Assembly (NCBI GenBank): GCA_016184115.1
Contig: JACPDH010000086.1
Location: 1-36,198, forward strand
Reading direction: 5' to 3'
DNA: 36,198 bases
DNA from: Acidobacteriota bacterium
Lineage (GTDB): Bacteria; Acidobacteriota; Thermoanaerobaculia; Gp7-AA8
Shown here: positions 1-36,198 of the stretch, piece by piece
Numbering within the stretch: the stretch's first letter is position 1
How the letters are laid out: every line of letters starts with the position of its first letter
Program-made: the position numbers and the translations under genes
Notes under the pieces: model-generated
Told to the model about the DNA's origin: nothing
The model's input: only the letters and a program-made list of their open reading frames with translations
Databases searched by the model: none

Positions 1-257
1 CCGTCGTCATCGACCCGAGGCACCTTGCCGCGCCGGCATGCCGCCTCACAGGGAGCGCCACAGACGCGCCCACAGATCGAGGCGAACGGGTTCGGACCGC
101 GCGCAATCAGATACGCCTCGGAGAATCGCCCATCCGCGATCGCGCGAACGTAACCGCGTGCGTCTGTGTGCACCGGACAGGCGTCCTGGCAGGAGATCAG
201 GCGCCTGTGGTGATCCTCGCCCGGGATCTGAACTCGAATGGTTTGGGTTGGATCCAT
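1..257 (-). CDS. FAD-dependent oxidoreductase of the GltD type, Fe-S N-terminal domain (C-terminus beyond window)
   Basis: Read on the minus strand from the ATG at 257, the frame stays open to the window edge, giving 85 codons. The peptide carries the pattern ISCQDACPVHTDARGY, then ARGPNPFASICGRVCGAPCE and AACRRGKV. This is the cysteine-rich, two-[4Fe-4S] helical N-terminal domain of glutamate synthase small subunit, dihydropyrimidine dehydrogenase and related NAD(P)H flavoproteins. In that family the clusters relay electrons between the flavin domain and a partner. The FAD and NAD(P)H domains would lie to the left of the window, so the actual substrate cannot be named. The gene diverges from an Rrf2-type regulator gene 134 bp away and has its own sigma70-like promoter (294-322). 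I see no strong ribosome binding site ahead of the ATG. Confidence 0.85.
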   Translation of the reverse strand, partial: MDPTQTIRVQIPGEDHHRRLISCQDACPVHTDARGYVRAIADGRFSEAYLIARGPNPFASICGRVCGAPCEAACRRGKVPRVDDD

Positions 258-269
258 GCTTGGCTCGTT

Positions 270-309
270 ATTCTTGACTTGTTGATAGACAAATGTATAA
301 ATCAAGAAT
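270..309. promoter_or_regulatory. inverted-repeat operator candidate over the overlapping divergent promoters
   Basis: ATTCTTGA (270-277) and TCAAGAAT (302-309) form a perfect 8-bp inverted repeat spaced by 24 bp. The repeat encloses the core elements of the forward promoter and the -10 of the reverse one. The adjacent Rrf2-type protein is the natural candidate ligand, giving joint repression or activation of itself and the flavoprotein gene. This is inferred from position only. Confidence 0.4.
274..301 (+). promoter_or_regulatory. sigma70-like promoter of the Rrf2-type gene
   Basis: TTGACT (274-279) and TATAAA (296-301) are separated by 16 bp in an AT-rich island that stands out from the GC-rich surroundings. 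Transcription would start near 308, leaving a leader of about 85 nt before the start at 392. The -10 overlaps the -10 of the opposing promoter. Confidence 0.55.
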
Positions 310-322
310 CAACGAACGTCAA
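294..322 (-). promoter_or_regulatory. sigma70-like promoter of the GltD-like flavoprotein gene
   Basis: On the minus strand TTGACG (322-317) and TATACA (299-294) are separated by 17 bp, close to the sigma70 consensus. The predicted start lies near 287, about 30 nt upstream of the ATG at 257. Its -10 box shares bases 296-299 with the -10 of the forward promoter, so the two polymerases should exclude each other. Confidence 0.55.
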
Positions 323-391
323 CCAAAAAGGATCCCAGCCTCGCAGTTCGAAATAAACCGCTGGATTGCAATCATTTAGGGAGGCGCGAGC

Positions 392-877
392 TTGTCGATG
401 CTATCGAATACCGCCGAATACGCCCTCCGAGCGATGGTCTTCCTCAGTCAGGCGATGCCTGGAAAAGTAATGACGGGCCGCGACCTGGCGGCCGCGAGTG
501 GCGTTCCGGCGAAATACCTCTCGAAGATTCTCCTCGATCTGAACCGCGCCGGAATGGTCACCGCGATCCGCGGCCAGGGAGGCGGCTACAGTCTCGCGCG
601 CGAGGCAAACGACATCCGGCTCATCGAGGTCGTCGAGATCTTCGACCGCCCTCGCGCTCATCCGCGCTGCCTCCTCTCGTTCGAAAAGGACTGCTCCGAC
701 GACGCGGGATGCTCGGCGCACGACCGCTGGAAGCTGGTCCGCTCGGTCTATCTCGATTTTCTCGACAGCACTTCGCTTGCCGACATCGCCGACACGGCAC
801 CAAGTGGCGGCACGGTGCTGAACGCGCAGCCCTCGAGCGCACGACGCTCAACCCCAGGCCGCCGCCAGGGGCGCTAG
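392..877 (+). CDS. Rrf2-family transcriptional regulator with a three-cysteine Fe-S motif
   Basis: A 161-aa protein of typical Rrf2/IscR/NsrR length. The N-terminus (SNTAEYALRAMVFLSQ) and the wing-HTH stretch (GVPAKYLSKILLDLNRAGMV, then RGQGGGYSLAR) match this winged-helix family. Cysteines at about 93, 101 and 107 with His110 resemble the C-x5-C-x5-C-x2-H cluster site of IscR, but with x7 in the first gap, so a redox- or NO-sensitive Fe-S cluster is likely. The TTG start at 392 is preferred over the ATG at 398 because AGGGAGG at 378-384 leaves a 7-nt spacer. The C-terminal 30 residues are low complexity and arginine-rich. It is divergent to the Fe-S flavoprotein gene and lies upstream of the multiheme cytochrome gene, suggesting control of electron-transfer genes. 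The exact regulon is unknown. Confidence 0.88.
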   Translation: MSMLSNTAEYALRAMVFLSQAMPGKVMTGRDLAAASGVPAKYLSKILLDLNRAGMVTAIRGQGGGYSLAREANDIRLIEVVEIFDRPRAHPRCLLSFEKDCSDDAGCSAHDRWKLVRSVYLDFLDSTSLADIADTAPSGGTVLNAQPSSARRSTPGRRQGR

Positions 878-931
878 TGTTCGGTCCGTGAATTGGGTGC
901 AATATCGCACCGGATTCACGGACAGAACACT
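876..931. repeat. long imperfect hairpin at the end of the Rrf2-type gene
   Basis: Two 25-nt arms (876-900 and 907-931) are complementary at 22 of 25 positions around a 6-nt loop. The structure begins inside the stop codon. There is no T-run afterwards, so it is not a textbook intrinsic terminator. It may still act as a 3' stabiliser or weak terminator, or be a mobile palindromic element. Confidence 0.7.
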
Positions 932-1025
932 CGTCGGCCCGAAACCTCGTAGCTCGCAATCACCCGCGGCGCGTTCGGCGGAGTCACGCCAGCCCGGGTC
1001 GAAATGCCACGCTCCTCGTGACGCG

Positions 1026-1099
1026 CATCATGTGACTCCATGATGGCCGCTTCGGGCCGCCGCGGTTTCCCGCACAGCGCCTCTCCGTGACCAAAGTCA
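1026..1099. promoter_or_regulatory. possible regulatory inverted repeats upstream of the cytochrome gene
   Basis: CATCATG (1026-1032) and CATGATG (1039-1045) form a perfect 7-bp inverted repeat. TGAC-CAAA-GTCA (1088-1099) has the half-site spacing of CRP/FNR-family sites. Both lie in the 357-bp gap between the Rrf2-type gene and the cytochrome gene, which otherwise holds no recognisable gene. Binding is speculative. Confidence 0.2.
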
Positions 1100-1161
1100 T
1101 AGTCAATCTGTCTCGGCGGCATCGCGCTCGTCTTCGCACGACACGACGCCCTAACAGTTTA

Positions 1162-1189
1162 TTGAGTGGCGCGCAAACGGTTGGATACT
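1162..1189 (+). promoter_or_regulatory. weak candidate promoter of the cytochrome gene
   Basis: TTGAGT (1162-1167) and GATACT (1184-1189) are separated by 16 bp, about 45 bp before the GTG start at 1235. The match to sigma70 boxes is only fair. Confidence 0.3.
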
Positions 1190-1234
1190 CGTGCGCCAGG
1201 TCGCCACCAGCCTCATTCACAGGAGGGTCATAGA

Positions 1235-4200
1235 GTGAAGAGCCATACGCAACGCGCATTCCGCAGTCTCGCACTACTCGCCGCCGTGGCGCTGCTCGCG
1301 TCGTTCGCCGCCCCCGCGGTCGCAGCGACCGCGCCCGTCACGGTTACGGTCTCCGTCACCGGCACGCCGTCGCCCGGTGCCACGGTCACCGCAAAGGCAA
1401 ACGTCACGATCAACGACGGCTCGACCCTGCAGTCGATCAAGTGGACGCAGAACAGCGGCATCGCCGCGTCGCTGTCGAACACGAACAGCGACACCATCAC
1501 CGCGGTCCTCGGCAACCGGAAGGCCTACCGTGAGCACCTGGCGGAGATCCTCGAAGAGCCGCCCGCGAGCGCCTCGGGGCTCCCGTCGTACATCCCGCTT
1601 CCCGAGCCGTTCGAGGCGGGTCTGCAGGATCGTTTCGTCGTCGTTGGCATGTCGCCGTTCTCTCTCGAAGAGGCGGGCCACGTTGGCTTCGAGATCGCCG
1701 TCACCACGACGTCGGGAACCTACAAGCTCCCCGGCGCCATCGCCACGTCGCTCCCCTGGCCGATGAGCACTGGCGTCAACAATGTGCCGGTTGGCGTTCC
1801 CGTCATGCTCCACGGTAAGGCGCAGGCGAGCTACAACTGGACGATCGCCGGCCCGGCGGGCTCCAACGCCGCGCTCACCGACGCAACGACGCAGAACCCC
1901 GAGTTCACCCCGAGCGTCGCCGGTCTCTACACGCTTACCGTGACTGACGTCGCCGCCGCCAAACCAGTCACGCTCAAGGTCTACGCCGGAACCTGGAAGG
2001 GTGTCGTCATCGGCAAGGACGCCGCAGGGCGCCCGCAGCCTGATTTCGCGTGCCGCGAGTGCCACGGCGTCGGAACTCCGATCGACAAGTTCACTCCGTG
2101 GGCGAAGACCGGCCACGCGGAGATCCTGACCGACAACATCAACAATCCCGCCGGACACTATTCCGAGGGATGCGTTTCGTGCCACGCGGTCGGCTGGCAG
2201 CCGGGTGTGAGCAACGGCGGTTTCGACGATGCAGCCGACTACGCCGCGCTGCTCGCCTCAGGCGTCCTCTCCCATGGCGACACAGCCAACTGGGACAAGA
2301 TGCTTTCCACCTACCCTGCGTCCGCAAAACTGGCGAACATCCAGTGCGACAACTGCCACGGGCCCACCGGCAGTGAGGCGCACTTCAATGGCGTCAAGAG
2401 CGATCGCAACTCTCTGTCGTCCGACGTCTGCGGCACCTGCCACGGCGAGCCTCTCCGTCACGGCCGTTTCCAGCAGTGGCAGCTCTCGCGCCACGGCAAT
2501 TACGAGACGGCGCGCGCCGAAGGAACCAACGCCTCATGTACGAAGTGCCACAGTGCCCAGGGCTTCGTGCAGTGGGCTGGCAACGGCTTCAGCAGCGCGG
2601 CGATCAAGGTCGACTGGACCGTCGACGAGGTGCATCCGCAGACTTGCGTCACGTGTCACGATCCGCACGCGATCGGCACGACATCAGGCGGCCCGACGAC
2701 CAACGCCACCGTCCGCGTCTCCGGTAGCACTCCGATGCTCGACGCAGGCTTCAAGGCCGAGAACGTCGGCACAGCCGCGATCTGCATCACCTGCCACAAC
2801 GGGCGCCGCGGACTCAAGGACGATCAGCACCCGGTCACCGATTATTCACGCGCACCGCACGTCGGCCCGCAGGGCGACGTTGTGTTAGGCTACAACCTAT
2901 ACTTCACCCAGGTTGGCATCCGAGGCGAGCATGGAAAGATCGCCGACTCGTGCGTCACCTGCCACATGGAGAAGACCAAGCCGCCCGCGCCGCTCTCGAA
3001 CAACTTCGGCGGGACGAACCACACCTTCTACGCGAGCAGGGAAATCTGCACGACCTGCCACAGCCAGATCAACGGCGAGGCGTTCCAGGAAGAGATTGAG
3101 GAGCAGCTGCACAACCTGCAGGGCCAGATCGAGCTCGCGCTCACGAACGGCATGCAGACGCAGCTCCGGCTCGGCAACAAGATCGACATCGGCACGAAGC
3201 GCGTCAACGGCGCATCGGAGATCGCCGGCGTCGAGCTCATCGAGAGCCACGGCCGCCAGGGCGTGACCGTGACGCTATCGACCGGAGACGTCGTCGCCGA
3301 CGTCGCACTCAACAGCGTTAAGGTGGTTCCACCGGCCGGCAGCGCCGTCGAGCTTCTCGCGACGATGGACGTCAATGTCGCGAAGGCGGGATGGAACTAC
3401 TTCCAGATCCACAGCGACAAGAGCAAGGGCATCCACAATCCGCCATTCGTGAAGGCGGGACTGGAAGTCGCACTCTTCGCGACGAAGACCGTAAACGCCA
3501 CGTACGCCGCAGGCGGCGCCAACGCCGGAGTCGGCGGCGGCCTCGGAAGCGGCGCAGGCGCAGTGACCTGCACGACGCCGTACGTCTACTGGGCGGAGAT
3601 CGCCGGCCACATGCCGGGAGCCGCCGATAGCCAGTGGCGCACCGACCTGATCACCCGCAACCTCGACTCGGGCAACGCAAACGTGAAGTTCGTGCTGCAC
3701 CAGTCGGACGGCAACCTCGAAGGTGCCGACACCGTTCCGGGCGCCTCGCAGAAGGCTTTCGAAGACGTCGTCGCGTTGATCGGCGGCACGAACAACATGG
3801 GCTCGCTCGAGGTTTGCTCGGACAAGCCGCTTCTCGTCCGTGCCCGTATCTTCAACGAAGCTGCCAACGGCACGTTCGGCCAGGGCTTCGAAGGGCAGAT
3901 CGCCGACCTCGGCTACAAGGCCGGACAGACGGTCAGCCTCATCGGACTCCGTCAGCTCACGAATGCGTATCGCACGAACATCAGCGTCACGAACGCCGGC
4001 AAGACCGATGCGGACGTCGCCATCGGCCTCTATAGCGCGAATGGCGCGCTGCTCAAGACATACAACGTCACGGTACCCGCCGGACAGGTCAAGCAGGAAG
4101 GCGAACCGTTCAAGAATCAAGCGAACCAGCCCGACCTCGGCTGGGGCTACGCGACCGTCACGATCCTCAAGGGGACGAACGTTCACGCGTCGGCGTCAAT

Positions 4201-4249
4201 GGTCGATATGAAGACCAACGATCCGACGACGATCACCGCTCAGCGGTAG
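1235..4249 (+). CDS. secreted nine-heme c-type cytochrome with C-terminal beta module
   Basis: The start is GTG 1235, with AGGAGG at 1221-1226, which gives 1004 aa beginning with a clear Sec signal peptide (about residues 1-32, ending AAPAVAA). Residues 33-250 look like Ig/PKD-type beta domains. Nine CXXCH heme sites follow at about residues 273, 313, 371, 399, 435, 471, 517, 573 and 605, with extra histidines between them as likely distal ligands. The heme core resembles multiheme cytochromes of the c554/doubled-CXXCH class. The C-terminal part (from about 780) is a beta-rich module with the patterns GHMPGAADSQWRTDL, NGTFGQGF and YRTNISV, also seen in the 1002-aa secreted protein at 21287-24295. 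The likely role is periplasmic or outer-surface electron transfer. The substrate and redox partner cannot be told from sequence. A strong terminator follows. Confidence 0.9.
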   Translation: MKSHTQRAFRSLALLAAVALLASFAAPAVAATAPVTVTVSVTGTPSPGATVTAKANVTINDGSTLQSIKWTQNSGIAASLSNTNSDTITAVLGNRKAYREHLAEILEEPPASASGLPSYIPLPEPFEAGLQDRFVVVGMSPFSLEEAGHVGFEIAVTTTSGTYKLPGAIATSLPWPMSTGVNNVPVGVPVMLHGKAQASYNWTIAGPAGSNAALTDATTQNPEFTPSVAGLYTLTVTDVAAAKPVTLKVYAGTWKGVVIGKDAAGRPQPDFACRECHGVGTPIDKFTPWAKTGHAEILTDNINNPAGHYSEGCVSCHAVGWQPGVSNGGFDDAADYAALLASGVLSHGDTANWDKMLSTYPASAKLANIQCDNCHGPTGSEAHFNGVKSDRNSLSSDVCGTCHGEPLRHGRFQQWQLSRHGNYETARAEGTNASCTKCHSAQGFVQWAGNGFSSAAIKVDWTVDEVHPQTCVTCHDPHAIGTTSGGPTTNATVRVSGSTPMLDAGFKAENVGTAAICITCHNGRRGLKDDQHPVTDYSRAPHVGPQGDVVLGYNLYFTQVGIRGEHGKIADSCVTCHMEKTKPPAPLSNNFGGTNHTFYASREICTTCHSQINGEAFQEEIEEQLHNLQGQIELALTNGMQTQLRLGNKIDIGTKRVNGASEIAGVELIESHGRQGVTVTLSTGDVVADVALNSVKVVPPAGSAVELLATMDVNVAKAGWNYFQIHSDKSKGIHNPPFVKAGLEVALFATKTVNATYAAGGANAGVGGGLGSGAGAVTCTTPYVYWAEIAGHMPGAADSQWRTDLITRNLDSGNANVKFVLHQSDGNLEGADTVPGASQKAFEDVVALIGGTNNMGSLEVCSDKPLLVRARIFNEAANGTFGQGFEGQIADLGYKAGQTVSLIGLRQLTNAYRTNISVTNAGKTDADVAIGLYSANGALLKTYNVTVPAGQVKQEGEPFKNQANQPDLGWGYATVTILKGTNVHASASMVDMKTNDPTTITAQR

Positions 4250-4267
4250 GCTCCTGGAGTCACCGAC

Positions 4268-4301
4268 GAAACGGGCGGCAGCGCGAGCTGCCGCCCGTTT
4301 C
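4268..4301. terminator. bidirectional intrinsic-type terminator between convergent genes
   Basis: A perfect 15-bp stem (4268-4282 with 4287-4301) closes a GCGA loop. It is bounded by GAAAC and GTTTC, so each strand ends in a short T-run. It sits exactly between the convergent cytochrome gene and the exosortase-associated gene. Confidence 0.85.
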
Positions 4302-4305
4302 ATTG

Positions 4306-4899
4306 TCAGCGCTTCCGGCTTCGCCGTCGCGCCGGCTTGGGAGCGGGCCTGGGTACCGCTTCGGTCTCCGCCGATTCGTCGCCTCGCGCGATCCACCAGA
4401 TCGCAAACGCGAAGGCGTAGATCCCGACGAACCTGTAGAAGTGATCGGCGCCGCTCCAGAAGTCTCGCGCGATGCTGCCGTAGTGAACCCGGCTCCATGC
4501 ACCGAGCTTCAGAACGTAGAACGTCATGACCTTGGCGGTCAGTGCCGCGACATGGACGACGAATAGCGCGAAGAGCGCGCCTGCCCACCGGCCGCCATGC
4601 GCAAGCGTCAAAGGAGGCCCGGACGCCGCGAGGAGTGTCAGCAGAAGAATGACGTTGAAGGTCAAGTCGCGGACCGGAATCTGCGGCCGAGGCGAGCGAC
4701 GGTCGAAATCGGCTCGGTCGAGAATCACCGAGCTCCCGGCCGGCTTCAACTGCGTGACGTTCGGGTGCTCACGCAATTGAAATAATTGCTCAGTCGCGCG
4801 GGCGACGATCGGGTGGTAGAGCTCGCCGAGCCCAAGCCAGAGCGCCAGCCCAACCGCGAAGCCGATCGCACCCCTAAGCGGCCGGCTCAGCTTCACCAC
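4306..4899 (-). CDS. exosortase H-associated membrane protein
   Basis: A 197-aa integral membrane protein with hydrophobic segments at about residues 10-27, 80-95, 105-125 and 150-170, and a basic tail (KPARRRSRKR). The patterns GELYHPIVARATEQLF and PVRDLTFNVILLLTLLAA match the small membrane protein regularly encoded next to exosortase H. Its ATG at 4899 lies inside the 3' end of the exosortase gene (26-bp overlap), so the pair is translationally coupled. The family role is presumed to be assistance to the sorting transpeptidase, but its biochemistry is not established. The gene ends against the bidirectional terminator at 4268-4301. Confidence 0.75.
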   Translation of the reverse strand: MVKLSRPLRGAIGFAVGLALWLGLGELYHPIVARATEQLFQLREHPNVTQLKPAGSSVILDRADFDRRSPRPQIPVRDLTFNVILLLTLLAASGPPLTLAHGGRWAGALFALFVVHVAALTAKVMTFYVLKLGAWSRVHYGSIARDFWSGADHFYRFVGIYAFAFAIWWIARGDESAETEAVPRPAPKPARRRSRKR

Positions 4900-5395
4900 C
4901 CACCCTCTGTTTCGAGCTCCATAGCAGGAAGAACACGACCGCAGCCGCTACGAGAATCGTCTGCCAGACGCTCGTGTGCAGCACGTTGAAGAGTCCCGGC
5001 CGGTACTTGAGGAAAAGGTAAAGCGAGGTCGTGCGCACGAGGTTGAGAAGTTGAAGCCCGATCGATCCTGCGAGCAGCGCAAGCAGGCGTGATCGCCAGG
5101 GAGCCGGAAACGCGCAGACCGCACCAGCCAGCACGATGATCGCCTCGAGCCCATTACAGCCGTTCTCGATTGCGATCGAAGCACCAGGCCCCTGCACGAC
5201 GACTCCGCTCACCGAAACGTCCTGGCCTACGGCGATGAGGATCGCCCCCGTCACCTTCGCAATCAGCGCAGTAAACGGGACGATCACTCGATCGTTGACC
5301 GGCCGAATCGCCACGATCACATAAAGCGAGATGACGATCGCCGCAAAGCCGGCGAGAAAGCGAGTACGGGGCTTCAGCTTGAACCTCGGGCTCAT
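4874..5395 (-). CDS. xrtH: exosortase H (XrtH-like sorting protease/transpeptidase)
   Basis: 173 aa from the ATG at 5395, starting MSPRFKLKPRTRFLAGF. The frame could extend to 5608, but the extension is charged and not conserved-looking. There are several membrane helices. The exosortase catalytic triad is visible: Cys80 in IENGCNGLEA, Arg121 in LLNLVRTTSLY and His140 in FNVLHTSVWQ. Length and the AVCAFPAPW context fit exosortase H, the form dedicated to IPTL-type CTERM signals, rather than the larger EpsH types. It would cleave C-terminal sorting tags on exported proteins at the inner membrane. No protein in this window ends in a recognisable CTERM tag, so its clients must lie elsewhere. It overlaps its partner gene downstream. 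The family is confident; the H subtype is likely. Confidence 0.82.
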   Translation of the reverse strand: MSPRFKLKPRTRFLAGFAAIVISLYVIVAIRPVNDRVIVPFTALIAKVTGAILIAVGQDVSVSGVVVQGPGASIAIENGCNGLEAIIVLAGAVCAFPAPWRSRLLALLAGSIGLQLLNLVRTTSLYLFLKYRPGLFNVLHTSVWQTILVAAAVVFFLLWSSKQRVGGEAEPAA

Positions 5396-5564
5396 TGCGC
5401 GCGAAGAATACCAGTCGCCGGAGATCGCGTCACACGTGAAATGGGAGGAGCGGCGCGATTCATGCATTAGATTGTTTCGACGTCGGAGGACTCGCGTGAC
5501 TTTCGTAGGATTCCGGAATGCGTTGAACCTGCGGCCGGTTTGCGAACCTGCAGCGGAGATTACG

Positions 5565-8500
5565 GTGAATCGGCGAGTCGCAATCCCTGCCCTCGCCCTG
5601 TTGCTCATCGCGCTTCAGACGAGCGCGAGTGACCGCGACAACCGGGCACAACGGTCGGCGTACGCAGCGATAGCTCTATCCGCCGCGAAGTCCGACGTGC
5701 GGATCATCGGGTTGGGCGATGAATCTGCCTCCGAACGGGTCATCGTCGAGTTCGTGACGCCTCCCCTCGCCGCGATGGCTCCCACTGCGCGCGACGCGAC
5801 GACCCACACCGCGCTGCTCACCAGATTCCGCAATGACCTCGCAGCGATTGACGCCTCGGCCAGCGACACGAAGTCGCCCGCGTCGATCGTGGAGCACGGT
5901 TACTCGATCGTCTATTCGGGAGCTGCAGTCACCGCCTCCGGCCGCACGGTTGCCGCCTTACGCCAGCTTCCGTATGTAAGGCGCGTCGTTCCCGACGCCG
6001 AAGTCCGCGCCAGCGTCGAGCCGGGCGTTGGGACCGTGGGCGCCGACCGCGTCTGGTCGGCCTTCGGTACGCGAGGCTCGGGTGTGACCGTCGCGATCCT
6101 CGACTCCGGCATCGACTACTCGCACCCGGCACTCGGCGGAGGTATCGGACCCGAATTCCGCATCGCGTCGGGCCACGATTTCGTCAACGACGATGACGAT
6201 CCGATGGACGACAACGGACACGGAACCCACGTCGCAGGAATCGTTGCCGCGAGATCGGCCGAGATCGATGGTGTCGCTCCTGACGCGACCTTGCTCGCGT
6301 TCAAGGTGCTCGACAGCGCGCTCGTTGGCTTGGAGTCCGACATCCTCGCCGCGATCGAACGATGTGCCGATCCCAACGGCGACGGCAGCTTCTCCGACCG
6401 GGTCGACGTCGTGAACATGAGCCTGGGTGCCGACGGAGCCCCCGACGACCCGCAATCGCGCGCCGTCGACACGGCGACCGAGCTCGGAATCGTCTTCGTC
6501 GTCGCCGCGGGCAACCAAGGCGAGTGGCGCTCGGTCCGCAGTCCAGGTACCGCGGCAAGCGCGATCACGGTAGGCGCGTCTGACGGTGCGATCGCCGTCG
6601 CCGGCTTCTCGTCCCGCGGGCCCGTGCCCCCGTTCTACAGCATCAAGCCCGAAGTCGTCGCACCCGGTGTCTCAGTGCGCTCGACCTGGCCAGGCGGCGG
6701 CACGGAAACGCTGAGCGGAACGTCGATGTCTGCGCCTCACGTCGCCGGAGTCGCCGCACTGCTGCGCGCGATCCATCCGACGTGGAGTCCCGCGGAAATC
6801 AAAGGCGCGATCGTGAGCACCGCACAGCCGCTCGACGAGAGCGTGATGTCGGGCGGCGCCGGAGTCCCCGACGCGGAACGCGCCGCGGCGACCCGCACCC
6901 TCGTCGTCCCGGCGATGCTCGATTTCGGCGTCGTCGACACCTCGGTTCAACGCTGGTCGTCGCACCGCGCCGTCGTCGTACGCAATGTGTCAGACGAATC
7001 GCGCTCCTATTCCGTGCGCGCTACCGGCGCGAGAGCCGGCCTAACGTTGTCGTTCAACGTAATTTCCTTCACGCTCCAGGCGGGCGAATCGCTCGACCTC
7101 GAGGTCATCGCGCGTGCCGACAACGGACGGCTCCCGTACCCCGACGATGGTTCGCTCGCCTTCGGAGGCGGCATCGTGATCGATAGCGCCGGCCAGACGT
7201 CTGTCGTGCCGTGGGCAATCGTGAAAGGGCACGCGTTTCGCGTGGAGTGGAGCGGAAACGAGAACGTGCAGGCGCTCATCGCTCCCGTCGGAGGGCGGAC
7301 TGAATATCTGTCCGGCTCGAACGGACGTCAGTTCGATGCACTCCTTTCGCCCGGAAACTACAACCTGAGTCTCGTCGCACTGCCGACCGACGGCGCCCCC
7401 GCCGCGTTCGTCGCGGTCGAGAACCTCATCGTCGACAGCGACCGTGTGATCACCTCGTCGAGAGAAAGCGCGCCTTACACCCTCTCGTTCTCCGCAAACG
7501 ACGAGAATCGGCGTCCCTTCATGTCGGGGCTCGCGTCTCCGGCAGGCTGCTCTCGCGAACGAGCGATCGTCCTTCCCGGCGCCGATGCTCCCGTCATCGA
7601 GATCGTGAACGGGGAATCGCCCGATCTCCGCACATCGGCGCTCACCGGCCAGTACTCAATCCTCGGTGCCGAGCTCTGCGTCGACGAATCGCTCAACCGA
7701 ATCTACAGCATGAGTTACCAGCCGATCCGCGGCGTCTCGTCGAGCGTCGCGCGAAGCGCCGGCGGTGACGATCTGTTGGCGCAACCGGTCGACCTTCGCG
7801 TGCCCTTGGGGGGCGTCAACGGAGCGTCGCTTCGCCTCGACTCTCTCTTCCGTTTGAACGGTCTTCCGCTTCCCGTCGGAATGACACGAACCATGCCCTG
7901 GAGCGAGGAGCGCTGGAACGGGGTGCTCTATCTCGGTTCCTCTCTCGACCCGGGCCTCGAGTTCCCGGTCCGAATGAGCGCGGTTGCATCGACCGGCAAC
8001 GCGAGCGAAAGCGTCGTAAGCAAGTTGATCCACCGCATTGGCGATGCCGTGCGTTCCTTCGACTCGGCCTCACCCTCACCCACCACCTACGAAGCGCGGC
8101 CGGGAGAGACGCTCGTTCTCGGCCGCGGAAGCGTCATCCCTTCCGTTTCGGTCAACGCCGGCGAGCGTTCCTCGGCGAGCGTCGAGTTCCTCGGACACCT
8201 CGATGAGAGCGTCTCATCAGCGTCCGCGTCGATTTCACTTTTCACGCGAAGTGGCACGCTCCTCGGATCCGGTCGCAGCAGCGTCGAGATCCCCGACCTC
8301 GCCGCGAAACCGACGATCGTCGCGCAGACGAGCTCCCAGGAGATCGACGGACTGCAGGCGCTCGCACGAGCATCGATCGCCGTCGGCTCGACCACTGATG
8401 ACCCGATTCCTCCCACGTTGACGTCGATGATCCTCGTCGACGCCTCCGGAGCCCGTATCGTCGAGCGCGTGACGCGCGGCAGCGTTCCGCGCGCCCGCTT

Positions 8501-8798
8501 CTCCGCATTCGATGCCGGCGACGCGGCGCCCAGAACGCGCGTCCGCTTCCGACGAAACGGTACGGTGCCGTGGACCGAAGTGCCCGTCGTCGTCGTGGGG
8601 CACGATCCGGCGAGCGAACAGGCAGGGCTTCCCTCGCGAGGAACGATCTACGAAGCTTCGCTCGGCCAGCTCGCGCTGACCGAGGGAATCTGGGACCTCG
8701 AGATCCTCGTCGAAGACCGCGCCGGAAACACGACCATCACCGAGCTCATCCCGGCCATCTCCATCGTCGAGGGCCGAAAGCGCCCCGCGCGCCCTTAA
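5565..8798 (+). CDS. secreted subtilisin-like serine protease (S8)
   Basis: The GTG at 5565, with GGAG at 5555-5558, gives 1077 aa starting with a signal peptide (VNRRVAIPALALLLIALQ). The open frame reaches back to 5331, but that part lacks a signal peptide and overlaps the divergent exosortase gene. Residues of about 45-150 resemble an I9-type propeptide (SERVIVEF ... YVRRVVPDAEV). The catalytic residues are Asp180 (AILDSGIDYSHP), His219 (DNGHGTHVAG) and Ser387 (SGTSMSAPHVAG), with oxyanion Asn317 (VVAAGNQGE). An insert with DPNGDGSFSD may bind calcium. The remaining ~600 residues are beta-rich domains as in large Vpr-like proteases. There is no CTERM tag, so sorting by the neighbouring exosortase is unlikely. 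The likely role is extracellular or surface protein degradation. No convincing terminator is seen in the 87 bp that follow. Confidence 0.92.
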   Translation: MNRRVAIPALALLLIALQTSASDRDNRAQRSAYAAIALSAAKSDVRIIGLGDESASERVIVEFVTPPLAAMAPTARDATTHTALLTRFRNDLAAIDASASDTKSPASIVEHGYSIVYSGAAVTASGRTVAALRQLPYVRRVVPDAEVRASVEPGVGTVGADRVWSAFGTRGSGVTVAILDSGIDYSHPALGGGIGPEFRIASGHDFVNDDDDPMDDNGHGTHVAGIVAARSAEIDGVAPDATLLAFKVLDSALVGLESDILAAIERCADPNGDGSFSDRVDVVNMSLGADGAPDDPQSRAVDTATELGIVFVVAAGNQGEWRSVRSPGTAASAITVGASDGAIAVAGFSSRGPVPPFYSIKPEVVAPGVSVRSTWPGGGTETLSGTSMSAPHVAGVAALLRAIHPTWSPAEIKGAIVSTAQPLDESVMSGGAGVPDAERAAATRTLVVPAMLDFGVVDTSVQRWSSHRAVVVRNVSDESRSYSVRATGARAGLTLSFNVISFTLQAGESLDLEVIARADNGRLPYPDDGSLAFGGGIVIDSAGQTSVVPWAIVKGHAFRVEWSGNENVQALIAPVGGRTEYLSGSNGRQFDALLSPGNYNLSLVALPTDGAPAAFVAVENLIVDSDRVITSSRESAPYTLSFSANDENRRPFMSGLASPAGCSRERAIVLPGADAPVIEIVNGESPDLRTSALTGQYSILGAELCVDESLNRIYSMSYQPIRGVSSSVARSAGGDDLLAQPVDLRVPLGGVNGASLRLDSLFRLNGLPLPVGMTRTMPWSEERWNGVLYLGSSLDPGLEFPVRMSAVASTGNASESVVSKLIHRIGDAVRSFDSASPSPTTYEARPGETLVLGRGSVIPSVSVNAGERSSASVEFLGHLDESVSSASASISLFTRSGTLLGSGRSSVEIPDLAAKPTIVAQTSSQEIDGLQALARASIAVGSTTDDPIPPTLTSMILVDASGARIVERVTRGSVPRARFSAFDAGDAAPRTRVRFRRNGTVPWTEVPVVVVGHDPASEQAGLPSRGTIYEASLGQLALTEGIWDLEILVEDRAGNTTITELIPAISIVEGRKRPARP

Positions 8799-8885
8799 CC
8801 CGAATGGACTGAACTTACGGGGAAGAGGCTGAAGTGAGTCGGAAAATTCTTCCATCCTTGGGGTAAAAACGGCGCCCTGTGGACG

Positions 8886-11012
8886 CTAGCGAGGCGAAGC
8901 GTCGCTCGTTGCCGCGCGCTTCTTGCCGTCGACTGACACGTAACGAGGAAGATCGACGACGAACGTCGTTCCCTGCCCAGGTTCAGACTCGGCGCGGATG
9001 GTACCTCGGTGCAACTCGACGAGCCTCTTCGTGAGTGGGAGTCCGAGCCCCGTGCCGAGCCTCGCGATCGCGCCTGCTGAATCGGCCTGATAGAACTCCT
9101 CGAAGATCTTCGCCAGCTCGTCGGGGGCGATGCCTGGGCCTCGGTCCTCGACCGTCACGCGAACCGTTTCGCAGCCCAACGGTGACTCGAGTGGAGTTAG
9201 GCGCTCGAGGCGGAGCAGCACGTGGCCACCGCGAGGCGAGAACTTCACCGCGTTCGAGAGGAGATTCAGCAGAATCTGCTTGAGTCGCCCCTCGTCCATG
9301 ACTGCGTCATCGAGCCTCGCATCGACGTCGAGGAGCAGAAGAACGGAAGCATCGGCGGCGACTCCTTTGATGACGCGCTCGACGCTGGCGACCGTCTCCT
9401 GAATGTCGAAGCTCTCCGGGTAGAGCTCCAGCTTTCCGGCCTCGACCTTGGAAAGGTCGAGGATGTCGTTGATCAGCGACAGAAGATGCGTCGCGGACGC
9501 AAGGACGTTCTCGATGAAGCCGTGAAGCCGCGGCGTGAGCACATCGAGCGTCTTGTCGCGGAGAATGGTCGAGAAGCCGATGATCGAGTTGAGCGGCGTT
9601 CTGAGCTCGTGCGATGTGTTCGCGAGGAACCTCGACTTCGCGCGATCGGCGGCGAGGAGTTGGAGATTGGTTTCGCGCAACTCGTTCGTCCGTTCCTCGA
9701 CCCGTTGCTCGAGCGCGGCATTCAAGTCTTCCAGCTCGCGGAACAGCGCCGAATCCTCGATCGCGACTGCCGCCTGGCAGGCGATCGCCTTCAACAGCAC
9801 GAGGTCGTCCTCGCCAAATGCGTTCTTCCTCGCGCTCTGTACCGAAATCACGCCGACGACCCGCTCCTGTACGATCATCGGGACGCCGAGCCACGACTCC
9901 GTCGGCGGGCCATCGTCGAGCGACCGCAGCCCCTCCCTCCGCTCCTGCCGCGTGCTGCGGAGCAGCAGAGGGCGGCGGTTCGCGACGATCCACGAATTCA
10001 GCCCGTCGCCGAGCGGGAGCGTCGCAGGAGGGAGCGCTCCCCCATCACGCATCTCGAGCGCGAATCGAAGCTCCTGCCGCGGCTCGTCGACGAGAGCGAT
10101 CGCGAAGTGCGACGTGTCGATCACGCGGCTGCACTCCTCGTACACGACGCGCAGCAGCGACTCTTCCGTCCCACGCAGCGAGATGGCCGCGCCGATGTTC
10201 GAGAGCGACGCGAGCCGGTTTGCGAGCAACTCGTTCGCGCTCCGCGCGTCGGCGAGGCTCCGTACGATGAACATCACGACGATGCCGGAGAAGGCCGCGA
10301 GAAGCACGCCTCGGACGCCGAGCTCGACCCAGCACCACGCGACGAGCACCGAGTACGGAAGGCCTAACAGATAGATCGCCGCGTCGACGGCTGCTGCAAC
10401 CACCATCGAGCGCGCGCTGTAGCCGTGCGCCGCCTGGATGCGTGCCATCACCACCACGTTCGTCGCGATGAACACCGCCGCGGCCAGACAGATCCTGACG
10501 CCCGAAGCGGTCGAGGAGTCGCTCAACGGGTACGACCCGCCGAGCGCCTCGAACGCGAGCGCTGCCGTGATCGTCGGGAGTCCGTACGTACCGAACAGCC
10601 CAAAGAGCTTTGCGTACTCGCCGCGGGGATCGTCCTCCATCGCGATCTTCGTCGGCCCGACACCAGCCATCGCGAGCACGCGTGCGACCATCGCAATCAG
10701 CACCGCGATCCATGCGGCGAGCACGAGACCGAGAATGGGGAGGATCGCGAAGTAAGCGATGACGGCTGGCGAGACGAAGATCTGCGCGGTTAGGCGGAAT
10801 TTCAGGAACGAGAGCGCGCCCGCAAATACGACGAGCAGCAACGCGACGGGCGCCGCACCATCACCGGTCGCTTCGAAGACCCTTCCAGGCTCGTCGAACC
10901 GGAGTACGGTCACCGCGAGCATTGCCGCGAGACCCACGACTCCCTGGTTCACGGACGCGCGAATCAAGCGGTCGCGCGACGGTGCGGCCTGCTCTGCCTT
11001 CAGCAGCGGCAT
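8886..11012 (-). CDS. membrane sensor histidine kinase with GAF domain
   Basis: 708 aa. Residues of about 12-250 form a multi-helix membrane region (roughly seven or eight segments) of the MASE-like integral sensor type. About 255-430 is a GAF domain (SNIGAAISLRGTEESLL, then WLGVPMIVQERVVGVISVQS). About 430-460 is a coiled coil. The HisKA H-box is FLANTSHELRTPLNSIIGFS with phospho-acceptor His468. HATPase boxes follow: N (ILLNLLSNAVKFSP), G1 (VEDRGPGIAP) and G2 (GTGLGLPLTKRL). It autophosphorylates in response to an unknown signal. No response regulator gene lies next to it, and there is no fused receiver. A decayed receiver sequence about 500 bp upstream on the same strand is the only trace of a partner. 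Transcription is apparently monocistronic. Confidence 0.92.
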   Translation of the reverse strand: MPLLKAEQAAPSRDRLIRASVNQGVVGLAAMLAVTVLRFDEPGRVFEATGDGAAPVALLLVVFAGALSFLKFRLTAQIFVSPAVIAYFAILPILGLVLAAWIAVLIAMVARVLAMAGVGPTKIAMEDDPRGEYAKLFGLFGTYGLPTITAALAFEALGGSYPLSDSSTASGVRICLAAAVFIATNVVVMARIQAAHGYSARSMVVAAAVDAAIYLLGLPYSVLVAWCWVELGVRGVLLAAFSGIVVMFIVRSLADARSANELLANRLASLSNIGAAISLRGTEESLLRVVYEECSRVIDTSHFAIALVDEPRQELRFALEMRDGGALPPATLPLGDGLNSWIVANRRPLLLRSTRQERREGLRSLDDGPPTESWLGVPMIVQERVVGVISVQSARKNAFGEDDLVLLKAIACQAAVAIEDSALFRELEDLNAALEQRVEERTNELRETNLQLLAADRAKSRFLANTSHELRTPLNSIIGFSTILRDKTLDVLTPRLHGFIENVLASATHLLSLINDILDLSKVEAGKLELYPESFDIQETVASVERVIKGVAADASVLLLLDVDARLDDAVMDEGRLKQILLNLLSNAVKFSPRGGHVLLRLERLTPLESPLGCETVRVTVEDRGPGIAPDELAKIFEEFYQADSAGAIARLGTGLGLPLTKRLVELHRGTIRAESEPGQGTTFVVDLPRYVSVDGKKRAATSDASPR

Positions 11013-11175
11013 CAGCGTCTCTCGATGGAATCATCGTAGCACCGGAAACGGTGCCAGGGGCCACCCATTGGCTACGTTGCCAGGTGGCGCGTGGGTTTAC
11101 GGGCCGCGCGATGTTACAGAGCGACCTCCACACCGCGGCAGCGCGAACGCGGGATCAGGCGGCTGCAGGCCTGAA

Positions 11176-11245
11176 GGAAACCAGAAGCTGTGACGCTGGC
11201 TGCTGAAGTGGCTGCGAACGTCATGGAAATCAGAAGCTGTGACCC
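11176..11245 (+). repeat. two direct copies of a REP-like 20-21-mer
   Basis: Copies at 11176-11196 and 11225-11245 share GGAAA(C/T)CAGAAGCTGTGAC(G/C)C and are 49 bp apart. The same unit recurs at 29969-29989 (inverted), 31323-31343 and 35290-35309. It resembles the GTGACCC-ending units found around REP-associated tyrosine transposases. Together with the next two features, it occupies the 693-bp gap between the kinase gene and the HEAT operon. Confidence 0.7.
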
Positions 11246-11293
11246 TCGCCGCTGCGCCGCTGTGCGCGCTGCTGGCCCCGCATAGTCCCTCAC

Positions 11294-11404
11294 GTCGTCC
11301 CGAAGGGACGCCGGAGAGTAGCCGGTGGCAAGCGGCGAAGCCGCGCCGCCACCGGTCGCGATTCACGCAATCGTGACGCGCCCCGGAGGGGCGCCGGAAT
11401 CGCG
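11294..11404. repeat. multi-hairpin palindromic repeat
   Basis: Four perfect inverted repeats nest in 110 bp. CGTCCC-GAA-GGGACG is at 11296-11310. CCGGTGGC/GCCACCGG is at 11322-11329 and 11348-11355. GCGCCCC-GGA-GGGGCGC is at 11378-11394. CGCGATTC/GAATCGCG (11357-11364, 11397-11404) encloses the third. The first 27 bases (11299-11325) match 25766-25792 at 23 of 27 positions, so it is a dispersed family, not a local accident. Confidence 0.75.
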
Positions 11405-11488
11405 TCTCGCACAACTCCAATTGCCCCGTCCGATACGTGGCTTCCATCCACCAAGTGGCAATAAACATGGTCCGGCCGTGTCGCTCTC

Positions 11489-11641
11489 TCACTGCGACTC
11501 GAGCAACTGGCGCACGACCCGCGCGAAGTCGCCGTGCGTGAATGGCTCCTGCAGGAAACCGGCATCGGCGGAGATACTGCCGTCCGCCCGCGCGACGTCC
11601 ACGGATTAGCCTGACATGAATAGGAGTCTGACTTCGGAGGG
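11489..11641 (-). pseudogene. decayed response-regulator receiver domain (C-terminal half)
   Basis: On the minus strand one frame reads EVRLLFMSG, then an in-frame TAA (11606-11608), then SVDVARADGSISADAGFLQE followed directly by PFTHGDFARVVRQLLESQ and a TGA at 11489-11491. This fits the last part of a CheY-like receiver: the MSGY-type beta4 strand, the FLQKPF beta5 strand with its conserved Lys (Glu here), and the closing VRxLL helix. The stop falls where the family usually has Tyr, and another in-frame stop occurs at 11657-11659. No Asp-bearing half is recognisable upstream. It is probably the relic of a hybrid kinase or response regulator. Confidence 0.65.
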
Positions 11642-11705
11642 AGCACTCAAACGCGATCATCTCGACGAGCCCATGCGCTTCGGGATGCCTTGGCTACGAG
11701 CCTCC

Positions 11706-12788
11706 TCACCGCGTCAGAATCTCCTCGAACAGGTCGAGGGCGCGCGGGTCGCCAGACTGACCGAGCCAGAGGAACGCCTGCTCGCGAACGCCCGGGTTGC
11801 GGTGGCTCCGCGCGAGCTCGAGCAGCCGTGGAATCGACTGCTCGCGCGGCAACTGGCTGATCGAGAAGACCGCCATCTCCCGGACCTCCTGGTCAGGGTC
11901 ATCTGCGGCGCGCTCGAGCTCGCCGGCAACCGCCTCGCCCGCTCTCTGTCCGAGCCAGAAGAGCGACTTCTTTCGGACATCCGCGATCCCGTGGTCGCGC
12001 GCCATCCTGATAAGCAGCGCGGTCGCCTCACGGCTCTCGTCCTGCGCGATGCCGGCGATCGCCTGCTCCCTCAACTCGTCCAACGGAACCGAATCGATGA
12101 TCCGCTCGAGCGTCACTCGCGCTTCGACCCCTCCCTTCATTCCGAGCCAGAACGCCGCCTGTCCGCGAAGCTCCTCGTCGCGGTCCGACTCGACGATCTC
12201 CGCGAGCGCCGGAACCACATTCGACGCCCGGTGCATCGCGATCGCCGCGATGACCTCATCCGCATTGCCGCGGCTTGCCTTGCTCGCAGGGATCTCGTCG
12301 ACGAGACGCGAGAGATACCGCACGCTCGCCTGCGCGTCGATTTCGCCTAACCGGACGAGCTCCGGGCCGCCGGCATCGACCGGACAGTCGGGAGAGAAGG
12401 CGCGGACTTCGCCAATGCGCCCCGCGTCCGCGCGCAGGTAGATGGAGACGTGCGTGCGATGGATGCGCCCCGCGGCGCTGTCGTCGCCGGAGTGGCTGGA
12501 GAACGTGCTATTGATCGATTCGAGCGAGCAGCGTCCCCCACGCCAGCCGTTTCGTTTCGCCTCGTCGAACGAGTCGAAGCAACAGAGGAGTGCGTCAGGA
12601 TCGTTGACCGGCACGTCGTAGGTGATCCAGACCACGCCTCGCGTGGTACGTGCCGCGTCGCCAACTCTCGCCTCCAGCGACCCCGCCTCGGCGGACGCGC
12701 GCGCGTCGGGGCGAGCAGCGGCCTCGGTGCCTTCGCAGGCGGCGAAGAAGATCCAACAGGATGCGACAAGCGGTGCGGGAAATCTCAT
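11706..12788 (-). CDS. HEAT-repeat lipoprotein (operon copy 1, fourth gene)
   Basis: 360 aa. The N-terminus is a lipoprotein-type signal with Cys18 in FFAACEG, so the protein is probably anchored in the envelope. Residues of about 36-165 form a domain I do not recognise, with GVVWITYDVPVND, LLCCFDSFDEAKRNGW and conserved cysteines near 69, 70, 87 and 135. From about 190 there are tandem HEAT/PBS-lyase-type helices (ELRGQAAFWLGMKGG, ELREQAIAGIAQDES, VRKKSLFWLGQRAGE, VREMAVFSISQLP, VREQAFLWLGQSGDP). The gene follows the TPR/HEAT gene by 16 bp on the same strand and closes a sigma/anti-sigma operon. Its paralogue at 31446-32552 has the same layout and keeps the cysteine positions. HEAT solenoids bind proteins; the partner is unknown. 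Confidence 0.85.
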   Translation of the reverse strand: MRFPAPLVASCWIFFAACEGTEAAARPDARASAEAGSLEARVGDAARTTRGVVWITYDVPVNDPDALLCCFDSFDEAKRNGWRGGRCSLESINSTFSSHSGDDSAAGRIHRTHVSIYLRADAGRIGEVRAFSPDCPVDAGGPELVRLGEIDAQASVRYLSRLVDEIPASKASRGNADEVIAAIAMHRASNVVPALAEIVESDRDEELRGQAAFWLGMKGGVEARVTLERIIDSVPLDELREQAIAGIAQDESREATALLIRMARDHGIADVRKKSLFWLGQRAGEAVAGELERAADDPDQEVREMAVFSISQLPREQSIPRLLELARSHRNPGVREQAFLWLGQSGDPRALDLFEEILTR

Positions 12789-12804
12789 GGCGTGACTCCG
12801 CTCC

Positions 12805-14004
12805 TCAGTCCTCGAGGAACTGCATCATGTAGACCTGAGCCTCCGGGTCTTTCAGCATCGCGATGCGCTCGACGATCTCGCGTCGCAGCTTCCGGTCGGG
12901 CTCACTCTTCGCGAGCCCGATCAGCGCCTTCGCATTGCCCTGCACGAAGAGAGCGTCGAGCACTGCTTCCTTTTCGTCACGCGTCGTCACGCTTTTCCAA
13001 AGCTGAATCAGGAGGTCGCCTGTTTTCCTGGAGCCCACCGGGCCGAGCATCTCGATGGCAGAGGCGCGCATCTTCGGATCGGCGTCGCTCTTCGCCAGAG
13101 TCGCGATCCACTCGACATTCCCCGCGACGAACATCCCGTCGATGATCGATTCGCGCACATCGCCGTTCTTCTCGGACTTGAAGAGCTGGTCGAGCTCATT
13201 CGTGGCTTTCATCGCACCGAGGAGCTCCGCGGCATCCGAGCGGACGTCCGGGTCGGGATTGGACTTCGCGATCGCGAAGAGCGACTCGTGATCGCCGCTG
13301 ACCATGAGACCGTCCATCGCCGCTTCCTTGACCTTCGGATCGGTCGTCTTCTGCATGACCTCGAGGAGGAGAGCGCGGTTCTCCTTCCTCCTCGAGACGC
13401 CCAGCATCTCGAGAGCGGAGATCTGAACGTCAGTCCCCATCTTGCCGCGCGCCGCCGATTCGAGCAGTGGCCTCGCCCGGGGAGAGCTCGACTGCGAGAG
13501 GACGAAGAGCGACTGCTCCTTCACCTCTTCCGAGCTCTTCGGCGAGACGAGAACTTTCTCGAGCAGAGTCATGGCACGCTCCGGGTCGGAGTGCATCAGG
13601 CTCGTGATCGCCAGAACTTTCAACTCGTCGTCGTCGAGCGACTCGGGCGCCACCTGCTGGCCGAGCGACTGTCTGACTTCGATCTCCAGTGCCTCGGCGT
13701 CGTCCGTCCATTTGCTGTCGGGGTAGTTCTGTTCGAGCTGTCCGAGCGAGGCGAGGGCATCTCCCGGGCGTCCCGCCCGCTTCTGCGCATACGCGAGCCA
13801 GTACCAGGCACGGTCGCCGTTAGGCCCGCCTTTCGCCGCCATCGCGCGGAACGCGTCGATCGCCTCGTTCCAGTTCTTCGCGTCGATCGCGGCCGAGCCG
13901 CGCCGGTAGAGCTCGTCGTCGCCGGGACCGGCGGGGGGAGGCGTCGCGAGTGCGCTCGTGCAGAAGACGATAACGATGGGAAGAAGGAGTTTCGTGATTC
14001 GCAT
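12805..14004 (-). CDS. exported TPR/HEAT-repeat protein (operon copy 1, third gene)
   Basis: 399 aa with a Sec signal peptide (about 1-20, ending TSALA). Residues of about 24-115 are TPR-like (DELYRRGSAAIDAKNWNEAI, then DRAWYWLAYAQKRAGRPGDA and NYPDSKW), resembling the C-terminal TPR region of YbgF/CpoB proteins. From about 125 to the end there are HEAT-type repeats (KAAMDGLMVSGD-like units, about eight). It lies 15 bp after the anti-sigma gene, so it is cotranscribed. The paralogue at 32576-33775 has the identical length of 399 aa and long identical blocks. The likely role is as a periplasmic scaffold or sensor element working with the anti-sigma factor; this is inferred from the operon. Confidence 0.85.
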   Translation of the reverse strand: MRITKLLLPIVIVFCTSALATPPPAGPGDDELYRRGSAAIDAKNWNEAIDAFRAMAAKGGPNGDRAWYWLAYAQKRAGRPGDALASLGQLEQNYPDSKWTDDAEALEIEVRQSLGQQVAPESLDDDELKVLAITSLMHSDPERAMTLLEKVLVSPKSSEEVKEQSLFVLSQSSSPRARPLLESAARGKMGTDVQISALEMLGVSRRKENRALLLEVMQKTTDPKVKEAAMDGLMVSGDHESLFAIAKSNPDPDVRSDAAELLGAMKATNELDQLFKSEKNGDVRESIIDGMFVAGNVEWIATLAKSDADPKMRASAIEMLGPVGSRKTGDLLIQLWKSVTTRDEKEAVLDALFVQGNAKALIGLAKSEPDRKLRREIVERIAMLKDPEAQVYMMQFLED

Positions 14005-14019
14005 GTCGGTGGTTCCTCG

Positions 14020-14766
14020 CTAGAGTTGCGTCGACCTCGGACGCAAACGTTCAGAATCAGATTCGGCTCGAAGGGATGACGAGAAGACGCGGAGCTTGAA
14101 GAGTAACTGGCGCGACTCGATGCGCTGCTGCAGCACCTCGAGCTCGGAGGCGTCGAGGTCGCTGCCGCCGTGCGCGAGCTCGATGAGAATCGGCTCGATG
14201 TCCTCGAGGAGCGCGGCGAGCTCGGTCGCCCCGGCATCCCGCGCCACCGCTCGATAGACGCGGTTCGTGGCGAGGAGCCGCTCGGCCGCACGGGTTTCGT
14301 GGCGTAGATCGCCCGTGCCGCTGTCGAGGTTCGAGACCTCGACCAGGAGACGCTCGGTTCGTTCGACCTGTCCAGTAACGGCCGCGGTTGCTAGCGTGGC
14401 CTGGGGCGACGTGTGGGTCGGGCGCGCGGAGCCTGGAGCTTGCGCGGTCTCGACGTTTCTGCTGGATTGGAACAGACGTCCGGCGAGGACGCCGATACTC
14501 AGGAGAACGAGCGCGGCGGCCGTGGCGAGCCAGCGGTCGCGCGTGCGGCGCCGGTTCGCAAGCTTCCAGCGAAGGCGGTTCCAGAGGACTTCCTCGTAAT
14601 CGGCGGGAAGCTCCGGGCCGGGATCGTCGATCGAGTCGAGCGTTCGCCCGAGATCGTCCATGGCCGTGCGGCACTCCTCGCACGACGCGAGGTGCGAGGC
14701 GAGCTCGCTGCCCAACGGCTCGCAGTAGCGTGCAAGAACGCGTTGCTGTTCGGTCAAGTGCGTCAT
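14020..14766 (-). CDS. transmembrane ZAS-type anti-sigma factor (operon copy 1)
   Basis: 248 aa. The cytoplasmic N-terminus has the zinc-binding anti-sigma signature His25-x3-Cys29-x2-Cys32 (HLASCEEC). One membrane helix lies at about 79-97 (WLATAAALVLLSIGVLAG). The periplasmic part is helical and ends in ELEVLQQRIESRQLLFKLRV, a stretch strongly conserved in the paralogue. The ATG overlaps the sigma factor stop (ATGA, 14763-14766), the usual coupling of an ECF sigma factor with its inhibitor. It is expected to hold the sigma factor inactive at the membrane until an envelope signal releases it. The downstream exported HEAT proteins are candidate signal transducers. Confidence 0.88.
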   Translation of the reverse strand: MTHLTEQQRVLARYCEPLGSELASHLASCEECRTAMDDLGRTLDSIDDPGPELPADYEEVLWNRLRWKLANRRRTRDRWLATAAALVLLSIGVLAGRLFQSSRNVETAQAPGSARPTHTSPQATLATAAVTGQVERTERLLVEVSNLDSGTGDLRHETRAAERLLATNRVYRAVARDAGATELAALLEDIEPILIELAHGGSDLDASELEVLQQRIESRQLLFKLRVFSSSLRAESDSERLRPRSTQL

Positions 14767-15302
14767 GCCGGCCTCACCAGGGGCGCCAGGACCTCGCGCA
14801 GCTTTCGTACCGCGCGGAAGATCGTGTTCTTGACCGCGTTGGGCTCGATTCCGAGAACCTCGCTGATCTCGTCGATCGACATTCCCTCGAAGTGCCGGAG
14901 TACGAACGCGGTGCGTTCGTTGCCGCTGAGCAACTTCATCGCGCTCTCGACCGCCGCGCGGATCCCGATTTGCGTCGCGGGCTCCTTGGCAACCGGCGAG
15001 GGGACATCGCGCTCGCCGAGCTCCTCGGTCGGATGGCGCTGCGCGCTCCGCATCATGTCGAAGGCGCTGTTCGCCGCGATCCGATAGAGCCAGGTGCCGA
15101 AGCTCGATCGCCCGTCGAAGGCATGGAGATTCCGGTATGCTCGCAAGAACGCCTCCTGGACAATGTCGTCCGCATCCTGCCGGCTCCGCGTGAGCCGGTA
15201 CGCCAGACGGAAGACCGATCGGCTGTATCGCTCGACCAGAATCCGGAACGCGTCCGGATCACCGTCCATCGCGCCTCTGATCGTCGCGGCGTCGTCGTCC
15301 AT
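14763..15302 (-). CDS. ECF RNA polymerase sigma factor (operon copy 1)
   Basis: 179 aa, a standard ECF length. Region 2 is DAFRILVERYSRSVFRLAYR, then DADDIVQEAFLRAYRNL and RSSFGTWLYRIAANSA. Region 4 is RTAFVLRHFEGMSIDEISEV, then KNTIFRAVRKLREVL. The ATG at 15302 follows the proximal promoter -10 box by only 9 bp and has no Shine-Dalgarno sequence. The proximal transcript would therefore be nearly leaderless, while the distal promoter gives a leader of about 60 nt. It starts the four-gene operon. The paralogue at 34550-35089 is also 179 aa and matches across both regions. Confidence 0.92.
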   Translation of the reverse strand: MDDDAATIRGAMDGDPDAFRILVERYSRSVFRLAYRLTRSRQDADDIVQEAFLRAYRNLHAFDGRSSFGTWLYRIAANSAFDMMRSAQRHPTEELGERDVPSPVAKEPATQIGIRAAVESAMKLLSGNERTAFVLRHFEGMSIDEISEVLGIEPNAVKNTIFRAVRKLREVLAPLVRPA

Positions 15303-15311
15303 TCGGGATCA

Positions 15312-15340
15312 TTAGACTCCGAAGCCTGCGGATCGGTTAG
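15312..15340 (-). promoter_or_regulatory. ECF-type promoter, proximal (operon copy 1)
   Basis: On the minus strand CTAACC (15340-15335), a 17-bp spacer, then GTCTAA (15317-15312). AACC/GTC-type boxes at this spacing are typical of ECF sigma promoters. The same boxes and the same 9-bp distance to the ATG occur before the paralogous sigma gene, while most of the spacer differs. Confidence 0.75.
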
Positions 15341-15371
15341 TTCGAGCAGCGACCGACCGTCTTCAGCTCTC

Positions 15372-15400
15372 TTGGACTGGTGAAACCGGCGATCGGTTAG
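15372..15400 (-). promoter_or_regulatory. ECF-type promoter, distal (operon copy 1)
   Basis: CTAACC (15400-15395), a 17-bp spacer, then GTCCAA (15377-15372), about 70 bp before the sigma start codon. It mirrors the distal element of operon copy 2, including the C at the fourth -10 position. Confidence 0.65.
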
Positions 15401-15519
15401 GTGGGGTGGCCTGAACTCGAGCGAAATCTGCTTCGCTGGTGCCGAGTCGGCTGAATGAAGAAGTGAACGGCGCGACCACAGTACCCGCTCGGCCCCGATA
15501 TTCGTTCGTTAGGCTTGCG

Positions 15520-18438
15520 TCATGGGATCTGCGGACGCGGGTTCGCCAGCTCCAGACGATGCCGGAGCACGCTTCGGTATGCATCCGCGGGGGTCGTGCG
15601 GGATCCGGTCGCGGCGGCGATCTCCTTCAGCAGTTTCGACGTCTTGCTCGTGCCGCTGGCGGAGGCGATCAGGGCGCTCAGTCGCGGATCGGCCGCGCGC
15701 GTCGTCGCGGCGAGGATCTCCCGGTAGCTGCTGAGGATGGAATGGAGATCCCGGGGCCCGGGTGGATTGATCGCTGCGAGCAACTCCTCGAGAAGGTGCG
15801 CGCACGCCAACTGGTGCAACCGTGAGCTCGGTGCGATGGCATTTACGGCGTCTGCGACGCGACCGAGCTTCAGGAACCCTTCGACCGGGAGCAGCCTCGA
15901 GTAGATCACTCCGAGCTCATCGCCCAGGAGGCGCCCCCCGGCGATCGCGGTGATCGCCGCGTCGACGGCCATCGTCCGTGCATCCGCATCCTGCGCCACG
16001 AGGGCCAGCGCGAGCGTGAGCTCCGCAAGAGGCGACATGCGCACGTTAGGATCGAGGAGCGGCTCGAGATACGCGGCCGTCGGAGTGAAACTGGCGGCCG
16101 GCCGGAACATCCGATCGACGATGGAGTGAATCCCCTTGATGAACACGGGCGTCGGATCCGAAGGCCAGATCGCCTGACGGTATCGCACATCGGCAACCGA
16201 GCCGAGAGTCCAGCGCTCGCTCCGCTCGAAGAAAAGCGAGAGCGGCCACTCGGGATCCTTCCGGGGCTCGAGTGATGTGGCGATCTCGACGACGTAGTCG
16301 TTCGCCCTGACGTACTGCTGCTTGTTGATTCGAATCGTCCACGAGTAGCTCACCGCGCCGGCGCCGTAGTGATACCCGGCCGCTGGCGTGTCGCGCAACG
16401 ACTCGTCGCTGCCGAACGGATCGCGCGCGCGGGCCGCCGCGGCCCAGAGGGGCCACGCCCCACGCGTGCCGCCGAGGCCTCCGATGAGACGTGAAAGGAC
16501 TCCTTTCGACCTCGGCTCCTCGGTTGCACCGAGTGCATGGCGAATGACGGCTCCTTCCTCTCGCTCGAGATCGTTCGCCTCGCCGAGCGCTTCGGCGCGA
16601 TGCTCCGGTGCAAGCCGGAGAAGCGCCTGCAGCAGGTCGCGCCGCCCGATGGCCATTTGCGCCTGCTGATAGGCTCGCGCGCGCTCGACGAGCACGCGCG
16701 GATCGATCCATGCGCCGTGCGTCGGCAATGCGAGGATCGGCGCGGCGCGCCGGTTTCGCACACGGTGGACGATCTCGTCGATGCGAAGCTCCAGGAACGT
16801 CTCCGGCGAATGCTCTCGCGAGCGGTGACTGGAGCCTCCCTGAAGCCAGAGCTGCACGAGGCGCATGAGCTGCGTTCCGACGACGCTCCAGTCGCTCACC
16901 CCCGTGGCATGCTGCGTGGTCCGCTGGAGCAGTGCCGCCGTCCGTGCGCGGTAGTCTGAAGGAGGCTCGACGGCGAGGCGGCTGAAGGCGTCGAGCGCTC
17001 GCTCGAGGTCGACGGCTGTCGATTGCGTCTCCATGATCGCCAGCATGAGGTCGACCATCTCCGTGAAGTCGCGCACCGGCTCGACGGCACAGCTCGCATC
17101 GAGCCGAGGGATCGTCGCCAACGGGACGTAACGAGGAGGAGTGCCGGCGCTGGCGATCGCCGCGAGAAGCGGATCGACCGCGTAGAGCGCACGCAAGGAG
17201 GGATCGAGCGCGCGGGCGCGAGCCAGTAACGCCTCCAGCGCGACGGTTCCGTCCTGGTGATCCCCGGCGCCCTCCGCGGCGACGAGGCCGGCCGCTCGGG
17301 CGCGCTGCGAGGGGGCCACGTCCTCCACGAGCCCGGCGAGCTCCGCGGGCGCGCCTAACGTGGCGATGAAATCGAGCGCCTTCTCGTGAACGTCGGCGGA
17401 TGGGTGGCGCAGCGCATCGACTGCGACGCGTGCCGCTTCGATCGAAAGCGAGGCGTCTTTCTTCACCATCCTCGCGAGCAGCGTCAGTGCCGCTTCGGCC
17501 GGCGCCTTCGTCTCCCTCTGCAGCATGGGAGCGATCCGTGAGATCAGTGCGTGCGACTCGAGCGACCCATCCTTCAAGAGAACGGCGCACTGCTCGAGGG
17601 CGAAGCGGGCAACGGCATCGGTCCGATGCGACAGCAGATCGAGATACGCCTCGCGCAGCGCCGCGCGCTCCTCCGGCCCCGGCTCCAGTTCCTTGATGAG
17701 GCGAACGTAGAACGGGGTGTCCCGCAACTGCAGCCCCCTGCGAAGCGTCTCGTGCGCGGCGTGGAGGAGCCTTCTCCGATCGAGCGCCCCTTCTCTCGCA
17801 AGCGCGATCAGCGCCGGTCCCCACGCGCTCCCATGCTCGTCCTGCCACGTCGATCCCGCGCCGGGGAAGAGCTGCCCTCGTACCGTGTCGACTTCGAAAA
17901 TGCGCCAGATCTCGTGCTCCAGCAGCGTGGGATCCTCCTTGATTCGTTGCAGGAGGGGCCGCCGCTGCTGATACCAGCCCGCACCCGCCGAGGATCGCAC
18001 CATGTTGATGATGTAGTTGTCGGCCGAAGGCCGCTCGCAGACGCCGTCGCGCACGAGCCCTCTCACGACCGACCAGCGCGGCCACTCCTTATCCAGCTCC
18101 TGCGCGATGAACTTGTCGATCCACTCGGGTCTCCGCTCACGAAGAATTCGTATGACATCAGCAGTCGAATCGCACTCCGGTGAATCGCTCCAGGAGAAGA
18201 AGCGGCTGTTGGCCCGCTTCACGTCGGTCCAGGGACAGATCGCGACGACGGCGAGGCGCAGGTTCATGCTGCCTTCGATACCGTCGTGCACCTTCCGGTA
18301 CGCGGACGAGACTTCCTTCGAGAAACGGCGACGGTCGGCCTCCGTGAGGCCGCAAAGCACCGACAGGAGCTCGTGCCGTTCCGCCGCGTCAACCCAGGCC
18401 GCGAACTGACCCGGCTTCCAGTCCACGGCCTCAGTCAT
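15520..18438 (-). CDS. large helical-repeat protein, DUF6493-like
   Basis: 972 aa, no signal peptide, almost wholly alpha-helical. The N-terminus (LLSVLCGLTEADRRRFSKEV) and the partner gene fit the DUF6493 family, whose members usually sit beside a SWIM zinc-finger protein. The middle section has ARM/HEAT-like pairs (EAALTLLARMVKKDASLSIE, SADVHEKALDFIATLG). The C-terminal part has a non-repeat segment around GYHYGAGAVSYSWTIR. Its ATG overlaps the end of the SWIM gene by 8 bp, so the two are coupled. The molecular function is not established; a scaffold or nucleic-acid-related role with the SWIM partner is inference. The last gene of this pair ends 217 bp before the sigma operon, which has its own promoters. 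Confidence 0.7.
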   Translation of the reverse strand: MTEAVDWKPGQFAAWVDAAERHELLSVLCGLTEADRRRFSKEVSSAYRKVHDGIEGSMNLRLAVVAICPWTDVKRANSRFFSWSDSPECDSTADVIRILRERRPEWIDKFIAQELDKEWPRWSVVRGLVRDGVCERPSADNYIINMVRSSAGAGWYQQRRPLLQRIKEDPTLLEHEIWRIFEVDTVRGQLFPGAGSTWQDEHGSAWGPALIALAREGALDRRRLLHAAHETLRRGLQLRDTPFYVRLIKELEPGPEERAALREAYLDLLSHRTDAVARFALEQCAVLLKDGSLESHALISRIAPMLQRETKAPAEAALTLLARMVKKDASLSIEAARVAVDALRHPSADVHEKALDFIATLGAPAELAGLVEDVAPSQRARAAGLVAAEGAGDHQDGTVALEALLARARALDPSLRALYAVDPLLAAIASAGTPPRYVPLATIPRLDASCAVEPVRDFTEMVDLMLAIMETQSTAVDLERALDAFSRLAVEPPSDYRARTAALLQRTTQHATGVSDWSVVGTQLMRLVQLWLQGGSSHRSREHSPETFLELRIDEIVHRVRNRRAAPILALPTHGAWIDPRVLVERARAYQQAQMAIGRRDLLQALLRLAPEHRAEALGEANDLEREEGAVIRHALGATEEPRSKGVLSRLIGGLGGTRGAWPLWAAAARARDPFGSDESLRDTPAAGYHYGAGAVSYSWTIRINKQQYVRANDYVVEIATSLEPRKDPEWPLSLFFERSERWTLGSVADVRYRQAIWPSDPTPVFIKGIHSIVDRMFRPAASFTPTAAYLEPLLDPNVRMSPLAELTLALALVAQDADARTMAVDAAITAIAGGRLLGDELGVIYSRLLPVEGFLKLGRVADAVNAIAPSSRLHQLACAHLLEELLAAINPPGPRDLHSILSSYREILAATTRAADPRLSALIASASGTSKTSKLLKEIAAATGSRTTPADAYRSVLRHRLELANPRPQIP

Positions 18439-19786
18439 CGTCTCCCTCGAGGTCGATTCTCGCCGCGAGGATGTGCTTGCACGGTCCGCGCTCCCCCTGG
18501 TTGCGACTGAACCACCGACAGGTGCACAGATCTCCGCTCTCGCTCAACCTAACGACGTGCTCGACCTCGGTGCCACGAACGAAGCACTCGCCGCCGTCGC
18601 TCCGCCGCGTCTGCCAGCGCAGCGCGCCGGCAGCGACGATCGCGCGGGCGTCCTTTAGGCGCGGGTGAAGTTGTTCGACCTTGGACACGTCGAACGGTAG
18701 CTCGCGGTGGAAGTACCCGCCGGCGGCGGAGTCGTATCCCACGAGTCCTCGGGCGCTCAGCATCGCCAGCGCCGTCTCGACCGTTTCGCGCGGGAGCCCG
18801 GTGCGACCAGCGACCTGGTCGACGTCGAGCAGCGATTGCCAGCGAAGCTCGGCGCGAACGCGATGGAGCGCTCCTTCCCACTCGCCAGAGGCGAGCTTCT
18901 TCAGGACCTGACCCTCTCCCGAAAACCCGCGCGAGACGTCGGGACTCACCGCGATCCACATGTGTCCTGTCTCGAAGACGAGCTCCCAGGCGCTCACGGC
19001 GCTCTCCTCGTCGCTCCAGACCCGGAGGCGTTTGGCCCGCCCGGCGATCGGCTCCAGCAGTCGCAGGCGATCCGTGCCCGCCACTCTCACGCCATCGCGT
19101 GACGCCACTTTCGAAAGGCGCAGCGTCTTGCCCGAGGGCACGACCCATGACGCCTCTTTCGGGGCACCGCCGCGCGGCAGAGCGCGAAGGAATCGCTGTG
19201 CTTCGAGGCTACTCACCTCGAGGGCCGCGCGGAGCCGCGGAAGATATGCCTGCACCTCGGTGAACCCCTTGATCCAGCGAACTGAAAGCTTCACTTTCTT
19301 CTCGACGACCGAGCCGCTCGCCTCCGAGGCGAGCTTCACTTCCTCGGCGCCGACCGCGAGACGCGCATCGCCGCCGGTGCGCAGCCGGCCGACTGCGCCG
19401 CGCATCGGCGTGTTGAAGTCGACGTTCGTCGTGCCACTGCGGCGCGCTCCGGTTTCGAACGCCTCACCCGAGAAGTCGGCGCGACCATAGACGCCGCAGC
19501 ATGAAGAGAAGCCCTCGAAGCGCAGCGCCGCCTCGCTGCACGTGACCACCGGATCGATCTGCCGCATCGCCCCGGGAATGTAGAAACGGCTTCGCACGAG
19601 CTCGGAAAGGACGAGGAGCATGTCGGACAACTCGTCAGGGCGCACGATCCGTCCCTCGAAGAAATACGGGGATTCGCTCGCATCCTGCTGCGTGCCGGAG
19701 GTGGCGAGACGAAGTCCGTAGCCAGTCTCGACGTGCGAGGCGAACGGATAGCGATACGTATGCAGAAGCTGCGCAGACGATGCCAT
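18431..19786 (-). CDS. SWIM zinc-finger protein
   Basis: 451 aa, cytoplasmic. The C-terminus has the SWIM signature CxC-xn-CxH: Cys421, Cys423, Cys436 and His438 (CTCRWFSRNQGERGPCKHIL). SWIM domains bind DNA or proteins through zinc. Before it, about residues 335-375 look like a small winged-helix segment (DVDQVAGRTGLPRETVETAL, then MLSARGLVGYDSA). The large N-terminal half (MLLVLSELVRSRFYIPGAMR) is typical of SWIM proteins paired with DUF6493-like genes. It is the first gene of the pair and diverges from the HEAT-like gene at 19849, with 62 bp between them. The cellular role is unknown; related SWIM pairs in other bacteria occur near MoxR/VWA genes, none of which is present here. Confidence 0.85.
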   Translation of the reverse strand: MASSAQLLHTYRYPFASHVETGYGLRLATSGTQQDASESPYFFEGRIVRPDELSDMLLVLSELVRSRFYIPGAMRQIDPVVTCSEAALRFEGFSSCCGVYGRADFSGEAFETGARRSGTTNVDFNTPMRGAVGRLRTGGDARLAVGAEEVKLASEASGSVVEKKVKLSVRWIKGFTEVQAYLPRLRAALEVSSLEAQRFLRALPRGGAPKEASWVVPSGKTLRLSKVASRDGVRVAGTDRLRLLEPIAGRAKRLRVWSDEESAVSAWELVFETGHMWIAVSPDVSRGFSGEGQVLKKLASGEWEGALHRVRAELRWQSLLDVDQVAGRTGLPRETVETALAMLSARGLVGYDSAAGGYFHRELPFDVSKVEQLHPRLKDARAIVAAGALRWQTRRSDGGECFVRGTEVEHVVRLSESGDLCTCRWFSRNQGERGPCKHILAARIDLEGDDD

Positions 19787-19848
19787 GCGAGTGGCCGCAT
19801 TCTCTCACGGGGCCATCCCGAGGCGCAGCGAGGCGGTTAAACTTTCGC

Positions 19849-21069
19849 ATGCCTCTCCTCGATGGTTTATCGCGAGTCGATTGGTCAGCACTGCATCACG
19901 CGTACGGAGCGGCAGTTGACGTCCCGGACCTGCTGCATGCGCTCGTCGAGCCAGACAGCGCGCCTACTGCACTTTGTGCGGAGGCGAAAGGGGCCCGTCG
20001 CGATATCCGCGACCATGTCGAGTGGACGCTCTGGGGCAATGTCTTTCACCAAGGAACGCGATGGCAAGTCACGGCGACAGTCGTTCCCTTCCTCGTCGAG
20101 ATCCTGCGCGACGGGCCGAAAGACGATGAACTGCGGCGCTTCCTGATCTCGTACCTTCACCACCTCGCAATCGGCTACCCAGAAGATACCTTCCCCGACC
20201 GCATCGATCCCGACGAGGCGTTCCGCGCGCTCGAGGGGAAGGTCGATCCAGGAGGAGAACCCGACTACGGTCAGGATGCCTCGTTCGGAATCTGGGCGCG
20301 CGACGCTTACCTCGCGGTCGAGGAGGCGATCGACACCATCGCGCGGTTCATCGACGCGGATGACAACGAAAGCGCGCTCGAGGCGATCGCACTTGTCGCA
20401 TCATTCCCTCGCTGCGGGACGAAGACAGTTCCGTTGCTGCGCGAGGTCGCGCGCACGAGACGGGATCAACGCGCGGCACATGCCGTGATCTCGCTGGCGC
20501 AGCTCGTTGACGGCGACGCTCTCGAAGACGCCGCTCATCTCGTCGCTTCCGACGATCGCGCCGTCGCGGTCCAGGCCGCGTGTGCCGTGATCCTCGAGGA
20601 TGCTACGCGCGTCTCGAACGACGCGATCGGGCTGTTGACGGCACCACTCGGCGATCTGGCCGGCGCGCGCTCCACGCATGCCGGTTCGCTCAGCCAACTC
20701 GTCGGGCGCTGTCTCGTGCTCGTCCCCGGCTCGGAGCGTGAGCGCGCGATGGACGCGATCGCATACCAGCATCGCGACGCGACTCCGATCGAGCGAGTCT
20801 CGCTCTCCGCATCGCTGCTGAGTCTGGCTTTCGCCGGAGAACGCGCGCCTGATTCGGCCGCGGGACTGACTCCGCCGCAACGGCGTGCGATCGAGGCGAT
20901 CCGCGACCATGGCGCATTCGTGATCGACAACGCGCAGTTCACCAACTACGCACTCCTGATGCGCGAATGGGGGCTGCCCGACTCGGCGAAAGGTGTGAGG
21001 GATTGGCTGGAGGGACGCGAACCGGAGGCGGGACCGACGACTCGCTCGCCATGGTGGAAGCTGCGGTAG
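19849..21069 (+). CDS. HEAT-like repeat protein of unknown function
   Basis: 406 aa from the ATG at 19849 (MPLLDGLSRVDWSAL). The frame is open from 19780 but would then run into the divergent SWIM gene. There is no signal peptide or membrane segment. The conserved block WTLWGNVFHQGTRWQVTATV followed by VPFLVEIL is characteristic of a bacterial HEAT-type family with a LxGNxxHQGT pattern. Helical repeats with EALVAS- and AAHAVISLAQL-like units follow to about residue 300. It is probably a soluble adaptor. It sits head-to-head with the SWIM/DUF6493-like pair, which may share its promoter region. The start codon lacks a clear ribosome binding site. Confidence 0.7.
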   Translation: MPLLDGLSRVDWSALHHAYGAAVDVPDLLHALVEPDSAPTALCAEAKGARRDIRDHVEWTLWGNVFHQGTRWQVTATVVPFLVEILRDGPKDDELRRFLISYLHHLAIGYPEDTFPDRIDPDEAFRALEGKVDPGGEPDYGQDASFGIWARDAYLAVEEAIDTIARFIDADDNESALEAIALVASFPRCGTKTVPLLREVARTRRDQRAAHAVISLAQLVDGDALEDAAHLVASDDRAVAVQAACAVILEDATRVSNDAIGLLTAPLGDLAGARSTHAGSLSQLVGRCLVLVPGSERERAMDAIAYQHRDATPIERVSLSASLLSLAFAGERAPDSAAGLTPPQRRAIEAIRDHGAFVIDNAQFTNYALLMREWGLPDSAKGVRDWLEGREPEAGPTTRSPWWKLR

Positions 21070-21141
21070 AACGAAACGCCAACGAAATCAGACCTGCGGT
21101 GGGATAGACGAAGCGCGAGTTGATCGGACGCGGCGAGTTGC

Positions 21142-21182
21142 AGATCCGTACCCGTTCTGGGCCACCGTCCCAGAGCGGATCT
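21142..21182 (+). terminator. hairpin terminator candidate after the HEAT-like gene
   Basis: AGATCCG (21142-21148) pairs with CGGATCT (21176-21182), and inside it CTGGG (21157-21161) pairs with CCCAG (21169-21173). It is followed by the pyrimidine-rich TGTTTGCTTCTATTT. It lies between convergent genes. Confidence 0.5.
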
Positions 21183-21237
21183 GTTTGCTTCTATTTCAAA
21201 GGCGGCTACCGCATGTCTGGCAATCCGCGCCGTCAAG

Positions 21238-21256
21238 CGGACGCGTGTCGCGTCCG
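21238..21256 (-). terminator. short hairpin downstream of the 1002-aa protein gene
   Basis: CGGACGCG-TGT-CGCGTCCG is a perfect 8-bp stem with a 3-nt loop, 30 bp past the stop codon on the minus strand. It has no T-run, so termination is uncertain. Confidence 0.4.
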
Positions 21257-21286
21257 GATGCGTGTTAGGGGGTGGATCGTGGACCT

Positions 21287-24200
21287 TCAGTCCGTTCGAA
21301 GCAGTGAGTCTCCGGTTCCATTGTCGATCGATGAAACGAACACCATCACGGCACCGCTTCCGCCGACGACCTCCACATCGACCTCCACGTTCCGGAGATC
21401 CCCGAGCTCATCCTCGCGGCTCGCGCCGAGGATCGCACGCGCGAGGTTGTTGACCTGGAGGAATTGATTCGGGTTGAGGGCGTATTCGGCGAACGCGCTT
21501 CCACGTCCCTGGGCGAGGAGAGACGCCGCAAAGTCGTAGCGCAGAGTGACGCGAACCGTTGCCGCGTTACCTGTCGTTTCGACGAGACCGAAGTTCGTTC
21601 GGAATGAGGCGGGTCTCGCCTTCTGAATCGTATCGAGTGCCGCATCTTCGATTCCAGCCATCCGGCGGAGATCTCCGATCCGGAGGCTCTGCGAGATCGC
21701 GAGCGCGGGAACCGCGCTCCCGAACGTCGCGCTCTCCCCTGCTTTCGTCGTGTAATTGCGGCTCGTCATGACGACTTCGCCCGCACTCGGTATCCACAGG
21801 ATGTATCCGACCGTGTCGCCCGTCACGCCGAAGTACGAGCCAGTCACGTCATTGAGTACGAGCGTATTGCGTGGAAGGATCGACGCAGGTTTATCGAAGA
21901 CCTGACCCTCTCGCGAGACGTAGCGGAGGGTGCCCGTCGCCGCGGTGGTCGCGTGTGTGTTCAGAATTGCAACGTCGGTTCGGAAGAAGGTGTCATTCGC
22001 GCCTCGAACGGCTCCCGCAACCGGGAAGATCATCACTTCGGAGCGTGAATAGCCGTACTGGCGCGGCCAATCCGAGACCGACCACGTGTCACCGCTGAGC
22101 TTGTCGACCGGAGTCGCGTATGCGAAGAAGCGCCCAGTCGCGCCACTGTTGGTCAGGAATGCCGACACTCCGCCTTGAGGCACGACGGCGCCGAGCTGAA
22201 TCAACCCGAATCCAGGGACGGTGTCCGTGCGCGTGCCGAGGACCTCCCCCGAGGAGCCGCGGAACGACGTCGAAACGGTCACTTCCGCGCCCGACGTCTC
22301 CTGGATGTAGAGGTTCGTGTGGCTCGTCGCGTCCGCGCGGAGGCCCGCGAGGAAGATCGTCTCGCCAGGCGCCGCACCGCGATCGGAGCGGAACGTCGGA
22401 ATGATCGTTCCGAATGTGCCTTCCGGGTTGCTCGCATTGAAGACGTTCGCGGCGAGACCGATCTTCTGTGGCGACGCGGTCCGAAGCTGCAGGCTTCCGA
22501 GTTGCGACGTCGATCCAAAGACCGAGCTCACGAGATCCGCGTATGCATGCGGTTGATTCGGGATGACCGCCGCGAGCGTTGCCGCCTGCACCGCGCTCGA
22601 TGAACCTCCAATCGGATTGAAGTACATCGAGAGATTAGGCAGGCTCTCGCCGCGCGTGAGGTTCACGATCGAGAGATCGGAGAGAAACACGCCGACGCTT
22701 CCGGTGACATGACCGACACCGGGAATGAAGTACGCAATCTCACCTGCGCCGAGCGGAGGAATCGCCAGTGTCCCCGTCGCCGGCTTCACGGTATCCGTGA
22801 CGGCGACCGGAGCGGCGAACGAGGGCGCCGAATCGAGCGGCTCGCGTGTAAACGCGTTGCTTCTCGACCACGTGAGCAGGAGGTCTCCAAAAACGGATCC
22901 GTTCAGAGAATCGGAATCGGGCCGCCGCGTTCGATCGATCGTGAAGTTGACGGAGCGCGTCTGTCCCGGGCCGATCGAGACGACACCACCTTCGGGCTTG
23001 ATCCACGGCTGCGTCGTACTGGCGATGCCTTGCAGCGATGCGCTCCCCGAGTTCGTGAATGCGATCGATCCGGACGTCGAGCTCCCCGAACCCGCGACGT
23101 CGACGCGATTCGCCTCAGGCACCGCGATGACGTCGGGCGGTGCGGTTGCCGCGGAGAGAAGCTGGATCGGGATCGTCGCGCCCGAAGGAACGCCGCTGCC
23201 GAGCGGCGTCGACGATCCGTTGTAGACACCTGCCGCACGCGAGAGTCCCGTCGCCGTTACGCGCTGCGATGCTCCGGGCGCAAGCGAGAACTGCGAGGGG
23301 CTCTGGCTGAAGAACGTGCCGTTCGTCCCGAGCGAGATCGTCGTCGTCACGTCGCCGGCATTCTTGAGTACGAAACTCGTCGTCCCACCGCTGACGTTTT
23401 CGTTCTGGATGATGGGTGCCGGCGCCTCGCCGATCACGATTCGAGGGCCGCGACTGCTGATCGTAACCTGATGAGAATCGTTGGCATTGCTGCAACCGGC
23501 ATGACTGGCGCTGAGCGAGTAGGAGCCCGGCGAGGCAAACTTCACCGCGATCGTGCTCGCGTCGGCTTGACCCTGGACGGCGCCGCCGGCTGTGCTCCAA
23601 AGCCAGCCAGTGCGGAGGTTGGCGGTGCTGCAGGTTGCGGCGAAGGAAAGGAGATCATTCCTGAAACCATCGTCGGGGCCGTCGATGCTCACAGTCGGTA
23701 CGGCTCCGCCAACCGGTGTGATCGAAACGGAATCGAAATTCGCCTCGGTGTTCGATCCGGCAGAGAGATCGAGGCGCTCGACGTCGATGGAAAAGTGGAC
23801 GCTCCGGACCGTCGATGGAGGCTCCGCCGGTAGGTTGAGGGGAGAAGAGATCTCAGCCCATAGGTCCTTCGTGAACGAGGTGGGGTTGACGAAGATCGTG
23901 TAGGTCAGGGGGTTGGAACCCGTACAACCCGCGCCGTTGAAGAACTGCGCGCCGATCCGGACCTTCGCCGACGACGCGGCTGACGAGTGGAGGTAGACGA
24001 AACCCGAGAGACTGTACTTCGCCGACGGCGCCGGGATCTCGATGCACTGACCGATCTTGGTGACTGCCTCGGCGCCGCTGCTGATGAGTTTCGCGGATCC
24101 CGATGAAGGCGAGCCTGCGGCGTCGCGCGAACCGTCCCACGCGTAATTCGAGGATGGTCCGACCTGGCTCCAGCCACTCAACGAAGTGTTGAACTCGCCG

Positions 24201-24295
24201 TTGTTCGCGAGGTTCGTCGTCGCGGCGCCGATCTGCAATGCGACCGTTAACGTGATGACCACGAGAGTGACAGCTGGCCGAGGGTGGACGCGCAT
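21287..24295 (-). CDS. large secreted beta-rich protein with CBM-like N-terminus
   Basis: 1002 aa from the ATG at 24295, chosen because AGGAGG lies 7 nt upstream and a signal peptide follows (VTLVVITLTVALQIGA). The frame is open to 25030. Residues of about 25-190 (NLANNGEFNTSLSGWSQVG, SSAKVRIGAQFFNG, NFDSVSITPVGG) look like a carbohydrate-binding jelly roll of the CBM4/9 type. About 195-330 are Ig/PKD-like and 330-530 further beta domains. Two copies of a module start near IAYFIPGVGHVTGS and MIFPVAGAVRGANDTFFRTD. That module, with GTFGTIIP and SHTNLYIQ, resembles the C-terminal module of the nine-heme cytochrome. No enzyme motif is seen, so an adhesin or matrix protein is the best guess. It has no CTERM tag. 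Confidence 0.8.
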   Translation of the reverse strand: MRVHPRPAVTLVVITLTVALQIGAATTNLANNGEFNTSLSGWSQVGPSSNYAWDGSRDAAGSPSSGSAKLISSGAEAVTKIGQCIEIPAPSAKYSLSGFVYLHSSAASSAKVRIGAQFFNGAGCTGSNPLTYTIFVNPTSFTKDLWAEISSPLNLPAEPPSTVRSVHFSIDVERLDLSAGSNTEANFDSVSITPVGGAVPTVSIDGPDDGFRNDLLSFAATCSTANLRTGWLWSTAGGAVQGQADASTIAVKFASPGSYSLSASHAGCSNANDSHQVTISSRGPRIVIGEAPAPIIQNENVSGGTTSFVLKNAGDVTTTISLGTNGTFFSQSPSQFSLAPGASQRVTATGLSRAAGVYNGSSTPLGSGVPSGATIPIQLLSAATAPPDVIAVPEANRVDVAGSGSSTSGSIAFTNSGSASLQGIASTTQPWIKPEGGVVSIGPGQTRSVNFTIDRTRRPDSDSLNGSVFGDLLLTWSRSNAFTREPLDSAPSFAAPVAVTDTVKPATGTLAIPPLGAGEIAYFIPGVGHVTGSVGVFLSDLSIVNLTRGESLPNLSMYFNPIGGSSSAVQAATLAAVIPNQPHAYADLVSSVFGSTSQLGSLQLRTASPQKIGLAANVFNASNPEGTFGTIIPTFRSDRGAAPGETIFLAGLRADATSHTNLYIQETSGAEVTVSTSFRGSSGEVLGTRTDTVPGFGLIQLGAVVPQGGVSAFLTNSGATGRFFAYATPVDKLSGDTWSVSDWPRQYGYSRSEVMIFPVAGAVRGANDTFFRTDVAILNTHATTAATGTLRYVSREGQVFDKPASILPRNTLVLNDVTGSYFGVTGDTVGYILWIPSAGEVVMTSRNYTTKAGESATFGSAVPALAISQSLRIGDLRRMAGIEDAALDTIQKARPASFRTNFGLVETTGNAATVRVTLRYDFAASLLAQGRGSAFAEYALNPNQFLQVNNLARAILGASREDELGDLRNVEVDVEVVGGSGAVMVFVSSIDNGTGDSLLRTD

Positions 24296-24423
24296 CGATT
24301 CCTCCTGAAGATCCGCCGCGAGACAGGGGCAGACAGGAATTGATCGGACTGGGCAGACGTGTGCGATCAGTATACAACTCGCGCCGCGACGCAGGCGGCG
24401 GTTCGCACGGCATTCGACCCGTG

Positions 24424-24480
24424 CGTCCGCGAACCACGAACGGACGGGGGTCACCTGTTGGCCCCCTCGTGTCACGGGGG
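24424..24480. repeat. intergenic hairpins with a REP-like half site
   Basis: CGTCCG (24424-24429) pairs with CGGACG (24441-24446). The G-run at 24446-24450 and the C-run at 24462-24466 can pair, or the C-run can pair with 24476-24480. GGGGTCAC at 24447-24454 equals the end of the REP-like unit, but the rest does not match. It lies in the 276-bp divergent gap before the GT9 gene, which holds nothing else I recognise. Confidence 0.35.
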
Positions 24481-24571
24481 ACGTGGTATCTCTGGGTGGC
24501 TGGATGCACGCCGGTTTGATTCGAGAACTGGAGACGTAACCCCGAGGCTTTCGCCGCGTTATGCTGTCGTC

Positions 24572-25642
24572 GTGACTCGAGAAGCGCTGGCACCCCTCGT
24601 CGCTCATCACGGTGCGCTCGGCGACACGGTCCACCTGACTGCGATGCTTCAGGCGTTGGCGCACCGATGGGGGCGGCCGTGCGACCTGCTCGCCGGGCTC
24701 GAATCGGCGCCCCGTCTGCTCGCGGGGCTCGATGCCGTTGGCGAGGTCCGAACACTTGGTACTCGGCGGCGTCCCTACCTTACGAGCCCGCGTCAGTGGG
24801 GCCTCGTAGACTGGCTTCGCGAGCGGCCCGCGTCGCCATGCTACGTCGTCGAGCGCTGGCGTCACCCCGTCGCTCCATGGTCGGATCGAACACGCCTCGA
24901 GTGGCTTCTCGCACGCGCCGGGATACCCGCCGGACATCTCGTCACAACGGAAGCTCGTCCGCGAGGAGGGCTGGAGCATGCGGTCGACTATCAGCTCCGC
25001 CTCGCACGGCTCGATCCAGTCGACTTTCACGATTGCGCCTTGCGAGAGTCCTCGTCGACGACGCCCTTGCCGCGCCTAACCGTGTCGCCCGCCGAGCTCG
25101 CCGCTTGTCGTGAGTGGCTTTCCGGGCAGGGCTGGCGCGGCGAGCCACTGATCCTCCTGCAGACGGAAGCGCGACGAGGAAGCAAGCGCGGCCGATGGCC
25201 GCGTGAGCGATGGGTCTCGTTGATTCGCTCCCTCCTCGAAGATCAACCGGGGGCGCGTATTCGACTTATGGGTGTTCCAGCAGAGCAGCCAAGTACCGTG
25301 GCGCTCGCGCGCGCCGTGTCGGGCCCTCGAGTGCGCGATGTCGCCGGCGATCTCCCGTTACGGAGGCTTCTTGCCCTGCTTGCGCTCGGGCATTCGCTGG
25401 TCAGCCTGGATACCGGCCCTGCCCACGTCGCTGCCGCGTTAGGCTGCCCCGTCGTCGTTCTCGCCGGGACCGCCGATCCGCGCCGCAACCGGCCTTTGGG
25501 GCCGGAGAACCGGATTCAGGTCGTCACCGCGTGGGGCGACGGCGAATGGCCCGAGTCGGGCACCCACTGGTTTGCCGAGCACAGCGTCGAGGCGATTCCG
25601 ACGGGCGCGGTACTCGATGCGTGGCGCCGGCTCGAAAACTAG
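24572..25642 (+). CDS. glycosyltransferase family 9 (heptosyltransferase-like)
   Basis: 356 aa from the GTG at 24572; the frame is open from 24359, but only the later start puts the GT9 motif at the N-terminus. The first GT-B half begins APLVAHHGALGDTVHLTAML, the usual nucleotide-sugar-transferase loop. The second half carries ILLQTEARRGSKRGRWPRER and the signature SLDTGPAHVAAALGCPVVVL (D-T-G-P-A-H), which binds the ADP-sugar. Family members transfer heptose or related sugars onto lipopolysaccharide core at the cytoplasmic face of the inner membrane. No other envelope-sugar gene is next to it, so the acceptor is unknown. I see no good ribosome binding site. Confidence 0.88.
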   Translation: MTREALAPLVAHHGALGDTVHLTAMLQALAHRWGRPCDLLAGLESAPRLLAGLDAVGEVRTLGTRRRPYLTSPRQWGLVDWLRERPASPCYVVERWRHPVAPWSDRTRLEWLLARAGIPAGHLVTTEARPRGGLEHAVDYQLRLARLDPVDFHDCALRESSSTTPLPRLTVSPAELAACREWLSGQGWRGEPLILLQTEARRGSKRGRWPRERWVSLIRSLLEDQPGARIRLMGVPAEQPSTVALARAVSGPRVRDVAGDLPLRRLLALLALGHSLVSLDTGPAHVAAALGCPVVVLAGTADPRRNRPLGPENRIQVVTAWGDGEWPESGTHWFAEHSVEAIPTGAVLDAWRRLEN

Positions 25643-25677
25643 ACCGGTCCACTGATGAAGCCAGGCGGCGGGGCGAT

Positions 25678-25692
25678 GCGAAGCGGCTTCGC
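25678..25692 (+). terminator. short hairpin after the GT9 gene
   Basis: GCGAAG-CGG-CTTCGC is a perfect 6-bp stem 36 bp past the stop codon, without a T-run. It could be a weak terminator or the first element of the repeat block that follows. Confidence 0.35.
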
Positions 25693-25703
25693 GGAGGTGC
25701 GAC

Positions 25704-25792
25704 AGCTTCGGACTTCATTCCCGGCGCGGCTTCGGATCTCGTCCCGGCGCGGCTTCGGATTTCGCCCCGAAGGGACGACGGATGGTAGCAGG
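25704..25792 (+). repeat. 23-bp tandem repeat joined to a dispersed palindromic unit
   Basis: TCCCGGCGCGGCTTCGGAT occurs at 25719-25737 and again at 25742-25760 (period 23), with a degenerate copy before it (CAGCTTCGGACTTCA). Immediately after, 25766-25792 repeats the head of the 11299-11325 multi-hairpin element (23 of 27 identical). This is the main content of the 383-bp gap before the transglutaminase-like genes. The rest (25793-26025) shows only a short GAGCG-AGTCA-CGCTC palindrome. Confidence 0.65.
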
Positions 25793-26025
25793 AGGACACC
25801 GGCCATATGCGTATCAAACCTTCTCTTTTCCGTCTCAGCGCTCTCGCCCCATCGTGGCCGGGCGTCGCGGACGCTTGACCGGCGTGCGCACGATCAACGC
25901 GCGGCCGCCGCGCGGAATCGGTTCACTATCCGTCAGTCGCCGGTTGAGATGCGGCACGAGTTTCAATAGGATGCGCAATTAGGCCCCGAGCGAGTCACGC
26001 TCAAATCTACCTCGCGAGGTTTTCG

Positions 26026-27963
26026 ATGTCCTTCTCATTCCTTCGGACGGGCTGCTTGCTCGCCACACTCCTGACCCTCATCCCGTACCCGAGCTCTGCC
26101 GCGGACCTCAAGTTTCAGCCGCCGAAAGCCGAAGAGCTGGCGCTGAAGAGCGTCGCGTCGGCGCCGGGTGCCCATGCCGTGATTCTCCAGTGGACCGAAG
26201 TGCAAGACGACACGCTGGGTACCAGCACGACTTACCTTCGAATCAAGATCCTCACCGACGAGGGGCGGAAGTATGGGGAGATTGAGATCCCCTACCTCCG
26301 GGGCTCCCAGCGTGTGTCTGACATTCGCGCCCGTACGATCAGGCCCGACGGCACGATCGTGCCCTTCGAAGGAAACGTCTACGACAAGACCATTCTGAAG
26401 ACTCGCCGTTCGAAGCTGTTGGCGAAAACGTTCGCCGTGCCGGAAGTGACTGCGGGGAGCATCATCGAGTACCGCTACACGATCGCCTGGGACAACACGT
26501 ATCTCTACTCGAGCGTCTGGCCAATTCAGCGCGAGCTGCCGATCCTTAAAGGGCTGCTCGAGCTCAAGCCCAGCGATCAGTATGCGGCCTATTTCAGCTA
26601 CTTCGGTCTGCCTGAAGGAGTGGTTCCGGTCAAGGATGGCAAGACCTACAGCCTAACCATCGAGAACGTCCCTGCCTTCGAAGAGGAAGAGTTCGCTCCT
26701 CCTTCGGATTCGCTCAAGGCACGTGTGCAGTTCGTCTACACGACGAACCAGTTCAAAGACGTCGAATCGTATTGGGTCCGCGAAGGGAAGGAGTGGGCCG
26801 AGGCGGTAGAGGACTTCATCGGCAAGCGCTCTGGGATCAAGCAAGCGGCGGCAGAGCTCGTCGTCGCCAGTGACACGAACGAGCAAAAGCTCCGCAAGAT
26901 CTATGATCGTGTTCAAAAGATCCGCAACCTGACCTACGTCGACGATAAGACGGAGCAGGAGGAAAAGCGGGAAAAGCTGAGAGACAACCGCCATGTCGAG
27001 GACGTACTGAGGAACGGCTACGGCTATCAGAGCGAGATCAATCGTCTTTATGTCGCGCTGGCGCGAGCACTCGGATTCACGGCCGAGGTCGTCCGCGTCT
27101 GTGAGCGAGACGACAGAATCTTCATGAAGGAGATCGCCGACGGGCGGCAGCTCAACGGGGAAGTGCTCGTCGTAGAGATTGATGGAAACCAGACTTTCCT
27201 CGACCCAGGGACGCCTAACGCTCCGTATGGACTTCTCTCCTGGGAGTACACGGGCGTGCCGGGGATACGCCTCAACAAGTCGCGCGGCGGCACCTGGCTA
27301 CAAACGCCGGCCGCGGAGGCGCGAGATACGCTCATCCGGCGCAACGCCGACCTTCGCATCGAAGACGATCTGCTGAAAGGCACGGTCACGGTCAGCTGGG
27401 AAGGGCAAAGCGCGATGATCCGCCGATTGATGGGATACGAGAAGGACGCCGTCGCGCGCAAGAAGGAAATCGAAGATGACTTGAAAGCGATGTTTCCCGA
27501 CGGTTCGGTCGTGGAGCTCGCCGAGCTCACGGGCCTCGATGAAAGCGCTGTCGCGCTGGTCGCCAAGGCGAAGGTCGAGATTCGCGACGCCGCCGTCTCG
27601 GCTGGCACGCGCGTGATCACACCGCTCTCGATCTTCCAGCTCACCGCCAAGAATCCCTTCAGCGCGGAGACGAGGCGCCACCCGCTCATGTTCAATTACG
27701 CCTATCGGGTCGAAGACGAGGTCAAGCTTTCGCTTCCCGAAGGATTCAATGTCGAAACCGCGCCACATCCTGTGAGCCTCGATCGCAAGCTTCTCACCTA
27801 CTCGAACGAATGGTCGCGCGACGGTGCGACGGTGGTCGTAAAGCGGAGATTCAGCCTTAACGGTATTCAGTTTGCGATCGAGTCGTATCCTGCATTCCGC
27901 CTCTTCTACGGAAAGATGCTCACAAGCGACGCTGAGAAGCTCGTGCTGAAGAAGGGAGCGTGA
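26026..27963 (+). CDS. exported DUF3857/transglutaminase-like protein lacking the catalytic Cys and His
   Basis: 645 aa with a signal peptide (about 1-25, ending PSSAA). Residues of about 45-230 are the DUF3857 beta domain (YLRIKILTDEGRKYGEIEIP, ARTIRPDGTIVPFEG). A transglutaminase-core fold follows at about 280-400. The segment NGYGYQSEINRLYVALARAL aligns with RYGDCKDKVTALRAMLRAL of the next gene, putting Gln335 where the nucleophilic Cys belongs. LNGEVLVV places Gly378 at the catalytic His, and Asp393 in FLDPGTP is kept. It is therefore probably a pseudoenzyme that binds but does not cleave or cross-link. Its stop overlaps the start of the intact homologue (GTGA), so the two are made together, probably as a periplasmic pair. 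GAGG lies just upstream of the start. Confidence 0.85.
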   Translation: MSFSFLRTGCLLATLLTLIPYPSSAADLKFQPPKAEELALKSVASAPGAHAVILQWTEVQDDTLGTSTTYLRIKILTDEGRKYGEIEIPYLRGSQRVSDIRARTIRPDGTIVPFEGNVYDKTILKTRRSKLLAKTFAVPEVTAGSIIEYRYTIAWDNTYLYSSVWPIQRELPILKGLLELKPSDQYAAYFSYFGLPEGVVPVKDGKTYSLTIENVPAFEEEEFAPPSDSLKARVQFVYTTNQFKDVESYWVREGKEWAEAVEDFIGKRSGIKQAAAELVVASDTNEQKLRKIYDRVQKIRNLTYVDDKTEQEEKREKLRDNRHVEDVLRNGYGYQSEINRLYVALARALGFTAEVVRVCERDDRIFMKEIADGRQLNGEVLVVEIDGNQTFLDPGTPNAPYGLLSWEYTGVPGIRLNKSRGGTWLQTPAAEARDTLIRRNADLRIEDDLLKGTVTVSWEGQSAMIRRLMGYEKDAVARKKEIEDDLKAMFPDGSVVELAELTGLDESAVALVAKAKVEIRDAAVSAGTRVITPLSIFQLTAKNPFSAETRRHPLMFNYAYRVEDEVKLSLPEGFNVETAPHPVSLDRKLLTYSNEWSRDGATVVVKRRFSLNGIQFAIESYPAFRLFYGKMLTSDAEKLVLKKGA

Positions 27964-29921
27964 CCTTGGGGACCGAACGCCTCGCGCTTCTCCTCATCGC
28001 GGCTCTCTTGTCGCCTGTTTGGGCCGCCGCCGCACTTCCCGAGTGGTTCCAGGCGGCGATGCAAACCGAGATTCCGGCATACGACGACGAGGTTGGCGCT
28101 GCGATCCTCTTCGACGAGATTCAGACCTCGATCAGCGAGAACGGAGAGGTGCGCACGCGACACCGGCGCGTGTACAAGATTCTCAACGATGCGGGGCGAG
28201 ACAGCGGGACGATTTCGGTTCACTTCGACGACGAGACGCGAATCAGCAGCTTCCGAGCATGGAGCGTGCCGCCCGGCGGAAAGGAGTACGAGCTCAAGGC
28301 GAAAGACGCTATCGAAACACAGGCTTTCGATGGGGTTCTCTACGCCGGGAACCGTCTCCGGGCCCTCAGAATCCCCTCCTCGCAGATCGGCAGCATTATC
28401 GGCTTCGAGATCGAGCAGCGCGAGCGCCCCTACGGCCTGGAAGACGTGTGGACCATTCAGACGTCGATGCCGAAACGTCTCTCGCGTTTCTCGCTTTCGC
28501 TTCCTCCCGGGTGGACGGTGGAAACCCACTGGGTGAACGCGGAGCCGGTGGAAGCCCGTACGGAGAATGCGACTCGGACCTGGGAAGTCGAGAACGTCGT
28601 CGAGATTCACGATGAAGATTCGATGCCGCCGGAGACGTCGATCGCCGGGCGCATGTTCGTTCGCTACTTTCCCCCTGGAGGCTCCGAGCTCGAGCGCAGA
28701 GTTCATCGAACGTGGACTGACGTCGGCCGTTGGTATGGAGCGCTTGCGGAAGGTCGTGTCACGAACAGCCCCGACATCACGGCGAAGGCTTCCGAGCTCG
28801 TGCGCGGCCGGACGTCGTTCCTCGACCGGATGCGCGCGGTCGCCGGATTCGCTCAGCGGGACATCCGCTACGTTGCGATCGAGATCGGTATCGGTGGATA
28901 TCAACCCCATCGCGCCACCGAGATTTTCGAGAATCGATACGGCGACTGCAAGGACAAGGTCACCGCACTCCGAGCAATGCTTCGCGCACTCGGCATCGAT
29001 TCGCACTACGTGCTGGTCAATACGAATCGAGGCACGGTGCGACGCGAATTCGCGTCGATCCACCAGTTCAACCATGTGATCGTCGCGGTGCCATTGCCGA
29101 AAGGCGAAGGCGAATCGCTTCCCGCCACGGTCGTTCATCCGACGCTCGGCCGGCTCCTGCTCTTCGACCCGACGAACAGCGTCACACCCGTCGGCCAATT
29201 GCCCTGGTACCTGCAGGGCGACCTTGGTTTGTTGGTGACTCCCGCCGGGGGTGACATCGTCGAGCTCGACGCTCATGATGCGAGTGTCAACCGGCTCGAG
29301 CGGACGGCGACACTCGAGATCGGCGCAAACGGCACGCTCGAGGGTAGCGTGCGCGAAGTCCGAAGCGGCTGGCTGGCCGCTACGCTCCGCGATCGGCTGC
29401 TCTCGCTCACCGATTCGCAGCGCGCAGAGTACTTCGACAGTCGAATGGCAAATCATCTTCCGAGGCACACGATCGCCGGCCTCACCATCGAAAACCTCGA
29501 AGCAATCGATGAAGACCTCATCGTCTCGTTCGAGCTATCGGCTCAGGACTACGTTCGACCGGCGGGTGGGCTGCTTCTCATGCGTCCGCGTGTCTACGGC
29601 ACGAAGGCTGGCTCACGGGTCGATCTCGAGAAGCGACGATACGCATACGCGTTCGAGGGCTCCTCATCGGAGTCGGACGCGTTCACGATCACACTCCCTC
29701 CTGCGTTGCGCGTCGACGAGCTCCCGGCGAAGGTCAGTGTCTCTCTTGGTCCGCTCACCTACGAGAGCGAGTCGACGGTCGATACGGACAACGTGCTGCA
29801 CTACGAGCGTCGCTACGTCAGTCGTTCGGGCACCGTCGCGCGCGACCGGCTCGAGGAGCTCAACCGCGCGTTCGACGAGATCGCGAAGGACGAGCGCTCA
29901 GTGGCAGTATTCACGCCGTAG
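27960..29921 (+). CDS. exported DUF3857/transglutaminase-like protein with intact catalytic triad
   Basis: 653 aa from the GTG at 27960, with a signal peptide (LALLLIALLSPVWA-like). A TTG at 27966 would leave a better 7-nt gap to AGGGAG and is an alternative start. DUF3857 spans about 55-230 (RTRHRRVYKILNDAGRDSGT, AWSVPPGGKEYELKA). The transglutaminase/protease core shows Cys330 (RYGDCKDK), His372 (QFNHVIVAV) and Asp403 (LLFDPTN). A C-terminal beta domain completes the family architecture. It likely acts in the periplasm on proteins or peptides as an amidase or transamidase; the substrate is unknown. It forms a coupled pair with the apparently inactive upstream paralogue. Confidence 0.9.
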   Translation: MTLGTERLALLLIAALLSPVWAAAALPEWFQAAMQTEIPAYDDEVGAAILFDEIQTSISENGEVRTRHRRVYKILNDAGRDSGTISVHFDDETRISSFRAWSVPPGGKEYELKAKDAIETQAFDGVLYAGNRLRALRIPSSQIGSIIGFEIEQRERPYGLEDVWTIQTSMPKRLSRFSLSLPPGWTVETHWVNAEPVEARTENATRTWEVENVVEIHDEDSMPPETSIAGRMFVRYFPPGGSELERRVHRTWTDVGRWYGALAEGRVTNSPDITAKASELVRGRTSFLDRMRAVAGFAQRDIRYVAIEIGIGGYQPHRATEIFENRYGDCKDKVTALRAMLRALGIDSHYVLVNTNRGTVRREFASIHQFNHVIVAVPLPKGEGESLPATVVHPTLGRLLLFDPTNSVTPVGQLPWYLQGDLGLLVTPAGGDIVELDAHDASVNRLERTATLEIGANGTLEGSVREVRSGWLAATLRDRLLSLTDSQRAEYFDSRMANHLPRHTIAGLTIENLEAIDEDLIVSFELSAQDYVRPAGGLLLMRPRVYGTKAGSRVDLEKRRYAYAFEGSSSESDAFTITLPPALRVDELPAKVSVSLGPLTYESESTVDTDNVLHYERRYVSRSGTVARDRLEELNRAFDEIAKDERSVAVFTP

Positions 29922-29968
29922 GCCCATAGGCGAAGGGTGATGCGAAGGGGCGATGAGGAGGAAGCAAA

Positions 29969-29989
29969 GGGGTCACAGCTTCTGATTTC
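29969..29989 (-). repeat. REP-like unit, left of the RAYT gene
   Basis: Read on the minus strand it is GAAATCAGAAGCTGTGACCC plus one C, matching the copy at 11225-11245 over the last 20 bases. It lies in the 313-bp gap after the transglutaminase-like pair. Confidence 0.75.
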
Positions 29990-30077
29990 ATTTCGTGATT
30001 TGTTTCGCCGGACAACAACAGGTGAAGGAAGGCGTGGTCCAGCGCGGTCCCGCGCCCCTCTCCCGCTGCAAGATGTG

Positions 30078-30124
30078 TCAGGTGCCTTCGATCTGCCGCG
30101 TCTGCGGCTCAATGGCACATCTGA
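30078..30124. repeat. compound palindrome downstream of the RAYT gene
   Basis: TCAGGTGCC (30078-30086) is complementary to GGCAC-AT-CTGA (30114-30124) with a 2-nt bulge, and encloses GCCGC-GTCT-GCGGC (30095-30108). Such bulged palindromes are typical of REP elements recognised by RAYT enzymes. Confidence 0.55.
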
Positions 30125-30234
30125 TCCATCCGATCGCGTCGACGGCGCGAGCGAGGGCACAGCTCCGCCGCGCGACCGGTGCCCGGTCGCTGGTCGGATC
30201 CGTCGCCGTGTTGGTTGGGTTAGGCGGTGTCGGG

Positions 30235-31188
30235 TTACGCGAGCTGTGCGCGCATCGCCGCACATGCTTCGGCGAGCGCCGCATCTTCTTGCATGACGGC
30301 GTCGGCGGCACGCTTGAGGTCGCTCACGCGCCCGAGGCTCCGGAGACCAAGCGTGTCGGCGATCGCTCGCAGCCGGTGGAGCCCTTCGCGCCACCCGAGC
30401 CAGGCGACGAGCATCCGCCCAACGCCTCCTCGCCCTTCGCGCAACTGGCTCCGCGCAACCCCGAGGCCGCGCGCGACCGCGTCGACGACTTCCTTCATCG
30501 ACGGGCGCCCCACCTCGCGCTGCGCGCGCGGATACGCGTCACTCCGCGGCTCCGATTCGATCACCTGCCGCATCGAGGCGATCCACTCCTCGGTGCCGAG
30601 GTAGATCTGGCGCTGCACGCGGCTGAAGAGCCGCTCCTCACGCGTGAGCGTCTCGTCGACGTAGGCGCGGAACATGTCGCGCCAGTCCGCGGCAGCGCCG
30701 AAGAGCGTGGCGATCTCGCTGACCTGCAGCCACGCAGGTGCGGGCTCATACCCGGCCGTCGCGCGGTAGCTCGACCAGCGGTACTCCTCGGGCCGCGTGA
30801 CCATCTTCGCCCTAACGGGATTGAGCGCGACGTAACGGATCAGCTCGAGGTAGTACGACTCCTTCTCGACGATGAAAGCGTGGAAGCGTCCGCCGAAGAG
30901 ATGGCCCGAGCGGTCGTACTTCCGATTGAACCAGGCGGCGTAGCTGCCGTTGAGCCACTGCATGCCGCGCGAGAGCGTTGGAACAGGCGTTTCGATGACG
31001 AGATGGAAATGGTTCGTCATCAGCGTATACGCCGTGAGGATCCAACTGAAGCGCGTCACGGCATCGGCGAGGAGCTGGAGGAACTGATCGCGATCTTCGT
31101 CGTCGAGAAAGACGTGACGCCGCTCATTGCCGCGCGAGGTGATGTGGAAGACCGCGCCGGGATACTCGATGCGAAGTTGTCGTGCCAT
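30235..31188 (-). CDS. REP-associated tyrosine transposase (RAYT, Y1/HUH) with DnaA-like C-terminal HTH
   Basis: 317 aa from the ATG at 31188 (MARQLRIEYPGAVFHITSRG); the frame runs to 31350, but the extension contains the flanking repeat. The IS200/IS605-type HUH motif is His60-Phe-His62 (TNHFHLVIE), and the likely catalytic Tyr119 is in LELIRYVALNPVRA. The C-terminal part (about 210-300: SMKEVVDAVARGLGVARSQL, then RLRAIADTLGLRSLGRVSDL) resembles the DnaA domain IV-like helix-turn-helix seen in one RAYT group. These enzymes nick and join single-stranded DNA at REP palindromes and are domesticated rather than freely mobile. The gene looks intact. Confidence 0.92.
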   Translation of the reverse strand: MARQLRIEYPGAVFHITSRGNERRHVFLDDEDRDQFLQLLADAVTRFSWILTAYTLMTNHFHLVIETPVPTLSRGMQWLNGSYAAWFNRKYDRSGHLFGGRFHAFIVEKESYYLELIRYVALNPVRAKMVTRPEEYRWSSYRATAGYEPAPAWLQVSEIATLFGAAADWRDMFRAYVDETLTREERLFSRVQRQIYLGTEEWIASMRQVIESEPRSDAYPRAQREVGRPSMKEVVDAVARGLGVARSQLREGRGGVGRMLVAWLGWREGLHRLRAIADTLGLRSLGRVSDLKRAADAVMQEDAALAEACAAMRAQLA

Positions 31189-31191
31189 GCG

Positions 31192-31226
31192 CCGAGGATC
31201 CCTCGGTTTGCGTGAATCACCGAGGG
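31192..31226. repeat. hairpins just upstream of the RAYT start
   Basis: CCGAGG-ATC-CCTCGG (31192-31206) overlaps a second hairpin, CCCTCGGT (31200-31207) with ACCGAGGG (31219-31226). The shared arm allows two exclusive folds, which could control the RAYT gene or serve as its DNA substrate. Confidence 0.55.
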
Positions 31227-31322
31227 TTTCACCGAAATGGAGCCGAAAACGCCCGAAAACCTCCTCGGGATGGAAACTCGTGACGTGCAAATCTACATCC
31301 GGTAGAGCGACTAGAAGTGGAC

Positions 31323-31343
31323 GGAAAAGAGAAGGTGTGACCC
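31323..31343 (+). repeat. REP-like unit, right of the RAYT gene
   Basis: GGAAAAGAGAAGGTGTGACC plus one C fits the consensus seen at 11225-11245, with three or four differences. It is inverted relative to the left copy at 29969-29989. Confidence 0.6.
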
Positions 31344-31445
31344 ATCTCAAGCGCTCCGGAGGGGAGCTGGAGGAGGCAATCCGGCGTCGATCATCCGGCG
31401 CCCATCCGGCGCACCCTCGAATCGACAGAGCCCATGCGCCGTCCC

Positions 31446-32552
31446 TTACCGCATGAGGATTTCCTCGATGAAATCGAGCGCGCGCGGGTCGCCCGACTGG
31501 CCTAACCAGAAGAGCGACTGCTCGCGGACTCCGGAGCTCTTGTGCGACTTCGCGAGGTCGATCAGCATCGGCACCGACTTGTCGGGCGGCAACCGGCTGA
31601 TCGAGAAAACCGCCATCTCCCTAACGTCTTCGTCGGGATCATCCGTCGCCTGCTCGAGCTCCGACGCCGCCTTCTCCCCGGCCTTCTCCGCCAGCCAGAA
31701 GAGCGCGTGCTCCCTCACGCTTGCGACCTCGTGGCCCCTGGCGAGTTGCAGCAACAGCTCGGCCGCAGCGTCGCTCTCATCCTGCGCGATGCCCGCGATG
31801 GCCTCCTCGCGCAACTCGCTGGAGATGGCAGAGTCGATGAGACGGGTGAGGACTTCGCGCCCTTCGCTTCCGCCTTTCGCGCCGAGCCAGAAGGCGGCGT
31901 GGCCTCGGATCTCCTCGTCCCGGTCCGACGTCACGATCGACGTGAGCGCCGCGATCATGTTCTTCGCTCGATGCATCGCGATCGCGGTGATGACGCTTTG
32001 CGCCTCTTCGTCATTCGAGCGCGCGCGGCACGGGCGGCCGGCATCGATCTGGTCGACGAGCCGGCTGAGAAATCGCACGCTCTCCTCGGGATCCGCGGGG
32101 CCGAGCCGTTCAATCGCCACGCCTCCCGCGTCGATCCGGCAGCCCTTCGAAAAGCTCCGCGCTTCACGGATCAGGCCATTCTCCGCCCGAAGGTGAATGA
32201 CGACGTCCGTTCGTTCCACGGCGGGCGCGCTCCATTCGCCACTGCCGTCGCTCGAAATGAAGCTTGATGATTCCTCGAGCGTACAGCCGGCATTGCGCCA
32301 ACCGTTCTTCCTCGCGACGTCGAACGAATCGAAGCAACAGAGGAATGCCTTCGTGTCGTTCACCGGGACTTCGTACGTGATCCACACCGCGCCACTCGCG
32401 GAGCGCGCAGCCTCGCCGATCCGTGCTGCCAGACTGCCTTCATCCACGGCCTCCACACGATTCGCGGTACTCCGTTGCTCAGCTTCCGTCGCCTGACAGC
32501 CGAGCAGGAGCAGAACGAACGGAGCGATGGCATGCGCTGAGAACTGCCTCAT
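31446..32552 (-). CDS. HEAT-repeat lipoprotein (operon copy 2, fourth gene)
   Basis: 368 aa with a clear lipobox at Cys19 (LLLLGCQ). A strong ribosome binding site (GGGAGG, 6 nt before the ATG) lies in the 23-bp gap from the TPR/HEAT gene. The unrecognised N-terminal domain repeats the copy 1 pattern: GAVWITYEVPVND, FLCCFDSFDVARKNGW, a later GCTLE and SKGCRIDAGG. HEAT repeats from about 195 (EIRGHAAFWLGAKGG, ELREEAIAGIAQDES, VREMAVFSISRLP, VREQSLFWLGQSGDP) match copy 1 almost word for word. It is envelope-anchored by prediction and closes the second sigma/anti-sigma operon. The function is unknown beyond protein binding. Confidence 0.85.
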   Translation of the reverse strand: MRQFSAHAIAPFVLLLLGCQATEAEQRSTANRVEAVDEGSLAARIGEAARSASGAVWITYEVPVNDTKAFLCCFDSFDVARKNGWRNAGCTLEESSSFISSDGSGEWSAPAVERTDVVIHLRAENGLIREARSFSKGCRIDAGGVAIERLGPADPEESVRFLSRLVDQIDAGRPCRARSNDEEAQSVITAIAMHRAKNMIAALTSIVTSDRDEEIRGHAAFWLGAKGGSEGREVLTRLIDSAISSELREEAIAGIAQDESDAAAELLLQLARGHEVASVREHALFWLAEKAGEKAASELEQATDDPDEDVREMAVFSISRLPPDKSVPMLIDLAKSHKSSGVREQSLFWLGQSGDPRALDFIEEILMR

Positions 32553-32575
32553 GACGAACCTCCCTCGACAGGCGT

Positions 32576-33775
32576 TCAGTCTTCGAGAAGCGTGAGCATG
32601 TAGCTCTGCGCTTCGGGTGAGTCCATCGTCGCGATCCGCTCGACGATCTCGCGGCGGAGCTTTCGATCGGTCTCCGCCTTCGCGAGACCGATCAGTGTCT
32701 TCACGTCTCCTTTGACGAAAAGCGCGTCGAGCACCGCCTCCTTCACCTCGGCAGACTTCTCCGTCCGCCAGATCTCGAGGAGGACGTCGCTCGAAACCCC
32801 CATCGCTCCCAGCAACTCGATCGCTTCTTCGCGCAGCTCGTGATCGGGCTCGTTCTTCGCAAGGTTCACGATCCAGTCTTTGTTACCCGCGACGAACATC
32901 CCCTCCATGATCTCTTCGCGAACGTCGCGATCCTTTTCGCTCTTGTAAAGCGCGTCGAGTTCGGCAGTCGCTTTCATTACGCCGAGCAGCTCGGCGGCCT
33001 CGCCGCGCATGTTCGGGTCGCCATCGATCTTCGCGACTTTCAACAGCGACGCGGAATCGCCGGCGAGCATGAGCCCCTCCATGGCAGCCTCTTTGACCTT
33101 CGGGTTAGTCGATTTCTGCAGCACGTCGAGCAGAAGGTCGCGATTCCGCGGATCGCCCGAAGTCCCCAGCATCTCGAGCGCGTCCTCCTGCAGGCCGGCC
33201 CCCATCGTGCCGCGCGCGGCCGATTCGAGCAGCGGCCTCGCGCGCGGCGAGCTCGACTGCAGGAGGACGAAGAGCGCGTGCTCCTTCACGTCGTTCGAGC
33301 TCTTCGGATTCGCGAGGAGCTTCTCGAGCAACGTTACGGCACGTTCCTGATCCGAATGAAGAAGGCTCGTAATCGCGAGCAGCTTGAGCTCGTCGTCCCC
33401 GAGAGATTCGGGCGCGACATCGCGACCGAGCGACTGCTTCACCTCGATCTCCAGCGCGGCTGCATCGTCCTTCCACTTGCTGTCGGGGTATTTCTGCCGG
33501 AGCTGGTTGAGAGACGCGAGCGCGTCGCCCGCCTTACCCGATTTCTGTTGCGCGTAGGCGAGCCAGTACCAGGCCCTGTCACCTTTCGAGCCTCCCTTCG
33601 AGGCCATTTCGTGAAAGGCGCTGATCGCTTCGTTCCACTGCTTTGCGTCGATCGCGGCAGAGCCGCGCCGATAAAGCTCGTCATCGCCGGGACCGGCAGC
33701 CGGAGGCGCGGCGGTGGCCGCTGCCCCGATCGTGAGCATGAACAGGAGGCTGAGTGCGAATGTCTTCGTTTTCAT
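32576..33775 (-). CDS. exported TPR/HEAT-repeat protein (operon copy 2, third gene)
   Basis: 399 aa with a signal peptide (about 1-23: FALSLLFMLTIGAAATA). The TPR-like part is DELYRRGSAAIDAKQWNEAI, then DRAWYWLAYAQQKSGKAGDA. HEAT-type repeats run to the C-terminus, ending KLRREIVERIATMDSPEAQS. The length equals copy 1, and blocks such as SSSPRARPLLESAARG are identical, so the duplication includes the whole protein. It lies 16 bp after the anti-sigma gene. Copy differences concentrate in the signal peptide and the middle HEAT repeats, which could tune different partners. Confidence 0.85.
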   Translation of the reverse strand: MKTKTFALSLLFMLTIGAAATAAPPAAGPGDDELYRRGSAAIDAKQWNEAISAFHEMASKGGSKGDRAWYWLAYAQQKSGKAGDALASLNQLRQKYPDSKWKDDAAALEIEVKQSLGRDVAPESLGDDELKLLAITSLLHSDQERAVTLLEKLLANPKSSNDVKEHALFVLLQSSSPRARPLLESAARGTMGAGLQEDALEMLGTSGDPRNRDLLLDVLQKSTNPKVKEAAMEGLMLAGDSASLLKVAKIDGDPNMRGEAAELLGVMKATAELDALYKSEKDRDVREEIMEGMFVAGNKDWIVNLAKNEPDHELREEAIELLGAMGVSSDVLLEIWRTEKSAEVKEAVLDALFVKGDVKTLIGLAKAETDRKLRREIVERIATMDSPEAQSYMLTLLED

Positions 33776-33791
33776 TTCGATTGGATCTCCG

Positions 33792-34553
33792 TCAGAGCCG
33801 TGTCGCCGGTGGCGACGACGGGCGTCGTTTGCTGGACTTCGATTCGAGCGTGGAGGAAATGACTCGAAGCTTGAAGATCAGACCGCGTGACTCGATCCGC
33901 TCCTGGAGCGCGTCGAGCTCGGAGTCATCGAGGCCGCTCCCGCTGTGTGCGATCTCGAGGAGGATCGGCTCGATCTCGTCGAGCAGCGCGGCGACCTCCG
34001 GCGCTCCCTGCTCTCGCGCAACCGCGCGGTGAATCCGGTTGCTCACGAGGAGTCTCTCCGCGGTGAGGCGCTCTGCCTCGAGATCAGATTCGTCGGGAGA
34101 GAGGTTCGACAGCGACGTGAGCAGCCTCTCGGAGCGACCCACCTGCTCGGTCACTGCCGACGTCATGACGGCATCGAGCGTGGCGTCGGGCGGTCTCTCG
34201 GCGGCCGGCTGCGCGTGACGCACCGTCGGGACCGGGTCGTTAGGGCGGGAACCGCGGCCGGCGAGGAAACCGACGGCGACGAGGAGCAACGCGGAGGCGG
34301 CTGCCGAGGCAAGCCACCAGTGGCGGTTAGGCCGAGCGTCCCGCCGGAGCTGCCAGTGAAGCCTGTGCCAGACCTGCTGCTCGTAGTCGTGCGGCAACTC
34401 GGGACCCGGGTCTTCGATGGCGGCTAGCGACGCAACGAGTGTGTCCCGATCCCGCCTGCACTGCTCGCAACTCTCGAGGTGGGCAACGAGCGCGTCGTCG
34501 AGCGGCTCGCCATAGTGAGCGAGAACTTGCTGCTCTTCGGTCAAGTGGCTCAT
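33792..34553 (-). CDS. transmembrane ZAS-type anti-sigma factor (operon copy 2)
   Basis: 253 aa from the ATG at 34553, which overlaps the sigma stop by ATGA exactly as in copy 1. The frame is open up to 34850, but that part overlaps the sigma gene and is not conserved. The zinc motif is His25-x3-Cys29-x2-Cys32 (HLESCEQC), at the same residue numbers as copy 1. The membrane helix is at about 79-98 (WWLASAAASALLLVAVGFLA). The periplasmic end keeps ELDALQERIESRGLIFKLRV. The Cys15 present in copy 1 (RYCEPLG) is Gly here. It is expected to inhibit the ECF sigma factor encoded just before it. Confidence 0.88.
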   Translation of the reverse strand: MSHLTEEQQVLAHYGEPLDDALVAHLESCEQCRRDRDTLVASLAAIEDPGPELPHDYEQQVWHRLHWQLRRDARPNRHWWLASAAASALLLVAVGFLAGRGSRPNDPVPTVRHAQPAAERPPDATLDAVMTSAVTEQVGRSERLLTSLSNLSPDESDLEAERLTAERLLVSNRIHRAVAREQGAPEVAALLDEIEPILLEIAHSGSGLDDSELDALQERIESRGLIFKLRVISSTLESKSSKRRPSSPPATRL

Positions 34554-35089
34554 GTCGCCCTCACCAGGGGATCGAGCACCTGGCGGAGTTTTCGAACGGC
34601 ACGGAACACCGCCTGCTTCGTCGCGCTCGTCTCGGTCCCCAGAACTGCGCTGATCTCGTCGATCGACATCCCTTCGAAGTGACGAAGCACGAATGCGGTC
34701 CGCTCGCTGCCGGTGAGCCGTTCCATCCCGCGCTCGAGGGCAGCGCGAAAGCCGATTCGCATCGCCGGATCTCCGTCCGACACAACCGGCTCGCTCATCT
34801 CGTCGAGCTCTTCGGTGCGATGGCGCATCGATCGACGCATCAGATCGCACGCGCTGTTCGTCGCGATGCGAAAGAGCCAGGTGCTGAAGCTCGATCGCGC
34901 GTCGAAGCTCGGTAAATGCCTGTAAGCTCGCAAGAAAGTCTCCTGTACGACGTCGTCTGCGTCTTGCTGGCTCCGCGTGAGGCGGTACGCCAACCTGAAG
35001 ACGGCGCGACCATGCCGCTCGACCAGGAACCGGAACGCGTCGGAGTCGCCCCCCAAAACGCGGTCGATCGTTACTGCGTCGTCATCCAT
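34550..35089 (-). CDS. ECF RNA polymerase sigma factor (operon copy 2)
   Basis: 179 aa. Region 2 is DAFRFLVERHGRAVFRLAYR, then DADDVVQETFLRAYRHL and RSSFSTWLFRIATNSA. Region 4 is RTAFVLRHFEGMSIDEISAV, then KQAVFRAVRKLRQVL. The -10 and -35 recognition regions closely match copy 1, in line with the near-identical promoter boxes. The linker between regions 2 and 4 differs most. There is no Shine-Dalgarno sequence before the ATG, and the proximal -10 ends 9 bp upstream. First gene of the second operon. Confidence 0.92.
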   Translation of the reverse strand: MDDDAVTIDRVLGGDSDAFRFLVERHGRAVFRLAYRLTRSQQDADDVVQETFLRAYRHLPSFDARSSFSTWLFRIATNSACDLMRRSMRHRTEELDEMSEPVVSDGDPAMRIGFRAALERGMERLTGSERTAFVLRHFEGMSIDEISAVLGTETSATKQAVFRAVRKLRQVLDPLVRAT

Positions 35090-35098
35090 TCGAGACCA

Positions 35099-35127
35099 TT
35101 AGACTCCGGCGCGAACGAATCGGTTAG
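35099..35127 (-). promoter_or_regulatory. ECF-type promoter, proximal (operon copy 2)
   Basis: CTAACC (35127-35122), a 17-bp spacer, then GTCTAA (35104-35099), followed by TGG. The box sequences, spacer length and 9-bp distance to the ATG equal copy 1. Confidence 0.75.
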
Positions 35128-35156
35128 TGCGGCCTCGTCGCCTCGTCCTCATTGCG

Positions 35157-35185
35157 TTGGACTCCGCCGGGCCCTCAACGGTTAG
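35157..35185 (-). promoter_or_regulatory. ECF-type promoter, distal (operon copy 2)
   Basis: CTAACC (35185-35180), a 17-bp spacer, then GTCCAA (35162-35157), 68 bp before the sigma start codon against 70 bp in copy 1. Confidence 0.65.
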
Positions 35186-35200
35186 CAACGATTCGAAGTG

Positions 35201-35234
35201 GCGCAGGCCCTGCCTGCGCGTCGCCGAAGGCGAC
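35201..35234. repeat. two adjacent perfect hairpins
   Basis: GCGCAGG-CCCTG-CCTGCGC (35201-35219) is followed directly by GTCGCC-GAA-GGCGAC (35220-35234). The GAA-loop hairpin has the same form as the one at 11296-11310. It lies in the 338-bp gap between sigma operon 2 and the hydrolase gene. Confidence 0.6.
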
Positions 35235-35289
35235 CGGGCATTCGAGTCACCAGGCGCGGTCAACCACCCATCATCGAGACGGCTTGCCA

Positions 35290-35309
35290 GGAAAACGAAG
35301 CTGTGACCC
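35290..35309 (+). repeat. REP-like unit near the window end
   Basis: GGAAAACGAAGCTGTGACCC matches the consensus with one base missing. The flanking 35310-35427 shows no gene or further structure that I recognise. Confidence 0.65.
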
Positions 35310-35427
35310 TATCTGCCTGCCCCTGGCTCCGCCGCGCCCGCGGCATCACCTCCGCCGTCGAGTCGCATGACGCGAACGCCGCGGGATGAAGCCGTGTTTC
35401 GGTAGAGACAGGCCTGCCTGCGAAGCG

Positions 35428-36198
35428 ATGATGACGATGCTCAGCGAACACTACGGTCCGCTCGAAGAGCAGTTGGGAGACTTGTATCTTCCAGCCGTCG
35501 CGCGGCCGCCGATTGTCTGCCTGCTCCATGGCGGCTTCTGGCGGATGCCGTATGGGCGAGAGCAGATGACGGCGGTGGCAGCCGATCTCGCCGAGCGCGG
35601 TTTCGCCGTCTGGAACCTCGAGTACCGTCGACTGGGAGCGCGCGGTGGCGGATGGCCGGGAACTTTCGACGACGTCGTCGCCGGGGTCGCCCATCTCGAA
35701 AAGGTGGCAGCACGTGGCGTCGGTCTCGACCTGAGGCGCCTAACAGTCGCCGGGCACTCGGCCGGAGGGCAGCTCGCGCTGTGGGCAGGCGGGCGCGGAG
35801 TCGACGAGTCGCCGCCGTCCACAGGAAAACGGGTCAGAATCGCGGCGGTTGCCGCCCTTGCCCCCATTGCAGATCTCGAGCGCGCCCATGACCTGCAGGT
35901 CGGCGGGACTGCGATCGCGGAGCTCCTGGCCGGGACACCGCAGAGCGCTCGAACGACGTATCGAATGGCCTCCCCCCGCCAGCTCCTTCCTCTCGGGATT
36001 CCGCAACTTCTCCTTCACGGTACCGCGGACGACGTGGTACCGATCGACATCTCGCGCGAGTATGCGCGAGCGGCACGTCTTGCCGGCGATGATGTCGAGC
36101 TCCGTGAGCTCGACGGTTCGGGCCACATGGAGTACCTCGATCCCTCGAGTGCGGCACATGACGCCCTGTGCCGGTGGCTGGAGCGGATGACGGCGGAA
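35428..36198 (+). CDS. alpha/beta hydrolase (esterase/BD-FAE-like), 3' end beyond window
   Basis: 257 codons are visible from the ATG at 35428 (further ATGs at 35431 and 35437), with no stop before the window edge; by family length little is missing. The oxyanion motif HGGFW is at about 34-38. The nucleophile elbow is GHSAGG with Ser111. The acid is Asp201 or Asp202 in LLLHGTADDVVP, and the catalytic His233 is in GSGHMEYLDP. The layout is that of small carboxylesterases related to bacterial BD-FAE and kynurenine formamidase enzymes. It has no signal peptide, so it is cytoplasmic; the substrate is unknown. It diverges from sigma operon 2, and a repeat block lies between them. Confidence 0.85.
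   Translation, partial: MMTMLSEHYGPLEEQLGDLYLPAVARPPIVCLLHGGFWRMPYGREQMTAVAADLAERGFAVWNLEYRRLGARGGGWPGTFDDVVAGVAHLEKVAARGVGLDLRRLTVAGHSAGGQLALWAGGRGVDESPPSTGKRVRIAAVAALAPIADLERAHDLQVGGTAIAELLAGTPQSARTTYRMASPRQLLPLGIPQLLLHGTADDVVPIDISREYARAARLAGDDVELRELDGSGHMEYLDPSSAAHDALCRWLERMTAE

Follow-up and report, generated by a model that had tools for sequence, protein, structure and literature searches.

A predicted Rrf2 operator on a bidirectional promoter between an rrf2 gene and a Nar/Nxr-type respiratory operon in an Acidobacteriota bacterium

Analysis of a 36,198-nucleotide stretch of DNA (here called the window), which is a single contig (C114) of a 4.42-Mb Acidobacteriota genome in 126 contigs (G000), points to an autoregulatory Rrf2 operator-promoter at its left end. 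We put the chance at about two in three that the regulator encoded there represses its own gene and a divergent nitrate/nitrite oxidoreductase operon together, and that a change in its Fe-S cluster alters this binding. The anatomy of the region, the operator model, its conservation and its gene linkage were all computed. The features are as follows.

3-257, minus strand: 5' part (85 amino acids) of fp, the gene for an NAD(P)/FAD Fe-S flavoprotein, which runs off the contig
270-309: outer perfect inverted repeat ATTCTTGA-N24-TCAAGAAT, an outer half-site pair
271-292: predicted Rrf2 operator dyad A, TTCTTGAC-N6-ATAGACAA
274-301, plus strand: predicted rrf2 promoter, TTGACT-16-TATAAA, start near 308
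279-300: predicted Rrf2 operator dyad B, TTGTTGAT-N6-ATGTATAA, co-centred (289.5) with the outer repeat
294-322, minus strand: predicted fp promoter, TTGACG-17-TATACA, start near 287
301-308, minus strand: lone strong half-site TTCTTGAT in the right arm of the repeat
398-877, plus strand: rrf2 regulator gene; the reading frame is open from TTG 392, and the start that relatives conserve is ATG 398

Overlapping promoters within an inverted repeat

A preliminary description of this DNA had reported two divergent promoters enclosed by a perfect inverted repeat, and all of these elements can be read directly: the arms at 270-277 and 302-309, 24 bases apart, TTGACT (274-279) and TATAAA (296-301) with a spacer of 16 on the plus strand, and TTGACG (322-317) and TATACA (299-294) with a spacer of 17 on the minus strand. 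The two -10 hexamers were said to share the same bases, which holds for 296-299 but not across all positions; this overlap makes the pair a bidirectional promoter in the sense that its opposite -10 elements are common or overlapping. An overlapping divergent pair of such quality (10/12 and 9/12) arose in 0.15% of 20,000 dinucleotide shuffles of 258-391, and the 36-kb window holds only this one. Both promoters remain predictions, because neither -10 hexamer has the conserved last T, and a scan demanding that T lists neither of them.

The perfect repeat by itself is weak evidence, since 8-bp perfect inverted repeats with a loop of 3-40 appeared in 5.7% of 20,000 dinucleotide shuffles of the same segment and the window contains 89 of them (seed count). 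A search for further copies, which the preliminary description had proposed, found the exact repeat with a spacer of 20-28 once in the 4.42-Mb genome.

An operator model from relatives of the regulator

We fitted a palindromic motif model to upstream sequences from 16 relatives in other genera, leaving out the window and the only other genome of the same genus (G001). The training loci were hand-picked as the highest-scoring Cys3-His relatives together with flavoprotein-linked ones; L128 and L136 (Cys3-His, linked, lower score) and L145 (without upstream DNA) were left out, and rows L139, L151 and L152 were dropped because they repeat L068 and the window. Among spacers of 4 to 12 with 8-base halves, the best geometry was 8-6-8 (22 bp), TTCTGGAT-N6-ATCCAGAA, with a log-likelihood of 107.6 at spacer 6, while spacers 4 and 8 gave about 95 (95.0 at spacer 8) for the same motif with shifted ends. 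Twelve shuffled sets reached at most 29.0, these being single-base shuffles of the 16-locus set at spacer 8, not 6.

The two best sites of this model in the whole 36 kb fall between the two genes. Dyad B ranks first with 20.9 bits, a score equalled in 2 of 20,000 shuffles, and dyad A second with 19.0 bits, a second-best score never matched in 20,000 shuffles; the third-ranked site, at 31277, reaches 11.5 bits. The two dyads overlap by 14 bp inside the inverted repeat and resolve into tiled half-sites, dyad A pairing 271-278(+) with 285-292(-) and dyad B pairing 279-286(+) with 293-300(-). The fifth half-site, 301-308(-), is without a good standard partner and is the highest of 240-400 (11.8 bits, a value reached by 4.1e-5 of the half-site positions in the window). 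Dyad A extends over the rrf2 -35 element and the place where flavoprotein transcription is predicted to begin (~287), dyad B extends over both -10 regions, and the lone half-site is at the start predicted for rrf2 (~308). Control of this compact region by the neighbouring Rrf2 protein, as the preliminary description had proposed, is thus strongly suggested by where the two best sites fall, but the 8-bp repeat with its 24-base spacer is not the site typical of regulators in this group. As a standard dimer site the outer repeat was ruled out: the relatives' model prefers 8-6-8, and the mirror dyad at 287-308 scores only 6.7 bits.

This geometry also bears on the earlier proposal that Rrf2 binds the outer repeat and that, through the common -10, transcription of one gene excludes that of the other. 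The -10 hexamers do overlap, the -35 matches are good on both strands, and among single half-sites of 240-400 the outer arms rank first and third; yet the dyad spacing of the relatives places a 22-bp rather than a 40-bp site inside the repeat, and the available part of a study of Escherichia coli bidirectional promoters reports that polymerases do not compete while activity is basal (PMC12825309). According to that material, competition at a common -10 should arise only where one of the two sides has strong activity. We therefore consider mutually exclusive transcription doubtful and this explanation improbable, the predicted operator covering both promoters; because one operator covers both, repression of the two genes together would be expected instead.

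Disjoint training sets (nine flavoprotein-linked loci and the seven others) each ranked the same two window sites first and second, the nine-locus set with a narrower margin (15.4 and 14.7 versus 12.1 bits). In leave-one-out runs the left-out site was significant (P<=0.05) in 14 of the 16 relatives, the failures being L160 and L161, and the sites of L159 and L161 shifted by 8 bases. A control model from 16 other Rrf2 loci also peaked in this stretch at 11.7 bits: the AT-rich setting lifts scores, and this control peak shows the share that composition may have. The window sites are off consensus, with TTGA instead of TGGA in the left halves and weak right halves, and they lie about 100 bases before the rrf2 start, compared with 14-37 bases before the rrf2 coding match in the relatives.

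Across G000, a strict operator pattern gave no matches, against 5 control matches on each strand. A looser pattern had a single zero-mismatch place, 271-292, plus one-mismatch places, amounting to 13 matches versus 4 for the control in G000 and 12 versus 3 in G001 (zero and one mismatch, the two strands together, with each palindrome entering twice); nothing matched a further half-site pattern.

Single-strand folding of 264-316 was better than in all 200 shuffles (z -3.06), which would fit a different origin of the half-sites, with the repeat serving another regulator or forming a DNA or RNA hairpin. This is very unlikely: the operator model derives from relatives of this very rrf2 gene, neither transcript would contain both arms given the predicted starts, and there is no FNR-type box (<=2 mismatches) within the operator block. 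An FNR-type match with two mismatches at 362-375 was set aside as ordinary for the window, where 9 were found and 4.95 expected; on visual comparison, G001 does not retain it.

The regulator, its neighbours and their conservation

The Cys3-His Rrf2-type regulator named in the preliminary description is real. Its product scores 113.8 bits with PF02082 (cut-off 30) and 115.1 with TIGR00738 (cut-off 73.3), and the ligand set C93, C101, C107 and H110 (numbered from 392) is invariant in 15/15 aligned relatives, in keeping with the conserved cysteine ligands of Fe-S cluster Rrf2 regulators, the cluster itself being predicted. An AlphaFold model (mean pLDDT 85.8) has CymR, IscR and RsrR as top Foldseek matches (E ~1e-8). 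The Cys3-His pattern is that of IscR, and Cx7Cx5C that of RirA. IscR, the SUF regulator, RirA and CymR have the Rrf2 fold in common with the window protein, which nevertheless stays below every cut-off of the named subfamilies, HypR and NsrR included: 52.8 versus 182 for NsrR (NF008240), 70.9 versus 207.55 (TIGR02010) and 48 versus 275 (NF008110) for IscR, and 57.3 versus 193 for RirA (NF008886). Relatives were sought across the phylum in 396 genomes. In a tree of 67 proteins, from which the fragment L145 was omitted, the window protein groups with all 17 Cx7Cx5CxxH proteins and one variant at a support of 80/91, in a tree whose bootstrap had not settled and which resolves little of the branching inside this group.

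On the other side, the identification of an Fe-S flavoprotein also stands (PF14691, 50.5 bits), although the window holds just the first 85 residues because the contig ends there. This fragment is 85% identical to the full-length G001 protein; the end of the gene, 92% identical to G001, opens another contig of G000, C54, with about 150 residues missing between the contigs. There it is followed by genes for a Rieske-like protein, a cytochrome b, a 7-haem cytochrome c, a 1170-aa molybdopterin enzyme and a ferredoxin-like beta subunit, the Rieske protein being named from sequence appearance and the cytochrome b from an Ext-type cytochrome b match of the homologue in genome G039. The first gene of this flavoprotein-Rieske-cytochrome b-cytochrome c-NxrA-NxrB-like operon is fp. 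The G039 alpha subunit of this operon matches Kuenenia nitrite oxidoreductase subunit A (NxrA, PDB 7b04_B) over its full length with 904.6 bits; from sequence, nitrite oxidation and nitrate reduction are indistinguishable here.

Several other genes were observed along the way. Downstream of rrf2, 1166-4249 encodes a nine-haem cytochrome (9 CXXCH), and a 9-CXXCH gene likewise follows rrf2 in G001, with an opposite-strand reading frame between. G000 has a further flavoprotein gene, more distant at 45-59% identity, in another respiratory-looking cluster (C95, 22155-24008; L070). Farther along the window, 11709-15302 and 31449-35089 are paralogous blocks that share three pairs of genes at about 55-68% identity, one of which looks sigma-factor-like.

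Within the genus, G001 keeps 28/30 and 27/31 bases of the block, including both repeat arms, both -35 and both -10 hexamers and the 17-base spacer of the fp promoter, while the rrf2 leader has diverged; this conservation, and the divergent layout of G001 that we infer, both rest on two contig ends. The two contigs (end of L066, start of L067) break inside the operator and abut or overlap by one base.

Beyond the genus, one scan kept 80 flavoprotein loci, 35 of which have an Rrf2 gene within 400 bp (L139, the same place as L068, included), some of the others starting too near the flavoprotein gene for linkage to be judged. Counting L068 and four loci from the genome search, rrf2 lies directly upstream of fp on the same strand in 38 of 39 linked loci, and the sole divergent one, L106, has a distant cysteine-free Rrf2; because of this, the window genus appears to be unusual in its divergent layout. 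Seven relatives in the Cx7Cx5CxxH group are without a linked flavoprotein, and four of these stand before nar genes: narG scores above cut-off at L193 and L195 and is partial and below cut-off at L197, and narI is above cut-off at L198. At the other three (L194, L196 and L199), the 10.5 kb examined contained neither a nar nor an nxr match.

At many linked loci, mainly in Bryobacterales and Planctomycetota, the Rrf2 protein is cysteine-free and forms a separate branch. Eleven such loci (L074, L080, L081, L092, L095, L096, L100, L101, L103, L113 and L131) carry another palindrome, [CT]GGATA-N5-TATC (exact expression), shortly before the gene. Given the separate branch and the different palindrome before the same operon, regulator and operator seem to have been exchanged on one respiratory operon. 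The neighbourhood itself has been seen before, since a figure legend in the accessible part of one study names an 'iron-dependent transcriptional regulator' near Planctomycetota nar/nxr clusters (PMC10732223). In the literature searched, of which coverage was partial, we recognised no description of an Rrf2 protein paired with Nxr or Nar.

Proposed mechanism and comparison with known systems

Building on this anatomy, we infer the binding, the sign of regulation, the cluster, its signal and the transcription starts. Dimers of the Cys3-His protein would bind one or two of the overlapping 22-bp dyads (271-292 and 279-300), the outer half-site 301-308 helping them over the bidirectional promoter with its overlapping -10 elements. 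Bound Rrf2 would cover the -10 of both promoters and the fp start, so that rrf2 and the fp-Rieske-cytochrome b-cytochrome c-NxrAB-like operon might be repressed at once, until a change of the predicted Fe-S cluster (by NO, redox or cluster loss in nitrate/nitrite respiration) alters DNA binding and repression is released.

Co-repression followed by release is the most likely course, on the model of RsrR of Streptomyces venezuelae, which, as far as the consulted part of that work describes, has two sites in the 107-bp divergent region between rsrR and nmrA (sven6562) and is thought to repress both genes (PMC5015018). In both cases an Rrf2 gene is divergent from a redox-linked gene with two dyads in a short intergenic region, and the best fold matches of the window protein include RsrR structures. 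From the same excerpt, RsrR has a [2Fe-2S] cluster, an 11-3-11 inverted-repeat motif, a large regulon and dyads side by side one base apart (PMC5015018), whereas here the best model of the geometries compared gives 8-6-8 dyads overlapping by 14 bp, with another ligand set and an apparently local target, a respiratory operon. The co-repression reading also agrees with AcrR, which represses both sides of the bidirectional acrA/acrR promoter in E. coli; promoters of this kind likewise have a common -10 read both ways with regulators bound over it, although in another organism and, among the cases described in the part consulted, with no Rrf2 regulator (PMC12825309).

An alternative arrangement, in which Rrf2 would activate the fp operon and repress itself from this region, has a parallel in Thermus NsrR. 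That protein, in the pages available, controls nitrite and NO reductases, repressing one of the denitrification promoters and activating others, and Rrf2 proteins can thus also activate (PMC5748679); dyad A is, moreover, displaced toward the fp side. Still, both dyads overlap core elements or the start of the predicted fp promoter, and in the tandem relatives the site lies near the start of the transcription unit. Activators seldom sit on core promoter elements or the start, and we regard such split regulation as unlikely.

For the preferred co-repression, redox sensing is possible, and NO, nitrite and the cluster or redox state are all candidate signals because the gene context points to nitrate/nitrite respiration. 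NO would be a natural candidate next to Nar/Nxr genes, given that, in the portions seen, nitrite and NO reductases are under the control of Thermus NsrR (PMC5748679) and narKGHJI is under that of ArnR of Corynebacterium, a [4Fe-4S] repressor (PMC12343034). ArnR belongs to an unrelated family with a MarR/ArsR-like wHTH (PMC12343034). The NO sensor NsrR (Streptomyces, E. coli, Thermus) shares the Rrf2 fold, three cysteines and, in Thermus, the link to nitrogen-oxide respiration; here the motif is unlike the Thermus CTTGACCNNGGTCATGG seen in the part consulted (PMC5748679), the targets are Nar/Nxr-type operons, and the NCBIfam NsrR model falls short as given above. The preliminary description was right in its observation and half right in its interpretation.

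Little is known of how Nar/Nxr-type respiration is switched outside the well-studied proteobacteria. For uncultured lineages of soil, sediment and groundwater, the analysis yields a regulator gene, a defined 22-bp predicted operator and predicted targets. It is tempting to speculate, with the balance about evenly poised, that an unnamed Rrf2 subfamily defined by Cx7Cx5CxxH and this operator is a dedicated local sensor-repressor of NarGHI/NxrAB-like operons in Acidobacteriota, Planctomycetota and Myxococcota, and that here a reorientation of the module has placed tiled half-sites on one bidirectional promoter, where they set both sides at once. An autoregulatory Rrf2 operator on a bidirectional promoter is of a known kind, and the Nar/Nxr-type context across several phyla would set this variant apart, as a natural case in which a regulator-operon pair may have moved from tandem to divergent with its operator merged into a common promoter.
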